DNA of 64,000 bases from positions 1,988,484-2,052,483 of the forward strand of contig NZ_AP025523.1 of assembly GCF_027923555.1 (NCBI RefSeq), in the 5' to 3' direction. Under the pieces are notes generated by a model. It saw only the letters and a list, made by a program, of their open reading frames with translations. It had not been told where the DNA came from and made no database searches. Shown here piece after piece: positions 1 to 64,000 of this stretch; position 1 is the first letter of the stretch, and every line of letters begins with the position of its first letter. The stretch comes from Vulcanimicrobium alpinum (GTDB lineage: Bacteria; Vulcanimicrobiota; Vulcanimicrobiia; Vulcanimicrobiales; Vulcanimicrobiaceae). Position numbers and translations under genes: made by a program.

Positions 1-537
1 GTATTCGGACCGGACGACGGCCTTCATCCCGAACCGCACACGCACTACGGCGCGTACAAGCTCTGCAACGAAGGCTGCGCGCGCGCGTACTGGGAGGACG
101 CCGGGATCCGCAGCGTCGGCTTGCGCCCCGCGACGGTGTACGGGCCCGGTCGCGAGATCGGCGTCACGGCCGATCCGACGCTCGCGATGCGGGCGGCTGC
201 CGAGGGGCAAGCGTATGCGATCCGCTTCACCGGCGCGACGGGGATGGATTACGTCGAGGACGTCGCGCGCATCTTCGCGCGCGCCGCAACCGCGACGCCC
301 GACGGCGCGCACGTGTTCAGCCTGCAAGGCCAACTCGCGACGATGGACGAGGTGCTCGCCGCGATCCGCGCCGTCATCCCCGGTGCCGAGGTGCGCGCCG
401 AAGGCGCGCCGCTCATGTTCGCCGCCGCAGTCGACGAAGCACCGCTCCACGCGCTGTTCCCCGGCGTCCAGCGCACCCCGCTCGCCGACGGCACTCGCGC
501 CACGATCGATTTCTACCGCGTCGCGGTGTCACGCTGA
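1..537 (+). CDS. NAD-dependent epimerase/dehydratase, 5' truncated
   Basis: The frame is open from the first base of the window to TGA at 535-537, so the N-terminal Rossmann half lies outside. Codons 16-20 read YGAYK, the YxxxK active-site pair of extended short-chain dehydrogenases, followed by LRPATVYGPGR, the usual substrate-loop motif of sugar-nucleotide epimerases. A TTG at 121 is internal and is not the start. Members act on nucleotide sugars or related substrates with NAD(P); the substrate cannot be read from this part. The gene converges on rpsM, and its last 9 bases form the left arm of a shared hairpin (529-560). Family assignment is solid; exact function is unknown. Confidence 0.8.
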   Translation, partial: VFGPDDGLHPEPHTHYGAYKLCNEGCARAYWEDAGIRSVGLRPATVYGPGREIGVTADPTLAMRAAAEGQAYAIRFTGATGMDYVEDVARIFARAATATPDGAHVFSLQGQLATMDEVLAAIRAVIPGAEVRAEGAPLMFAAAVDEAPLHALFPGVQRTPLADGTRATIDFYRVAVSR

Positions 538-560
538 GCGCGACGGCGCGCTCAGCGTGA
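529..560. terminator. bidirectional hairpin between epimerase and rpsM
   Basis: A perfect 14-bp inverted repeat (TCACGCTGAGCGCG, loop ACGG, then its complement) sits between two convergent stop codons. The left arm begins inside the epimerase stop region. There is no strong T-tract on either side, so strength as an intrinsic terminator is uncertain. The TCACGCTGAG core matches the dispersed repeat found at 4508, 21231 and 57645, so this may be a derived copy of that element recruited as a terminator. Confidence 0.6.
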
Positions 561-567
561 TGCGCCG

Positions 568-945
568 TTACTTCTTGGTGGTTTTCTTCTTGCCGGCGAC
601 GGTGCGTTTGGGACCTTTGCGCGTGCGCGCGTTGGTCTTCGTGCGCTGACCGCGGACCGGAAGGCCGCGACGGTGGCGCAAGCCGCGATAGCAGCCGATG
701 TCGGTGAGGCGCTTGATGTTCGACGCGATCTCGCGGCGCAGGTCGCCCTCGACCTTCATCGTCTCGATCGCCTCGCGCAGGCGCTGCTCGTCGTCGCTCG
801 TCAGATCCTTGACGCGCACGTCGGGGCTGACCCCCGTCTGCTGGAGGAGCAGCTTCGCGGTCGGCAGACCGATGCCGAAGATGGCGGTGAGTCCGATCTC
901 GATGCGCTTGTCGCGCGGAAGATCGATGCCTGCGATACGAGCCAT
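568..945 (-). CDS. rpsM: 30S ribosomal protein S13
   Basis: The 125-residue product starts [20 protein letters not shown] and has the GIGLPTAK helix-two-turn-helix region, the [20 protein letters not shown] signature and the lysine-rich tail that reaches the P-site tRNA. S13 lies in the head of the 30S subunit, contacts tRNA and forms intersubunit bridges. Its ATG overlaps the rpmJ stop by one base (TAATG). It is the last gene of the ribosomal operon here. In most bacteria rpsK, rpsD, rpoA and rplQ would follow, but the next gene is a convergent epimerase. Confidence 0.97.
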
Positions 946-1061
946 TATCCTTGAACCTGCTTGTGCTTGGGGTTGACGCTGCAGATCACGCGCACTTTAC
1001 CTTCGCGGCGGATGATCTTGCAGCCGTCGCAAATGCGTTTGACGGACGGCCGAACTTTCAT
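945..1061 (-). CDS. rpmJ: 50S ribosomal protein L36
   Basis: The 38-residue zinc-ribbon protein starts [19 protein letters not shown]. Cys11, Cys14, Cys27 and His33 form the usual CxxC...C...H site, so this is the zinc-binding paralogue. L36 stabilises 23S rRNA near the peptidyl-transferase region. The frame stays open upstream to 1151, but the family start is the ATG at 1059-1061. It lies 49 bp after map; infA, often found between map and rpmJ, is absent. Confidence 0.95.
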
Positions 1062-1110
1062 GATGTTTCTCTTGTCTGGGAAGGGAGCGCGCTGAAGGTG
1101 TGGGTCACGA

Positions 1111-1914
1111 TCAGGCCGCGACCTCTTCCGCCGGACGGAACCGAACGACATCGGGGTGTTCGGCGTAGTCCCGCAACGTCAGGATCTTCGGACCTTCGTC
1201 CGTGATCGCGATCGTGTGCTCGAAGTGCGCCGCTAGTTTACCATCCTCGGTGACGACCGTCCAGCCGTCGTCGAGGGTTTCAACTTCGAAGGTGCCCTCG
1301 GTGATCATCGGCTCGACGGCCAGGCAGAGCCCCTTGCGCAGCAGCGGCCCGCTGCCGGGTTTGCCGTAGTTGGGGACCTGCGGATCCTCGTGCATCTTGC
1401 GGCCGATCCCGTGGCCGACCAGCTTGCGCACGACCCCGTACCCGTGGGCTTCGGCATGCTGCTGCACCGCCCAACCGATGTCGCCGAGGTGGTTGCCGGC
1501 CTGCATCTGGGCGATCCCCAGCATCAGGCACTCTTGCGTGATCCGCATCAGCCGCTTCGCGGACTCGCCGACCTCGCCGATCGCGACCGTGACGGCCGAG
1601 TCGGAGACGTAGCCCTCGAAGGTCGTCCCGATGTCGATCGAGAGCAGATCGCCTTCGTGCAGGACGCGGTCGCCCGGCATGCCGTGGACGACTTCGTCGT
1701 TGACGGAGGTGCAGATCGCCGACGGGTAGCCCTGATAGCCGATGAACGTCGGCACCCCGCCCATCGAGCGGATCGACTCATCGGCGATGCGGTCGAGTTC
1801 GGCCGTCGTGACGCCGGGTTTCGCGGCGTGCATGAGGCGGGTGAGCGTCTTGGACGTGATCTTCCCGCTGCGCCGCATGATCTCGATCTCACGGGCCGAT
1901 TTGATGCTGATCAC
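1111..1914 (-). CDS. map: methionine aminopeptidase, type I
   Basis: The 267-residue M24 metallopeptidase removes N-terminal Met from nascent proteins. The pita-bread fold ligands are visible: the first Asp in [19 protein letters not shown], His in [12 protein letters not shown], Glu in VEPMITEG, and Glu in FEHTIAI near the C terminus. There is no N-terminal zinc-finger extension, so it is the short type Ia form. The GTG start at 1912-1914 overlaps the adk stop (GTGA, 4 bp), which predicts translational coupling. The order secY-adk-map is conserved in bacteria. Confidence 0.95.
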
Positions 1915-2576
1915 GGCGCCGTCACCGAAGCAAAGCCGTCGCCTTCGATCAGCGCCGTCAACTGCGCCGTCACCTGGCCGATCGGCGCGAGCGCGTTCAC
2001 GCGCATGAGGCGCGGATCGCTCGGATCGTCGTAGTAGCCGATGAGCGGCGCGGTCTTCTCGACGTATTCGTCGAGGCGTTTCTTGATCGTCTCGGCCTTG
2101 TCGTCGGGACGCTGGATCAGCGCCTCGCCCGTGAGATCGTCGATTCCGGCGACCTTCGGCGGTGCGTAGCGTTCGTGATACGTGCGACCCGACGCGGGAT
2201 GCGTCCAGCGGCCGGTGAGCCGGTCGGTGAGCACGTCGATGTCGACGTCGAAGAGGATCGCAACCGACGACTTGTGCTTGCGGCGCAGCATCTCATCGAG
2301 CGCCTGCGCCTGCGCGACCGTGCGCGGAAAACCGTCGAAGATCAGCTTCCCGCCGCCTTCGGCTTCGGGCTCGATCATGCGGATGATCAGGTCGTCGGGG
2401 ACGAGCTCGCCCCGCTCCATGATCGGTTTCGCTTCCTGCCCGAGCGGCGTCCCCTCGCGGACGTGCTTGCGCAGAAGATCGCCGGTCGAGATCTGGCGGT
2501 AGCCGTAACGCTCCTCCAGGATCTTCGCCTGCGTCCCCTTCCCCGCACCCGGAGGCCCGAGCAGAATCAAGTTCAC
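1911..2576 (-). CDS. adk: adenylate kinase
   Basis: The 221-residue enzyme interconverts ATP + AMP and 2 ADP. The P-loop [10 protein letters not shown] is at residues 7-16, followed by the AMP-binding segment ([10 protein letters not shown]), FDGFPRT, and a long LID domain with LTGRW and a Tyr/His-containing loop but no four-cysteine zinc site. It therefore belongs to the long, non-zinc class. It sits between secY and map. Its upstream spacer is filled by a 110-bp structured repeat (2591-2700), so its mRNA leader or coupling to secY differs from the usual tight arrangement. Confidence 0.96.
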
Positions 2577-2590
2577 GGCAACGCCTCCAC

Positions 2591-2700
2591 GGCGATGGAG
2601 CGAGCGCCGTGGAATAGTGCTCCGGCATCGGTGTTGTTGCGAGCTCGGACCGGGGGCCCCACGCGAAGCGTGGGGGGCGCGCAGCCTGGGGCGGAGCGCC
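2591..2700 (+). repeat. structured ~110-bp intergenic repeat, copy 1
   Basis: This element fills the spacer between the secY stop (2701) and the adk start (2576). Its 17-base left end (GGCGATGGAGCGAGCGC) is identical to that of copy 2 at 5071-5177. The right about 58 bases are also nearly identical and carry a hairpin CCCCACGC-GAA-GCGTGGGG. The central about 33 bases differ. The ends carry only a short GGCG/CGCC inverted match. It is in the opposite orientation to copy 2. No reading frame fits it; a small non-autonomous mobile or RNA-level element is possible. Confidence 0.75.
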
Positions 2701-3993
2701 TCATCGATTGATGAATCCGCGGTAGTCGCGCATGGCGAGGCGGGCTTCGATCTGGGTGATCGAGTCGAGCGCGACGCCGACGACGATGAGCAGCGAGGTC
2801 GAACCGATGTAGAGCGAGGTCAGGCCGACGTCGCGCTGCAGCGACGGGATGACGGCGAGCAGGCCGAGGTAGATCGCGGCGGCCGTCGTGATGCGGGCGA
2901 GGATCTTGTTGATGTAGTCGACCGTCGGCTGGCCGGGGCGGATCCCGGGGATGAACGAGCCGGACTTCTTCAGGTTGTCGGCGATGTCGCGCGTGTTGAC
3001 GACGATCGCCGAGTAGAAGAACGTGAAGACCACGACCAGCAAGAAGTAGACCAGGTTGTAGAGGAACGACTGCGGTCCGAAGTAGGTCGTCAGGTAGAAC
3101 GTGACCTTGCCGGCGACGCTGTTCGCGTTCTGGCCGCCGCCGAACCACGAGAGCGCCTGCTGGGGCAGCAGCAGGATCGAGATCGCGAAGATGATCGAGA
3201 TGACGCCGGCGTTGTTGAGGCGCAGCGGGATGTAGCTCGACCGGCCCGCGTAGAGCTTGCGGCCGACGACGCGGCGCGCCTGCTGCACCGGGATGCGGCG
3301 CTGACCCTGATACATGAACACGATCGAGACGATGGTGACCAGCGCGATCGCGACCCACAGCGCCAGGCCCAGCCAGTTCACGTTGCCCTTGTTGGCGAGC
3401 GAAAACGTCTGCGCGACCTGCGTCGGGAACCGCAGCACGATCCCGACGAAAATGATCAGCGAGATCCCGTTGCCGATCCCCTTGTCGGTGATCTGCTCGC
3501 CGAGCCACATCAGGAACAGCGTCCCCGAGACGAACGCGATCACCGCGTACGCGATGAAGATCGCCGAGTGGTCGTAGAACACGCCGCCGCGGCTCATCGC
3601 GATCGACATCGACGTCGCCTGGATCGTCGCCAGGACGATCGTCAGCCAGCGCGTGTACTTGCCGATCGTCTTGCGGCCTTCTTCCCCGCCCTTTTTGGCC
3701 ATCTCTTCGAGCTGCGGGATGACGACCGTCATCAGCTGCATGATGATCGACGCGTTGATGTAGGGCGTGATTCCCATCGCGATGATCGAGAGCTTCTGCA
3801 GTGCGCCGCCCGAGAGAAAGCCGAGGAACTGGTAGAACGCGCCCGACTGGATGAGCTGATTCCACGCCTGCTGGTTCACGTTGGGGAGCTGGACGTGGAT
3901 CATGAACACGAAGACGGCGAACGCGAAGAACACGAACCCGACCCGCTTGCGGATGTCGGGAACGGTCAGCGCGTTGCGAAGGGTGGTCAGCAC
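2701..3993 (-). CDS. secY: preprotein translocase subunit SecY
   Basis: The 430-residue inner-membrane channel of the Sec translocon has about ten predicted transmembrane segments, starting [18 protein letters not shown]. Family landmarks are [13 protein letters not shown], the cytosolic loop with [10 protein letters not shown] (before TM6) and the [13 protein letters not shown] segment. The start is GTG at 3991-3993, only 10 bp after rplO. It exports unfolded proteins with SecE/SecG and SecA, neither of which is in the window. The position after rplO is classic for the spc operon. Confidence 0.97.
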
Positions 3994-4003
3994 GAGGCTG
4001 CGG

Positions 4004-4549
4004 TTACTCCGAGGCGGCGGCGTCGCCGAGGTCGGCGCCGACCGCGGCGAGCGCTTCGCGCGCCGACGCCGAGAACAGGATGTCGCGGAACTTCAGGCCG
4101 GCCGGCAGCGAGCCGGCGTCCTTCTTCTTGGCGGTGCCGCCGAGGATCTTGACGCCGTCCTTGAGATCGCGCACCTTGCCGTGCGCTTTGAGCGACTGGG
4201 GGCTGACTTCGACCGAGGTGTCCCAGCCGGCGAGATCGCCGACGTTGAGCACCGCGAACTCGGTGCGGAAATGCCCGATGTCGCGCGACTTCTGCGAGAC
4301 GCCTTTGCGCTGCGGCAGGCGCCGCGCCCACGGTGTCTGGCCGCCTTCGAACGCGGGGCCTTTGCCGCCGCCCGAGCGGACGGTCTGACCCTTGCCGCCT
4401 TCGCCGCCGGTCTTCACCATGCCCGAACCATGCCCGCGGCCGACGCGCGTGCGCTTCGGACGGGAGTGCGGATTCGGTTTGAGGGTCGCCAGCGAAAGGC
4501 TCGCCCCGTCACCCTGAGCCTGTCGAAGGGTCGTCTTCTTTTCAGCCAT
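4004..4549 (-). CDS. rplO: 50S ribosomal protein L15 with altered N terminus
   Basis: The 181-residue protein is longer than the usual 145-150. The core is clear: LKPNPHSRPKRTRVGRGHGSG, the Gly-rich TGGEGGKGQTVRSGGGKGPAFEGGQ segment and a C-terminal domain ending DAAASE. Before the core comes MAEKKTTLRQAQGDGASLSL. TLRQAQGDG is the translation of a dispersed DNA repeat (4508-4530), so the repeat lies inside the coding sequence and adds residues at the N terminus. Without an internal start, this tract must be translated. rpmD (L30), normally just upstream, is missing; rpsE ends 2 bp before. Confidence 0.95.
   Translation of the reverse strand: MAEKKTTLRQAQGDGASLSLATLKPNPHSRPKRTRVGRGHGSGMVKTGGEGGKGQTVRSGGGKGPAFEGGQTPWARRLPQRKGVSQKSRDIGHFRTEFAVLNVGDLAGWDTSVEVSPQSLKAHGKVRDLKDGVKILGGTAKKKDAGSLPAGLKFRDILFSASAREALAAVGADLGDAAASE
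4508..4530. repeat. dispersed CTGAGCCTGTCGAAG repeat inside rplO
   Basis: The plus strand has CACCCTGAGCCTGTCGAAG here, a close match to the CACGCTGAGCCTGTCGAAG unit found as a perfect inverted pair at 57645-57718 and as a half site at 21231-21252. On the coding strand it reads TLRQAQGDG in rplO. Such short palindromic units are widespread in high-GC genomes as intergenic repeats. Finding one in frame in a ribosomal protein gene is unusual. Confidence 0.8.
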
Positions 4550-4551
4550 GG

Positions 4552-5064
4552 TTACACGTACAGCTCGTGGACGGTCTTGCCGCGCAGTTGCGCGACCTTC
4601 TCGGCCGTCTTGAGCGACTTGAGGGCTTCGAACGTCGCGAGCACGACGTTGATCGGGTTGTTCGTCCCGAGCGACTTGGTCACGATGTCGTGGATGCCGG
4701 CGAGTTCCAGCACCGCACGCATCGCGCCGCCCGCGATGACGCCCGTCCCGGGCGACGCCGGCTTGAGCATCACGTGGCCCGATCCGACGCTGACGTTGAC
4801 GAGATGCGGGATCGTCTTCTCGACCATCGGAACGGTGATCAGCGCCTTGCGCGCCTGTTCCACGCCCTTGCGGATCGCTTCGGGGACTTCACCGGCTTTG
4901 CCGATCGCAAAGCCGACGCGGCCCTTCTTATCGCCGACGACGACGAGCGCGGAGAAGCTGAACCGCTTCCCGCCCTTGACCACCTTGGCGACGCGGTTGA
5001 TCCGCACGACGGTCTCTTCGAAACCCTGGTTGTCGCGATCGCGACCGCCACCTCTGTTGTACAT
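4552..5064 (-). CDS. rpsE: 30S ribosomal protein S5
   Basis: The 170-residue product starts [20 protein letters not shown] and has the double-stranded-RNA-binding fold ([24 protein letters not shown]) and the C-terminal domain ([22 protein letters not shown]). S5 acts in decoding accuracy and mRNA helicase activity at the entry site. The frame runs on to 5130, but the extension is just translated repeat DNA. The ATG at 5062-5064 has GGAG 10 bases upstream, and that GGAG is the edge of the repeat at 5071-5177. The repeat thus seems to supply the ribosome-binding site. Confidence 0.96.
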
Positions 5065-5070
5065 TCTAAC

Positions 5071-5177
5071 GGCGCTCCGTCCCGGACTCCGCGCCCCCCA
5101 CTGCGTGGGGCCCCCGGTCCGAGCTCGCAATAGTCACTACAGTGTGCGCACCATGCTGCTGCGCTCGCTCCATCGCC
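5071..5177 (-). repeat. structured ~107-bp intergenic repeat, copy 2
   Basis: This second copy of the 2591-2700 element fills the rplR/rpsE spacer, in the opposite orientation to copy 1. The 17-base end GGCGATGGAGCGAGCGC and the GAGCTCGGACCGGGGGCCCC block are shared exactly. Its hairpin is CCCCAC-GCA-GTGGGG against CCCCACGC-GAA-GCGTGGGG in copy 1, so the stem is kept although the loop and length changed. Read on the gene strand, its last bases give the GGAG in front of rpsE. Confidence 0.75.
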
Positions 5178-5183
5178 ATTTCC

Positions 5184-5549
5184 TTAAAACTCCAAACCGG
5201 CTTCACGCGCGGCTTGAGCCAACGCGGCGACGCGACCGTGATATTTGAGACCCGAGGTGTCGAACACGACGGCATCGATCCCCGCGGCCTTCGCGCGCTG
5301 GGCGATCGCCGCGCCGACCTTCTGGGCCGCCGCGATGTTGGTCCGCGACCCCAGGCCCTCGGAGACCGAGCCTTCGCGCGTCGACGCGGCGACGAGCGTG
5401 TGGCCCTTCGTGTCGTCGACGACGAAGGCGTAGGTGTGGTGGAGGCTGCGGAAGATCTGCAGGCGCGGGCGCGACGGCGTCCCCGCGACCTTCTTGCGAA
5501 GGCGCGTGTGACGCTTGAGCCGCTGCCCGGTGCGTGACGTCGTCGACAT
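5184..5549 (-). CDS. rplR: 50S ribosomal protein L18
   Basis: The 121-residue 5S-rRNA-binding protein has the family segments [26 protein letters not shown], the [18 protein letters not shown] strand pair and [32 protein letters not shown] (printed here as overlapping landmarks). L18 with L5 brings 5S rRNA to the central protuberance. The ATG overlaps the rplF stop by one base (TAATG). It is followed by repeat copy 2 rather than by rpsE directly. Confidence 0.96.
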   Translation of the reverse strand: [121 protein letters not shown]

Positions 5550-6097
5550 TACTTCTTGCCTGCCTTACCGGCCTTGCCCAGTTTCTTGCGGACCTTTTCG
5601 CCCTCGTAGCGCACGCCTTTGCCCTTGTACGGCTCGGGCGGACGCAGGTTGCGGATCTCCGCCGCGACCTGGCCGACGCGCTGCTTGTCGATCCCGTCGA
5701 CGTGCACTCTGTTGGTGCCCTCGACGCTGAACGCGATCCCTTCGGGCGCCGCGTACGTCACCGGGTGCGAGTAGCCCAGCGAGAAGTTCAGGTCGTTTCC
5801 GGCCTTGTTTACGCGGTAACCGACGCCCTGAAGCTCGAGCGACTTGCGGAAGCCCTTGGTGACGCCTTCGATCATGTTCGCGACGAGCGTGCGCGTGAGA
5901 CCGTGCGCCGAACGCCCGGGCTTGTCGTCGCTCTTGCGCGCGACGGTCACGACCCCGCCGTCGATCGTCACTTCGACGACCGGAAGGATGCGCTGCTTGA
6001 GCTCGCCCTTCGGGCCTTTGACGTGCACGACCGAGTCGTCGAGTTTGACGTCGACGCCCGACGGAACGGTGACCGGCAGCTTACCAATACGAGACAT
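5549..6097 (-). CDS. rplF: 50S ribosomal protein L6
   Basis: The 182-residue product starts [20 protein letters not shown] and has two tandem L6 folds. The C-terminal signature [22 protein letters not shown] is present, then a short Lys/Gly tail. L6 binds 23S rRNA helix 97 near the factor-binding site. The start is ATG, 6 bp after the rpsH stop. The order rpsH-rplF-rplR is standard. Confidence 0.96.
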
Positions 6098-6103
6098 GAT
6101 CGA

Positions 6104-6505
6104 TTACCACACGTACGCGAGGACTTCACCGCCGAAGCCTTCGCGCTTGGCGCGCTTGCCCGACATGATGCCCTTCGAGGTCGACATGATGACCAGACCC
6201 AGCCCGCCCAGCACGCGCGGGATCTCCGTCTTCGAGGTGTAGACGCGCAGCCCGGGCCGGCTGATCCGGCGAAGGCCGGTGATGACCTTCTCCTTTTCGG
6301 GGCCGTACTTGAGGGTGATGCGCAGCGTCCCTTGCGGACCGTCCTTGAGCTCTTCCACGCCGGTGATGAAGCCTTCGTCGAGCAGGATCTGCGCGACGGC
6401 CTTCTTCATCCGCGAGGCCGGGATGTCGACGGTCTGATGGTTCGCGGTGTTCGCGTTGCGGATGCGCGTCAGCAAATCCGCGATCGGATCCGTTACGACG
6501 CCCAT
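6104..6505 (-). CDS. rpsH: 30S ribosomal protein S8
   Basis: The 133-residue product starts [19 protein letters not shown] and has the C-terminal [26 protein letters not shown] motif that binds the 16S central domain. In E. coli S8 also represses translation of the spc operon; whether that holds here is not visible. The ATG overlaps the rpsN stop by one base (TAATG). Confidence 0.96.
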
Positions 6506-6690
6506 TACCAGCTCGCTTTCGTGATGCCGGGGATGAAGCCGCGATGCGCGTTCTCACGCAGGCAGATCCGGCACATGCCGAACTTCCGGTAGTACGCGCG
6601 CGGACGGCCGCAGACTTTGCAGCGGTTGTGTCCGCGCGTGCTGAACTTCGGCGTCCGCTTGGACCGTTCGATGCTCGAGGTTTTGGCCAT
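6505..6690 (-). CDS. rpsN: 30S ribosomal protein S14, zinc-binding short form
   Basis: The 61-residue type Z S14 has CKVC and CRIC pairs (about residues 24-27 and 40-43), a four-cysteine zinc knuckle, and a C-terminal [13 protein letters not shown]. This is the zinc-dependent form, also called rpsZ, not the 101-residue zinc-free form. S14 assembles late into the 30S head. It overlaps rplE upstream and rpsH downstream by one base each, which suggests tight translational coupling. Confidence 0.96.
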
Positions 6691-7259
6691 TATCGCGATG
6701 CTCCGGCAGTCGCCGCGGGTTTGGTGAGCGGCAGCCCCATCTGGGTGAGAAACTCGGTCGCCTCTTCGTCGTTCTTGGCGCTCGTCACGATGACGATGTC
6801 CATCCCGCGCGCTTTGTCGACCTTGTCGAAATCGATCTCCGGAAACACCAGCTGTTCGCGCAGACCGAGATTGTAGTTGCCGCGGCCGTCGAACGACTTG
6901 CGGTTGAGCCCGCGGAAGTCGCGGATGCGCGGCAGCACGACGTTGAACAGCTTGTCGAGGAAGACGTACATCCGCTCGCCGCGCAGCGTCACCTTGGCGC
7001 CGATGTTCATCCCTTCGCGGAGCTTGAACGCCGCGATCGACTTCTTCGCCTTGGTGATCACCGGCTTCTGACCGCTGATCGTCGTCAGCTCGCGAACGGC
7101 CGCCTCGAGTGCCTTCGAGTTCTGGATCGCGTCGCCGACCGACATATTGATGACGACCTTCTCGAGCTTGGGCACCTGCATCGGGTTCTTGTAGTTGAAC
7201 CGCTCCTGCATTTTGCCGCGCACTTCGGTCTGGTACTTTTCTTTCAAACGTGCAGCCAT
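6690..7259 (-). CDS. rplE: 50S ribosomal protein L5
   Basis: The 189-residue product starts [20 protein letters not shown] at the ATG 7257-7259. Family segments are [20 protein letters not shown], the [21 protein letters not shown] block, [12 protein letters not shown] and [19 protein letters not shown]5 binds 5S rRNA and contacts P-site tRNA. The open frame extends far upstream through rplX and rplN as a shadow and is not part of the gene. A short Ala-rich tail ([10 protein letters not shown]) follows the core. Confidence 0.96.
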
Positions 7260-7261
7260 GT

Positions 7262-7630
7262 CTATGCCTTGCTCGGAACCAGGAGCTGCTCGCCGGACTT
7301 CACGCTGACGCGCACCGTCGTGCCGTCGGATTGACGGACGCGGCGCACGCGCGTCGGACGATCGGTCTTCGGATCGATCACCATCAGCGCGGAGAGCGGG
7401 ATCGGAGCTTCCTTCTCGATGATGCCGCCGCCCTGAGCCTGGCCCGTCTGGCCCGGCTTGGTGTGGCGCTTCACGACGTTGAGCCCCTCGACGGTTGCGA
7501 CGCCGTCCTTCGGAAAGACGGCCTTGACGATGCCGCGCTTGCCCTTTTCCTTGCCCCGACGCAGGACGACGGTGTCGCCCTTGACGATCTTCGGCTTGGC
7601 GACCGCCATCGTATTCACCGGACTGCCCAT
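7262..7630 (-). CDS. rplX: 50S ribosomal protein L24
   Basis: The 122-residue product contains the KOW motif ([20 protein letters not shown]) and the C-terminal [17 protein letters not shown]24 is an early assembly initiator of the 50S subunit. Two starts are possible: ATG at 7628-7630 (MGSPVNT), with GGAGG eight bases upstream, or the internal ATG giving MAVAKPK. The stronger ribosome-binding site favours the longer form. It follows rplN with no gap. Confidence 0.95.
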
Positions 7631-8008
7631 TTAGAGGACCTCCGGTGCCAGGCTGGCGATCTTCAGGAACCCGCGGTCGCGGAGTTCGCGGCAGACCGGG
7701 CCGAAGACGCGCGTCCCGCGCGGGTCGAGGTTGTCCTTGTCGCCTTTGATGATCACGCAGGCATTCTCGTCGAACTTGATCACCGAGCCATCGGGCCGGC
7801 GCATCGGCTGCGCCATGCGCACGACGACCGCCTTGACGACTTGGCCCTTCTTGACCGCGGCGCCCGGGATCGCACTCTTGACCGTGCCGACGATGATGTC
7901 GCCGACGTGCGCATAGGGATGACGCGAACCGCCGGCCACGTGGATGCAGAGCAGTTCGCGCGCGCCGGAGTTGTCGGCGACCTTGAGTCGAGTTTCTTGC
8001 TGAATCAT
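7631..8008 (-). CDS. rplN: 50S ribosomal protein L14
   Basis: The 125-residue beta-barrel protein starts [20 protein letters not shown]. It carries the [29 protein letters not shown] signature (split here for length) and [23 protein letters not shown]14 contributes to intersubunit bridges and contacts L19. Its start overlaps the rpsQ stop by 4 bases. Confidence 0.96.
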
Positions 8009-8280
8009 TTTGCGCGCTCGAGAATCTCCACCAGACGCCAGCGCTTGTCACGCGACATCGGGCGGCATTCCTGGATCCGGACGAGATCGCCGGTCTTGGC
8101 GTCGTTCGTCTCGTCGTGCGCCTTGAAGCGCGACGACTGCCGGACGACCTTCTTGTAGACGGGATGGGGAACGCGGGTCTCGGTCACGACGACGATGGTC
8201 TTGTCCATCTTGTCGCTGGCGACGCGGCCCTGCTTGATGCGACGGCGGTTGACGCGGTCCACGGTGTTAGGCTGCTCCAT
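8005..8280 (-). CDS. rpsQ: 30S ribosomal protein S17
   Basis: The 91-residue OB-fold protein has [20 protein letters not shown] near its start, RFKAHDE, and [20 protein letters not shown]. It binds 16S h7 and h11 early in assembly. The ATG at 8278-8280 (MEQPNTVDR) has GAGG six bases upstream. This start makes the gene overlap the end of rpmC by 14 bp. The open frame upstream of it is the rpmC shadow. Confidence 0.94.
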
Positions 8281-8488
8281 GACGTGCCTCGGCAAGCCGC
8301 TTCTCGGAGATCGCGGTCTGGATCTGGGCATAGGTGCGGCGCACGATCTTCACCCGCGAAAAATCGCTGAGGTGGCCGGTGCGCAGGGAGAAGCGAAGGT
8401 TGAAGAGCTCTTCCTTCGTCTCTTTCGCGCGCTGTTCGAGCGCCGCGAGCGAGAGTTCGCGCAGTTCGCGCAGGTCGGTGCGCTTCAT
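8267..8488 (-). CDS. rpmC: 50S ribosomal protein L29
   Basis: The 73-residue helical-hairpin protein reads [20 protein letters not shown], then [34 protein letters not shown] (landmarks, with the family LFNLRFQ and RRxIARI-like segments). L29 lies at the peptide exit and helps dock trigger factor and SRP. Its ATG overlaps the rplP stop by one base (TAATG). Confidence 0.95.
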
Positions 8489-8919
8489 TACGATGCGACC
8501 TCGGCTTCCTGTTCGGCGCGCGTGACGACCTTGGTCGCGATCGGCAGCTTCTGCGCCGCCAGGCGCAGCGCTTCGCGCGCGACCGATTCCGGGACGCCGG
8601 CGAGCTCGAACAGCACGCGGCCCGGACGGACAACGGCGACCCAGAACTCGGGATTGCCCTTACCGGAACCCATGCGGACTTCGGCCGGCTTCTTCGTCAC
8701 CGACTTGTCGGGGAAGATCTTGATCCAGACCTTGCCGCCGCGCTTGATGTGACGGGTCATCGCGATACGCGCCGCTTCGATCTGCCGGTTGGTCATCCAC
8801 ACCGGCTCGAGCGCCTGCAGGCCGTACTCGCCGAACGTCAGGGTGTTGCCGACCAGCGCCTTGCCGCGCATGCGGCCGCGGTGCTGGCGGCGCCACTTCA
8901 CTCGCTTCGGAGTAAGCAT
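8488..8919 (-). CDS. rplP: 50S ribosomal protein L16
   Basis: The 143-residue product starts [20 protein letters not shown]. The [32 protein letters not shown] signature region is intact, including the Arg of the RMGSGKG loop near A-site tRNA. L16 organises the A site and the peptidyl-transferase surroundings. It begins 6 bp after the rpsC stop. Confidence 0.97.
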
Positions 8920-8925
8920 CTCGTT

Positions 8926-9942
<1,017 letters not shown>

Positions 9943-9949
9943 ATGTCCC

Positions 9950-10456
9950 TTACGCCCCCGCTCCGGCGGCAGCAGCGGTCTTCTTCCGGCGCGAAGCGGC
10001 CGGCTTCGACGTCGCGGCCTGCGCTTGGCGCTGGGTGCGCGTCGACAAACCGATCGCCGCGCCCGAGCGCTGCTTCGGCTGGTGTTTGGGCGGCTGCGGT
10101 CCGACCGCGATCGTGACGTGCGAGAGCCGCTTGCGCTTGAACGCCGCGCGCCCTTGTGCACGAGGATCGAGACGCTTGGTGAACCCGCCGCCGGGCCCGC
10201 CGTCGACGGTGATCCGCGTGACGAAGAGCCCATCGGAGCTCATGTCGTGGTTGTTCTCGGCGTTGGCGACCGCGCTGCGCAGCAGCTTCTCGATCGGCTC
10301 CGAGGCGAACACGCCCGAGAACTTCAGGAGCACGAGCGCTTCGCGCACGCTCTTGCCGCGGATCGCGTCGGCGACGCGGCGGAGCTTGCGCGGACCCATG
10401 CGCGCGAACTTCAGGTGCGCGACGGCTTCGGTACGGAGCGTGGCAACGGCGCTCAT
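9950..10456 (-). CDS. rplV: 50S ribosomal protein L22 with basic C-terminal tail
   Basis: The 168-residue protein is longer than the usual 110-115. The core ([31 protein letters not shown], and the beta-hairpin region [30 protein letters not shown]) is normal. From about residue 117 a Pro/Gln/Lys/Ala-rich tail runs to the end ([10 protein letters not shown]). L22 lines the exit tunnel; the macrolide-relevant hairpin is kept. The tail should lie at the solvent side. It sits between rpsS and rpsC as usual. Confidence 0.95.
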
Positions 10457-10457
10457 G

Positions 10458-10733
10458 TTATTTCACCGCTGCCTTGTCGCCGGCGTGACCCTTGAAGGTC
10501 CGCGTCGGCGAGAACTCGCCGAGCTTGTGCCCGACCATGTTCTCGGTGATGAACACCGGGATGTGCGCCTTGCCGTTGTGCACGGAGATCGTGTGGCCGA
10601 CCATCTGCGGGACGATCGTCGACGCGCGCGACCAGGTCTTGATGACCCGCTTCTCGCGCGTCGAGTTCATCTTCTCGACCTTCGTCATAAGATGATCCGC
10701 AACGAACGGACCCTTTTTGAGTGAACGCCCCAT
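10458..10733 (-). CDS. rpsS: 30S ribosomal protein S19
   Basis: The 91-residue product starts [20 protein letters not shown]. It has the [21 protein letters not shown] segment and the signature [19 protein letters not shown]19 forms a complex with S13 in the 30S head and contacts bridge B1a. It starts 2 bp after the rplB stop. Confidence 0.96.
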
Positions 10734-10735
10734 GG

Positions 10736-11563
10736 TTACTTGGCCTTCCGCTTGCGGACAATCATCTTGGTCGTGCGCTTGTTGCGGCGCGTCTTTTTGC
10801 CCATCGTCATCTGACCCCAGGGCGTGGTCGGCGGACGTCCCGAGGTGGAACGCGCCTCACCGCCGCCGTGCGGATGGTCGACCGGGTTCATCGCGATGCC
10901 GCGCACCGACGGCCGCTTGCCGAGGTGCCGCTGACGGCCCGCTTTGCCGATCACTTCGTTCTCGTGATCGAGGTTGCCGAGCTGGCCGATCGTCGCGCGG
11001 CAAACGACCATGATCCTGCGGACTTCGCCCGAGGGCATGCGCACCTGCGCGTAGGCGCCTTCCTTGGCCATCAGCTGCGCGGCGCCGCCGGCGGCGCGCA
11101 CGAGCTTCCCGCCTTCGCCCGGCGAAAGTTCGATGTTGTGGATGACCGTGCCGAGCGGAATGTTCGCGAGCGGGAGCGCGTTGCCGGTCTTGATGTCGGC
11201 GGCCGGTCCGGACTCGACGAGATCGCCGACCTTGAGCAGCGCGGGCGCGAGGATGTAGCGCTTCTCGCCGTCGCGGTAGTGCAGCAGCGCCAGGCGCGTC
11301 GTGCGATTGGGATCGTACTCGATCGCCGCGACCTTCGCCGGGATGCCGTCCTTGGTGCGCTTGAAGTCGACGATGCGGTACTGCTTGCGGTACCCGCCGC
11401 CTTTGTGCCGCGTCGTGATGTGGCCGTTGTTGTTGCGGCCCGAGTGCTTCTTCTTGATCTCGAGCAGCGACTTCTCCGGCGCCTTCTTCGAGACTTCGCT
11501 GAAGTCGGCGGTGGTGATGAAGCGGCGCGCGGCGCTGGTCGGTTTGTATTTCTTAACAGCCAT
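10736..11563 (-). CDS. rplB: 50S ribosomal protein L2
   Basis: The 275-residue protein starts [20 protein letters not shown], slightly variant but clearly L2. It has the RNA-binding core ([37 protein letters not shown]) and the C-terminal [20 protein letters not shown] loop. That loop carries the conserved His of the peptidyl-transferase centre and ends in [19 protein letters not shown]. It starts 2 bp after rplW. Confidence 0.97.
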
Positions 11564-11565
11564 CG

Positions 11566-11874
11566 TTATTGCTCAAAATAGTTGACGCCGCCCAGTTCGA
11601 TCTTCTGGCCGGGGGCGATGGTGACGATGGCCTTCTTCCAATCCGACTGCGTGCCGGACGAACGGCGGCCGCGGCGGGCGAAGTTCTTACGCTTGCCCAT
11701 CACGTTCACGGTGTTGACGGCGAGGACCGTGACGCCGAAGATCTCGGCGACCGCGGACTTGATCTGCGTCTTGGTGGCGAGCTTGTTCACCTCGAAGGTG
11801 TACTGCTGCTCGGCCGTCCCTGCCATCGACTTCTCGGTGATGAGCGGGGCGATGATGACGTCGCGCGCTTCCAC
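11566..11874 (-). CDS. rplW: 50S ribosomal protein L23
   Basis: The 102-residue protein starts [20 protein letters not shown] and has the [27 protein letters not shown] core and the exit-site loop. L23 is a docking point for trigger factor and SRP at the tunnel exit. The start codon is GTG at 11872-11874, sharing one base with the rplD TAG (TAGTG). Confidence 0.96.
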
Positions 11875-12533
11875 TACTTTGACTCCTTGGCGAACTTGCT
11901 CGCGAGCGCGTCGTGCGCGGCGGCCGTGACGACCAGCCTCGCGTAACCGACGACGTCTTTCACGTCGAGCTCACCGGTGTGCGTCACCGCGACGCGCTCG
12001 AGGTTGCGGCCCGCGCGGCGCAGCGACGTGCCGACCGAAGCGAGCTCATCGGTTGCGAACACGACCAGCGTGCGCGCACCGTCCTTCGCCACCTTGGGCG
12101 AACCGAACAGCAGCGTCGCGAACGCTTTGGTCTTGGTGAGGTTCAACGAGGCCGTGTCGAGGACGGTCACGCCGCCCGACTGGTACTTGTCGCTCAGCGC
12201 GGCGATCATCGCGGCGCGGCGTTCTTTCTTGTTGAGACTCGAGACGTACGAGCGCGGCTGCGGGCCGAACACGACGCCGCCGTGTGCCCACTGCGGCGAA
12301 CGGGTCGAACCCTGACGCGCGCGGCCGGTGCCCTTTTGCTTCCACGGTTTCTTGCCGCCGCCGCGGACTTCGTCGCGCTTCTTCGTCTTGTGCGTCCCGG
12401 AGCGGCGGTTCGCGAGCTCGCGGAACACCGCCCGGAAGACCGCGTTGGCCTTGCCGTCGGTCGAACCGCTGAATGCGGCCGGCGTCTCGACGTCGCGCAC
12501 GGCTTTGCCTTGCGTATCGATGACCTGTGCCAT
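11874..12533 (-). CDS. rplD: 50S ribosomal protein L4
   Basis: The 219-residue protein contains the extended tunnel loop (AVFRAVFRELANRRSGTHKTKKRDEVRGGGKKPWKQKGTGRARQGSTRSPQWAHGGVVFGP region, quoted only by landmarks KPWKQKGTGRARQGS and GVVFGP). L4 forms the tunnel constriction with L22, and in E. coli represses the S10 operon by binding its leader. The rplC leader here is about 96 nt, but I could not draw a clear L4 target. The start overlaps the rplC stop by one base (TAATG). Confidence 0.95.
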   Translation of the reverse strand: MAQVIDTQGKAVRDVETPAAFSGSTDGKANAVFRAVFRELANRRSGTHKTKKRDEVRGGGKKPWKQKGTGRARQGSTRSPQWAHGGVVFGPQPRSYVSSLNKKERRAAMIAALSDKYQSGGVTVLDTASLNLTKTKAFATLLFGSPKVAKDGARTLVVFATDELASVGTSLRRAGRNLERVAVTHTGELDVKDVVGYARLVVTAAAHDALASKFAKESK

Positions 12534-13165
12534 TACGCGCTCGCCTTGACTTTGACGGACTGCTGCACGATCACGAGGCCGTTCTTCGGCCCCGGGACGG
12601 GCCCGCGGACCAGCAGCAGGTTGCGTTCCGCGTCGGCGCGGACGACTTCCAGATTCTGATGCGTCACGCGATCGACGCCGTAATGACCCGGACGGCGCGA
12701 GCCGCGGTGGGTGTGGCCCGAGTTGGTATCGCCGTTCGAGGCCGGCTGGCGATGGATCATCGAACCATGGCTGGCGCCGCCGCCCGAGAAGTTCCAGCGC
12801 TTGATGCCGCCGGCGAAGCCGTGGCCTTTCGAGATACCGCAGACGTCGACGCGGTCGCCGGCGGCGAAACCGTCGACGGTGATCGTCGCGCCGACGTCGA
12901 CGCCGTCGATCCCCGTGCGGAACTCGCGGATGTCGCGCTTGGGCGCAACGCCGGCTTTCTTATAATGACCCTGCATCGCTTTGGTGTGGCGCGACGGCTT
13001 GATGTCGCCGAACGCCAGCGCGACGGCTTCGTAGCCGTCGGTTTCCCTGGTCTTCTTTTGCACTACGGTACACGGACCGGCTTGGATCACGGTGACCGGA
13101 ACGCTCCGGCCGTCCTCCGTGAACACGCTGGTCATCCCGACCTTCCGGCCGATGATGTTCTTCAC
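12533..13165 (-). CDS. rplC: 50S ribosomal protein L3
   Basis: The 210-residue product starts at GTG 13163-13165 (VKNIIGRKVGMTSVF), with AGGA about nine bases upstream. The frame is open to 13267, but the extra residues do not resemble L3. The family signature GHGFAGGIKRWNFSGGGASHG and the extended loop near the peptidyl-transferase centre are intact. rpsJ, its normal upstream neighbour, lies 17 kb away, so rplC is now the first gene of its operon and is preceded by its own promoter (13268-13296). Confidence 0.95.
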   Translation of the reverse strand: MKNIIGRKVGMTSVFTEDGRSVPVTVIQAGPCTVVQKKTRETDGYEAVALAFGDIKPSRHTKAMQGHYKKAGVAPKRDIREFRTGIDGVDVGATITVDGFAAGDRVDVCGISKGHGFAGGIKRWNFSGGGASHGSMIHRQPASNGDTNSGHTHRGSRRPGHYGVDRVTHQNLEVVRADAERNLLLVRGPVPGPKNGLVIVQQSVKVKASA

Positions 13166-13267
13166 GTTGATCGTTCCTGCTGGGAAATCCACGGATCCTG
13201 GCGTATCTGCTACGCCTTCCGCCGCGAACGCCAAAACGACGCCCGCGACGCGGACCACAACCGGCAT

Positions 13268-13296
13268 AGTCTACCGGAGTACCGCAAAAACGTCAA
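13268..13296 (-). promoter_or_regulatory. sigma70-type promoter of the rplC operon
   Basis: On the minus strand TTGACG (13296-13291), a 17-base spacer and TAGACT (13273-13268) form a near-consensus promoter. Transcription should start near 13261, leaving a leader of about 96 nt before the rplC GTG. A promoter is needed here because rplC has been parted from rpsJ. The same TTGACG/17-base layout precedes rpsL. No further gene lies in 13166-13342. Confidence 0.6.
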
Positions 13297-13342
13297 GGGT
13301 CACCACGGTGCCTGGCGTCTGACACGGGATCCCTCAATCTCG

Positions 13343-15417
13343 TCAGGCCGGAACGGCCTGCCGGTCGGCGTGATCGTACACACGGTGGGAACGGAGCGCG
13401 CCGACCAGATCGGACTCCGGTTCACGAACTCCGGCGACGGCAAGAAGGCCGAGTGCATTGCCGGCGGCGGCTACGGCTTTTCCGTGCTTGTATGCCTCGG
13501 TGAGGAAATGGACCGCGTCGCCGAGCTGAGCAAGCTCCTCGGCACCGCCGGCGACGAACGCCGCATCAAAACCGACCGACGGCATCGTCACGATGGTGTG
13601 GTCGACGGTGAGTGTCTGGCCGTCCGCAGTTTGCACCGTCCCAAGCCGGGGAGCGAGAACCAGGGCCGTTGCGCCTTTGCTTTCGAGCGCCGCGCGCAGG
13701 TCCGCAACGGCAACGCCGTCAGCGCCGTCGGCAACGAGGATGGCGACTTTGCGGCCGCGGATTCCGTCGGAGGGCTGGTTTGCGAGGCTCAGCGCCGACG
13801 ACGAGTCAGCCCGTGCATTTGCCGCGCCGCGGCCCAATCCGGTGGCCGCAGGCGGGTGCATCCCGAGCTGCTGCGCCACGCGCGAAACCAGCGTGGCATC
13901 GACATTCGCGAGCCGTTCGAGGACCCTGGAACGGATGGCCGGCCGCGTCACCTTGGCGAGCTCGAACGCGAAGGCGTTGACAATGTGCTCTTTTTCCCAA
14001 TCCGCCTGACTGTTCCAGAAGAGCGTCGCCTGTGAGTAGTGGTCGGCGAACGACGAGGCGCGCACTCGTCGCTTGTCGCCCTGCAGGCGTTCGAGATAGC
14101 TTGCGAATCCGCCGCGCTCGATCGGCACTTCCCGCGGCCAATTCTCGCCGATGGAGTTCGGCTCATAATTGACGGTTCCGACCCGGATCTCACTCTGATG
14201 CAACGCGTCCTGCTGGTTGTTCGCGAACGGCAACGGGGGCGATTGATCGGAAGCTGATGGAAGTTGGGGCCGCCCAGCCGGGAGAGCTGCGTGTCGAGAT
14301 ACGAGAAGATACGACCCTGCAGCAGCGGATCGTTGCTGAAGTCGATGCCCGGAACGACGTGGGAGACGCAAAACGCGACCTGCTCGGTCTCCGCGAAGAA
14401 ATTATCGGGATTTCGGTTGAGGGTCATCTTGCCGATGCGCCGCACGGGCACCAGCTCTTCGGGGATCAGCTTCGTCGCGTCGAGAACGTCGAAATCGAAG
14501 CCGTCGGCCTGCGCGTCGTCAAACGTTTGGATTCCTAATTCGAACTCCGGATAGTTGCCCGCCTCGATCGACGACCACAGGTCGGCACGATTGAAGTCGG
14601 GGTTTTTGCCTGCGAGCTTTTGCGCCTCGTCCCAGACGAGAGAGTGAGCTCCGGCAAGCGGCTTCCAGTGAAACTTGACGAACGTCGCCCGCCCTTGACC
14701 ATCGATCAAACGGTAAGTGTGGACTCCGAAGCCCTCCATCATCGCGTAAGAACGGGGAATCGCGCGGTCGGACATCAGCCACAAGAGCATGTGGGTTGAC
14801 TCGGGCGTGAGCGAACAGAAATCCCAAAACGAATCGTGCGCGGAAGACGCCTGGGGAATCTCGTTGTGCGGTTCCGGTTTCACCGCGTGCACGAAATCGG
14901 GAAATTTGATTGCATCCTGGATGAAAAAGACCGGCATGTTGTTGCCGACCAGATCGTAAACTCCCTCATCGGTGTAGAACTTCACCGCGAATCCGCGAAC
15001 GTCGCGCACCGTATCTGCCGAACCCCGCGAACCGCCGACGGTCGAGAAGCGCACGAAGACGGGCGTGTCTCGGGAAGGATCGCAGAGAAACGACGCTCGT
15101 GTCAGTTCGCCGAGCGACTCGTAGACCTTAAAGACGCCGTGCGCCCCCGCACCGCGTGCATGAACGACCCGCTCGGGGATGCGCTCATGATCGAAATGCG
15201 TGATCTTCTCACGCAAAATAAAATCTTCGAGCAGCGTCGGGCCGCGTTCCCCGGCGCGAAGTGAGTTCTGATCGTCGGCGATCGTAACGCCCTGATTGGT
15301 CGTAAGATTCTTGTTCGCCGGATCGACGCGGAACGCGTCGAGATCCGGGCGCGCTGAAGAGCCGCTGGACGCGCCGTTGCGCTTACCGTGCCGATGCCGT
15401 GCCATGATAGTACTCAT
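13343..15417 (-). pseudogene. katE: large-subunit catalase (HPII type), frameshifted
   Basis: One frame (start ATG 15417) gives the catalase core: the distal His motif [16 protein letters not shown], the Asn in [19 protein letters not shown], and the proximal haem Tyr in [18 protein letters not shown]. At about 14235-14239 the reading breaks in a run of five G (C on the gene strand). The second frame continues with [12 protein letters not shown] and ends in a C-terminal DJ-1/PfpI-like domain (KVAILVADGADGVAVADL). Adding one C restores a single protein of about 690 residues, right for clade 2 catalases, which remove hydrogen peroxide. Either it is a true frameshift or a homopolymer undercall; all catalytic residues are intact, which favours the latter. 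Confidence 0.85.
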
Positions 15418-15455
15418 GCCCGCAAAGCCGTGCGCCGAAGCACGGTTACGCGCCT

Positions 15456-15476
15456 GGCGAAACCCCGGCTTTCGCC
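15456..15476 (-). terminator. hairpins between VOC gene and katE
   Basis: The short spacer 15418-15489 holds two perfect hairpins: GGCGAAA/TTTCGCC with a 7-base loop (15456-15476) and CCGTGC/GCACGG with a 6-base loop (15428-15445). They lie downstream of the VOC stop and upstream of katE on the same strand. There is no T-tract, so termination is only a suggestion; they could also belong to the katE 5' leader. Confidence 0.35.
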
Positions 15477-15489
15477 GGACGTCGCGCAG

Positions 15490-15863
15490 CTACGGTGCCG
15501 GTGCAGACACCTTGGTTATTTCCGGTCCGACCGTTCCGTCGCCGCGGTGGTGGAAGATGAAGCCGTTCCCCTCGGAGCCCTTGCCGAAGGCCATCTGGCA
15601 GACCGGCGTGCCGTCGATGTCGATCCCGCGGGCGCGTGCCTCGCGGACGAATGCGTACATGTCGTCGACCGCAAACATCAGGCCGTCGCTGGTCCGGAAC
15701 TCCTGCCCCTTGTAGGCCCCGAACGCCTCCCCGCCGGGAAGACCCATTCGCTGAAGAACTCGGGCATCGTCATCGTCGGCGCCTCGCCGAAGAGGTCCGT
15801 GTAGACCTCGGTGAAGCGTCGGAGATCCTGGGCCCAGTAATACGCGCCGCCGAGCCCCTCCAC
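15490..15863 (-). pseudogene. VOC/glyoxalase-like protein, frameshifted
   Basis: The upstream part reads GLGGAYYWAQDLRRFTEVYT...FSEWVFPAG in one frame. The downstream part reads GEAFGAYKGQEFRTSDGLMF...NGFIFHHRGDG in another. Together they give a single vicinal-oxygen-chelate-like domain of about 125 residues. The break is at a run of four C (15729-15732, G on the gene strand), and one more base would restore it. Start is uncertain; GTG at 15863 is the best candidate, with no good ribosome-binding site. VOC proteins bind a metal and act on small molecules; the substrate is unknown. The 183 bp upstream to nadC hold nothing I can identify. Confidence 0.6.
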
Positions 15864-16046
15864 GCGTGCCGGTATAGTCGGATCCCTCCGTTCGGTTGTG
15901 CAACACGGCCAGTGGTTCGCGCCGACCCCGCGCGGGCGCCTACCTCGCCCTGAAGACCGGCGTGGTCCGCCGTCGGCAACTGACGGCGGGAGTCGCGGCG
16001 TGCGAATGCGCGGCGCACACGCCTTCACGCCGGCTTCATAGCCCGA

Positions 16047-16880
16047 TCAGCCGATATCGAGCCCGAGGTCGAGGATGCGCGCGCTGTGGGTCAGCGCGCC
16101 CGACGAGATCAAATCCACCCCGGTCTCGGCGACGGCCCGCACCGTCGCGGCATCGATCCGCCCCGACGCCTCGAGGAGCGCGCGGCCCGCGGTGCGGCGT
16201 ACCGCTTCGCGCAGATCGCCGACCGCAAAGTTGTCGAGGAGTACGATGTCGGCGCGGGCCGCGAGCGCCTCATCGAGCTGGTCGAGGGTATCGACCTCGA
16301 TCTCGATCTTCACCAGATGCCCGGCGCGGCGGCGCGCCGCCTCGATCGCCGGTGCGATCCCGCCGGCGATCGCCACGTGGTTGTCCTTGATGAGGATCGC
16401 GTCGTCGAGCCCGAACCGGTGATTGGAGCCGCCGCCGTCCCGTACGGCGGCTTTTTCAAGCGCGCGCAGGCCCGGCGTCGTCTTGCGGGTATCGGCGATC
16501 GACACGCGCGTCCCCGCAACCGCGTCGACGAGCCGCGCAGTCGCCGTCGCGATCCCGCTGAGCCGGCACAAGAGATTGAGCGCCGTCCGCTCGCCGGTGA
16601 GGATCGAGCGCAACGGTCCCGTGATGACCACGACCACGCTGCCGGGTTCGACTCGGCCGCCGTCGGGAATGCGCACGGCGACGGCGACCTTCGGATCGAG
16701 GACCGCGAAGGTGCGCTCGAGGGCAAAAACCCCCGAGACCACGCCGGCTTCGCGCGCGACGACCCGCGCGTCTCCGAGCGCGCCGGGAGGTACGATCGCG
16801 TCGGTGGTCAGATCGCCGGCCCGGCTCAGGTCTTCGCGGAGCGCGGCACGCACGACGTCGTCGACCAGCAATGCGATCAC
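16047..16880 (-). CDS. nadC: nicotinate-nucleotide pyrophosphorylase (carboxylating)
   Basis: The 277-residue enzyme turns quinolinate and PRPP into nicotinate mononucleotide, CO2 and PPi. It has the N-terminal AREAGVVSGVFALERTFAVLD sandwich, GERTALNLLCRLSGIAT, the DTRKTTPGLRALEKAAVRDGGGSNHR substrate-binding stretch (with Arg/Lys and His), IKDNHV, and the barrel strand EIEVDTLDQL. The start is GTG, 10 bp after the nadA stop, so nadA-nadC form an operon. nadB (aspartate oxidase) is not in the window. Confidence 0.96.
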   Translation of the reverse strand: MIALLVDDVVRAALREDLSRAGDLTTDAIVPPGALGDARVVAREAGVVSGVFALERTFAVLDPKVAVAVRIPDGGRVEPGSVVVVITGPLRSILTGERTALNLLCRLSGIATATARLVDAVAGTRVSIADTRKTTPGLRALEKAAVRDGGGSNHRFGLDDAILIKDNHVAIAGGIAPAIEAARRRAGHLVKIEIEVDTLDQLDEALAARADIVLLDNFAVGDLREAVRRTAGRALLEASGRIDAATVRAVAETGVDLISSGALTHSARILDLGLDIG

Positions 16881-16890
16881 GACGCGGACT

Positions 16891-17889
16891 TCATGCGATC
16901 GCGATCATCCGTTCTACCGCCGCGAGCGCGCGTACGCGCACCGCTTCGTCGACGACGATTTCATCCTGCAGGGTCTCGAGCGAGCGCAGGATCTTCGGCA
17001 GGGTATTGCGCTTCATGTGCGGACACAGGTTGCACGGCCGCACGAACTCGACGTTCGCGAACTGCGCGGCGACGTTGTCGCTCATCGAGCACTCCGTCAG
17101 CAGCACGACTTTCTGCGGTGCGCGATCCCGCACGAAATCGATCATCGCGGCGGTCGAACCGGCGAAATCGGCGGCGGCGATCACGTCCGGCGGGCACTCG
17201 GGATGCGCGATCACCAGCAGGCCGTCCTCACCCTCGCGCAGCCGATCGACGTCGATCGCGCGGAAGCGTTCGTGCACTTCGCAGCGGCCGTGCCACGAGA
17301 TGATCTCGACCGCCGTCTGCGAGGCGACGTAATGGGCGAGAAACGCGTCGGGGATCAGGATGACGCGCGGCACGCCGAGCGACTCGACGACCTTGACGGC
17401 GTTCGAGGACGTGCAGCAGACGTCCGATTCCGCCTTCACCTCGGCGCTGGTGTTCACGTAGGTGACGACGGGGACGCCGCGATGCTTCGCGCGGAGCATC
17501 CGCACGTCGGCGGCGGTGATCGACTCCGCCAGCGAACAGCCCGCGCGGGCGTCGGGGACGATCACCGTGCGTTCGGGGTTGAGGATCTTCGCCGTCTGGC
17601 CCATGAAGTGCACGCCGCAGACCATGATGACGTCGGCCTCGGCGCGCTGCGCCTCGCGGGCGAGTTGGAGCGAGTCGCCGACGATGTCCGCGACGCCGTG
17701 GAAGATCTCCGGGGTCTGATAGTTGTGCGCCAAGATCACGGCGTTGCGTTCGCGTTTCAGCCGCGCGATCGCATCAACGTACGGCGCGAAGAGCGGCCAT
17801 TCCGCGGCCGGGATCACCGCCTTGGCGCGTTCGTAGACGGGTCGCGTCCGGGCTTCGATCTCGGGGGTGAAGGGAAGCGTGTCGATCAT
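16891..17889 (-). CDS. nadA: quinolinate synthase
   Basis: The 332-residue [4Fe-4S] enzyme condenses iminoaspartate with dihydroxyacetone phosphate to quinolinate. Three pseudo-symmetric domains are visible. Conserved motifs are AHNYQ, VMVCGVHFMGQTAKIL-like, NTSAEVKAESDVCCTSSNA, AHPECPPDV and CNLCPHMKRNTL, which include the three cluster cysteines. Upstream in the same direction lies an NrtR-type regulator (17939-18823). The 49-bp gap between them carries an imperfect inverted repeat that could be its operator. Confidence 0.95.
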   Translation of the reverse strand: MIDTLPFTPEIEARTRPVYERAKAVIPAAEWPLFAPYVDAIARLKRERNAVILAHNYQTPEIFHGVADIVGDSLQLAREAQRAEADVIMVCGVHFMGQTAKILNPERTVIVPDARAGCSLAESITAADVRMLRAKHRGVPVVTYVNTSAEVKAESDVCCTSSNAVKVVESLGVPRVILIPDAFLAHYVASQTAVEIISWHGRCEVHERFRAIDVDRLREGEDGLLVIAHPECPPDVIAAADFAGSTAAMIDFVRDRAPQKVVLLTECSMSDNVAAQFANVEFVRPCNLCPHMKRNTLPKILRSLETLQDEIVVDEAVRVRALAAVERMIAIA

Positions 17890-17908
17890 CGGGACCTCGA
17901 GTTTCTCT

Positions 17909-17932
17909 AACCCTGAGATAAAGCCTCGGGTT
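17909..17932. promoter_or_regulatory. imperfect inverted repeat upstream of nadA
   Basis: AACCCTGAG and CCTCGGGTT face each other across six A/T-rich bases (ATAAAG) in the 49-bp gap between nrtR and nadA, with one mismatch or bulge. The position suits an operator for the neighbouring NrtR-like regulator. The sequence does not match any NrtR consensus I can recall, so this rests only on position and symmetry. Confidence 0.3.
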
Positions 17933-17938
17933 CCGTTC

Positions 17939-18823
17939 CTACCGGATTCCGATCCCGGGATCGGGACGCTCCGCCAGCACGTCGGGACGGAAGCGGTAGA
18001 TCTTCGCGGGTCGGCCGCCGCTCGGGCGGCGCTCCCCCGTCTCCTCGACGATCCCGGAGTCCTCGACGAGCCGCCGGAAGTTGGGGCCGTGCAGGACGCG
18101 GCCCGCGAGCGCTTCGACGGTGTGCTGGAGTTCGCTCAGCGAGAACGCGCCGGGAACCAGCTCGAACACGATCGGCCGGTAGGCGATCTTTCCGCGGATG
18201 CGTCCGATCGCGGTGGCCAGGATGCGCCGATGGTCGAGTTCCATCGGCATGCCGAACGCCGCGTCACGGCCGCCCGCTTCGGCTACCGCCCCGAGTTCGT
18301 AGAGCAGCTCGTACCGCTCGAGCACGGCCTCGTCGTTCCAGGCGGCGCCGTCGATCCCGAACAGCACCCGCGCCCGCTCGCGCAGCGGCGCATCGCCCCG
18401 GCGGGAGCGCGCGCGCACGAACCTCGCCGCCGCTGTGCGCTCCGCGGCGTCGGCGCGCTGGTCTTCCCACGGCAAGTGTGCGTACCAATCGTGCCAGGCC
18501 ACACCCGACGGTGCGGCGTGCGCGGCGTCGACGCCGACGAGCGCGAGATAGCCGACGCTGACCAGACGCGGTCCGCCGGCGGCTTCGCGCGGATCGCGAT
18601 CGCGATCGCCGAACGTGTAGAGCTGCTCGAGATAGCCGACGCGCAAGCCCGTCTGTTCGCCGATCAGCCGCCGCGCCGCAAGCTCGAGCGTGCGATCCGT
18701 CTCCGGCGCGAAATCACCCGACGGCAGACGCGGCGCACCGGCGACCGTGAGGACGCGCGGCGTCTCGCCCGCGACCGAGACGATGACCGCGTCGATCTGC
18801 AGGCGTACGCCGGCGTGCCGCAC
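17939..18823 (-). CDS. nrtR: NrtR-type Nudix transcriptional regulator of NAD synthesis
   Basis: The 294-residue protein has an N-terminal Nudix fold and a C-terminal winged helix (LDHRRILATAIGRIRGKIAY through GRPAKIYRF). This is the NrtR architecture, in which ADP-ribose or related nucleotides release the repressor from DNA. The Nudix box reads RRLIGEQTG where the catalytic form is REUXEEXG, so two of the three key acidic positions are lost. It is probably a sensor and not a hydrolase. It lies just upstream of nadA-nadC on the same strand, which supports control of NAD synthesis. An insertion (about 100-190) separates the domains. Confidence 0.8.
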   Translation of the reverse strand: MRHAGVRLQIDAVIVSVAGETPRVLTVAGAPRLPSGDFAPETDRTLELAARRLIGEQTGLRVGYLEQLYTFGDRDRDPREAAGGPRLVSVGYLALVGVDAAHAAPSGVAWHDWYAHLPWEDQRADAAERTAAARFVRARSRRGDAPLRERARVLFGIDGAAWNDEAVLERYELLYELGAVAEAGGRDAAFGMPMELDHRRILATAIGRIRGKIAYRPIVFELVPGAFSLSELQHTVEALAGRVLHGPNFRRLVEDSGIVEETGERRPSGGRPAKIYRFRPDVLAERPDPGIGIR

Positions 18824-18829
18824 GCGCCG

Positions 18830-19381
18830 CTACGGGAATCCGAGATCGCAGTAGATGCGTTCCCAGTCGAACACCAATTCCGCAAACGGTGCGAGCGTCC
18901 ACGTCCCGCGCGCCGCGCGCCGCTCGAGCGTTCCGCCGGCTCGATGGAGGTCGACGCACCGCGCCTCGGGCTCGAGCACGACGACCACGGTCGAGCCGAA
19001 CGCAAGGTAGGTCGCGACCTTCGCGGCGATGCGGGGCGAGCGGTCCGCCGGCGAGCGGATCTCCACGGCGATATCCGGCGCGGCGCGCGGCCGCTGCGCC
19101 TCGTCACTCAGATCGAGCGGGAACCGGGCTGCGGAAAGGTACGCGACGTCGGGCAGCAACGAGGTCCACGTTCCGTCGCTGCTTTGAAAGTAAAAGCGGA
19201 TCTCCGCGCCGACGCTCCCGCGGCCTTCCGCCCAGGCATCGAGCTGCGCGGCGATGCGGACGGCAAGGATGCCGTGATAGTGCTTCGGGCTCACGTCGGG
19301 CTGGCGCTCGCCGTCGATGACTTCGCGATACGGTTTGCGCGCGTCCAAAGCGAGAAGCCAGGGCGGGATCGTCTCGACCAT
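18830..19381 (-). CDS. Uma2 family (DUF820) PD-(D/E)xK protein
   Basis: The 183-residue protein has the Uma2 layout: an N-terminal HYHGILAVRIAAQLDAW helix, the catalytic Asp in LLPDVAYLS, the Glu in DIAVEIRSPAD and the Lys in IAAKVATYLAFGST, followed by VVVVLEPEARCVDLH. Uma2 proteins are restriction-like nuclease folds of unknown biological role, numerous in cyanobacteria and other complex genomes. All three core residues are present here, unlike the damaged paralogue at 57809-58404. It lies 6 bp upstream of nrtR on the same strand. Confidence 0.8.
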   Translation of the reverse strand: MVETIPPWLLALDARKPYREVIDGERQPDVSPKHYHGILAVRIAAQLDAWAEGRGSVGAEIRFYFQSSDGTWTSLLPDVAYLSAARFPLDLSDEAQRPRAAPDIAVEIRSPADRSPRIAAKVATYLAFGSTVVVVLEPEARCVDLHRAGGTLERRAARGTWTLAPFAELVFDWERIYCDLGFP

Positions 19382-19432
19382 CTCACGCTGACCCTATCAC
19401 GCCGCTTCAGCCCGCGACAAGATCGCGTCGCA

Positions 19433-19458
19433 ATACTTGAAACGACCGTTTCAAGTAT
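19433..19458. promoter_or_regulatory. perfect palindromic operator upstream of tetR gene
   Basis: ATACTTGAAACG, two central bases (AC), then the exact complement of the first arm: a 26-bp dyad with 12-bp perfect arms. It starts 15 bases before the TetR-family GTG start. Its length and position are typical of an autoregulatory TetR operator. It overlaps the promoter spacer, so binding should block RNA polymerase for the regulator and the MFS gene behind it. Confidence 0.8.
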
Positions 19459-19464
19459 GATAAT
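19437..19464 (+). promoter_or_regulatory. promoter of tetR-MFS operon, possibly leaderless
   Basis: TTGAAA (19437-19442), a 16-base spacer and GATAAT (19459-19464) make a good sigma70 promoter embedded in the palindrome. Transcription would begin at about 19471-19473, essentially at the GTG start codon (19473). This implies a leaderless or nearly leaderless mRNA. The GAGG just before the GTG is too close to serve as a normal ribosome-binding site. Confidence 0.55.
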
Positions 19465-19472
19465 GTGAGGCC

Positions 19473-20078
19473 GTGGCACGGAGCGTCGACGAAGAGCGCC
19501 GCGCAGCATTGCTCGAGAGCATCGTCGACTACGTCACCGCGCACGGGATCGCGGATCTCTCGCTGCGTCCGCTCGCGGACGCCGTCGATTCCAGCCCGCG
19601 CGTCCTGCTCTACTACTTTTCCTCGAAAGACGAGCTGATCGCCGAGGTCCTGTACCGTGCGCGCGCGCGCCAGCGCGACCTGTTTGCGACGTCGCTTCCG
19701 CGCAATCCCGCGTCGTTCGCGCAGACGATTCGGGCGGCATGGGCGATCATGAGCACGCCGCAGCACGAGCCCGTGTTCCGTCTGTTCTTCGAAGTGTACG
19801 GCCTCGCGCTGCAGGATCGCAAACGCTTCCCCGGGTTCCTGCGCGCCGCGGTCGACGACTGGCTCGCCTATCTCGAAGCACCCGCACTGCGTGACGGCTA
19901 CACGCCGGGCGACGCGCGGGCGCTCGCGACGGTCACCCTGGCCGGCTTTCGCGGTTTTTTGCTCGACCTGTGCGCGACGCGCGACCGCAAACGGCTCGCG
20001 CGCGCTGTCGAGCTCTGGATCCTTGCTCTCGACGCCATCCCTTCGCCAAAGGAGCTGCGGCATGTACACGACGACTGA
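19473..20078 (+). CDS. TetR/AcrR family transcriptional regulator
   Basis: The 201-residue protein has the N-terminal helix-turn-helix: ALLESIVDYVTAHGIADLSL, LADAVDSSPRVLLYYFSSKDELIAEV (the recognition helix and the YYxFxxKxxL signature). The C-terminal ligand-binding domain is helical and unassigned. A perfect dyad and promoter lie immediately upstream, so it is probably self-repressed. The start chosen is GTG at 19473. The last 17 bp overlap the MFS start, placing both genes in one transcript; the pump is the likely target. Confidence 0.9.
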   Translation: MARSVDEERRAALLESIVDYVTAHGIADLSLRPLADAVDSSPRVLLYYFSSKDELIAEVLYRARARQRDLFATSLPRNPASFAQTIRAAWAIMSTPQHEPVFRLFFEVYGLALQDRKRFPGFLRAAVDDWLAYLEAPALRDGYTPGDARALATVTLAGFRGFLLDLCATRDRKRLARAVELWILALDAIPSPKELRHVHDD

Positions 20079-21256
20079 CTTGGCCCTCGTATCGGCCGCT
20101 CCGCGCGCCGCGCTGGCGTTCGTCTTCGTCACCGTGATGCTCGATATGCTCGCGCTGGGCATCATCGCGCCGGTCTTTCCGAAGCTCGTTCTCGGGTTTG
20201 TCGGCAACGACACGGCGCGCGCATCGAACATCTACGGGATTCTTCGGGACCGCGTGGCGCTGATGCAGTTCGTCTTCTCGCCGCTGCTCGGCGCGCTCTC
20301 CGACCGCTTCGGCCGCAAACCGGTCATCGTGCTTTCGAACCTCGGCACCGGGCTCGACTACGTCGTGATGGCGCTCGCGCCGAATCTGGCGTGGCTATTC
20401 GCCGGGCGCCTCATCTCCGGCGGGACCACGGCGAGCGTTGCGACCGCCGGAGCCTACATCGCCGACATCGTCCCGCCGGAGAAACGCGCCGGCGCGTTCG
20501 GGCTCCTCGGTGCCGCGTTCGGCGCGGGATTCGCGTTCGGACCGGCGATCGGCGGCCTCCTCCGAGCCGGCGATCCGCGCCTGCCGTTCTGGGTCGCGGC
20601 GGGATTCAGCCTCGCGAATGCCGCGTTCGGATTCTTCGTCCTGGCCGAGTCGCTGCCGCGCGAGAAGCGCGGCGCGTTCTCGTGGCGGCGTGCAAATCAC
20701 GTTCGTCAACCAGCTTGCCGGCGTCGCGCTGACCAGCACGTACGTGCTCTACACAATGTATCGCTACGGCTGGGATGCGCGCGTCGTCGGTTTGTCGCTC
20801 GCATTTGTAGGAATCTGTTCGGTCGCCACGGGACCGCTCACGCACCCGATCATCGCGCGCATCGGCGAGCGCCGCGCGCTTTTCATCGGCCTCTGCTGCG
20901 GCGCTGCCAGCATGGCGTGCTACGGGCTCGGCGCGACCGGCCCGCTGTTCTCGCTCGGCACGCCGATCTTGGCGTTCTGGGGGCTTTCCGGCGCCGCATC
21001 ACAGGCGTTCACGACACGCCGGGTCGCGCCGTCGGAACAGGGTCAGCTCCAAGGCGCGATCGCGAGCATCCGCGGCCTGGCGATGCTGTTCAGGCTGGGA
21101 CTCTTCACGTCGGTCTTCGCGGCATCGATCGCGACGTCGCACGGATGGCAGATTCCGGGCGCGGCGTGGCTGCTGGCGGCAGCGCTGCTCGCATGCTCTA
21201 TCGCCCGCGCCGCAATCGGCACCCGCCCCCGTCACGCTGAGCCCGTCGAAGCGTAA
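20062..21256 (+). pseudogene. MFS drug/tetracycline-type efflux transporter, internally deleted
   Basis: The ATG at 20062 has AAGGAG eight bases upstream. The first frame encodes six transmembrane helices with LGALSDRFGRKPVI (the TM2-TM3 motif) to ESLPREKRGAFSWRRAN. The second half continues one frame over from about 20690 with ITFVNQLAGVALTSTYVLYTMYRYGWD. Compared with the usual family spacing, about 20 residues between these segments (start of TM7) are missing as well as the frame. A small deletion of about 59 bp would explain both. The product is probably non-functional. The C terminus, RPRHAEPVEA, is translated repeat DNA (21231-21252). Confidence 0.8.
21231..21252. repeat. dispersed CACGCTGAGC...GTCGAAG half-repeat at MFS 3' end
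   Basis: CACGCTGAGCCCGTCGAAG lies over the last codons of the MFS gene and encodes its HAEPVEA tail. It matches the arms of the inverted repeat at 57645-57718 with one change. Only a single arm is present, so it forms no hairpin. A further degenerate match (CTAAGCCCGTCGAAG) covers the end of the secreted-protein gene near 61580-61594. Confidence 0.7.
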
Positions 21257-21258
21257 CC

Positions 21259-21840
21259 ATGCGGGGCGGTGCTCGCATTGCTACGATCGTGATGACGAGA
21301 TTGGGCGGGATGTCGGCTGCGGCGGTTCCTGCGCTCCTCCTCGCGGGCTCCGTCTCCGCGGGCGCTCAAGGGCCTGCGACGATCCGCGGGGTCGTCTACT
21401 CGTGCGGTTCCGGTGCCGCCGTTGCGGACGCGCGGGTCGATCTGCGTGGACTCGACGGCGGACGGCTGACGCACCTTACGGCCGACGCGCACGGACGTTT
21501 CGCGCGGGTCGGCGTCGAACCGGGACGCTACCTGATCGTCGCCTTTGCGCCGGCGCGCCGCGCCGTGCTCACGGCGTCCTCACCCCGCACAAGCGTGGCC
21601 GTCGGCACCGTCGCGGCAACGGCGTCGCGATCGGCACTCGTCGAGACGGACGACGTCCTGGACGTACGAATCGGCATCCCGGAGCCGCAATTGCAGAGCA
21701 TTGACGGACGGCCCACGCTTTTCGTCGGCGCACGCGCTCATTCGAGCGACCCGTCGGTCTCCGACGACCCTCATCCCGCCTGCGATCCGCCGACCGTTCC
21801 GATGGCCGTCTCGACGGCGAATCGCTACATCATCCACTAG
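21259..21840 (+). CDS. secreted protein with carboxypeptidase-regulatory-like domain
   Basis: The protein is up to 193 residues. Possible starts are ATG at 21259, 21292 or 21310; the second gives MTRLGGMSAAAVPALLLAGS, a plausible signal peptide cleaved near SAGAQ. The mature part (TIRGVVYSCGSGAAVADARVDLRG, then GRFARVGVEPGRYLIVAFAP) is a beta-sandwich of the CarboxypepD_reg type, often found at the N terminus of outer-membrane receptors. A short acidic/polar tail follows. Function unknown. It begins 2 bp after the MFS stop but may be separate. Confidence 0.65.
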   Translation: MRGGARIATIVMTRLGGMSAAAVPALLLAGSVSAGAQGPATIRGVVYSCGSGAAVADARVDLRGLDGGRLTHLTADAHGRFARVGVEPGRYLIVAFAPARRAVLTASSPRTSVAVGTVAATASRSALVETDDVLDVRIGIPEPQLQSIDGRPTLFVGARAHSSDPSVSDDPHPACDPPTVPMAVSTANRYIIH

Positions 21841-21886
21841 GCCGCGCGGCGCGGGGAGGCGGGGCGCGCCGCCCGAATCTCCGAGG

Positions 21887-23110
21887 ATGAGCACCACCGC
21901 GAGCCGCCCGCACCGCACCGACGTTCCGGCGCCGAACCCGCTCGATTTCCTCGGCATCGACGCGCTGCTCGACGACGACGAACGGCTGATCCGCGACACC
22001 GTCCGCTCGTTCGTGCGCGACCGCGTCCTGCCGAACATCGGTGAGTGGTTCGAGAACCACACGTTCCCGCGCGAGATGGCGAAAGAGCTCGGCGATCTGG
22101 GCGTACTCGGGATGCACCTGCAGGGCTACGGGTGCGCCGGCACCAGCGCCGTCGCCTACGGGCTCGCGTGCCTCGAACTGGAGGCCGGCGACTCCGGATT
22201 CCGTTCGTTCGTCTCGGTGCAGGGGTCGCTCGCGATGTACGCGCTCCACGCGTTCGGCTCGGAAGAGCAGAAACAGACGTGGTTGCCGCGGATGGCGGCG
22301 GGCGATGCGATCGGCTGCTTCGGGCTCACGGAATGGGATTTCGGCAGCGATCCCGCGGGGATGCGCACCAACGCGAAACGCGACGGCGGCGACTACGTTC
22401 TCAACGGCTCGAAAGCGTGGATCACCAACGGCGGGATCGCCGACGTCGCGATCGTGTGGGCGCGCGTCGACGCCGAGAACGGCCACCGCAGCGGCACGGT
22501 GCGCGGCTTCGTCGTTCCCAAAGGGACCAAGGGCTTCTCGACGCGCAACATCGAGAAGAAACTGTCGCTGCGTGCGTCGATCACCTCGGAGCTGATCCTC
22601 GAAGATTGCCGTCTGCCGGCAGACGCGATGCTCCCGCACGTCAGTGGCCTGCGCGGCCCGCTCTCGTGCCTCAACGAAGCGCGCCACGGGATCGTGTGGG
22701 GCGCACTCGGCGCGGGTCGCGCGTGCTACGAATCGGCGCTCGAGTACGCGAAGACGCGCGTGCAGTTCGGCAAGCCGCTCGCCGCGTTCCAGATCACCCA
22801 GGAAAAGCTCGTCAACATGATGCTCGAGATCAACAAAGGCCTGCTGACGGCGCTGCACGTGGGGCGGCTCAAGGACGCCGGCAACGCGCACTCCGCGCAC
22901 GTGTCGTTCGGAAAACTGAACAACGTGCGCGAAGCGCTCGCGGTCTGCCGCGAAGCCCGCACCATCCTCGGCGCCAGCGGGATCACCCTCGAGTATCCGG
23001 TGATCCGCCACATGAACAATCTCGAGAGCGTGCTCACCTACGAAGGGACGAGCGAAGTGCACACGCTGATCCTCGGCCAGGCGCTCACCGGCGAGAACGC
23101 GTTCGCGTAG
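21887..23110 (+). CDS. acyl-CoA dehydrogenase, glutaryl-CoA dehydrogenase-like
   Basis: The 407-residue flavoenzyme starts at ATG 21887 with GAGG directly before it. It has FGLTEWDFGSDPAGM (FAD/substrate loop, resembling the TEPxHGSDP of GcdH), GSKAWITNGGIADVAIVWAR, RVQFGKPLAAFQ, and the catalytic Glu in TYEGTSEVHTLILGQALTG, as in glutaryl-CoA dehydrogenases. It would oxidise (and perhaps decarboxylate) glutaryl-CoA in lysine/tryptophan catabolism, feeding electrons to ETF. No other pathway gene is adjacent, so the substrate is inferred from motifs only. Confidence 0.85.
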   Translation: MSTTASRPHRTDVPAPNPLDFLGIDALLDDDERLIRDTVRSFVRDRVLPNIGEWFENHTFPREMAKELGDLGVLGMHLQGYGCAGTSAVAYGLACLELEAGDSGFRSFVSVQGSLAMYALHAFGSEEQKQTWLPRMAAGDAIGCFGLTEWDFGSDPAGMRTNAKRDGGDYVLNGSKAWITNGGIADVAIVWARVDAENGHRSGTVRGFVVPKGTKGFSTRNIEKKLSLRASITSELILEDCRLPADAMLPHVSGLRGPLSCLNEARHGIVWGALGAGRACYESALEYAKTRVQFGKPLAAFQITQEKLVNMMLEINKGLLTALHVGRLKDAGNAHSAHVSFGKLNNVREALAVCREARTILGASGITLEYPVIRHMNNLESVLTYEGTSEVHTLILGQALTGENAFA

Positions 23111-23119
23111 CGCGGGGAA

Positions 23120-24106
23120 TCACCCGACGCGAATCGCGGTTCCCGGATAGCGTTCGCCGATCGCGGCGCCGACCGGCGCGACCTCGTTCAGCCGCGCGAG
23201 CTGCTCGACGGTCAGGCGAATCTCCGCCGCCGCGCAGTTCTCCTCGACGTACGTCACGCGTTTCGTCCCTGGGATCGGCACGAGGTCGTCGCCCTGTGCG
23301 AGCACCCACGCCAGCGCGAGCTGCGCGGGCGTGACGCCGAGTTCGGCAGCGATCTCTTTCAGCCGCGCGACAATCCGCAGGTTCTGCTCGAGGTTGCTGC
23401 CCTGGAACCGCGGTACGGTGCGCCGGAAGTCGTCGCCGGCGAAATCGCTCTCACCGCGGATCGTGCCGCTGAGCACGCCGCGCCCGATCGGGCTGTACGG
23501 CACGAATCCGATCCCGAGTTCACGGACGGTCGCGAGCACGCCGTTCTCCTCGACGTCGCGCGTGTAGAGCGAGTACTCGCTCTGCAGTGCGGTGATCGTC
23601 GCGGTCGCCGCCGCCTTGCGGATCGTCGCCGGCGCCGCTTCGGAGAGCCCGAGGAAGCGCACCTTGCCGGCTTCGACCAGCTCCTGCATCGCCCCGACCG
23701 TCTCTTCGATCGGCGTCTGCGGATCGACGCGGTGCTGGTAGTACAGATCGATGCAGTCGACGCGCAGGCGCGCGAGCGACGCTTCGCACTGCCGGCGAAC
23801 GTACTCCGGGCGGCCGTTCACGCCGCGCTTCGCCGGATCGTTCGGATCGCGGACGATTCCGAACTTCGTCGCCAGCACGACCCGGTCGCGCCGGCCGGCG
23901 ATCGCCCGGCCGACCAGTTCCTCGTTTTTCCCCAAGCCGTACATGTCGGCCGTGTCGAGGAGGGTCACCCCGAGGTCGAGCGCACGATGGATCGTGCGGA
24001 TCGACTCGGCATCGTCGGCGTGTCCGTAAAACTCCGACATCCCCATGCAGCCCAGGCCGACCGCGCCGACCATCGGTCCGTGCGCGCCTAAACGACGTTG
24101 TTCCAT
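23120..24106 (-). CDS. aldo/keto reductase
   Basis: The 328-residue TIM-barrel oxidoreductase starts [20 protein letters not shown] with GGAGG six bases before the ATG (24104-24106). The catalytic tetrad is visible: Asp and Tyr in DTADMYG, Lys in LATKFG and His in YYQHRVD. NADPH-binding residues lie in [13 protein letters not shown]. The closest styles are the AKR13/YccK-like reductases with [13 protein letters not shown]. It reduces carbonyl compounds; the substrate is unknown. It converges on the acyl-CoA dehydrogenase with a 9-bp gap. Confidence 0.92.
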
Positions 24107-24180
24107 GCAGTACCTCCGCAGCGTCAACGACCGCTTCGCAATGAAAACGGTTCCGGCCGTGGAAGCGCTCGCTGTGCCGA

Positions 24181-24606
24181 TCAGCGTTTGAGGACGCGCG
24201 CGAGCTTGTCGAAGAGACCGTTGATCGATCGCTCGTGCGCCTCTTCTAACCGCCGCCACAGCAGGCGGCCTTCGGTATCGGAAAGCGTCGCGCTGAGACG
24301 GTGCGTCAACGTCACCTTGCGACCGTCCTGCGCGAGCGAGAAGGCGTGCGTGCCGTCGATCCCTTCGGTGTCGATGCGCCACACGATGCTGCGCTCGGGT
24401 TCGGCGCTCTCGAGCAGCGCGTGGATCCCGTTGTGCCATTCCTCGGTGACGCCCGGCGTGAGCGGCCCGGCAGTCCGCATGAACGGCTGCGAGGCGAACG
24501 GCCAGATCGCGTCCTGCGAGGTCCCCATCTCCGCGAGCAGCTGGTAGATCCGGCGCGGCGTCCCGTTGAAGGTACGTTCGAACGTCACATCGATCGGCGT
24601 CGGCAT
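24181..24606 (-). CDS. SRPBCC (START-like) family protein
   Basis: The 141-residue protein has the helix-grip pattern: an N-terminal strand ([20 protein letters not shown]), a hydrophobic cavity region with [18 protein letters not shown], strands ([23 protein letters not shown]) and a long C-terminal helix ([19 protein letters not shown]). Such folds bind lipids or hydrophobic ligands; no catalytic motif is seen. It lies 16 bp after the SpoIIE phosphatase gene on the same strand and may be co-transcribed with it. Confidence 0.75.
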
Positions 24607-24622
24607 GACCGACGGCGTTCGG

Positions 24623-27460
24623 CTACGTCACGAGCGCGACCTCGATGTACGTGCCGAAGCCCGCGAGGGGTTCGATCCGCACCTCACGCGAGAGCGTCTC
24701 GATCAGAAAGAGCCCGCGACCGTTCTCCGCGTAGGCGTCTCGCGGCGCTTCGGGCGTCCACGGGAAACCCGGCCCGCGGTCGAGCGCCATCAGGACCTGC
24801 GCGTGACCGCGCGTCCGCACCGCGAGGTCGACCGGGCCCGGCGTGTAGCGCGCGACGTTCCCCACGATCTCGCCGAAGACCATCTCGCACGCAAGCCGGT
24901 CGTCGTCGCGCACGCCCAAGGACGTCAGCCGCGCGACGAACGCTTCGCGCGCCGCCTGCGCCGCACGCCCGTCGTTCGCGTCGAACGTCCAGTTCGCGCC
25001 GCCGCCGGTGCGCATCGTGAGGATCGCGACGTCGTCGCCCGGGATCGTGGGAACGACCAGCGCGCGCAACAGCGCGGCCGGCGTCGAGCAGAGATCAAAC
25101 GCCGGATGCGCGAGCGCGTCGGCGACGAATCGTTCGCCTTCATCGATGTCGTGCGTCACCTCGATCAGGCCGTCGGTGAACGCGACGAAGAGATCGCCGT
25201 GACGCAGCGCGGTGGACAGCGTGACCGGCGGCGCGAATTGGCTCAGACCGAGCGGGATCCCGGCGGTTTCGAGGCGTCGCAGCGCGCCGCTCGCCGCGCG
25301 GATGAACGGCGCCGGATGCCCGGCGTTGGCGTAGCGCAGGCGGCGTGACGACGGCTGATACGTCGCGACGAACGCGGTGACGAAGATGTCGGGGTGCTCG
25401 CGCCGCAGCACCGAGTCGGCGATGGCGAGGATGCGCGCCGGATCGCGCTCGACGACGGCGAGCGCGCGAAACGCCTGCCGCATCTTCCCCATCGGAACGG
25501 CGGCGTCGAGCCCGTGCCCGGCAACGTCGCCGACGCTGAGTTCGAGCAGCCCGTCGTCGAAGCTGAACGCGTCGTACCAATCGCCGCCGACGGTGAGATC
25601 GCTGGTCCCCGGCGCATACACCGCATCGCACACGACTCCGCCGACGCTCGGCAGCGACGGCGGCAGGAACGATGCCTGCAGCGTACGCGCGACCTCGCTC
25701 TGCCGCTCGTAAAGGCGTGCGTTGCCGACGGCGATCGCCGCGCGTTGCGCCAGCAGCGTTGCGAGCTGGACGTCCTCTTCGGTGAAGCGCCGTTCGCTCT
25801 CAGCGATCGCGAGCGTGAAGACGCCGTAGCGCTCGTCATCGGCCGCCAGCGGGACGTAGAGGATGCTGCGCAGTCCCAGCGACGCCAGCAGCGCGCGCTG
25901 ATTCGGATCCTCGATCGTTCCGGCGAGATCGTGAGCGAACTCGGTGATCCGCGACGGCTCGCCCGACGAGGCGACGACTTCGGCCGTCGCACTCTCCGCG
26001 ATCGGATACCGGCGGAAGTATTCACGCATCAGCCGCACCCGCGCCGGATCGCGATGCGCGATCGCGGCGGGATGCAGGCGGCGCGACTCGTCGTAGATGT
26101 GAACGGCGCACCAGTCCGCGAGATGCTCGATCGCGATGTCCGCCAGCCGCTGCAGCGCGACCGACGTGTCGAGCGTCCCCGCGAACGCGGAGGCGGCCTC
26201 GACGACGACGCGCAGCGCGTCCTCGGCGCGCTTGCGTTCGTCGATGTCGGTCGCCGTGGCGATCCACGAACCGATGGTCTCGCGATCGTCGAGTACAGGA
26301 ACGACGCGCTGCAGAAACCAGCGATACGTCCCGTCGTTTCGCCGCAGGCGCGTCTGCACTTCGAAGGGACCGCCGCCGCGCATCCCGCGCTCCCACGCGT
26401 CGTGCAGGGCGCCGGAATCGCCGTCGTGCGTGGCCGCAGCCCACGCCGCGCGGTCGAGCGCTTCGCCCTCGACGCCGGTGTACTCCGACCAGCGGCGGTT
26501 CGCATATTGCAGCGTGCCGTCAGAACGGAAGACCGCCACCATCTCCGGCAACTGGTCGGCGAGCGTGCGATAGCGGCGCTCCGAAGCGACGAGGTCGCGC
26601 GTCGCGGAGGCGTAGCGCATCGCGGCAGCGGCGCGCGCGGCGAGATCGACGTAGAACGGAAGATCGGCGGCGTCGAACGCGACGGCCGATTCGCCGGTGC
26701 GCGCGATCGCGAGCGCGCCGAGGTGATGCTCGCCGTCTGCGAGCGGGACGACGATCGCCGAACACACGTCGAGCACGCGGTTGACGCGTGCTGCTTCTTC
26801 GGACCAGTCGGCCGGCAAGGCGTCGCCGTCGACGATCAAGGGCGTGCCGGATCGCGCGACCTCCCACGACGTACCGGCGGGCGTGCCCGCGAACCGGTAG
26901 CGTTCGCGCGACACGGCGAGCGCCTTCCGCACCGGCGCGCTTCCCGCGGTCACGCAACGCTCGAAGGACCCGTCGGGACGGAACAGGTCGATGACCCCGT
27001 AGTCGGCGTGACGCGGAACGACGATCGCGAGCAGCCCTTCCATCAGCGCGTCGGCGTTGCCGGCGGTCCCCATCTGCGCGTTGACCGCGCCCAGCAGCGC
27101 CTCGCGTTCGCGTGCAGCCCGTTCGTCGCCGAACGGCATGACGGTGCCGACCCAACCGTCGACGGTGCCGTCGTCGTCGCGCAGCGGCCACGCGCGCCCG
27201 AGATACCAGCGGTAGCGGCCGTCGTCGGCGCGCATCCGATACTCGTCGCGAAGTTCGCTGCCGTCGGCGATGCTGGCGGCCCACCTCGCCTGCGAGACGA
27301 CGAGGTCGTCGGGATGGACGCGCGCCGCGAACGTTTCCCCGCTGATCTCGGCGTCCGCCGCAATCCCGGCGAGCCGTCGCCACGCGGCATTCGCGGCGGT
27401 GAGATTACCGCGGGCGTCGGCGAACCAGACGACGTCGGGAAGCAAATCCAGCGCGGCCAA
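24623..27460 (-). CDS. PAS-GAF-PAS-GAF-SpoIIE phosphatase-HATPase sensor protein
   Basis: The 945-residue protein joins a PAS domain (about 5-115), GAF (135-285), a second PAS/PAC (295-410), a second GAF (420-580), a PP2C-type SpoIIE domain (605-800) and an RsbW-like ATPase (815-945). The metal-binding aspartates appear in VGGDWYDAF, SVGDVAGHGLDAA, AFTDGLIE and GDDVAILT. The ATPase keeps GEIVGNVARYTPG (N box) and GRGLFLIE. Such fusions act in partner switching: the phosphatase activates an anti-sigma antagonist and the kinase opposes it. No STAS protein is encoded nearby. The start is TTG (27458-27460) with weak support. A paralogue is at 51706-53694. Confidence 0.9.
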   Translation of the reverse strand: MAALDLLPDVVWFADARGNLTAANAAWRRLAGIAADAEISGETFAARVHPDDLVVSQARWAASIADGSELRDEYRMRADDGRYRWYLGRAWPLRDDDGTVDGWVGTVMPFGDERAAREREALLGAVNAQMGTAGNADALMEGLLAIVVPRHADYGVIDLFRPDGSFERCVTAGSAPVRKALAVSRERYRFAGTPAGTSWEVARSGTPLIVDGDALPADWSEEAARVNRVLDVCSAIVVPLADGEHHLGALAIARTGESAVAFDAADLPFYVDLAARAAAAMRYASATRDLVASERRYRTLADQLPEMVAVFRSDGTLQYANRRWSEYTGVEGEALDRAAWAAATHDGDSGALHDAWERGMRGGGPFEVQTRLRRNDGTYRWFLQRVVPVLDDRETIGSWIATATDIDERKRAEDALRVVVEAASAFAGTLDTSVALQRLADIAIEHLADWCAVHIYDESRRLHPAAIAHRDPARVRLMREYFRRYPIAESATAEVVASSGEPSRITEFAHDLAGTIEDPNQRALLASLGLRSILYVPLAADDERYGVFTLAIAESERRFTEEDVQLATLLAQRAAIAVGNARLYERQSEVARTLQASFLPPSLPSVGGVVCDAVYAPGTSDLTVGGDWYDAFSFDDGLLELSVGDVAGHGLDAAVPMGKMRQAFRALAVVERDPARILAIADSVLRREHPDIFVTAFVATYQPSSRRLRYANAGHPAPFIRAASGALRRLETAGIPLGLSQFAPPVTLSTALRHGDLFVAFTDGLIEVTHDIDEGERFVADALAHPAFDLCSTPAALLRALVVPTIPGDDVAILTMRTGGGANWTFDANDGRAAQAAREAFVARLTSLGVRDDDRLACEMVFGEIVGNVARYTPGPVDLAVRTRGHAQVLMALDRGPGFPWTPEAPRDAYAENGRGLFLIETLSREVRIEPLAGFGTYIEVALVT

Positions 27461-27563
27461 CCTGAGATTCCGGCCTGCCGCCTGCAGCGATCGCCACGCC
27501 CATCACGGGACCGTATCTACCCATTATCCGACCGCTTGCTGCACGGCCGGACGCGCCCTCAGC

Positions 27564-28979
27564 TCAAAGCGCGCATGAGAATCCGATCGCGGCACCCGTA
27601 CGCCGGTACCCCGAGGCGCTCGAGAGGGCCGAGTTCTGCGCATTCAGCGAGGCGTCGGCCCGCAGACAGCCGCCGACCGGACCGCGGACCGTCAGCGCGT
27701 ACGAGAACGGAGTCCCGGCCGAACCGCCTCCGGCCTGATGACCCAGACCGGCCGAGGCGTCGACGAACCACCTCCGAACGCGCCGGCGCACCGTGACGGC
27801 GTAGTTCTGTTCCACGTAGTGCGCGGGGCTGAAGTAGCCGAGGCCGGCGGTCGCGTCGCTGAACGCGCGCTCGCGAATCAGCAGCCCGATACCGGCGCTC
27901 GGGACGGCGGCGACCGCGAGCGACGCATCGACGCCGTGACGGACGTTGCCGTCGGAGAACCGCTCCACGTACGTTCCCGCCGAGAGCGCGAGCGGATCGG
28001 CGAGGCGCAGCGTTGCGCGGGCGCCGAGGGTGCGCGCCGTCGTGCGATTCGCGATCGCGGTCTGCGTCTCGACGGCTTCGCCGCTCGCGTACGCGGCGAC
28101 GCGCAGATCGTCGGTCGCCTGATACGCGACGTCGCTCGACCAGACTGCGGGCGTCCAGCCCGCGTACGCCCCGCGCCCCGCGGTGACGCTCACGGTCGTC
28201 GCATCGCCGGCGCGCGCGTCGAAACCGGCCCGCGTCTCGGTGCCGTGCAGCGACCAGGCCGCATCGTGGAGATCGAACGCGCGCACGCGCACATCCACCG
28301 CAGCGGTGCGCGAGACGGGAGCGCGCACCGAGGCCGTCGTGTCGTTGGTCGAGAGTCCGTCGCTGTCGTGGGCGTACGCATCGTTCACGGTGACGGTCGG
28401 CGCGAGATCGCGGTGCACGTCGTCGGCGAGCGAGCGCGCTTGGTGCGCAAGCTGGGAACCGGGCGCGAGTTGTGCGAGTGCCGGCTCGCCGCGTTCCAAG
28501 AGCGCCTGGGCCTTGTCGGACCATCCGCTCCACGACGCGGCCTGCGCTGCGGCGACGGTGAGATCGGAACTGACGACCGGCGCATCGCCGACCGTCCGGA
28601 ACGCTTCGCGCGGCCGGTCGAGATACGCGAGGCTCTTCACCTCGCCGGCGAGCGCAATTTGACGATCCTCCGGCGAGAGATCGCAGGTGAGGAGCGTCGC
28701 GTACACCGAGCGCGCCTCTTCGTAGCGCCCGAGCCACATCAGCATCCGCGCGATCCCGAAACGTGCCGTCCGTTCGGATTCGGCGTCGCCGCCGGCCGCG
28801 GCGAGCGCGGCGCGAAACGCGGCGAGCGCGTCCTGCGGGCGCTCCGCAACGGCGTCGGCGCGCGCTTCGGCGAGCGCCTGCGCGAACGGCGCCGCCGCAT
28901 CGGCGCGCACCGGCGACGTGATCGACGGAAGCAGCGCGACCGCGAACAGCGCGGAGATCAGAGCCTTGCGGCGAACCAT
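27564..28979 (-). CDS. TPR/beta-barrel outer-membrane protein paired with a polysaccharide synthase
   Basis: The 471-residue protein starts MVRRKALISALFAVALLPSI, a clear signal peptide. Residues 30-200 are helical repeats (ARADAVAERPQDALAAFRAAL, RMLMWLGRYEEARSVYATLL), like TPRs. From about 215 alternating strands (VRAPVSRTAAVDVRVRAFDL through TGAAIGFSCAL) suggest a beta-barrel. The combination resembles PgaA, the exporter of poly-GlcNAc, in a shorter form. Its ATG overlaps the synthase stop by one base (TGATG), so the two are translationally coupled. Function in polysaccharide export is inferred. The 103 bp below it hold nothing clear. Confidence 0.6.
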   Translation of the reverse strand: MVRRKALISALFAVALLPSITSPVRADAAAPFAQALAEARADAVAERPQDALAAFRAALAAAGGDAESERTARFGIARMLMWLGRYEEARSVYATLLTCDLSPEDRQIALAGEVKSLAYLDRPREAFRTVGDAPVVSSDLTVAAAQAASWSGWSDKAQALLERGEPALAQLAPGSQLAHQARSLADDVHRDLAPTVTVNDAYAHDSDGLSTNDTTASVRAPVSRTAAVDVRVRAFDLHDAAWSLHGTETRAGFDARAGDATTVSVTAGRGAYAGWTPAVWSSDVAYQATDDLRVAAYASGEAVETQTAIANRTTARTLGARATLRLADPLALSAGTYVERFSDGNVRHGVDASLAVAAVPSAGIGLLIRERAFSDATAGLGYFSPAHYVEQNYAVTVRRRVRRWFVDASAGLGHQAGGGSAGTPFSYALTVRGPVGGCLRADASLNAQNSALSSASGYRRTGAAIGFSCAL

Positions 28980-30346
28980 CACTTGGTACCCCATGACTTG
29001 CGCAAGCCGATGATTTCGGAGAGATAGCCCGCGATCGTCGCCGGCTGCAGCATCAGACTGTAGACGAGCAGGTAGGAGAGAAATCCGAACAGGTTGCGGC
29101 GGACGAGCAGACCCTGACGGGCGAACATCGGCTGCTGCGTGCGGAAGATGACGAGGTTGATCAGCAGCGCGAGCGGCAGGACGGCGATCGTCGCCGGTCC
29201 GGCGAGATCGAAGCGCCCGAACAGCGCCATGACGACGCCGGGAACGAACACGAAGAGATACACCGCGTCGAGCAGCGGGAAGAGCAGGTTCCAGTAGATG
29301 AACACGGCGTTGAGACGCGGCTGGATCAGCACTTCGGGATGGCGGCGGAACGCTTCGATCAAACCGCGCGCCCAGCGCCGGCGCTGTTTGAAGAACGCGC
29401 CGTAACTCGTCGGCACGTTCGTGAACGCGATCGCGTCCTCGGCGTAGCCGACGCGATGGCCGGACTTGAGCATCGCCCACGTCATCACGATGTCCTCGCC
29501 GACCGTATCGGGCCAGCCGCCGACTTCGCGCAGCGCCGCTTTGGTGTAGAGCGAGAACGCGCCCTGCGCGACCAGCGTCCCCTGGTAGAGCGACTGCGCG
29601 CGCTTCACGGCCGCGATGCCGTGAAAGTAGTCCCACTCCTGCACCTTCGCGAGGACGCCGTCGCGCGAGTTGCGCACGAGCACCGTGCCCGCGACCGCGG
29701 CTGTTTCAGGCGGATCGGAGAGGAACCGTTCGACGATGCGGCCCAGCGCGTCACGGTAGAGGAACGTGTCGGCGTCGATCGAGACCAACAAGTCGTGCGA
29801 GGAGAGTTCGAGGCCGCGGTTGAGCGCGGCCGCTTTGCCGCCGTGCGGGGCGGCAATGACGCGCAGCGCGGGATACTTCGCGATCATCGCCCGCGCGCGC
29901 ACGAGCGTCGCGTCGGTCGAGCCGTCGTCGATGACGAGCACTTCCATCGCCCCGGGATAACCGGTCTCGAAGACGTTCTCGATCGTGGCCGCGATCGTCG
30001 CCTGTTCGTTGTACGCGGCGATCAGGATGCTGACCGGCGGATAGACGGTGGGGGCCCGGCGCGCCGGACGCCGGTCGATCATCAGGCTCGAGACGATGAA
30101 CGCGTTCATCGCGCCGGGGAAGAACGCGATGAGCGTGATCGTGGCGATCGCGACCGGGAACGTCACCGTGCGGCTGAGGTCGAAGATCCACGGCAGCGCC
30201 ATGATGACGCTGAACGTCACCCAGAGGCACGCGATCGTGAGGGTGACCCCGAGCTTCGCGCGGATCGGGAGGTAGAAGGCACGGCCCGATCGCGCTCGCG
30301 CGACCGTGACGATGGTCGGTTTGTTCCGTGGGATGAGAAGGGACAC
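28979..30346 (-). CDS. membrane-bound family 2 glycosyltransferase, PgaC/IcaA-like
   Basis: The 455-residue processive synthase has two N-terminal transmembrane helices, then a cytosolic GT-A domain: VSILIAAYNEQATIAATIEN, LVIDDGSTDATL, the SIDADT DxD site, the TVGEDIVMTW general base and the KQRRRWARG QxxRW motif. Three or four C-terminal transmembrane helices follow. These are the marks of poly-N-acetylglucosamine, cellulose or hyaluronan-type synthases; spacing is most like PgaC. The start is GTG at 30344-30346, buried in a hairpin (30340-30375). The next gene is a PgaA-like outer-membrane protein, so a secreted polysaccharide is likely. Confidence 0.85.
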   Translation of the reverse strand: MSLLIPRNKPTIVTVARARSGRAFYLPIRAKLGVTLTIACLWVTFSVIMALPWIFDLSRTVTFPVAIATITLIAFFPGAMNAFIVSSLMIDRRPARRAPTVYPPVSILIAAYNEQATIAATIENVFETGYPGAMEVLVIDDGSTDATLVRARAMIAKYPALRVIAAPHGGKAAALNRGLELSSHDLLVSIDADTFLYRDALGRIVERFLSDPPETAAVAGTVLVRNSRDGVLAKVQEWDYFHGIAAVKRAQSLYQGTLVAQGAFSLYTKAALREVGGWPDTVGEDIVMTWAMLKSGHRVGYAEDAIAFTNVPTSYGAFFKQRRRWARGLIEAFRRHPEVLIQPRLNAVFIYWNLLFPLLDAVYLFVFVPGVVMALFGRFDLAGPATIAVLPLALLINLVIFRTQQPMFARQGLLVRRNLFGFLSYLLVYSLMLQPATIAGYLSEIIGLRKSWGTK

Positions 30347-30375
30347 TGCTACCTCCCTGCGCAGTCTTTGGTCCC
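30340..30375 (-). promoter_or_regulatory. hairpin that encloses the start codon of the GT2 synthase
   Basis: On the minus strand GGGAC-(CAAAG bulge)-ACTGC pairs with GCAGT-GTCCC over ten base pairs. The 11-base loop, GCAGGGAGGTA, displays the GGGAGG ribosome-binding site, and the GTG start lies in the 3' stem. A second hairpin (TTCCC-TTTC-GGGAA, about 30383-30396) lies just upstream in the leader. This looks like translational control, perhaps ligand- or protein-dependent. I could not fit it to the c-di-GMP (GEMM) consensus. Confidence 0.55.
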
Positions 30376-30481
30376 TACGTGGTTCCCGAAAGGGAAAACG
30401 TGACTCCTATCGCTTGTATGTTGCCCGCGCAAGGAAGCCATCAGCGTTGTGTTAAGCGATCGTCGGGTTCCCCTTACAAAC

Positions 30482-30508
30482 AAAAAAGGCCCCGGCGATG
30501 CCGGAGCC
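30482..30508 (-). terminator. intrinsic terminator after rpsJ
   Basis: On the minus strand GGCTCCGGC-ATC-GCCGGGGCC (30508-30488) is a 9-bp stem with one G-T pair, followed by TTTTTT (30487-30482) and more T-rich sequence. It lies 24 bases beyond the rpsJ stop. This is one of the clearest intrinsic terminators in the window. It shows that the str operon now ends after rpsJ instead of running into rplC. Confidence 0.85.
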
Positions 30509-30531
30509 TTTCTGGCGAAGCGCCAGCGGCG

Positions 30532-30840
30532 CTATGCTTTGAGTTCGATGTCGACGCCGGCCGGGAGGTCGAGATGCATGAGCGCATCCATCGTCTTCGG
30601 CGAGGCCTGGAGGATGTCGATGAGGCGCTTGTGGGTGCGCATCTCAAAGTGCTCGCGCGACTTCTTGTCGACGTGCGGGGAACGGTTGACGCAGAACCGG
30701 TTGATCTCCGTCGGGAGCGGCACCGGACCGCTGACGAACGCCCCCGTACGCTTCGCCGTGTCGACGATGCGCTCGGCGGACTGATCGAGCACGCGGTGAT
30801 CGTACGCTTTGAGCCGGATACGGATCTTCTGCTTTGACAT
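30532..30840 (-). CDS. rpsJ: 30S ribosomal protein S10
   Basis: The 102-residue protein starts [20 protein letters not shown] and has [24 protein letters not shown] and the NusE loop [21 protein letters not shown] (landmarks). S10 works in the 30S head and, as NusE, in antitermination with NusB. In most bacteria rpsJ leads the S10 operon directly before rplC; here it is last in the str transcript and is followed by a terminator. A 92-bp palindrome separates it from tuf. Confidence 0.97.
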
Positions 30841-30886
30841 GGTTGTGATCGAGCTTTCTTAATCTTGCGCTAAACGCCCCAGCGGG

Positions 30887-30974
30887 CTAACTGTGCCGAC
30901 AGATGCGAGGCGCCGAGGGGCGAAGTGGTCTGGGGACCACGAGTCCCTCGGCAACGAAGCAGATGGCGGTACAG

Positions 30975-30978
<4 letters not shown>
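30887..30978. repeat. 92-bp nested palindrome between tuf and rpsJ
   Basis: Outer arms CTAACTGT-(mismatch)-CCG (30887-30898) pair with their complement at 30967-30978, overlapping the tuf stop codon. Inside are two further perfect stems: CCGAGG/CCTCGG (30913-30918 with 30946-30951) and GTGGTC/GACCAC with a 4-base loop (30925-30940). There is no U-tract, so it is not a standard terminator. It could set the tuf:rpsJ mRNA ratio by processing or pausing, or be a captured mobile repeat. The rest of the 134-bp spacer shows nothing else. Confidence 0.65.
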
Positions 30979-32177
<1,199 letters not shown>

Positions 32178-32242
32178 GATGCCTTTGTCTCGATGCCCTT
32201 CTAGGTGCGTGTGGTTCTGGTGCGTGAATCGCGTCGTGCGCG

Positions 32243-34351
32243 CTAAGCGGTCGCGAGTTTCTTCCCGGAGGCCTTGGCGACGATCTCTTCCTCGACGGAC
32301 TTCGGCGCCTTCTCGTAGTGCGAGAACTCCATGGTGTACGTTGCGCGGCCTTGCGTCGCGCTGCGCAGGTCGGTCGCATAGCCGAACATCTCCGAGAGCG
32401 GGACGTTCGCTTTCACGACGACCGCGCCGCCGACCGCTTCGTCCTGCGATTGGATCTGGCCGCGGCGGCGATTGAGGTCGCCGTTGACCGCGCCCATGTA
32501 GTCGCGCGGGGCGGTGACTTCGACGCCCATGATCGGTTCGAGCAGGATCGGACCGGCCGCGCGGTTCGCTTCCTTGAACGCCATCGAGCCGGCGATCTTG
32601 AACGCCATCTCGCTCGAGTCGACGTCGTGGAACGAGCCGTCGAAGACCGTCGCCTTGAAGTCGAGGACCGGATAGCCCGCGAGCACGCCGGACTCGGCGG
32701 CCTCACGGATTCCTTCCATGACCGGCTTCTGGTATTCGCGCGGGATGACGCCGCCGACGATCGCCCACTCGAAGACGTAGCCGGTGTTCGGCTCGCCCGG
32801 CTCGAGGCGGACCCAGACGTCGCCGTACTGGCCCTTGCCGCCGGTCTGCCGGACGAATTTGCCCTGCTTTTCGACCTTCTTCGTGATCGCTTCTTTGTAC
32901 GCGACCTGCGGTTTGCCGACGTTCGCTTCGACCTTGAACTCGCGCTTGAGACGATCGAGGATGATCTCGAGATGGAGCTCGCCCATCCCGGCGATGATCG
33001 TCTGCTGCGTCTCTTCGTCGGTGCGCATCCGGAACGTCGGATCTTCCTGCGCGAGGCGCGAGAGCGCGATACCCAGTTTGTCCTGATCGCCCTTCGTCTT
33101 CGGCTCGATCGCCTGCGAGATGACGGGTTCCGGGAACGTGATCGACTCAAGCAGGATCGGGTTCTTCTCGTCGCAGAGCGTGTCGCCGGTGCGCGTATCG
33201 GTGAGACCGACCGCCGCCGCGATGTCGCCCGCGCCGATCGCGTCGATGTCTTCGCGATGGTTGGCGTGCATCCGCAGGATGCGCCCGATGCGCTCCTTGC
33301 GTCCGCTGCGCGCGTTGTACACGTACGTGCCCTTTTCGAGGACGCCGGAATAGACGCGGAAGTACGTCAGGTTGCCGTACGGGTCGGTCGCGATCTTGAA
33401 CGCGAGCGCCGAGAACTTCTCTTCGTCGGCCGGCTTGCGCGTGATCTCCGACTCGTCGTGCGGATCCTTGCCGGTGATCGGCTTGGCGTCGATCGGCGAG
33501 GGGAGGAAGTCGACGACGGCGTCGAGCAGCGGCTGCACGCCCTTGTTCTTGAACGCCGAGCCGCAGAGCATCGGGAGCACCTGGCCCGCGATCGTCGCCT
33601 TGCGCAACGCCGCTTTGAGGCGGTCGACCGGGAGCTCCTGGCCGTCGAAGAACATCTCAAGCAGCTCGTCGTCGTGCTCGGCGATCGCCTCGACCAGCTT
33701 TCCGCGCCACTCCTGCGCGGTGGTGTAAAGTTCGCCGTCGGCTTCCGTCACCGGGACCGAGTCCGTCGTCGAGCCGAGGTCGTCGGTGTAGACGATCTTG
33801 CTCATCGTGAACAGGTCGACGACGCCCAGAAACTCCGCTTCGGCGCCGATCGGGACCTGAATCGGGGTCGCAGGCGCGCCGAGGCGTTCGCGGATCTTGT
33901 CGACGCAGTTGAAGAAGTCCGCACCCATGCGGTCCATCTTGTTGACGAAGATGACGCGCGGGACGGCGTACTTGTTCGCCTGGCGCCACACCGTCTCGGA
34001 CTGCGGCTGGACCGCGGCGACGGAGTCGAAGAGCGCAACGAGGCCGTCGAGGACGCGCAGCGAGCGCTCGACCTCGACCGTAAAGTCCACGTGGCCTGGC
34101 GTATCGATGATGTTGATGCGCGTGTCGCGCCAGGTGCAGGCGGTCGCGGCGGACGTGATCGTGATCCCGCGTTCCTGCTCTTGGACCATCCAGTCCATCG
34201 TCGCGGCGCCGTCGTGCACTTCACCGATCTTGTGCGTGCGGCCGGTATAGAAAAGAATCCGCTCCGTCGCCGTCGTCTTGCCGGCGTCGATATGAGCAGC
34301 GATCCCGATGTTGCGGGTGCGTTCGAGCGGAAATTCGCGCTTGAGAGCCAT
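32243..34351 (-). CDS. fusA: elongation factor G
   Basis: The 702-residue translocase is full length with five domains. It has G1 [16 protein letters not shown]3 [17 protein letters not shown]4 NKMDR, domain IV with [16 protein letters not shown], and the C-terminal [26 protein letters not shown] motif (landmarks). It lacks the large changes of the EF-G2 paralogues. It lies 21 bp after rpsG and starts with ATG at 34349-34351. Confidence 0.98.
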
Positions 34352-34372
34352 GATGTTAGAAGAGGGAGCCGA

Positions 34373-34843
34373 TCACCAGCGGTAGTGAGCGAAAGCTTTG
34401 TTGGCTTCCGCCATTTTGTGCGTGTCCTCGCGCTTCTTGATCGAAGCGCCTTGATTGTTCGCCGCGTCCATCAGTTCGTTGGCCAATTTCTCGGTCATCG
34501 ACTTGCCGGGACGCTGGCGCGCGTAGCCGATGAGCCAGCGCATCGCCATCGCCTGACGGCGATCGGGACGCACTTCCATCGGGACCTGATACGTGGCGCC
34601 GCCGACGCGGCGCGGACGCACTTCCACCAGCGGCATCGCGTTGCCCAGGGCCTGGGTGAAGACGTCCATCGGATCGCGTCCGGTCTTCGTCGCGATCAGC
34701 TCGAGCGCATCGTACGTGATGAGCTCGGCGACCGACTTCTTCCCGCGCAGCATCACTTTGTTGATGAAACGCGACAAGACTTTCGAGCCGAATTTCGGAT
34801 CGGGAAGGATGGGACGTTTGGGGACCGGGCCCTTACGCGGCAT
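34373..34843 (-). CDS. rpsG: 30S ribosomal protein S7
   Basis: The 156-residue protein starts [20 protein letters not shown] and has the [28 protein letters not shown] block and the C-terminal helix ending [15 protein letters not shown]7 nucleates assembly of the 30S head and contacts E-site tRNA. It is 14 bp from rpsL and shows no unusual features. Confidence 0.97.
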
Positions 34844-34857
34844 GAAAACGCGGTTCC

Positions 34858-35301
34858 TTACTTCTTCTTCTGATTGCGCTTAGCGCCGTACTTGGAACGG
34901 CCTTGCTTGCGGTTCGCGGCGCCCGAGGTGTCGAGCGTGCCGCGGATGATGTGGTAGCGGACGCCCGGGAGATCTTTGACACGGCCGCCGCGGATGAGCA
35001 CCACGGAGTGCTCCTGGAGGTTGTGGCCGATCCCCGGGATGTACGCGGTCACTTCCTCGCCGTTGGTGAGGCGGACGCGCGCGACCTTACGAAGCGCCGA
35101 GTTCGGCTTCTTCGGGGTGATCGTCTTGACCTGAGTGCAGACGCCGCGACGCTGCGGGTTGCCCGCGACTTCGAACGTGCGGTTGGGCAGGTCGGGGTGG
35201 CCCGGCTTCGGTCCCGTCGAAACGACGCGGAACGCCGGGGTTTTCACCTTTTTCTGCTGCTTCTCTCGGCCCTTACGGACCAATTGGGAAATCGTCGGCA
35301 C
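34858..35301 (-). CDS. rpsL: 30S ribosomal protein S12 with N-terminal-region insertion
   Basis: The 147-residue protein starts at GTG 35299-35301 ([20 protein letters not shown]) with GGAG about six bases upstream. Usual S12 is about 124 residues. Between KTPA and NPQRRGVC an extra stretch of about 22 residues occurs (residues 24-46, including [15 protein letters not shown]). The decoding-site motifs [15 protein letters not shown] and [20 protein letters not shown] are normal, with both streptomycin-linked lysines present. The frame is open upstream to 35571 but without S12 likeness. Confidence 0.95.
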
Positions 35302-35361
35302 TCGGTTCTCCGGAACACACGCGAAAGCGACCGACCACGGCGGGTCGGCCGGAACCCTCGA

Positions 35362-35390
35362 AGCATACCATGCCCCGTTTGGGGCGTCAA
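35362..35390 (-). promoter_or_regulatory. sigma70-type promoter of the str operon
   Basis: TTGACG (35390-35385), a 17-base spacer and TATGCT (35367-35362) on the minus strand. Transcription should begin near 35355, giving a leader of about 54 nt before the rpsL GTG. The leader contains a CCGACC/GGTCGG hairpin with a six-base loop. The same -35 and spacing precede rplC, consistent with two co-regulated ribosomal promoters. Confidence 0.65.
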
Positions 35391-35410
35391 CGCGGAGGCG
35401 CTGGGGCGGG

Positions 35411-35668
35411 TCAGCCCCGGGTGATGCGCTCCGCTGCGGGGGCGACCCCGTCCTCGTCGCGGGCCAGCCCGGCCGCCGCGGCGTCTGCCGCCGCGTCGAG
35501 CGAGGCTTGGGTCCAGCGGCGCTGGTACCCCGTCCCAGTCCCCATATCGGAGACGCGTCCGCGTACCCCAACGTCGCTGGTGACCGCGACCGGGAAGCCG
35601 TCGACCCGGGTGCTCGGGGCCTTGAGGGCGGGGGGCGTGTAAGCGGGACGCCCGCTGTCGTCGTACAT
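35411..35668 (-). CDS. small hypothetical protein upstream of rpsL
   Basis: The likely start is ATG 35666-35668 ([20 protein letters not shown]), with AAGGAA seven bases before it, giving 85 residues. The sequence is hydrophilic and has [20 protein letters not shown] and an Ala-rich helix ending ERITRG. No family is recognised. It ends 20 bp before the rpsL promoter. The codon bias is like its neighbours. The ORF could be spurious, but the good start site argues for a gene. Confidence 0.45.
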
Positions 35669-35754
35669 CTGCGCTTCCTTCGTTCGGCCGCGGGCCGGTC
35701 GGCCCCGCCGCACCCAGCAGACCACGCTGGAGGGTCCCGTGTCGGTGACCGCGG

Positions 35755-36519
35755 CTACGCGAACCGCTCGATCACCCCGGCGACCTCGTCCGGCGTCTCG
35801 ACGGGGAGGTTGTGCCCGGCGTTGCGCAGGCTGACGAAGAGCGCGCCGCCGATCCGCTCGGCGACGCTGCGCTTGACCCGCGCCGGCGGGGCGAGCGGGT
35901 CGTGTTCACCGGCGACGACCACGGTCGGGACCGCGATTCGTTCGAGCCGGTCGGCGAACGCGACGGTGCGGCCGTGATCGTACCAGCCGAACCACGCTTC
36001 GCGCTGCGCGACCAGCGCGTCGTCCACGATCCGCTCCATCACCTCGGGCTCGACTTCGCGCCGCATCGCGGCGCGCTGGAACGCCTCGATGCGGGCGCGC
36101 GAGCCGAAGGCATCTTCCGCGAGGGCGCGGTGCTTCGGGTTCATCGCGTACGCATCGGCGGTCCCCGGCGCGACCAGGATCAGCTTGCGCAGCGCGGTCG
36201 GCCGCGCCGTCGCGAGGTACTGCGCGAGCTTTCCGCCCATCGAGTGCGCGACGAGGACCGCGCCGCCGCTCGCCGCCAGCGCCGCCTCGAGATCCGAGAG
36301 GTAACCCGGGAAGTCGTGACCGCTCGCGGGACGGTCGCTGAGCCCGGCGCCGCGGAAATCGAGCAGCAGCGAACGGAAGCGCCGCGGGTCGAGCCGCTCG
36401 ACGACGTCGTACCACATCCGGCGGCTCGAAATCCATCCGTGCGCGAAGAGTACGGTGGAGTCACCCGACCCGCGCGGCTCGAGCGCGAGCGTAATTTCTT
36501 CGTTTTGTATGTACCGCAC
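35755..36519 (-). CDS. alpha/beta hydrolase
   Basis: The protein is about 254 residues from the GTG at 36519, or 270 from a GTG at 36567 that would overlap the divergent cyclase gene. It has the oxyanion HGW motif (VLFAHGWISSRRMWYDVVER), the nucleophile elbow VAHSMGGKLAQYL, the acid in VVAGEHDPLAPP and the catalytic His in LRNAGHNLPVETPD. It is a typical esterase/epoxide-hydrolase-like fold with an inserted cap domain; the substrate is unknown. Confidence 0.88.
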   Translation of the reverse strand: MRYIQNEEITLALEPRGSGDSTVLFAHGWISSRRMWYDVVERLDPRRFRSLLLDFRGAGLSDRPASGHDFPGYLSDLEAALAASGGAVLVAHSMGGKLAQYLATARPTALRKLILVAPGTADAYAMNPKHRALAEDAFGSRARIEAFQRAAMRREVEPEVMERIVDDALVAQREAWFGWYDHGRTVAFADRLERIAVPTVVVAGEHDPLAPPARVKRSVAERIGGALFVSLRNAGHNLPVETPDEVAGVIERFA

Positions 36520-36560
36520 GCGTGGTGGGCGCGAACCTTTCCTCCGACGATGGTGGAAGA

Positions 36561-37820
36561 ATGGCACCGCTCGCCAGCCACCTCGTCGGGTATCTTTCGA
36601 TGTTCCTCCAGCTGGGCATCCTGGCCATGCTGGCCGGGCTCGCCGCGGTGGTGCGCGCGTCGCTGGGCCGCCGCATGTTCGACGGGTGGACGGTCGGATT
36701 GCTCTCTACCGCCGCCGGGATGGGCGTTCTCGCGGCGACGGCGCTCCTGTACGATCTCCCGGCCCTCGGGCGCGCGCCGATGGCGACGATGCTGGTTGCC
36801 GCCCTCGAAGACGCCGGCGTCCTGTATTTCATCGCGGCGATCCGGCACGAGCGCCGGCGCCGTCTGCTGAACACGGCACCCGTTGCGGCGTTTGCGCTCG
36901 CGATCGTCGGCACCGCGGTCGCGACGCTGCTGCTGCCGACGTTCATCGCGGCGTACCGCGTGCACACCGCGCTGCTCGCCATGCTCTTCGCCTTCGCCGC
37001 GTTCGAGAGCATGCGCGGCGAAATCCGCGGCCTCGGCGCCGGACTGCTGACCGTAGCGCTCAGCGCCCTCGCGATCGACTACCTGCACCTTCCGCTGCTC
37101 GCGCTCGCCGGCGTGCAGTTCGCGCCTTCGTATCCCGGACTCGAAAGTTACCTGACCGTCGCGCTCGACATCGTGCTCGGCGTCGCGATCGTCGTTCAGG
37201 CGACCGACGCGGCGCGGGGCGAACTCGAAGAACGCAACGCCGCGCTCGCGCGCGCCGAGCGGCTGACCCGCGACGCCGTCTACGTCGATCCGCTCTGCCG
37301 CGTGGCGAACCGCGCCGCTTTCATGGACCGCATCGCGCAGCCGCCGCCGTACGGCGCGGTCGCGATGATCGATCTCGACGGGCTCAAGCGGATCAACGAT
37401 CGTTTGGGCCACGCCGCCGGCGATGCCGCGCTGACGACCGCCGCGCGCGCGCTGCGCAACGGTTGCGGCGAGTGCGGCACGATCTATCGGATCGGCGGCG
37501 ACGAGTTCGCCGGCGTGTGGATCGGGCTGAGCGCGGAGACCGTCGATACCCTGATCGAGGCGATCGCGCGCGAGATGGGCGGGACGGTGCACGATCCGGC
37601 GCCGGTGCGGCTGTCGTGGGGCGTCGCGTCGTTCGGACCGCAGCGTCCCTTCAACGGTGCGATCGTCGCCGCCGACGCGCAGCTCTACGACCGCCGCGCC
37701 GCGCGCGCGGAACACTACGCCGAACGCAGACGCCCCGGAATCGAGACCAAAGCGACGCCGGCGGCGAGAACGCAGACGATCACCGACGCCCCCATCACGG
37801 CGCGAAACCCCGCCAGGTAA
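36561..37820 (+). CDS. diguanylate cyclase with N-terminal membrane domain
   Basis: From the ATG at 36561 (ribosome-binding-site-like GGTGGAAG just before) the protein is 419 residues. Six or seven transmembrane helices (about 5-215) are followed by a short coiled coil (ARGELEERNAALARAERL) and a GGDEF domain with RIGGDEFAGVW intact. It should make cyclic di-GMP. No RxxD inhibitory site is seen before the GGDEF loop. An alternative GTG start at 36522 would overlap the hydrolase promoter region. The last 106 bp overlap the convergent MFS gene. Confidence 0.88.
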   Translation: MAPLASHLVGYLSMFLQLGILAMLAGLAAVVRASLGRRMFDGWTVGLLSTAAGMGVLAATALLYDLPALGRAPMATMLVAALEDAGVLYFIAAIRHERRRRLLNTAPVAAFALAIVGTAVATLLLPTFIAAYRVHTALLAMLFAFAAFESMRGEIRGLGAGLLTVALSALAIDYLHLPLLALAGVQFAPSYPGLESYLTVALDIVLGVAIVVQATDAARGELEERNAALARAERLTRDAVYVDPLCRVANRAAFMDRIAQPPPYGAVAMIDLDGLKRINDRLGHAAGDAALTTAARALRNGCGECGTIYRIGGDEFAGVWIGLSAETVDTLIEAIAREMGGTVHDPAPVRLSWGVASFGPQRPFNGAIVAADAQLYDRRAARAEHYAERRRPGIETKATPAARTQTITDAPITARNPAR

Positions 37821-39217
37821 CCTTCGCGCACGGCCCGCGCGACGGCGTCGCGATCGCGCGCCGGAACATCGCGCGGCACGCTGCCGCCGTAGAGTTTGCC
37901 GATCTGGTCGTGCACGACGCGCTGCGTCGCCGGGCTGAGGTGCTCGCGCGCGACGCGCGCCCCCATCCCGTTGACGAAGACGCCCGCCAGAATGAACCCG
38001 AAGAGCGCGATCGCGAGCAGGCCGGCGGTGCGCGCGACGGCGTTGTTCACGCCCGACGCGACGCCGCTCTCGGCGGTGTCGACGGCGTCGAAGACCGTCG
38101 TCGTCAGCGGTGCGACGAAGAACACGCCGCCGATCCCCAGCAGCACCGCCGCGGGGAAGAACGTCGTCCAGTACGAGCCGTCCAAGCCGGGAAGCGCGAA
38201 CGCCGCGAAGCCGAGCGCCGCGATGAGCGCGCCGGCGAGCAGCGGAAGCCGCGCGCCGAACCGCGCGATCAGACCGCCGGACCAGCGCGCCAGGAAGAAC
38301 TGCAGGAGGATGAACGGCAGCAGCGCTGCGCCGGCGGCGCTCGGCGCGTAACCGTGCACGTCGATGAGCACGAACGGAAGGAAGTACAGGCTCCCGCCGA
38401 TCGCGGCGTAGAGCAGCAGCGTGTAGACGTTCGCGCCGCTGAACGTCTTCGAACGGAAGAGCCGCAGCGGGAGCATCGGTGCCGGCGAGCGCCGTTCGAC
38501 GACGACGAAGGCGGCGCCGAGCACGACGCTCGCGACGAGCGCGCTCCACGCGAGCGCGTCCGGCGCAGCGCCCTCGGAGTGGATGAGCCCGAACGTCAGC
38601 AAACCGAGCGCGATCGTCGCGAGCACCGCACCCGCGACGTCGAGGCGCCGCACCATCTCCTCATCGCGGCTCTCGGCATAGCCGCGCCACGACACGGCGA
38701 ACACCACGACCGCGAGCGGCAGGTTCAAGAGGAACACCCACCGCCACGACGCGTGCTGCGCGAGATAACCGCCGATGATCGGACCCGCCGCACCGGTGAT
38801 CGATGCGAACGCCGACCACGTTCCGATCGCTCTGCCGCGCTCGGCGCCGGTGAACGTCGCGCTGATCAGCGCCAGCGACTCCGGCATCATGAGCGCGCCG
38901 CCCACGCCTTGCAGACAGCGCGCCACGATCAGCACGTCGATCGACGGCGCGAACGCGCAGCCGAGCGATGCGAACGCGAAGATCCCGACGCCGATGAGAA
39001 AGCAGCGTTTGCGCCCGTAGAGATCGCCGAGCGATCCGCCCAGCAGGATCAGCGACGAGAGAAAGAGCGAGTAGCCCTCGACGACCCATTGCACGGCGCC
39101 GCCGTCGGCGCCGAAGTCTTTCTGCAGGATCGGCAGGGCCACGTTGACGGCCGTCCCGTCGATGAAGCTCATCGCCGAGCCGACGATCGCCGCGATCAGC
39201 ACCCACGTCTTCGCCAC
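37715..39217 (-). CDS. MFS transporter, DHA2 (EmrB/QacA) family
   Basis: From the GTG at 39217 (VAKTWVLIAAIVGSAMSFID) the protein has 500 residues and about 14 transmembrane helices. Family motifs are FIDGTAVNVALPILQ (TM1), GGSLGDLYGRKRCFLIGV (TM2-TM3), and ESLALISATFTGAERGRAIG with GPIIGGYLAQHASWRWVFLLNLP (TM5). It is a proton-driven multidrug-type exporter. The open frame to 39361 would run through the divergent gene and is unlikely. The 3' end overlaps the cyclase gene on the other strand. Confidence 0.9.
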   Translation of the reverse strand: MAKTWVLIAAIVGSAMSFIDGTAVNVALPILQKDFGADGGAVQWVVEGYSLFLSSLILLGGSLGDLYGRKRCFLIGVGIFAFASLGCAFAPSIDVLIVARCLQGVGGALMMPESLALISATFTGAERGRAIGTWSAFASITGAAGPIIGGYLAQHASWRWVFLLNLPLAVVVFAVSWRGYAESRDEEMVRRLDVAGAVLATIALGLLTFGLIHSEGAAPDALAWSALVASVVLGAAFVVVERRSPAPMLPLRLFRSKTFSGANVYTLLLYAAIGGSLYFLPFVLIDVHGYAPSAAGAALLPFILLQFFLARWSGGLIARFGARLPLLAGALIAALGFAAFALPGLDGSYWTTFFPAAVLLGIGGVFFVAPLTTTVFDAVDTAESGVASGVNNAVARTAGLLAIALFGFILAGVFVNGMGARVAREHLSPATQRVVHDQIGKLYGGSVPRDVPARDRDAVARAVREGYLAGFRAVMGASVIVCVLAAGVALVSIPGRLRSA

Positions 39218-39233
39218 CCGACGGTGATCGGGT

Positions 39234-39836
39234 ATGATGGTCGCGCGCCCCTGCCCGCCGCGGAGAATCGCCATCGCCAAAGCCGCCAAGAAAAAGAAGA
39301 CCGCGCCGCCGGTGCGCGTGCCGAAGCGGCCGACGCCGGTGGAGCGCATCCCCCGCGTCATCGAAGACCCGACGCTCGACGATCACCTCGCGGTGATGAC
39401 GCGCGCCGTGATGCAGGCCGGGCTCTCGTGGGCGTTCATCGACGCGAATTGGGATGCCTACGCGGCCGCATTCGACCGCTTCGCGGTCGACGCGGTCGCT
39501 GCGTACGGCGAGGCCGAGGTCGCGCGCATCATGGAGACGGAGAACGTGATCCATTCGCGCGCGAAGATCGAGGGGACGATCAAGAACGCGCGCGCGCTCA
39601 TCGAGATCGCGAACGCGTTCGGCTCGGTTCGAGCCTACCAGGAATCGTTCGCCGGCTACGACGACGCGCGCAAGGACGCGAAGAAACGCTTCGCGTTCAT
39701 GGGCGACTTGAATGTCTACTACTGGCGCTTCCGCACCGGGGCTGCCGTCCCCGATCTCGAGGAGTGGATGAAAGGACAGGAACGCGACCATCCGCGGATG
39801 CGCGAGATGGTCGCGAACGCGAAAGCGCCGCGCTGA
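39234..39836 (+). CDS. DNA-3-methyladenine glycosylase I-like protein
   Basis: The 200-residue protein has a Lys-rich N terminus (KAAKKKKTAPPVRVPKRP), then the Tag-like fold: MQAGLSWAFIDANWDAYAAAF, ETENVIHSRAKIEGTIKNAR and FGSVRAYQ. The Glu normally five residues before AGLSW in Tag is replaced (TRAVMQAGLSW), so base specificity may differ. TATGAT spans the first codons (39233-39238), so the true start could be further downstream. It diverges from the MFS gene with a 16-bp gap. A role in alkylation repair is family knowledge, not proven here. Confidence 0.7.
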   Translation: MMVARPCPPRRIAIAKAAKKKKTAPPVRVPKRPTPVERIPRVIEDPTLDDHLAVMTRAVMQAGLSWAFIDANWDAYAAAFDRFAVDAVAAYGEAEVARIMETENVIHSRAKIEGTIKNARALIEIANAFGSVRAYQESFAGYDDARKDAKKRFAFMGDLNVYYWRFRTGAAVPDLEEWMKGQERDHPRMREMVANAKAPR

Positions 39837-39884
39837 GCCCGGCCACGCTGCGTGCAGCGTGACGGGATCGGCGCGGCTCCGGCC

Positions 39885-40526
39885 TCAGTTGTGGACGGTC
39901 GACGACTGGGCGCGCCAGACGTCGTTGGTTTCGCGGCGGATGCGGTCGGCCGCACCCGTGACCACGTTCTCGCCGTCGTCGCGCAGTTCGGCCAGCACGA
40001 TCTCCGGGATCACCTCGTTGATCTGCATGATCGAGCGCGCGTAGTCGGTGAGCCCCTGCCGTGCGATCCCCGCGACGGCGGTGTCGCCGAGTCCCGTCGC
40101 GGTGGCGTGGAGGAGCGTGTAACTGATCGCTGCGAGGTTGAGCGCAGTATAGTCGTCGCGCAGCCACTTCGTGACCTTGGTCTTGCGCGACGCGCCGATC
40201 GCGGTCGCCGCGTTGCCGAGAAGGCTCGACCATGCCGACTTGATTGGGCTCGCACCGTGGCCGCCGAGATCGTCGAGGCAGCGCTTCAGCGCCTCGATGT
40301 GCGCTTCGTTCTGCGCGCCGATCTGCGTCACCAACGTCAGCGCCTGCGGGTACGCGCTCACGTGATCCGATTTTTGCTGGCCGCCCAGCGGCTGCGAAAT
40401 ATGCTGCTCCAGCGCGAGCAGATCGCTCACGTACGCTTGCAGCGAGTGCCGTTCGTTCTCGCCGGACCCCTGCGTCGCAGACGAATCATAACGGACCGAT
40501 GGATCGTTCGTTCCTAGCTCACTCAT
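39885..40526 (-). CDS. ferritin-like four-helix protein
   Basis: The 213-residue protein is mostly helical after a polar N terminus: LQAYVSDLLALEQHISQPLG, QIGAQNEAHIEALKRCLDDL, LRDDYTALNLAAISYTLLHA and YARSIMQINEVIPEIVLAEL. The spacing of Glu/His (LEQH, NEAHIEAL, then DYTALN) resembles the YciE/YciF-type ferritin-like group. Metal binding is inferred, not certain. It stands alone between convergent neighbours; no promoter is obvious. Confidence 0.55.
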   Translation of the reverse strand: MSELGTNDPSVRYDSSATQGSGENERHSLQAYVSDLLALEQHISQPLGGQQKSDHVSAYPQALTLVTQIGAQNEAHIEALKRCLDDLGGHGASPIKSAWSSLLGNAATAIGASRKTKVTKWLRDDYTALNLAAISYTLLHATATGLGDTAVAGIARQGLTDYARSIMQINEVIPEIVLAELRDDGENVVTGAADRIRRETNDVWRAQSSTVHN

Positions 40527-40596
40527 GTTGGACGTGTACCCTCACGATGCACGTCTACGCGGCGGAGGCTAGGTGACTCGCTGCGGAGGCCGGAAC

Positions 40597-42132
40597 CTAA
40601 GCGCGCGCGATGCGCGTCTCGCGCCGGCGCACCTGGTCGGCGCGCAAGTGCAGGACGAACGCCGTTCCGTCCGCGGTACTCGACTGGAGGACAAGGGTGC
40701 CGCCTGCACGCTCGACCGCACGCTTTGCGATCGCGAGGCCGAGTCCCGAGCCCTCGACGTCGCCGCGCGTCGCGCCGCGGTAGAAGCGGTCGAAGATCGC
40801 CGCTTGATCGCCGGGTTGGATCCCAGGACCGCGATCCGCGATCGTCACGTCGACGCCGCCCGCGGAGGCGTCCGCTGCGATGCGCAGCGGCGCGTCGGGC
40901 GCGTACTTGATCGCGTTATCGACGATGTTCGCGATCGCTTCGTGGATCTCGTCGCGATTGCCGATCACCTGCGCGTCGACCGAGAGGTCGACGTCGATCT
41001 GCAGCGACGGCGCGAGGATCCGCCGTGCGTCGACGATCTCGTCGATCAGCGGCCGCAGGTCGAACGGCTCGGCCGGACGCGCGTCGTCGCCCTCCATCCG
41101 CGCCAGCAGCACGAGGTTGTCGATGAGCACGCGCATGCGAGCGCCCTCGGCCGCGACCGCCGCGAAGATGCGCCGCGACCGTTCGTCGCCGTCGTCGGCC
41201 TTGCGGCGCAGAAGATCGATGTACCCGAGCACGATGGTGAGCGGCGTGCGCAGCTCGTGGCCGGCGTCGGCGACGAACTGACGCATCTGCGTCTCCGCCG
41301 CCTGCCGCTCGGCGAACGCCGCCGCGACCTGCGCGGCCGCGGCATTGTAGGCCAGCGCGATCGCGTCGAACTCGCTTTTCCCCGCGACGGTGACCGGCTG
41401 CGGCGTGAAGTCGCGCGCGGCGAAGCGCTGCAACGCGTGCGTCACTTCGACGAGCGGTTGCAGCACCTGCGTCGTGATGTAGCGGCCGCCGAACCACGCC
41501 AGGAGCCCGACGAGCGCCGCGACGCCCGCGATCGCGAGCAGCAGCCACGTCGCGACGGCAAACGTCGCGTTCACGTCGGGGACGAGGCTGAGCGCCCCGC
41601 CGACGAAGTCGACGCGGCGCAGGCGGCCGCCGAATGCCGTTTCAAGCGCGAATCCGATCCGGCTGCCGTCGAACGCCTGATGGCGCGGATCTCCGCGCAG
41701 CACGATGCCGTTGACGACGAGCGTCGGCGGCCCGTCGAACGGCGGCGGGCCGTCGTTCGCACGCGCGGACGGCGGCCGCGGAACGGCGTGATGCGTCGGC
41801 GCGGGCCCGGGCTTGAGCAGCATCGGCCGCGTGTACTCGCGGCCGTCGCGATCGCCCGGCCGCGGCGGCCCCATGAACGCCACCATCCGCACGCCCGGTC
41901 GATTCATCCGCCCTTCGAATTCTTTGGCCGCGGCGACGAACGTTTCGCGGCGCATCACCGCGCGCGCGGAAAACGCTTCCGCTTCACGCGCGTCGGCGTC
42001 GATGTTGCCCTGCACCAGGTGCACGTACGCGTACAGCGCCGCCAGCGCCAGCGCGCTCAGGATGACCACGACGAAGGTGACCGCCGCGACGACATACCAC
42101 GAAGTCAGCCGGCGCGAGAACGACGCGAACAC
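40597..42132 (-). CDS. sensor histidine kinase
   Basis: The 511-residue kinase has TM1 (about 13-37), a periplasmic domain of about 150 residues with a Pro-rich stretch, TM2 (about 192-216), HAMP and then a HisKA domain. The phospho-accepting His292 lies in ADAGHELRTPLT. ATPase boxes are ANIVDNAIKYAPD (N), IADRGPGI (G1), FDRFYRG (F) and GSGLGLAIAK (G2). The start is GTG, 3 bp after the response regulator stop. The operon order is TonB receptor, regulator, kinase, so the signal may concern the receptor's substrate. Confidence 0.95.
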   Translation of the reverse strand: MFASFSRRLTSWYVVAAVTFVVVILSALALAALYAYVHLVQGNIDADAREAEAFSARAVMRRETFVAAAKEFEGRMNRPGVRMVAFMGPPRPGDRDGREYTRPMLLKPGPAPTHHAVPRPPSARANDGPPPFDGPPTLVVNGIVLRGDPRHQAFDGSRIGFALETAFGGRLRRVDFVGGALSLVPDVNATFAVATWLLLAIAGVAALVGLLAWFGGRYITTQVLQPLVEVTHALQRFAARDFTPQPVTVAGKSEFDAIALAYNAAAAQVAAAFAERQAAETQMRQFVADAGHELRTPLTIVLGYIDLLRRKADDGDERSRRIFAAVAAEGARMRVLIDNLVLLARMEGDDARPAEPFDLRPLIDEIVDARRILAPSLQIDVDLSVDAQVIGNRDEIHEAIANIVDNAIKYAPDAPLRIAADASAGGVDVTIADRGPGIQPGDQAAIFDRFYRGATRGDVEGSGLGLAIAKRAVERAGGTLVLQSSTADGTAFVLHLRADQVRRRETRIARA

Positions 42133-42135
42133 GGG

Positions 42136-42816
42136 CTAGTGTTCGCGCAGCGCGTAGCCCGCGCCGCGTATCGTGCGGATCAGCTTGGGATCGAAGCCGG
42201 CGTCGATCTTCGCGCGCAGGTACGACACGTACGTCTCGACCGCGCCCGGCCCGACGTCGCGATCGGTTCCCCACACCAGATCGAGGAGCTGATCGCGGGT
42301 GAAGACGCGCTCCGGATTGCGCACGAAGGTGAGCAGCAGCGCGTACTCGCGCGCCGAGAGTTCGATCCGCTGCTCGCCGCGTTTGACTTCGCGGCGGTCG
42401 AGGTCGATCGAGAGGTCGGCGTAGGCGACGATCGAGGGCTGTTCGAGCCGCGGCCGGCGCAGCGCGGAGTGCAGACGCGCCACCAGCTCCGACATCTCGA
42501 ACGGTTTGGAGATGTAGTCGTCGGCGCCGCGCCGCAGTCCGGTGATGCGGTCGTCGGTGTCGGCCTTCGCCGAGAGCATCAGGATCGGCGCCTCGGTGAC
42601 GCGGCGCAGCATCGGCAGCAGCGCGAGCCCGTCGACGAACGGCAGCATCACGTCGAGCACGATCGCATCGGGACGCCAGTCGCGCACGAGCTGCAGCCCG
42701 GCGCGGCCGTCGGGGGCGCTGCGCACCTCGAAGCCGTCTTCGTTGAGACCGAGTTCGAGCAGTTCGCGCAGGTGTCGCTCGTCGTCGATCACGACGACCT
42801 TCGGTGCGGCAGCCAT
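42136..42816 (-). CDS. OmpR/PhoB-family response regulator
   Basis: The 226-residue regulator starts MAAAPKVVVIDDERHLRELL. The receiver has the acidic pair DD11-12, phospho-acceptor Asp55 (IVLDVMLP), a conserved Ser/Thr region (MLSAKAD) and Lys in SKPFEM. The C-terminal winged helix has ELSAREYALLLTFVRNPERV and the recognition helix region VETYVSYLRAKID. It lies 4 bp after the TonB receptor stop and 3 bp before the kinase, so all three are one transcript. Confidence 0.95.
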   Translation of the reverse strand: MAAAPKVVVIDDERHLRELLELGLNEDGFEVRSAPDGRAGLQLVRDWRPDAIVLDVMLPFVDGLALLPMLRRVTEAPILMLSAKADTDDRITGLRRGADDYISKPFEMSELVARLHSALRRPRLEQPSIVAYADLSIDLDRREVKRGEQRIELSAREYALLLTFVRNPERVFTRDQLLDLVWGTDRDVGPGAVETYVSYLRAKIDAGFDPKLIRTIRGAGYALREH

Positions 42817-42820
42817 CACG

Positions 42821-45800
42821 CTACTGTTTGACGCTGCCGCCGCCGGCGCCCAGGTCGGGCGGCCGCACCACGAAGATCCCCATCCCCGGCGCATAGTCGA
42901 GCGGGCTGCCGAAGCCGCGCCGTCCGCTAGGCGCCGGCGAGGCGCCCGGTGCCGGCGAGCCGCCCGGCGACGGCGACGGACGCGGTCCAACGACGTTCAC
43001 GCCGACCTGGACGTCGTAACCCTTCGCCTTCGCCTCGGCCGGCGTCAGCATGGTGCCGTACGCGCAGGACGCGGCGGCGCGCAGCGGCGCGAGCGCGGCG
43101 ACCAGCTCCGGCGGCGGCGAGAACTGCGGCCGCGGCGACTGGTCGGTGCGCGGCGCGACGACGACGCGTTGCTGGAAACCAGCGGGGCCGCCCGGGCCTT
43201 CCTCGCCGCCCGGTCCGGGGCCGCCGGGGCCGCCCGGTGCGCCGGGACCGCGGCCGCCGCCGCCGTTCGCGGCGGCGCGCGCCCGCATCGCCTGCAGAAC
43301 GGAATCTGGAATCTTCGGCCCCAGTCCGAAGTACCACGTCCCCTTCGGATCGCCGTGCGGTGTGATCGCGAGTCCCTCGACATCGGGGACCGGCTTGCCG
43401 GCGGCATACGCCGTTGCCGCGGCGCCGAGCTGCGAGAGGACGCGCTGAGCTTGCGGCTGGAGATCCGGCGTGCACTCCGGCCGCGACGTCGCGAGCGACA
43501 GCGGGTCGACGCCCGGCGGCGGCGGGATGAACTTGAGGTTTCCGAAGCCCAGGCCGCGCGGCTGCCCCCCTTCGGCATTCGCCGTCGCCGCGATCGTCGC
43601 GGTCCCGCGCGCGCCGCGCGAGAGACCGGCGCCCGGCCGCGCACCGGTGTTGATCGAGTACGAAAGCGTGAAGGAACGCGGTGCGTTCGGACGCGCCGCC
43701 TGAAGCAGAAACCCGCCGCCGCTCAGCGCGATCGGCTGCGCGTACTGCAGCGTCGAGAAGTTGCCGCTCTCGGTGTTGAAGACGTTCGACTCGAAGAACG
43801 TCAGCCGTCCGATCCCGAACGCGTGCGAGACGCCCGCGTTGACGATCGTGTAGGGTGCGATGAACTGGTTGTTGTTGGCGCCCACGTAGCGCGCGTTCGC
43901 GAGCAGTTCGACCTGCGCCGGCGCGTAGAGCGCGTCGACGGTCAGCCCCGCGGTGTGCAGCGGACGGCCGGGAATCTGTTCGTTGAGCACGAGCGTGCTG
44001 TCGAGCCCGGTGTAGCGCGGATCGGCGGCGGTGACCGTCGCGCCGGTGGTCGAGTACGACGGGATCAGCACGACGTTGGGACCGATCCCGATGCGCGCGG
44101 TCGCGCTCACGCCTTGATACACGCGCGTCGTGCCGCCGATCTGCTCCTGCACGTAGACCTGCGGCGTCGCGCCCGGCGTCTGACACACGTTGCTGAAATA
44201 GCCGCCCACCTGCCCGAGATATCCCGGCGCGAGGTTGAGGCTGTCGGCGGTCACCTGCGCGCCGACGAGCTGACCGCTCTGCGTCTGCCGGTACGCGCTC
44301 AGCGAGAACTGGCCGTGCGTCCACGCGTGCGTCCAGCTCAGATCGTAACTCAGCGCAGACTGGTGCTCGGGCAGGTCGCCGGGTCCGTTGACGATCGCGG
44401 TGTCGGCGTAGCAGTTCACGCGCGCGGAGAGCGGATCGCTCAGCGTGCGCACGAGCCCGTTGGCCGGCTGCGAACTGCCGACCGAGAGCGAGGCGTTGTA
44501 CGAGTCGGCCGACGTCGGCTTCCACGCCGCGCCGAATCCGGCGAGCAGCGACGATCCCGCGCCGCTCGTTCCGGCGTACGAGATGTTCGGGCCGAGCGTG
44601 AGCTTGTCGTTCACCTTGTACTGATCGCTGAGCTGGATCTGCCGCGACGCCGTCCCGTACGTCGTCGGACGCACGAACTGCGCGCTCGTTCCGGTGAGGA
44701 CCAGCGGCGTGAACGTCGTGATCCCGGCGTATGTCGATCCCGAAAGCGTGAAGGTGTGCTTGTCGCGGGTGAGCGTCGCGCTCGCCGCGATCCCGCGCGC
44801 CAGCGAACCGTTCACCGACGAGGTCGGGCACAGCACCGGCGTCGTGCCGACCTGCGTCTGCGGCGTGCAGCCGCCGGGGACGTAGCGGTTGAGGTCGCTC
44901 GCGAGGTTCGTGTTGTTGTTGACGTAGCCGGTGACGGTCAGCGCGGTGTCGCCGATCAGCGACTGCACCGTTCCGTAGGCGAACTGGAACTTTCCGGAAT
45001 TGCCGTTGCCGGGGCCGATCCCGCAGGGAAGCGGCGTGACGAACTGCGTGCAGAGCGCCGAACTCGCCTGATTGTTCTGCAGCGCCGTCGCCATCAGCGT
45101 CGTGCGGTCGGTCAGCGCGTAGCGCAGTTTGACGAAGTCGCCGATGTTCGCGCTCTCGCCGCCGTGCGCGTAGTCGAATCCGCTCTGATCGAGATAGTCC
45201 TGGAACGTCAGCGGGCTGTTCCCGGCGCGCTTCGTGTGCAAGAGCGCGATCCCCAGCTTGCCGAACGAACCGGTCTCGCCGATCTGATAGTTGTAGCGGT
45301 CGTAGGTGCCGTCGGATGCGGCGAACTTCGTCTGCCACGTCTGCGTCGGCTGCAGAGTGCGGAAGTTGACCGAACCGCCGAGCGAGCCGGCCTGCGCCCC
45401 GAAACTCGCGCTCGCGCCGGAGAACAGGTCGGTGTTCACCGCGCGCAGGTTGGTCGCGGCGCCCGGCGCGCCGAGCGGGATCCCGTCGAGCGTCACCGCG
45501 GTCTGCGACTCGTCGTGACCGCGCAGGGAGATCGTCTGCGGCGCGTTCGGGTCGTTTGAGTCCTGGGTGACGTCGACGCCGGCGATCGACGACAGCGCGT
45601 CGGTGAGCGAATCGGAGATCTTGCGCACGGCGCTCGTGTCGTCGACGTCGGTCGTCGTCACCACGACGCGCGCGCGCACCGAGCCGATGATCTGCAGGCC
45701 GCCGTTGGTGCTTGCGTTGCTCGCGGTCGCCGCCGTTTGCGCCGTCCGTTGAACCCCGAGATCGACGTCGACGTCGACCTGCTTGTTGCCGAGCACCTCG

Positions 45801-46117
45801 AATTGCGACGAGGTGACGCCGGCGAAGCCGCTTTTCGAGACGCGCACGCGATAGAGCCCGGTCGGCACGTCGGTGTACTTGACGATCCCGCTCTTGGTGG
45901 TGAGCGCGCTCGCGACCGTGGGCCCGATCAGGAAGACGCGCGCGTCGGCCAGCGCCTGCGCGGCGGCGGCGTCTTTCACGGTGATTTGAATGATCCCGGT
46001 GTCGCTCGAACTCTGCGCGGCGGCCGGCACGACGGTGCCGAGGAGCAGCGCACAGGCGAGCGACAGCGCGGACCAGCGGGTCGCCATCCTGCTCGTCATC
46101 GAGCGAAATCCTCGCAT
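42821..46117 (-). CDS. TonB-dependent receptor with N-terminal CarboxypepD domain and long C-terminal tail
   Basis: The 1098-residue protein has a signal peptide ending near AAAQSSS. A carboxypeptidase-regulatory-like domain follows (about 40-125), then a plug (150-270, with ISLRGHDESQTAVTLDGIPL) and a 22-strand-type barrel to about 825 (ending RSFTLSYSINTG). It lacks an obvious TonB box. Unusually, about 270 residues follow the barrel: an Ala/Pro-rich part with two cysteines, a Gly/Pro tract (about 950-980) and a Ser/Pro tract. Receptors normally end at the last strand. It imports an unknown substrate. Both downstream genes are a two-component system. Confidence 0.9.
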   Translation of the reverse strand: MRGFRSMTSRMATRWSALSLACALLLGTVVPAAAQSSSDTGIIQITVKDAAAAQALADARVFLIGPTVASALTTKSGIVKYTDVPTGLYRVRVSKSGFAGVTSSQFEVLGNKQVDVDVDLGVQRTAQTAATASNASTNGGLQIIGSVRARVVVTTTDVDDTSAVRKISDSLTDALSSIAGVDVTQDSNDPNAPQTISLRGHDESQTAVTLDGIPLGAPGAATNLRAVNTDLFSGASASFGAQAGSLGGSVNFRTLQPTQTWQTKFAASDGTYDRYNYQIGETGSFGKLGIALLHTKRAGNSPLTFQDYLDQSGFDYAHGGESANIGDFVKLRYALTDRTTLMATALQNNQASSALCTQFVTPLPCGIGPGNGNSGKFQFAYGTVQSLIGDTALTVTGYVNNNTNLASDLNRYVPGGCTPQTQVGTTPVLCPTSSVNGSLARGIAASATLTRDKHTFTLSGSTYAGITTFTPLVLTGTSAQFVRPTTYGTASRQIQLSDQYKVNDKLTLGPNISYAGTSGAGSSLLAGFGAAWKPTSADSYNASLSVGSSQPANGLVRTLSDPLSARVNCYADTAIVNGPGDLPEHQSALSYDLSWTHAWTHGQFSLSAYRQTQSGQLVGAQVTADSLNLAPGYLGQVGGYFSNVCQTPGATPQVYVQEQIGGTTRVYQGVSATARIGIGPNVVLIPSYSTTGATVTAADPRYTGLDSTLVLNEQIPGRPLHTAGLTVDALYAPAQVELLANARYVGANNNQFIAPYTIVNAGVSHAFGIGRLTFFESNVFNTESGNFSTLQYAQPIALSGGGFLLQAARPNAPRSFTLSYSINTGARPGAGLSRGARGTATIAATANAEGGQPRGLGFGNLKFIPPPPGVDPLSLATSRPECTPDLQPQAQRVLSQLGAAATAYAAGKPVPDVEGLAITPHGDPKGTWYFGLGPKIPDSVLQAMRARAAANGGGGRGPGAPGGPGGPGPGGEEGPGGPAGFQQRVVVAPRTDQSPRPQFSPPPELVAALAPLRAAASCAYGTMLTPAEAKAKGYDVQVGVNVVGPRPSPSPGGSPAPGASPAPSGRRGFGSPLDYAPGMGIFVVRPPDLGAGGGSVKQ

Positions 46118-46155
46118 CAGGGTCTGTGCTCTCCCTGGGAACGTCCGGGAGGCCC

Positions 46156-47988
<1,833 letters not shown>

Positions 47989-48060
47989 CGTTCGCCGTCT
48001 GCGCACGATGGACCGGCCGGCAAGGCCCCCCGATGCCAGGGTGACGGAGGGTTTCCCTGC

Positions 48061-48546
48061 ATGCATGCTTACCAGGGGAGGAGGGCACTTGCCGTCGTAC
48101 GTGGCGACGTCAATCGGGTGGGTCGCAGCGTGGGGGTGTCATTGCGGCTGGGCAGGTTCGGAGAACAACTCATCGCGTGGGTGGAGAAACCGTGCACGCT
48201 CACGATCGCGATCGCCGGTGCGAGCGAACTCCGCGTCGCCGGGATCCTGCGGCCGTACTTCAGCCTCCGCTCGATGCGCGGCTGGGCGCTGGTGCCGCCC
48301 CAGCAGCACGGCGGCTTCGAAACGATGCGGCTGACGCCGCTCGAGTTCGCCGACGCGACGGTCCGCGTCGTGACGGGCGAGGGCGCGCAGCGACGTCTCC
48401 GTTTCGCGCTCGACCGCCGCGCGATCTTCACCCTCGAACGCGATCACGCGCCGTTCACCGGGCCGCCGCGCGCGGTGCGCGAGACGCGCTACCTCTACTC
48501 GGGCGGCCGGCGCCGCCCGATCCCGGAGCCGTGGATGCTCCAATAG
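48061..48546 (+). CDS. hypothetical protein
   Basis: Up to 161 residues from ATG 48061; in-frame GTG codons at 48118 and 48136 are also possible and would give about 140 residues. The body reads GRFGEQLIAWVEKPCTLTIA and ILRPYFSLRSMRGWALVPPQ, then a basic C-terminal half (RRLRFALDRRAIFTLERDHA) ending PEPWMLQ. It looks like an all-beta or alpha/beta domain of unknown family. It is divergent from recQ and precedes the carotenoid genes by 68 bp. No function can be stated. Confidence 0.5.
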   Translation: MHAYQGRRALAVVRGDVNRVGRSVGVSLRLGRFGEQLIAWVEKPCTLTIAIAGASELRVAGILRPYFSLRSMRGWALVPPQQHGGFETMRLTPLEFADATVRVVTGEGAQRRLRFALDRRAIFTLERDHAPFTGPPRAVRETRYLYSGGRRRPIPEPWMLQ

Positions 48547-48614
48547 GCCGCCGCGGCCGCGCACGGTCACCTGCGTCACAGGAATCGCGCGCACGAGGCA
48601 CTACCATCGTACGG

Positions 48615-49751
48615 ATGCTGCTGCTCGCCGCGACCGTGCTGGAAGGTCTGGCCGGACTGCGCGCGCTCGCGCGGATGGCGACCACGTTCGGCGGATCTGC
48701 GCTCGCGCCGTCGCCGCCCGCCGCCGCGGGCAGCATCGACGCGATCGTCCCGGTGCTGAACGAAGAACGCCGGCTCGCTCCGGCGCTCGCCGCGCTCGCC
48801 GCGTGCGGCCCGTCGCTCGGCACGATCCTCGTCGTCGACGGCGGCTCGACCGATCGCACCCGCGACGTCGTGCTCGCTGCGCGCGCACGCGATTCGCGCA
48901 TCCGGCTCGTCGACGCGGGGCTGCCCGGCCCCGGCTGGAACGGCAAAGCCTGGAACCTCGCCGCCGGTCTCGCGCTCTCGCAGGCGACGTGGATCGCGAC
49001 GATCGACGCCGACGTGCGCATCGGAGCGGGGCTGCTCGACGCCGCCGTCGCGCGCGCGCAGCGCGACCGCCTCGTGCTGCTCAGCGTCGCGACGCGTCAG
49101 GAACTCGCCGACATCGGCGCCGCGCTGCTGCATCCCGCGCTGCTGACGACGCTCGTCTATCGCGCCGGTCTGCCGAACGTCGTCACCGGCGATCCCGGCC
49201 GCGTGCAGGCCAACGGTCAAGTGATGGTCGCGTCGCGCGAGACGCTGCGCGAGACCGGTGCGCTCGCCGCGGCCCGCGCCTCGCGCTGCGAAGACGTGAC
49301 GATCGCGCGCACCGTCGCGGCATCCGGCGCGCGCGTCGGCTTCTTCGAAGGCGACGCGACGGTGCGGATGCACGACTCCGGCGCCGAGTGCGCCGCGAAC
49401 TGGCCGCGTTCGCTCACGCTGCTCGACGGGTTCGTCGGCCGCGGTAAGCTCGCGTTCGCGCTCGCCGAGGTGCTCTTCGCGCAAGCGCTGCCGCTGCCGA
49501 CGCTGGCGCTGATCGCACTCGACGGCGGACACGCACCGTACGCGCGCACGATGCTCGCAATCGCCGTCGCGCTCGTCGCGATGCGTTTGGGCGTGCTGGC
49601 GGGAACGCGGCGCGCGTATCCGCACGCCCCGCCGGCCTACTGGCTCTCGCCGCTCGCCGATCTTCCCGCCGTCGCGCTCGTCATCGCAAGCGCGCTGCGG
49701 CGCACGCACCGCTGGCGCGGGCGCACGCTCGTCACCGAAGGAGTCGCATGA
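48615..49751 (+). CDS. family 2 glycosyltransferase, CruG-like carotenoid glycosyltransferase
   Basis: The 378-residue protein has a GT-A domain with DAIVPVLNEERRLAPALAAL, LVVDGGSTDRTRDVV, NGKAWNLAAGL and the TIDADVRIG DxD site, then C-terminal transmembrane segments. It overlaps the following cruF-like gene by ATGA. In cyanobacteria and other phyla CruG is the GT2 that glycosylates the 2'-hydroxyl of myxol-type carotenoids and is often next to cruF, so the pairing supports this call. The sugar and the carotenoid are unknown. Confidence 0.75.
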   Translation: MLLLAATVLEGLAGLRALARMATTFGGSALAPSPPAAAGSIDAIVPVLNEERRLAPALAALAACGPSLGTILVVDGGSTDRTRDVVLAARARDSRIRLVDAGLPGPGWNGKAWNLAAGLALSQATWIATIDADVRIGAGLLDAAVARAQRDRLVLLSVATRQELADIGAALLHPALLTTLVYRAGLPNVVTGDPGRVQANGQVMVASRETLRETGALAAARASRCEDVTIARTVAASGARVGFFEGDATVRMHDSGAECAANWPRSLTLLDGFVGRGKLAFALAEVLFAQALPLPTLALIALDGGHAPYARTMLAIAVALVAMRLGVLAGTRRAYPHAPPAYWLSPLADLPAVALVIASALRRTHRWRGRTLVTEGVA

Positions 49752-50581
49752 AAACCTCTGCCTGGTCGTTTACCGTTCTGCACGGGCTCGCGCTGTGCTT
49801 GGGACTGTTCGGCCTGCTCGTCGCGATCCCGCATCCCGAGTTGTGGGCCGGGCAGCCCGCGGCGATGGCGTTTTTCGCCTTCGCACTAGGGAAGACCGGC
49901 GGCACCGGGATGGTGCTCGGCGCGATCGCGATGCTCGCCTACGGCGGGTGGGCGCTGGGCTGGCGGCGCACGCTGATCTTCTTCGCCGCTGCGACGATCA
50001 TCTCGGCGACGGCGGAGCTGACCGGGACGAAGACCGGCTGGCCGTTCGGCGGCTACGAGTACACCGAGTTTCTGGGCGCGAAACTGCTCGGCCGCGTGCC
50101 GTTCGCGATCCCGCTCTCGTGGTTCTACATGGCGTTCGCGTCGTTCGTCCTCGCCGACGCGATCGTCACCGCGCGCGGCGGAACGAACCGCACGCTGTGG
50201 TCGATCGTGCTCGGCACGTGGCTCCTCACCGCGTGGGATCTCGTGCTCGATCCGTCGATGGCGGCGCCGCAGATGCAGTACATCCACTTCTGGGTGTGGC
50301 ACGAGCACGGTCCGTACTTCGGGATGCCGCTGCGCAATCTCGCCGGCTGGTTCGGCACCGGTTTGCTCTTCATCGCGGTCGGCCGGCTGGCGTGGAACGA
50401 ACGCACGACGCCCCTTCCGCCGGTCGCCATTCCGTTCGCGGTGTACGCCATCAACGTCGTGTGGTCGATGATCCTGAGCATCTCGGCGGGGATGTGGCCG
50501 ACGGCGATCGCCGCGCTGCTGCTCTCCCTCGCCCCCGCGGCGCTCGCGCTGCGCGCCCGGACGCCGCGCGCGTTCGCCTGA
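49748..50581 (+). CDS. cruF: CruF-like carotenoid 1'-hydroxylase (carotenoid biosynthesis protein)
   Basis: The 277-residue membrane protein has about seven transmembrane helices. Conserved CruF/DUF422-type features are TELTGTKTGWPFGGYEYTEF (broken here), GRVPFAIPLSWFYM, TAWDLVLDPSMAAP and FWVWHEHGPYFGMPLRNLAGWF. These carry the family's conserved acidic and His residues. CruF adds water to the 1',2' double bond of gamma-carotene or lycopene-type ends. Translation is coupled to the upstream glycosyltransferase (ATGA). This is the most firmly recognised member of the cluster. Confidence 0.88.
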   Translation: MKTSAWSFTVLHGLALCLGLFGLLVAIPHPELWAGQPAAMAFFAFALGKTGGTGMVLGAIAMLAYGGWALGWRRTLIFFAAATIISATAELTGTKTGWPFGGYEYTEFLGAKLLGRVPFAIPLSWFYMAFASFVLADAIVTARGGTNRTLWSIVLGTWLLTAWDLVLDPSMAAPQMQYIHFWVWHEHGPYFGMPLRNLAGWFGTGLLFIAVGRLAWNERTTPLPPVAIPFAVYAINVVWSMILSISAGMWPTAIAALLLSLAPAALALRARTPRAFA

Positions 50582-50607
50582 GGGCGGCTGCGCAGCGCAC
50601 GACGCCG

Positions 50608-51306
50608 ATGTATCCGCCGCCGGGGATGGTCGGCCCGCGGCTCATCGCCGCGTGGGCGCTGCGCACGCAGTCGCGCGACGTGCAGGTCGACGGGCTCGAG
50701 CACGTCCCGGCGCACGGGCCGGTGCTGATCGTCGCGCGCCACTACCACCATCTGCTCGACGGCGCGGTGCTCGTGCAGCACGTGCGCCGGCCGCTGCACA
50801 TCGTCGTCGCGCTCGACTGGACCGCCGACGCGCGCCAGCGGCGCTGGATGGAACGCGCGTGCCGCTGGTCGCAGTGGCCGGTGATCCTGCGCCCTGCGAC
50901 GACGCCGAGCGCCGCGGCATACGACGCGAGCGAGATCGCGCGCTACCTGCGCTCGGGACTGCGCGATGCGGCGCACTTGCTGCGCGACGGACGCGCGGTC
51001 GTCGTCTTCCCCGAAGGCTATCCGGCCGTCGATCCGACCGCGTCGCCGGCGACGCCGCGGGCGCGCGACGCCGGCGGGTTTCTGCCGTTCGCTGCAGGCT
51101 ATCGCACGATCGCGCAGTTGGCGCAGCACGGCGGCTCGCCTCCGGTCGCGATCGTCCCGCTCGGCTTCGCCTACCGGCGCGACGGCGATCGCTTCGACAT
51201 CGTCGCGCGCTTCGGCGCGCCCCTCGGTCTCGGCGACGGTCCCGAAGCGGTGGAACGCGCGGTGCGCTCGTTGTCGGCGCCGTCGATCCCGGCGGCGTTC
51301 CGCTGA
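50608..51306 (+). CDS. PlsC-like acyltransferase
   Basis: The 232-residue protein has VEHVP-like lead-in LEHVPAHGPVLIVARHYHHLLDG (the catalytic His/Asp region in the variant form ARHYHHxxDG), FPEGYPAVDP (acyl-acceptor motif) and VAIVPLGFAY. It belongs to the glycerol-3-phosphate/lysophosphatidate acyltransferase fold. Position after cruG-cruF suggests it acylates the sugar of a carotenoid glycoside, as in other carotenoid glycoside ester pathways; this is inference. The ATG (50608) lacks a clear ribosome-binding site, and a 26-bp gap follows cruF. Confidence 0.75.
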   Translation: MYPPPGMVGPRLIAAWALRTQSRDVQVDGLEHVPAHGPVLIVARHYHHLLDGAVLVQHVRRPLHIVVALDWTADARQRRWMERACRWSQWPVILRPATTPSAAAYDASEIARYLRSGLRDAAHLLRDGRAVVVFPEGYPAVDPTASPATPRARDAGGFLPFAAGYRTIAQLAQHGGSPPVAIVPLGFAYRRDGDRFDIVARFGAPLGLGDGPEAVERAVRSLSAPSIPAAFR

Positions 51307-51701
51307 TGCATCCCAGCGACGCGCCGTCGACGCCGCGCCGGGTCGCGTGGGCGGCGGTCACGGCGATCATCGCAACCGTGCTGTTCGTGCTCGCGACGAG
51401 CGACGTCGTGTACGAGATCACCTCGCCGCCGCAGTTCTCGTGGCACGTCGTGCTGCGCAAGGCGTACAGCATCGTCGCTTTCGCGCTCGTCGGCTTCACC
51501 GCCGACAAGGCGCTCGGCATGACGGCGCGCCCGCTGCTGCGCGGCGCCGTGCTCATCGCGGTCTACAGCGGCGCGATCGAGATCGCCCAGAAGTTCAGCG
51601 GCTCGCACGAAGGGCCCGTGTGGAACGCGATCGACGTCGCGTGCGGCGCCGCGGGCGGCTGGCTCGGAGTCGCGGCGTCGCGCTTCCGCAAACCGCGCTG
51701 A
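51306..51701 (+). CDS. VanZ-like small membrane protein
   Basis: The 131-residue protein has four hydrophobic segments: VAWAAVTAIIATVLFVLATS, VLRKAYSIVAFALVGFTADK, LLRGAVLIAVYSGAIEIAQK and WNAIDVACGAAGGWLGVAAS. The pattern AxxEIxQ...D(v)xxGxxGxxxG is that of VanZ-like proteins. VanZ was first tied to low-level teicoplanin resistance, but most members have unknown roles. It overlaps the acyltransferase stop by one base (TGATG), so it belongs to the same operon. Confidence 0.7.
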   Translation: MHPSDAPSTPRRVAWAAVTAIIATVLFVLATSDVVYEITSPPQFSWHVVLRKAYSIVAFALVGFTADKALGMTARPLLRGAVLIAVYSGAIEIAQKFSGSHEGPVWNAIDVACGAAGGWLGVAASRFRKPR

Positions 51702-51705
51702 ACGC

Positions 51706-53694
51706 TCAGCACGCGCGCAGGCGCAGCCGTGCGCTGACGTGCGAGCCGCGGCCGGGCAGGCGGCGCACCCGCAGTTCGTCGGCGAGCACCTCGGCGATCG
51801 CGAGCCCGCGGCCGCTCTCGTCCATCGCGTCGGCGGTCGTGTGCACCAAATCGAAACCCGCGCCCGAATCGACGACGTGCAGCACCGGGACGTCGCCGTC
51901 CCAGGTGAGGCCGATGTCGATCGGTCCGGGGGCGTGGCGCGCCACGTTGCCGACGAGTTCGCCGAAGATGATCTCGGCGGCATCGAGGTCGGCGTCGGGC
52001 GGGACGAGCGGGCGCAGCGACTCGACGAACGACGCCCGCGCCGCGTGGGCAGAGAACGCATCTTCCGCATCGAACGTCCAGCGGCGCTCGCGGTCGAAGG
52101 TGATCGTTAGGATCGCGACGTCGTCACGGATTCCGTCGTGCAGCACCGTGTTGCGGATCAGCCGCGCCGGCGCCGCGACGTGCGCGATCGCTTCGGCGGC
52201 CAGGATCGCGCGCACGCGTTCGAGTCCGTCCATGACGTCGCGCGTCGACTCGATCAGACCGTCGGTGTAGAGCGCGAGCAGGCCGTCTTCCGGGAGCGTC
52301 GCGCGCCACAGCGTCGGCGGCGCGTCGATCAGGCCCAGCGGCGGCCCGGCCGCGCCGCCGATCTCGCGCACGCGCGCTTCGGCGGTGCGCAGAAACGGCA
52401 TCGGATGACCGGCCGACGAGAAGGCAAAACGCCGCGTGCGCGGTTCGAGCACGCCGACGAACGCGGTGACGTAGCGGTCGGGAAACTCCGCGCACAGCGC
52501 GACGTTAGCCGCCGCGAGGATCGCGTCGGGTTCGAGCCCCTGGTACGCCGCGACGCGGATCGCATGCCGCACGCTGCTCATCAGGACGGCGGCTTCGAGC
52601 CCCTTCCCGGTCACGTCGCCGATCGAGACGACGAGGTTTCCCTGCGCCGCGAACGCGTCGTACCAGTCGCCGCCGATCTCGGCTTCCGACGCCGCGGGGA
52701 TGTAGATCGCGTCCAGACCGATGTCCTCGATCCGCGGGAGCGACTGCGGAAGCGCGGCGAGCTGGAACGTGTCGGCGACGCGCCGCTCCCGCTCGAACGC
52801 GCGCGCGTTCTCGATCGCGAGCGCGAGACGCTTGGCGATCAGTTCCGCCGTCCGCAGGTCGATCGCGTCGAAGGTGCGTTCGCCGGCGCCGTTCGAGAAT
52901 TGCAGTGCGCCGAAGACGCGGCCGCGGCCGCGCATCGGCACGATGATCCCGCTCTGGATGTCGAGGCGTTCGAGCATCGCGCGATGGCGCGCGTCGCGCG
53001 CGGCGGCGCCGCGGAGTTCGGGCGGCACGACCGGGATGAACAGCGTCTCACCGGTATCGATGACGCGCGCGGTCGGGCTGCGATACCCGACGGGATAGAG
53101 CGCGACCATCTCGCGGGCGAGGGTGACTTTGGCCGGATCGCGGTGGTGGATTGCGGGCGTCTCGATCGTACCGTCGTCGCACAGGAGATGGATGACGCAC
53201 CAGTCGGCGACGTTCGGCACGACGAGACCGACGGCCCAGAAGACCTGATCGAGGTCGAGCGCGCTCGCGAGCGCGTCGTTGATGTCGCCGAGCAATTGCA
53301 GCGCGAATTCGTTGCGCTTCGGCACGTCGACGTCGACGGCCGTGCCGATCCAGTCGACGACGTCACCGTCGGGGCCGATGCGCGGTGCGACCGATGCGTG
53401 ATGCCAGCGAAACCCGCCGTCGGCGCGGCGGATGCGGAAATCGATCTCGCCCGGCTCGCGCCGCAGGCGGCGCGCCTTCCAGTAATCGTTGACGCGAACG
53501 CGGTCGTCGGGGTGGACGAACTGCTCGGTCACCTCGAAGCGCGAGAGGCCGAGCACGTCGGAGCCGGTGTACTCCCGCCAGCGCTCGTTGGCGTAGACGA
53601 GCCCGGCGTCGGGCGCGGTGATCCACACCAGAACCGGCAGGCTGGCGGTGATGGACGGATCGACGGCACGCTCGGCGCGCTGTGGGCTGCGCAC
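51706..53694 (-). CDS. PAS-GAF-SpoIIE phosphatase-HATPase sensor protein
   Basis: The 662-residue protein is a shorter paralogue of 24623-27460. PAS (about 15-130), GAF (140-320), SpoIIE PP2C (340-520) and RsbW-like ATPase (535-662). Metal-site motifs are IGGDWYDAF, SIGDVTGKGLEAAV, LYTDGLIE and RDDVAILT. The ATPase shows GELVGNVARHAPG and GRGLAIAEVL. It would couple a bound signal to dephosphorylation of a STAS antagonist. It is third in an operon after a DUF11-like protein and a membrane-anchored protein (gaps of 1 and 12 bp). No STAS gene is nearby. Confidence 0.9.
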   Translation of the reverse strand: MRSPQRAERAVDPSITASLPVLVWITAPDAGLVYANERWREYTGSDVLGLSRFEVTEQFVHPDDRVRVNDYWKARRLRREPGEIDFRIRRADGGFRWHHASVAPRIGPDGDVVDWIGTAVDVDVPKRNEFALQLLGDINDALASALDLDQVFWAVGLVVPNVADWCVIHLLCDDGTIETPAIHHRDPAKVTLAREMVALYPVGYRSPTARVIDTGETLFIPVVPPELRGAAARDARHRAMLERLDIQSGIIVPMRGRGRVFGALQFSNGAGERTFDAIDLRTAELIAKRLALAIENARAFERERRVADTFQLAALPQSLPRIEDIGLDAIYIPAASEAEIGGDWYDAFAAQGNLVVSIGDVTGKGLEAAVLMSSVRHAIRVAAYQGLEPDAILAAANVALCAEFPDRYVTAFVGVLEPRTRRFAFSSAGHPMPFLRTAEARVREIGGAAGPPLGLIDAPPTLWRATLPEDGLLALYTDGLIESTRDVMDGLERVRAILAAEAIAHVAAPARLIRNTVLHDGIRDDVAILTITFDRERRWTFDAEDAFSAHAARASFVESLRPLVPPDADLDAAEIIFGELVGNVARHAPGPIDIGLTWDGDVPVLHVVDSGAGFDLVHTTADAMDESGRGLAIAEVLADELRVRRLPGRGSHVSARLRLRAC

Positions 53695-53706
53695 GTCGAG
53701 GGTGGA

Positions 53707-54282
53707 TTACCTGCGGGGAGCGCCCGCGCCCTCCGTCGCGCGGGGTGCGCATGCAGCCAGCGCTGCTCGTGCGGCGGCCAGCACCTCGGGTGCGGTCTCT
53801 TCGCGCGTCGCCAGTTCGAGGATCGGCAGGCACCACACGGCGCGGACGATCGCCAAATCACCGAGTAAGCGGATGCGTGCTTCGTCGTCAAGCTCGCCGA
53901 CGCGCGGATCGAATCGCTGCGGCCACGTGATCGCCGGCGGATCGGACGCGTGTCCGGCGTGCGCATCGGTCTCGGCGGCGGTGTTTGGCGAGACCTCGGG
54001 TTCGTGCCGCTCGGAGACGTCGGGTGCGTGATGCGCGTCGCGCACGCCGTTCGCAACGGCGCCGGCTCCGCTCGCCGCGGCGGCGCGCCGGAGCGTCGCT
54101 TCGCCGACGACATCGTAGGCGACGTCGTCGTCGTACTCGATCCCGTCGTCGCGATCTGCCGACCGGTCGCGCCCGTGCGTATTCCGCACCCCGACCGCCT
54201 GCCGCAGCGACGCGTTGCGCAAAATCACCGCCACGCCCGCCGCTACCGCGACGAGCGCAAGGACGACGAACAGCACCCACAT
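53707..54282 (-). CDS. membrane-anchored hypothetical protein
   Basis: The 191-residue protein begins MWVLFVVLALVAVAAGVAVI, one transmembrane anchor. A long disordered, Asp/Ala/His-rich stretch (about 35-120) is followed by a helical C-terminal segment (ELDDEARIRLLGDLAIVRAV, then ILELATREETAPEVLAAARA). The order of anchor and basic flank (RNASLRQ) suggests the tail faces the cytoplasm. No family is recognised. It lies 1 bp after the DUF11-like gene and 12 bp before the SpoIIE phosphatase, so it may link the two. Confidence 0.65.
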   Translation of the reverse strand: MWVLFVVLALVAVAAGVAVILRNASLRQAVGVRNTHGRDRSADRDDGIEYDDDVAYDVVGEATLRRAAAASGAGAVANGVRDAHHAPDVSERHEPEVSPNTAAETDAHAGHASDPPAITWPQRFDPRVGELDDEARIRLLGDLAIVRAVWCLPILELATREETAPEVLAAARAALAACAPRATEGAGAPRR

Positions 54283-54283
54283 G

Positions 54284-57200
54284 TTACGCGCGCACCCGGC
54301 GCTGATCGCCGAGCGCCCGCAGCAGCGACTCGCGCTCGATCTCGAGCTCGACGTCGACCGGCGCGTGCAGCCCCGTGGCGAACTCGGTCGGGTTGAGCGC
54401 TTCCATCGCGGTCAGCGTGCGCTGCAGCGCGTCGCGATACGGGCTGAAGTCGGCGACGCTCTCGCCGTCGCGCTCGAGCGAGGTCCCGAGCAACATGGTC
54501 GCCACCCGCCACGGCGCCGCCGTCACCAGCTTGGCGCGTTCGAGCAAGGAGGCCGCGGAAGCCAGTTCGTCGGCACCGACCGTGCCGATGAGCTGCAGCC
54601 CGGTCTCCTCGATACCGGCGTACGAGGTGTGCGCGCGCAGCGCTTCAATCGCCGCCTGCAACGCGACGCGCGCGCCGCGCGTCTCGATGTCGTCGCGTTC
54701 GAGCACGGATTTCGGCACGCGCAGTTTGATGAAGAGCCGGTCGACGAGTTCGTCGACGAGCGCGCCGTACGCGACGAGCGCCGACGTCGCCTCCGGCGTT
54801 TCGGCGCGGTTGGGCGTGAGCGCGCGCAGGACCATCAGGTGGCCGAGCAGCCCCGGGAAGCGCGCCTCCTCGAGATACTGCACCGTCCACTCCAGGCGTT
54901 CGGCCGTGAGCGCGAGCGCGACGGTCGCGGCATGCGGAGCGGGGTGTTCCGGCGCGGCGATCAGCTGCGCGAGCTCGTCGGCCGGGATCGCCGTGTCGGT
55001 GCGCGCGCCGTTGGTGCCGCGCACCGGAACCGCCGGCGGGAGCTGGATGTAGGTCGTCTCGCCGGGGAGCGCCGCTTGCTGGTGACGCACGCCTTGGATC
55101 CGGCCTGCGGCGGCGTCGAGGACGGAGAACGGGAGCGTCGGGTCGACGATCGGCAGCGCCGGCGCGGAACGGACGCGCAGCGGCTCGGCCTGCACGACCA
55201 TCTCCGGCTGCTCGTCCCACAGCACGTGCGCGCGCGTTTCGATCGTGCTCCCCGCCGGGACCGGCGTGTTGACGATCATCCGCAGCCGCGCGATCACCTC
55301 GACGCCTGCGCCGACGTCGCCGAGCGTGAGCCCGCTGGCGACGAGCAGCGGCGACGTCCCGGCGAAGTCGAGCAGCGCGACGTCGTTGACGGTCGTGCTG
55401 CCGGGCGCGTAGACGGCGTTGGTCGGCGCGTCGAGCCGCGCGTTGAGGCGCTTCGCGGCGCCGTCGCCGTGGTTGCGCAGCGAGAGCGTGTAGACGATCT
55501 CGTCGCCTGCGTCGACGGCTTCGGCCGGCAGCGCCGTGAGCGTCGCGCCTTCCGCGAACGACGCCTCGGCGTGCGTTTCCAGCGTCATCGATTCGAGCGA
55601 GAACGGCACGACGTTGAGGCCGCTGAGGCGCGCGCCGACCTCGAGGCTGTCGTCGGCGCTCACGCTGCCGACGAGCCGCAAGTGAACGATCGCCTCGCGC
55701 GACTCTTGCGCCGGCACTTCGCCGAACACGACGGTGTCGCCGTCGCGCGATGCGCCTTCGACGTTTTCGAGCCGCAGCTCGTCGGTGAGGAACAGCCGCA
55801 CGCGCACGTCCCGACCGCGATCCGTCCCCTCGTTGTGCAGCGTCAGCTTGCAGGCGGTGGTGCGGTTGGGGCGTAGCACCTCGTTGCCCTCGAGGACCAG
55901 CGCCGAGCCCTTGGTCGAGAAGCGCGGGCGCGACGACGCGACGTGGACCGCCGAGCCGAGATCGATCTCGTCGAGCTGCGCGGTCTGCAGGCGCGCCCGC
56001 ACGCGCAGCTGCGTCTGGTCTTCGATCGCCGGGGCGACGCGCGCTTCGAGCTTGATCGTGCGCGCGGCGCTCGGTTCGAGCTTGTCGAGATGGACCGCGC
56101 CGTCGTCGCCGATCGTCAGCTCCCCGTCGCGGTCGCTCGCTTTGAGCTGCGAGAGCCCTTCGTCGACGTCGAGCTGGAGGCGCGCGTCGGTCGCGGCGTC
56201 GGTCCCCATGTTCTCGATGCGGATGGTGAAGACGGCGGCGTCGCCGGGCGAGACGCGCTTGGGCGTCTCGCGCTCGATCGTGTTGAACGCGGCGGGGAAC
56301 GCCGGCGCCGAGCGGACGGTGACGGCGCGGTCGAAGCTCCGATCGCCTTTCGCCCAATCGATCCGCGCCGCAAACGGCAATTCGGTGCCGTTCTTCACCG
56401 GCGAGCGGACGATCCCGGCGAGAGAGACTTCGACCGAGCGCCCCGGCTCGAGATCGCCGAGTTCGAAGAGCCCGAAGTCTTTCTCGCGGTCGACCAGCGT
56501 CGCGCCGTCGACGCGCCGCGAGCCGCCGGAATAGGTGAAGCCGTCGGGGAGCTTGATCTTCACCTTCACGTTGCGCGCGCGGGCGGTGCCGATGTTGCGC
56601 GCGCGGGCGGTGAGGCGGATGCGCTGACCGGGAACGACGTCGTCTTCGCAGTCGACGGTGAACGAGGTCTCTTCGCCGGCGAACGACGGCTTGGAAGGGA
56701 TCTTGAGCGTCACCGTCGCGAGCGCGAACTCCGGGAGTTCCTGCGAGCAAACGGAACCGCGCGCGGCGATCGCGGTGGCGTCTTCGAGCGTCGCGTCGAT
56801 CCGCACGCGGTAACCGACGTCGAGCGTCGCGCCCGGGCCGAGCGTCGGCGCGACGATCGTCGGGCGCGACGGACCAAACGGTTCGGCATCGCCCTCCGCC
56901 GGCGCGCGGCCGTCGACCTTCGCCGAACCCGCGACGTACGATGTGTGCGCGGGGAGCGGCAGCAGTACGATCACGTCGTGCGCGCTCGATTGGCCGCTGT
57001 TGTGGATCTGCGCGCGGAGCTGGAGTTCGGCGTCGGGCACCGCTTCGCGCACCGGCGTGAGCGAGAGCTTCGTCGTCGACCCCTGCAGCGTCGGGCGGCT
57101 GCGCACGACGAGCCGCACGACGTTGGAACCGATGAGCGGGACTTCGAACGAGGCGATCGCCGCCTGCAGCGCGATCTGCGTCCCGTTCTCGATCGTCGGC

Positions 57201-57535
57201 GCGACGCTGTAGGCGAGCGAGATGCGCCGCTCGCCGCCCGGCGGGACGTCGCCGATGCTCGCGCCCGAACTCTGCAGCAGCGACGTGAGCCCGCCGTGCT
57301 CGTCGATCGCGGTATCGTCGATGCGTGCCGTTCCGACGAGATACGTGAGCCCCTCAGGGAGCCGGAACCGGACGCGGAATCCGGTCGCCGTCCCACCGCC
57401 GAAGTTGCGGAACGTGAACGTCGCGTGGATCGTCTGCCCGGGTTCGATGGTGCGGCCCGGCGAGACGTTGAGCGTGCGTAGCCCCTCGGGCAACGGAGCG
57501 GTACCCGGAGCGAAGACGTCGGTCATCGTGCGCAT
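54284..57535 (-). CDS. large protein with six DUF11-like repeats and helical C-terminal domain
   Basis: The 1083-residue protein holds six diverged units of about 120 residues, each with the pattern VxPGxxIxxTxxxxNxGxxxAxxVxxxxxLPxG followed by GSxxVDG. Examples are ATFTFRNFGGGTATGFRVRF, RLTARARNIGTARARNVKVK, FTIRIENMGTDAATDARLQL and YTLSLRNHGDGAAKRLNARL. DUF11 repeats are immunoglobulin-like and common in surface proteins. From about 775 a different, mostly helical domain of about 300 residues follows. There is no signal peptide or anchor (start MRTMTDVFAPG), which is odd for such repeats. It leads an operon with a membrane protein and a SpoIIE phosphatase. Function unknown. Confidence 0.8.
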   Translation of the reverse strand: MRTMTDVFAPGTAPLPEGLRTLNVSPGRTIEPGQTIHATFTFRNFGGGTATGFRVRFRLPEGLTYLVGTARIDDTAIDEHGGLTSLLQSSGASIGDVPPGGERRISLAYSVAPTIENGTQIALQAAIASFEVPLIGSNVVRLVVRSRPTLQGSTTKLSLTPVREAVPDAELQLRAQIHNSGQSSAHDVIVLLPLPAHTSYVAGSAKVDGRAPAEGDAEPFGPSRPTIVAPTLGPGATLDVGYRVRIDATLEDATAIAARGSVCSQELPEFALATVTLKIPSKPSFAGEETSFTVDCEDDVVPGQRIRLTARARNIGTARARNVKVKIKLPDGFTYSGGSRRVDGATLVDREKDFGLFELGDLEPGRSVEVSLAGIVRSPVKNGTELPFAARIDWAKGDRSFDRAVTVRSAPAFPAAFNTIERETPKRVSPGDAAVFTIRIENMGTDAATDARLQLDVDEGLSQLKASDRDGELTIGDDGAVHLDKLEPSAARTIKLEARVAPAIEDQTQLRVRARLQTAQLDEIDLGSAVHVASSRPRFSTKGSALVLEGNEVLRPNRTTACKLTLHNEGTDRGRDVRVRLFLTDELRLENVEGASRDGDTVVFGEVPAQESREAIVHLRLVGSVSADDSLEVGARLSGLNVVPFSLESMTLETHAEASFAEGATLTALPAEAVDAGDEIVYTLSLRNHGDGAAKRLNARLDAPTNAVYAPGSTTVNDVALLDFAGTSPLLVASGLTLGDVGAGVEVIARLRMIVNTPVPAGSTIETRAHVLWDEQPEMVVQAEPLRVRSAPALPIVDPTLPFSVLDAAAGRIQGVRHQQAALPGETTYIQLPPAVPVRGTNGARTDTAIPADELAQLIAAPEHPAPHAATVALALTAERLEWTVQYLEEARFPGLLGHLMVLRALTPNRAETPEATSALVAYGALVDELVDRLFIKLRVPKSVLERDDIETRGARVALQAAIEALRAHTSYAGIEETGLQLIGTVGADELASAASLLERAKLVTAAPWRVATMLLGTSLERDGESVADFSPYRDALQRTLTAMEALNPTEFATGLHAPVDVELEIERESLLRALGDQRRVRA

Positions 57536-57644
57536 ACGCCGGTAACCGTTGCGAATGCGATGCTACGGATACCTGTTGACCAAGCGACGCCGCCCCGCTC
57601 CCGGCCCCCGGCTCCGGAACATCGTGATCCGCTGCACTCACCCC

Positions 57645-57718
57645 GTCACGCTGAGCCTGTCGAAGCGCAGCCGCCCTAGTGCTCGTCAGAGGCGACGCTT
57701 CGACAGGCTCAGCGTGAC
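57645..57718. repeat. perfect inverted repeat of the CTGAGCCTGTCGAAG element
   Basis: Two 23-bp arms (57645-57667 and 57696-57718) are exact complements, separated by 28 bp. The arm core is CACGCTGAGCCTGTCGAAG. This is the most complete copy of a dispersed repeat that also appears at 529, 4508, 21231 and about 61580. It lies in the 273-bp gap between the divergent DUF11-like and Uma2 genes. The rest of the gap shows nothing identifiable. Confidence 0.85.
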
Positions 57719-57808
57719 GCAGCGGCACGAGATGATACGACGCGGCATCAGGCTACAGGCGGGCAACCAGGCCGAAACGAAACGGAAACTCTCGCGCGGC
57801 ACCATCCG

Positions 57809-58404
57809 ATGAGTGAGATGCAAGCACCAGCGAACGACGGACTCGACCTGCGCGCCTTAGCGTCGCCGAGTATCACCCGGATGGGTGAGGCCGGGATCTT
57901 GCGAGCCGACGAACGCGTCGAGCTTCTGAACGGCCGGATCGTTGAAGTCCCGCCGATCGGACCCGATCACGCGTACGTCGTCACGCACGTCGCGGACCTC
58001 GTGCACCACCGGCTCCGCGGGGAGATCTTCGTGCGCTCGCAGCTTCCGCTGCCGCTCGGCCCGTATTCCGAACCGGAACCGAACCTCGCGCTCGTCAGGG
58101 GCCGCGCGGAGCGTTACCAACGCGCACACCCCGCGCAGACGATGTGCTGCCCGTCATCGAAGGTTCGAACACGACGCTTGCATACGATCGCGGTGCAAAG
58201 CTCGCTGCGTACGCGACAAGCGGGATCGGCGAGTACTGGATCGTGAACCTCCGCGATCGCACCGTCGAAGTGCATGCTCAACCGCGGGACGGCCGCTTTC
58301 AATCGACGCGCATCGCGCGTGGCGATGACCGGGTCACTCCGCGCGGCATCCCGGACGTGTCGTTCACGGTCGCCGAGATGTTCGGAACGATCGCGCGAGG
58401 GTGA
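57809..58404 (+). pseudogene. Uma2 family protein, frameshifted and with altered active site
   Basis: The first frame (ATG 57809) gives LRADERVELLNGRIVEVPPI through SEPEPNLALVRGRAERYQRA. After about 58130 the second frame continues DDVLPVIEGSNTTLAYDRGA, KLAAYATSGIGEYWIVNLRD. One extra C in the CCCC run at about 58128-58131 would restore HPRADDVLPVIE. However, the catalytic Asp of the EPDLALV motif is Asn here, and VIEVS is VIEGS. So even a repaired frame may be inactive. It is a paralogue of the intact gene at 18830-19381. Confidence 0.75.
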
Positions 58405-58432
58405 TGCCGGCAGCCGGCGGAATTTGCGGCGC

Positions 58433-59455
58433 ATGAGTACACAGATGCGTGCGGTTGAGGTTCCCGCAGCCGGCGGCGATTTCGAACTGGTCACGCGTGA
58501 CATCCCCGAACCCGGACGCGACGAAGTACGCATCCGCGTGCAAGCATGCGGCATCTGTCATAGCGACGCGCTGGTGAAGTTCGGGCATTGGCCCGGCGTC
58601 GTCTATCCGCGCGTCCCCGGCCACGAGATCGTCGGCGTCGTCGACGCGGTTGGGCCGGATGCAAAGCCGTGGAAGGTCGGTGCGCGCGTCGGCGTCGGGT
58701 GGTTCGGCGGCTGCTGCTTCCACTGCGATCGGTGCCGCCGCGGCGACCTTCTGCATTGCACGAACGGACAGATCCCCGGGATGACCTACGACGGCGGTTA
58801 TGCCGACTACCTGATCGCGCCGGCGATCGCGGTCGCGTCGGTCCCCGACGATCTGGCGAGCGCGGAGGCCGCGCCGCTGCTGTGCGCGGGGATCACCACC
58901 TTCAATGCGTTGCGGCACAGCGGTGCGAAAGCGGGCGACGTCGTCGCCGTCCTCGGCGTCGGCGGCCTCGGACATCTCGGCGTGCAGTTCGCGGCGAAGA
59001 TGGGCTTCCACACCGTCGCGATCGCGCGCGGCGCGGACAAAGCGCAGCCCGCGCGCGACCTCGGCGCGCATCGCTACATCGACAGCACGCGCGGCGACGT
59101 CGCCAAGGAATTGCAAGCGCTCGGCGGCGCGAAGGTCGTGCTCGCGACCGTCACCAACGCCCCCGCGATGGCCGCGACGATCGACGGGATCGCGACCGGC
59201 GGCGAACTCATCGTGCTCGGCGCGACGGCCGAACCCATCGCGGTCACGCCGATTCAACTGATCGGCGCTAGCCGTACCGTGCGGGGCTGGCCCAGCGGCA
59301 TCGCGACCGACTCGGAAGATACGATGCGGTTCTCCGCGCTGCAGGGCGTCCGTCCGCAGATCGAACGCTTCCCGCTCGAACGCGCCGCAGAGGCGTTCGA
59401 ACGGATGATGAGCGGCAACGCCCGCTTCCGCGTGGTGCTCGAGACCGGCGCCTAA
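58433..59455 (+). CDS. zinc-dependent alcohol dehydrogenase
   Basis: The 340-residue medium-chain dehydrogenase starts MSTQMRAVEVPAAGGDFELV. Catalytic-zinc ligands are Cys in ACGICHSDALV, His-Glu in VPGHEIVG and a later Cys (LLCAGITTFNAL). The structural zinc lobe has Cys in GGCCFHCDRC and LLHC. The coenzyme loop is GVGGLGHLGVQFAAK. It oxidises or reduces alcohols/aldehydes; the subgroup resembles AdhA/AdhP-type enzymes. It ends at a strong convergent terminator (59482-59520). Confidence 0.93.
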   Translation: MSTQMRAVEVPAAGGDFELVTRDIPEPGRDEVRIRVQACGICHSDALVKFGHWPGVVYPRVPGHEIVGVVDAVGPDAKPWKVGARVGVGWFGGCCFHCDRCRRGDLLHCTNGQIPGMTYDGGYADYLIAPAIAVASVPDDLASAEAAPLLCAGITTFNALRHSGAKAGDVVAVLGVGGLGHLGVQFAAKMGFHTVAIARGADKAQPARDLGAHRYIDSTRGDVAKELQALGGAKVVLATVTNAPAMAATIDGIATGGELIVLGATAEPIAVTPIQLIGASRTVRGWPSGIATDSEDTMRFSALQGVRPQIERFPLERAAEAFERMMSGNARFRVVLETGA

Positions 59456-59481
59456 CACACCCCGTGTGAAGGAGTGAAGAC

Positions 59482-59520
59482 GAAGAAGAGCCCGGGCTTC
59501 GCAGGTCCGGGCTCTTCTTC
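59482..59520. terminator. bidirectional terminator between ADH and coiled-coil gene
   Basis: A perfect 14-bp stem (GAAGAAGAGCCCGG and its complement) with an 11-base loop. The base of the stem is GAAGAAG/CTTCTTC, giving a U-rich run in the transcript when read on the plus strand. It lies 26 bp after the ADH stop and 45 bp from the stop of the convergent gene, so it can serve both. Confidence 0.75.
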
Positions 59521-59565
59521 TGCCCCTTCGAAAGACAGCGGTCGAGGGGCGGCGCAGGCGACGGG

Positions 59566-60570
59566 CTATTCGTTGACCGCGGCGCCGTTCGGGGAGACGG
59601 GGGTGCGCACGACCGACTCGAGCGACTTGAGCACTTCGAGCGCGCTCGACGACGGTCCGATCGACTTCGCGCGTTCCTGCGCGGCGCGGGCGTCCGCCTC
59701 GGCGGCTTCGCGCGCGGCGCGGCATTCGGTGAATCGGCGGGCGGCCTCGGCGGCTTCCGCCTTCGTCGCGTTCAGCGCTTCGGCGGCGCGGTCGAGACGC
59801 TGCTCGCCTTCGGCGAGGCGGGCTTCCGACTCGGTGAAGGCGCGGCGGGCGTCGTCGAGTTTGCGCTTGAGGTCTTCGACGAGCGCGTTTGCGGCGTCCA
59901 TCGCCGCGTGCAGCACGACCGAATCTTCGGTCGCCTTCGCGTGCTCGGCGGCGAGCCGTCCGGTGCGCTGCGCGATTTCGCGCGCCGCGACCGCGGCCTT
60001 CTTCTCTTCGTCGAGCAACGACGAGACGACCGCGAGCTTCGCGTCGACGCCGAGTTTCTCGCGGGCGGAGCGAGCCTCGGCGGCTTCAGCGGCGAGGCGT
60101 TCTTCGACGGCGCGCGCGTTGTCGAGCATCGCCTGGATCGCCGCGCGATGTTCGGCGGCGCGGCGCTGCGCTTCCGCGAACTCGTCGCTGGTCGGCGTGA
60201 TCTCCGGCGGCGGCACGACGGTGAGTTGCGGACGTCCCGGCGGATCGGGCGGCGCGACGGCGGCAGCGACCGGCTGCGGGGCGGGCGTGGGGAGCGGCGT
60301 CACCGTGGCGACCGGCGCGGCAGCGACGGCTTCGGTGGCCTCGCTCTCGCGGCGATCGCTGCCGCTGCGGCGTTCTTCTTCGACGGGAATGTTCTCCATT
60401 CGACGTTCCTGGCCGCTGCGCGGGTCGCCGGCGTCCAGGTCGGCAAGGATCGAGTTGAGCTTGCGCGAGGCGGCACCGCCCTGCGCGTCGTCGTCGCCGG
60501 CACTTCCGCCGGTCGGGCGGTCGGGCATGATGCCGAAGCTCCAGTTCTTATCCTTGCCGCGGAACAACAT
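59566..60570 (-). CDS. coiled-coil protein
   Basis: The 334-residue protein begins MLFRGKDKNWSFGIMPDRPT without a signal peptide. A short charged region (RRMENIPVEEERRSGSDRRE) and a Pro/Ala linker (about 80-125) lead into a long Ala/Glu/Arg coiled coil (about 128-305; e.g. EFAEAQRRAAEHRAAIQAML and DLKRKLDDARRAFTESEARL). The tail ends SPNGAAVNE. The shape suggests a structural or scaffold role in the cytoplasm; no family is recognised. Confidence 0.7.
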   Translation of the reverse strand: MLFRGKDKNWSFGIMPDRPTGGSAGDDDAQGGAASRKLNSILADLDAGDPRSGQERRMENIPVEEERRSGSDRRESEATEAVAAAPVATVTPLPTPAPQPVAAAVAPPDPPGRPQLTVVPPPEITPTSDEFAEAQRRAAEHRAAIQAMLDNARAVEERLAAEAAEARSAREKLGVDAKLAVVSSLLDEEKKAAVAAREIAQRTGRLAAEHAKATEDSVVLHAAMDAANALVEDLKRKLDDARRAFTESEARLAEGEQRLDRAAEALNATKAEAAEAARRFTECRAAREAAEADARAAQERAKSIGPSSSALEVLKSLESVVRTPVSPNGAAVNE

Positions 60571-60714
60571 GTGGCTTCAACTCCAGAGGACGGTCAGCGT
60601 CGATCCCGTGTTATTAAGTTTCGGTCAAGCGCGCGGAGACTTTATGTGGGTCTGCGGGAGTGAGCAGGATCGCAGGCCCACAGGAACGGCGGCGGGGGCT
60701 CCGTAGGATTGGGC

Positions 60715-61584
60715 ATGAGAGGCCGGCACGCGAGACGGGCGGTTGCGATCGCCGTCGTCCTCTTGATCGGCGCGGCGGGCGCCCGGGCTGAGGGCTTCGC
60801 GACGCTGCATGACGTGCTCGGCGGCCTGCGGCAACTCCCCGGGATCGCCTTCACCAACGTCGCCGAGTGGTCGGGCCGGCCGGCGGCTCCCGCGGAATCG
60901 GCAGCGGGGACGGCGCCGTTCGCGGAGGTGCGGGCGGAGCGCGCGATCCTCGCGCTTCCGGCGCCGGATCGGGAGGCGACGCTGTGGTGGCTGCAGAGCC
61001 GCGGCCGGAAACGTCTCCACGAGCGCGGCGCTACGAACGCGGAGATCGGCCCGGCGCGCTACCCGGTCGACCTGTTCGGCGAGCGCGGGCCGAACACGCG
61101 GCTTGCGCGCGCGATGCACGAATGGCGACGGCTGCCGTATGGCGGCGACATGCGCAGCGTCGGCGCGCGCGATCCCGAGATCACCAATCGCGTGCGCGTG
61201 CTGGGCGGGTTTGCGGTGGTCGCGCGCGACGGCGGGGCGGAACTGCACTGCCTCTCGTTCCGCAATCTCGCCGCGAACACGGCGACGTCGATCCGCTGGC
61301 GCTTCGACTTCTTCGGCGCCGACGGCACGCAGCTCACCTCGATCACCGACGAACGCCGCGGCTCGTTCGCGCCGAACATCGACATCATTTCCGTCCCGAA
61401 CGTCGCCACCTACAACAATCCCGGCCTCGGCATGCCGCATGCGCTCACCGAGGGATGCCGCCGCAACGACACGCGCAACGAGAGCACCGCGCTCGCACGT
61501 GCAGCGTCGTTTGCGGTGAGCATCGCCGGCGTCACCTACGACGACGGAACGACGATCGGATTATCCGCCTTCTCGACCCGCTAA
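60715..61584 (+). CDS. secreted hypothetical protein
   Basis: The 289-residue protein starts MRGRHARRAVAIAVVLLIGA with a signal peptide cleaved near ARAEG. The mature part includes TLHDVLGGLRQLPGIAFTNV, a middle Arg-rich section, and a C-terminal beta-rich domain with CLSFRNLAANTATSIRWRFD, FFGADGTQLTSITDERRG and SFAVSIAGVTYDDGT. Two cysteines (LHCLSF, EGCRRND) could form a disulphide. The C-terminal pattern of FRN...A..IRW.F suggests an immunoglobulin-like sandwich. No function is recognised. Confidence 0.6.
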   Translation: MRGRHARRAVAIAVVLLIGAAGARAEGFATLHDVLGGLRQLPGIAFTNVAEWSGRPAAPAESAAGTAPFAEVRAERAILALPAPDREATLWWLQSRGRKRLHERGATNAEIGPARYPVDLFGERGPNTRLARAMHEWRRLPYGGDMRSVGARDPEITNRVRVLGGFAVVARDGGAELHCLSFRNLAANTATSIRWRFDFFGADGTQLTSITDERRGSFAPNIDIISVPNVATYNNPGLGMPHALTEGCRRNDTRNESTALARAASFAVSIAGVTYDDGTTIGLSAFSTR

Positions 61585-61688
61585 GCCCGTCGAAGAGCCG
61601 GCCGTAGGAAATCAGTTAGAGCTGTCGTCGTTCCAGTCACGGCCGGGGCGCCGCTATGCCAATAGAAGCGACTGGAAAAACATACGAT

Positions 61689-62998
61689 TCACCGTCGTCG
61701 TTTTTTACGACTGCCCAGGGGATGTGGCGGACGCGGTCCTTCGACGAGGTCGTCGGGGCACGGACGTACCGGTCCCTCGGCGTGCGTGTTGCCAGAAGGA
61801 CTCGCGAGAGCGCGCTCCAGGTCGGCGAAGGCGTCGATCAACTCAACGGCCTCGAAGCTGCGATTGCGCCGAGCACCGGTGGTTTCGATCAGGATGCGGG
61901 CGCGCACGAGCACCTCAATCGCGGTGCTGGTGTTGGTGAAGTTGCGGCCGATGAGCTTCTGCGCCGAGCTGATCGTGATAATCGGTGCCGCCGGCAGATG
62001 CGCTAAGAGCTGAAGTGCTCCCGCGTCCGCGCGCAGCGAGCCCAGGCGCGTGCGCCACGTCGCGACGAGCGCTTCGATGCGGTCCTCGAATGCGACGGCG
62101 TCATGAGCGGCACGCGTACATGCACCGGCAAACATCGCGATCCACGCCTCCATTGCGGCGTTAGCGACGGGTCCTTCAGGCGGTCCGTCGTAACGGGTTG
62201 CGTTCAACGCGTGCACATATGCGCCGGCGCTCGTCGCAAGGATGAGCGATACCGGAGGCACCGTCCTGAGTGCAAGGCCCCGTCGACGGAGCACCATTGC
62301 GATGAGCGCGCGGCCGGTGCGTCCGTTGCCATCGATGAAGGGGTGGATCGTTTCGAACTGCGCGTGCGCGATCGCAGCTTGCACGACCGGCGAAACACTG
62401 TCGCCGTTGCAGAAACCGCAGAGGTCCTCGAGCAGTTCAGGAACGAGTTCGGGAGGCGGAGGGACAAAATCTGCCCCGTTCGGCGAGTTGTCGTGTCGCC
62501 CGATCCAATTCTGCACGTGCCGAAGCCCCGTACGATCCGCCAAGGTTGTCGGACGCAATAGCGCCTCTTGCACGTCGACCAACCGCGCGGTGGTAATCGG
62601 CTCCGCGGCATTCCGCAGTGCGCGCATCATCGCGTCGACGTTTCCGAGCACCTCGTCGGCTGTCGGATTCGGCGCGGGTCGACACCGGCTGCCGCTCTGA
62701 GCACACGCGCCGGAGCGATTCTCAGGCCCTCGATATGCGACGACGCAACGGACTCTGCGCGCAACAGCAGGCGCGCAAGCGCCTCGGTGTCGGCAAGGGC
62801 ACGCGCGCGCGCATCGAGACGCGCAATTGCCAGTTCGGCATCGGAGACATCTGCCGCGATGTCCGCTGACAGAATGAAGCGTCGGCCGGCAAGCTGATCA
62901 GGGATGTAGGCCTGGTAGCGCCCGCTCCACCGCTCGCGGCGAGGAACCCCGATCCCCGCCTGCGGGGCGGTCCAAAGATGCGTTACATAGGTCCCCAC
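61689..62998 (-). pseudogene. Fic family protein, frameshifted
   Basis: The first frame (GTG at 62998) gives the N terminus with the inhibitory-helix motif SSHIEG (S/TxxxEG), then breaks at about 62676-62678. The second frame continues APNPTADEVLGNVDAMMRAL and holds the catalytic HPFIDGNGRTGR motif and a C-terminal winged helix (TISSAQKLIGRNFTNTSTAI). One more C in a CCC run rejoins them into about 435 residues, the normal length for Fic/wHTH proteins. Fic enzymes AMPylate target proteins; this class carries its own inhibitory helix. It lies just downstream of an AbrB/MazE-like antitoxin remnant. Confidence 0.8.
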
Positions 62999-63069
62999 GC
63001 GTTCATATTATCATTTCTCATCATAAATGGGAGTAAGGACGCGTTGTGTTCCTGGTATCGCGCCGCGCG

Positions 63070-63318
63070 CTACCAGGTCAGCTCGTCGTCACCAGTGTTG
63101 GCAAACTCCGGCCAGGCGAGAGCGTCATCTTCAGCCGCCGCGAACTCGCGGCTCGCCGACGCCCAGCCGTCGCGCGAATGCCCTTCCGGCTTTCAAAATA
63201 CGACCGCGCCGCCCTCGACCGCCATGTCGATGTCCCGCTCGAAGCCGACCTCCGCCAAGATCGCCTTGGGAAGAACGACGCCTTGCGCGTTGCCGATGCG
63301 CCGCAGCGTGATACGCAT
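63070..63318 (-). pseudogene. AbrB/MazE-like antitoxin with in-frame stop
   Basis: The start ATG is at 63316-63318. The first 41 codons give MRITLRRIGNAQGVVLPKAI and LAEVGFERDIDMAVEGGAVV, a swapped-hairpin AbrB domain. A TGA stop occurs at 63193-63195. The same frame then continues KPEGHSRDGWASASREFAAA and DDALAWPEFANTGDDELTW to TAG, which is the usual C-terminal toxin-binding tail of MazE-type antitoxins. CGA to TGA is the simplest explanation. No MazF-like toxin follows; the next gene is the Fic protein. The AT-rich spacer 63001-63035 may hold the fic promoter. Confidence 0.75.
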
Positions 63319-63391
63319 GGGGAAACAATGATGTAACAGCGAGATGTTCAAGTCAAACAGTGCGACCCGCCGCGGTTTCGACCCGACCGTG

Positions 63392-63673
63392 CTAAGCGGC
63401 CCGGCGGCGCACCCAGGCAACCGGTACGGCGTCGCAGGGGGCGAGCCGCTTGTGCTTCGTCGCGCGGTGCCACTGGGCGCAGAATCCGCAGCGATAGGCC
63501 GTTTCATGCTTCGGGCAGCCGGAGCGCGCCGCCGTCCGCGAAGCATACGCGATCTTGGCGGTGCCGTCGAGCCGGACGCAGGCGCGCGGTACGATCGCGC
63601 GCGGCATGAGGGCCTGCGCCCCGTTGCGGAGCGGATACGCGACGATCACGACGTTGTCGGCAAGCACGGCCAT
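63392..63673 (-). CDS. small cysteine/histidine-rich hypothetical protein
   Basis: The 93-residue protein starts MAVLADNVVIVAYPLRNGAQ, with AAGGAG nine bases before the ATG (63671-63673). It has CPKHETAYRCGFCAQWHRAT, in which Cys/His/Cys/Cys/His could form a zinc knuckle. The first half looks like an OB- or SH3-like strand set (ACVRLDGTAKIAYASRTA). No family is recognised. It stands alone, upstream of the antitoxin remnant on the same strand. Confidence 0.55.
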   Translation of the reverse strand: MAVLADNVVIVAYPLRNGAQALMPRAIVPRACVRLDGTAKIAYASRTAARSGCPKHETAYRCGFCAQWHRATKHKRLAPCDAVPVAWVRRRAA

Positions 63674-63790
63674 GGCGAAACTCCTTCTGTTTCCTCCATG
63701 GAATCACGGCCGTGTGCCACACGGGTGGCGCACAGCTGCAGCCGTTTCTCTCCGACCAATTCGCACAGAGTCGCGCCGGTGCGCGATTAG

Positions 63791-64000
63791 GGCGGGCTCG
63801 GCGCGATCGACGACAACCCGACGCCCGGCGAGTACTTCTCCTTCATTTCCGGGGCCTACAACGCGACTGCGACGGCTACGATCGATTCCGTCGGCGGAAC
63901 ACAGCCGTACCAGAACACGACGCTCACGAACGTCGCACTCACGACGCTCTCGTCGCCGGCGATCACGCCGATCAACGTCGGCTTCGCCCAAGGCGTGGGT
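63791..64000 (+). CDS. fragment of a Thr/Ala-rich surface-type protein, no visible start
   Basis: The frame opens after TAG (63788-63790) and runs to the window edge: GGLGAIDDNPTPGEYFSFIS, GAYNATATATIDSVGGTQPY, QNTTLTNVALTTLSSPAITP. The composition (Thr, Ala, Asn, Ser) is that of secreted or cell-surface domains. There is no ATG, GTG or TTG near the beginning, so either the real start is in another frame (a frameshift as elsewhere) or the gene is truncated. Coding is supported only by sequence character. Confidence 0.35.

Follow-up and report, generated by a model that had tools for sequence, protein, structure and literature searches.

DUF11 repeats usually occur in surface proteins, and bacterial Ig-like arrays have been taken as extracellular parts; in the case described here, a whole order appears to keep them inside the cell. 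The protein concerned, here called IgR, shares tandem Ig-like domains with the DUF11/B_ant_repeat proteins (TIGR01451, PF01345) and differs from them in being predicted not to be exported, in carrying a lineage-specific C-terminal domain (CTD) and in being paired with a HEAT membrane protein. The C-terminal part of that partner's orthologues is like the HEAT_2 proteins (PF13646), from which the partner departs in being short, fused to a single transmembrane (TM) helix and always encoded beside the CTD gene. A third gene at the same locus has the domain content of RsbU/SpoIIE phosphatase-HATPase partner-switching proteins; it lies outside the conserved module, its linkage to the IgR and HEAT genes not being conserved. 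In the open-access literature we found no description of cytoplasmic DUF11 proteins or of HEAT-type pilus accessories.

The locus lies in a window of 64,000 nucleotides (the whole stretch of DNA analysed) from Vulcanimicrobium alpinum, the genome of which is one contig of 3,508,363 bases. Strain WC8-2 of this species (3.50 Mb, 68.4% GC) is reported to form type IV pili (T4P) and to show phototaxis, and its phylum has one described isolate (PMC9758169). An earlier note, made from the sequence of the window, had proposed an undescribed module of three genes spaced 1 and 12 nt apart, and three minus-strand ORFs with this spacing are indeed present (Table 1). When co-occurrence was checked across relatives, only two of the three stayed together, namely the genes for IgR and the membrane protein, in conserved order. 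The module thus consists of two genes, is specific to one order and appears to be undescribed; a three-gene module is not right. We consider it very likely that IgR and the HEAT protein form a conserved cytoplasmic pair. Elsewhere in the window, the 21-mer CTTCGACAGGCTCAGCGTGAC is repeated at positions 4508, 21231, 57645 and 57698 (4 copies with at most 1 mismatch, 0 expected), the last two copies standing just upstream of the IgR gene in inverted orientation.

Table 1. Features of the IgR locus and related elements (window coordinates unless a contig or locus is named; TM, transmembrane; AF2, AlphaFold2 model)
Feature	Position	Strand	Basis or remark
IgR (1083 aa), with six Ig-like domains of DUF11 type, then linker and CTD; no signal peptide	54284..57535	-	start ATG
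Ig-like array, residues 20-794	55154..57478	-	AF2; DUF11/NEW3/CARDB matches
Disordered linker, residues ~795-865	54941..55153	-	pLDDT<50; length varies in orthologues
CTD, residues 866-1083, found in Eremiobacterota only	54287..54940	-	AF2; 84,980-genome scan; phylum profile search
Membrane-anchored HEAT partner, 191 aa	53707..54282	-	start ATG; directly after IgR, conserved; HEAT_2 in orthologues
TM helix of partner, predicted N-out/C-in by the positive-inside rule	54220..54276	-	hydropathy
HEAT-like segment of partner, starting at ITWP motif	53755..53937	-	orthologue alignment, tblastn
PAS-GAF-SpoIIE-HATPase protein, 662 aa; neighbour judged outside the conserved module	51706..53694	-	start GTG; Pfam domains
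Second IgR-HEAT pair of the host, 899 aa + 126 aa	G000:C1:1672141, L145:7750-10826	-	type B
Fic/DOC-family protein	61689-62651	-	E 2.5e-19

IgR matches the DUF11 families of Pfam (E 7.8e-31) and of NCBIfam (DUF11-type repeat, E 9.2e-31), and the AF2 model of the whole protein (mean pLDDT 81.6) shows six Ig-like domains, in agreement with the number first proposed, followed by the linker and a well-predicted CTD. What had been read as a helical domain of about 300 residues is, according to the same model, a disordered linker of ~70 residues and an alpha/beta domain of ~215 residues. Modelled alone, the CTD reaches a pLDDT of 93.6 and a pTM of 0.87, and its two halves are weakly alike (hhalign E 1.2e-5), pointing to a faint internal duplication. 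By sequence we found no CTD relatives in the PDB, and by structure there was no convincing match (the top Foldseek hit has E 0.49, and the highest VIA-align Z is 4.7, a value that may reflect a common arrangement only), the missing match being no proof of a new fold. In three copies of genus g1 located beside the mre genes (L041, L040 and L039), the linkers between Ig array and CTD are very long and rich in proline and alanine, giving proteins of up to 1378 aa.

For the second protein, the earlier note was right about the single TM helix, which is N-terminal, and about the middle, which is long and charged, and overlooked the HEAT-like C-terminus. This segment is recognized through an orthologous partner (L039) that matches HEAT_2 above the cut-off (E 2.3e-6); the profile stays below the cut-off in other partners, and the partner encoded in the window matches no Pfam family. 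In 74 of 79 partners, more lysine and arginine residues follow the TM helix than precede it, and the HEAT part should for this reason face the cytoplasm; some HEAT partners have no TM helix. Downstream of 82 of the 90 distinct CTD ORFs there is a HEAT partner at a distance of up to 400 nt, usually between -14 and +26 nt; of the remaining eight, at least two proved on inspection by eye to have a small TM partner. A 369-aa coiled-coil protein was considered as the partner in one genome (G077) and dropped in favour of an 85-aa TM protein whose gene overlaps that of IgR by 4 nt.

Nine codons ahead of its ATG, the reading frame of the window IgR gene is closed by a TAG stop (stop-to-stop ORF, 1092 aa), so that the protein cannot carry a signal peptide, in line with the earlier note, which saw no export signal. 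In orthologues, a strongly hydrophobic segment (KD>2) upstream of or at the conserved start was seen in none of 75 frames, as judged by simple hydropathy rather than by a signal-peptide predictor. In genus g12 (L055 and L067), a gene fusion has joined the TM-HEAT part with the CTD into a single protein of 393 aa, which puts CTD and HEAT on the same side of the membrane. Two other loci (L060 and L066) have CTDs without Ig repeats; in genus g12 the second IgR copy is likewise without Ig repeats, these having been lost. Taken together, the lack of room for a signal peptide, the topology of the partner and the TM-HEAT-CTD fusion indicate from sequence that IgR should stay in the cytoplasm. Export by a signal-less route, with an adhesin role at the surface as in other DUF11 proteins, would fit the strong DUF11 match but is highly improbable, given that no orthologue checked has a signal, that partner topology and fusion place the CTD in the cytoplasm and that the TM helix is missing from some HEAT partners. 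The third gene was rightly identified as encoding a PAS-GAF-SpoIIE-HATPase protein (PAS_3, GAF, SpoIIE and HATPase_c_2 are all above the Pfam cut-offs), and one could take all three genes as a single signalling unit in which a scaffold is controlled by phosphorylation. They share a strand, are separated by only 1 and 12 nt with no terminator-like site in either gap (a scan for promoters and terminators gave nothing above chance), and are likely co-transcribed in the host genome. Against this, a tblastn search of 60 neighbourhoods, mostly centred on IgR, for a SpoIIE homologue beside other IgR copies returned only the window protein itself, which belongs to a large paralogue family with its best relatives (45-46% identical) elsewhere on other contigs. 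A single three-gene unit is thus very unlikely, and SpoIIE is very probably not part of the module: it would be an accidental neighbour of the window pair. Of the phosphorylation-controlled cytoplasmic scaffold suggested earlier, the cytoplasmic Ig-repeat protein stands while the phosphorylation control finds no comparative support, the comparisons between genomes pointing to T4P and c-di-GMP instead.

Among 149 genomes of the phylum, IgR matches were found in 80 and CTD profile matches in 83, almost all in two families (f1 and f2) of one order of the Eremiobacterota. A scan of 84,980 species genomes for the CTD, resting on one peptide pattern, gave 48 loci, and all 48 belong to Eremiobacterota/WPS-2 or to bacterial MAGs that recur in the phylum set. 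In the tree, CTD-HEAT pairs fall into three lineages. Pairs of type A stand between aspC and the mrdA-mreD-mreC cluster, frequently two in tandem. The window type (support 100 for its clade) clusters with tandem copy 1 from other genera, and the host genome has lost its mre-side copy, with a clean mrdA-aspC junction; the window copy is one that relocated from the ancestral locus. In the host, a profile-free search found one IgR copy and the CTD profile a second; this second pair belongs to type B, which in the host genus adjoins genes for a CRP-like regulator and for a GGDEF protein; in the host it is divergently oriented from both and lies near clpX/clpP/tig. Type B of family f2 adjoins GGDEF, HD domain and secretin genes, and the tree support for joining it to type B of the host genus is only 69; the GGDEF proteins of the host locus and of f2 align along ~310 aa (E ~1e-43), and both have the GGDEF motif intact. 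Type C forms a clade with support 99 and sits in a T4P operon. Decaying IgR genes were seen in two genomes without PilT, as fragments at the ancestral site in G053 (L070) and with a broken CTD frame in G093 (contig C22).

A link to pili comes from type C, where the gene right behind pilQ encodes the CTD in eight genomes, all from one clade (G036, G059, G061, G094, G096, G107, G129 and G130). In complete operons, the HEAT gene comes next after pilQ-CTD, and behind it stand genes for a second PilT-like ATPase and for a diguanylate cyclase, the full order at L151 being pilB-C-A-D-M-N-O-Q-CTD-HEAT-PilT2-GGDEF, with the secretin, two T2SSE ATPases, T2SSF and PilM confirmed by Pfam. The pilQ-linked and window-type CTDs match in profile-profile comparison (Prob 98, E 2.3e-13, 202 columns), and the pilQ-CTD genomes form a clade sister to the remainder of their family in a five-gene proxy tree that sampled not all eight of them. 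A GGDEF gene beside the CTD pair recurs in the T4P clade, at the CRP-locus copy of the host and in family f2. Among f1 genomes at least 90% complete, 37 have both PilT and CTD, none PilT without CTD, 10 CTD without PilT and 10 neither (Fisher 4e-6, or 2e-5 if the truncated G053 copy is counted as present, in a test that ignores kinship of genomes). Most of this signal comes from genus g5, which is without PilT and has lost the pair repeatedly; without g5 the association has p=0.001, and with three further uncertain absences dropped as well, p=0.16. The ten near-complete f1 genomes that keep the CTD with no detectable PilT include G083 and G102 (98% each), and G093 keeps IgR with neither a secretin nor a T2SSE ATPase in the genome. 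In the host, pilQ of the T4P operon has no CTD behind it. The window copy and the mre-adjacent copies lie outside any pilus operon, and outside the order PilT is present without the CTD. For PilT, the best E values are about 1e-100 to 1e-122 in f1 and f2 and about 1e-145 in other classes of the phylum (f3 among the families compared); the divergent PilT of f1 and f2 is an order-specific pilus ATPase lineage.

The genomic position of the pair could instead place it in the cell-elongation machinery, as a cytoplasmic Ig scaffold anchored in the membrane near the MreBCD/PBP2 rod complex. In most f1 genomes the pair does stand between aspC and mrdA-mreD-mreC, convergent with mrdA, but the entire neighbourhood is conserved there (parA-parB-thiE-trpS-aspC ... 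obgE), so the mre-side position says little. Adjacency to mreBCD/mrdA is not found in all lineages: in family f2 the pair remains with aspC while the mre cluster is elsewhere, and many genomes including the host keep mreC with no pair between mrdA and aspC. MreC also occurs in 138 of the 149 genomes of the phylum, far more widely than the pair. Having rejected mre adjacency as a guide to function, since it reflects general synteny and losses of the pair leave the mre genes intact, we regard a rod-shape role as distinctly unlikely. Within the cluster itself, mreB is absent from mreC-mreD-mrdA in most f1 genera and present in g1, f2 and f3. Also unlikely is a scaffold of general use in the cytoplasm, for instance in organising the poles or the intracytoplasmic membranes, that has no specific tie to pili; the pilus and GGDEF links would then be the use made of it by one lineage. 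The several paralogous loci with differing neighbours, and the persistence of the pair in genomes without PilT, speak for this; GGDEF or secretin genes in three of the four contexts, and a CTD missing from no near-complete PilT-bearing f1 genome, speak against it.

We therefore prefer to see IgR-HEAT as a scaffold in the cytoplasm, tethered to the membrane and accessory to the divergent T4P/c-di-GMP system of the order, with a probability of about 0.5. For the CTD-HEAT family as a whole, we lean slightly towards a role in T4P and c-di-GMP signalling; for the window copy, such a role is drawn from homologues at other loci and is tentative, falling a little short of an even chance. In the scaffold that we prefer, the HEAT protein would be embedded in the inner membrane, its HEAT part facing the cytoplasm, and would hold IgR through the CTD, as the strict pairing and the fusion suggest. 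The Ig array may then serve as an extended spacer or docking surface, and the pair would probably act on the pilus ATPases or on pilus placement under c-di-GMP control. The CTD was seen in no other group searched and the array has a membrane anchor of its own; should the pair prove to be tied to pili, it would be a testable new component of twitching and phototaxis. Two protein families currently annotated as 'DUF11 protein' and 'hypothetical' can now be named.

Pseudomonas FimV is a cytosolic scaffold of T4P polarity, and IgR would work alike. IgR would also be like Myxococcus SgmX (PMC7519303), a scaffold of the same kind, in being a repeat protein of the cytoplasm through which the pilus machine is recruited or stimulated. 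Compared with SgmX and FimV, it has an Ig array and CTD instead of TPRs, together with a paired HEAT anchor, and the likeness lies in the proposed function. The best whole-model Foldseek matches to IgR in the PDB are chains of the ciliary central apparatus (E 1.3e-23), which also contain long cytoplasmic Ig arrays; the TM-scores are low (0.1-0.17), and we take this as a shared repeat type and claim no homology. In the fullest form of the comparison, a bacterial Ig-array protein of the cytoplasm, its CTD having a new fold, would act as an extended, inner-membrane-tethered scaffold that couples c-di-GMP signalling to T4P in a phototactic order, analogous to the filamin and ciliary Ig arrays of eukaryotes, a picture that we consider doubtful as a whole.
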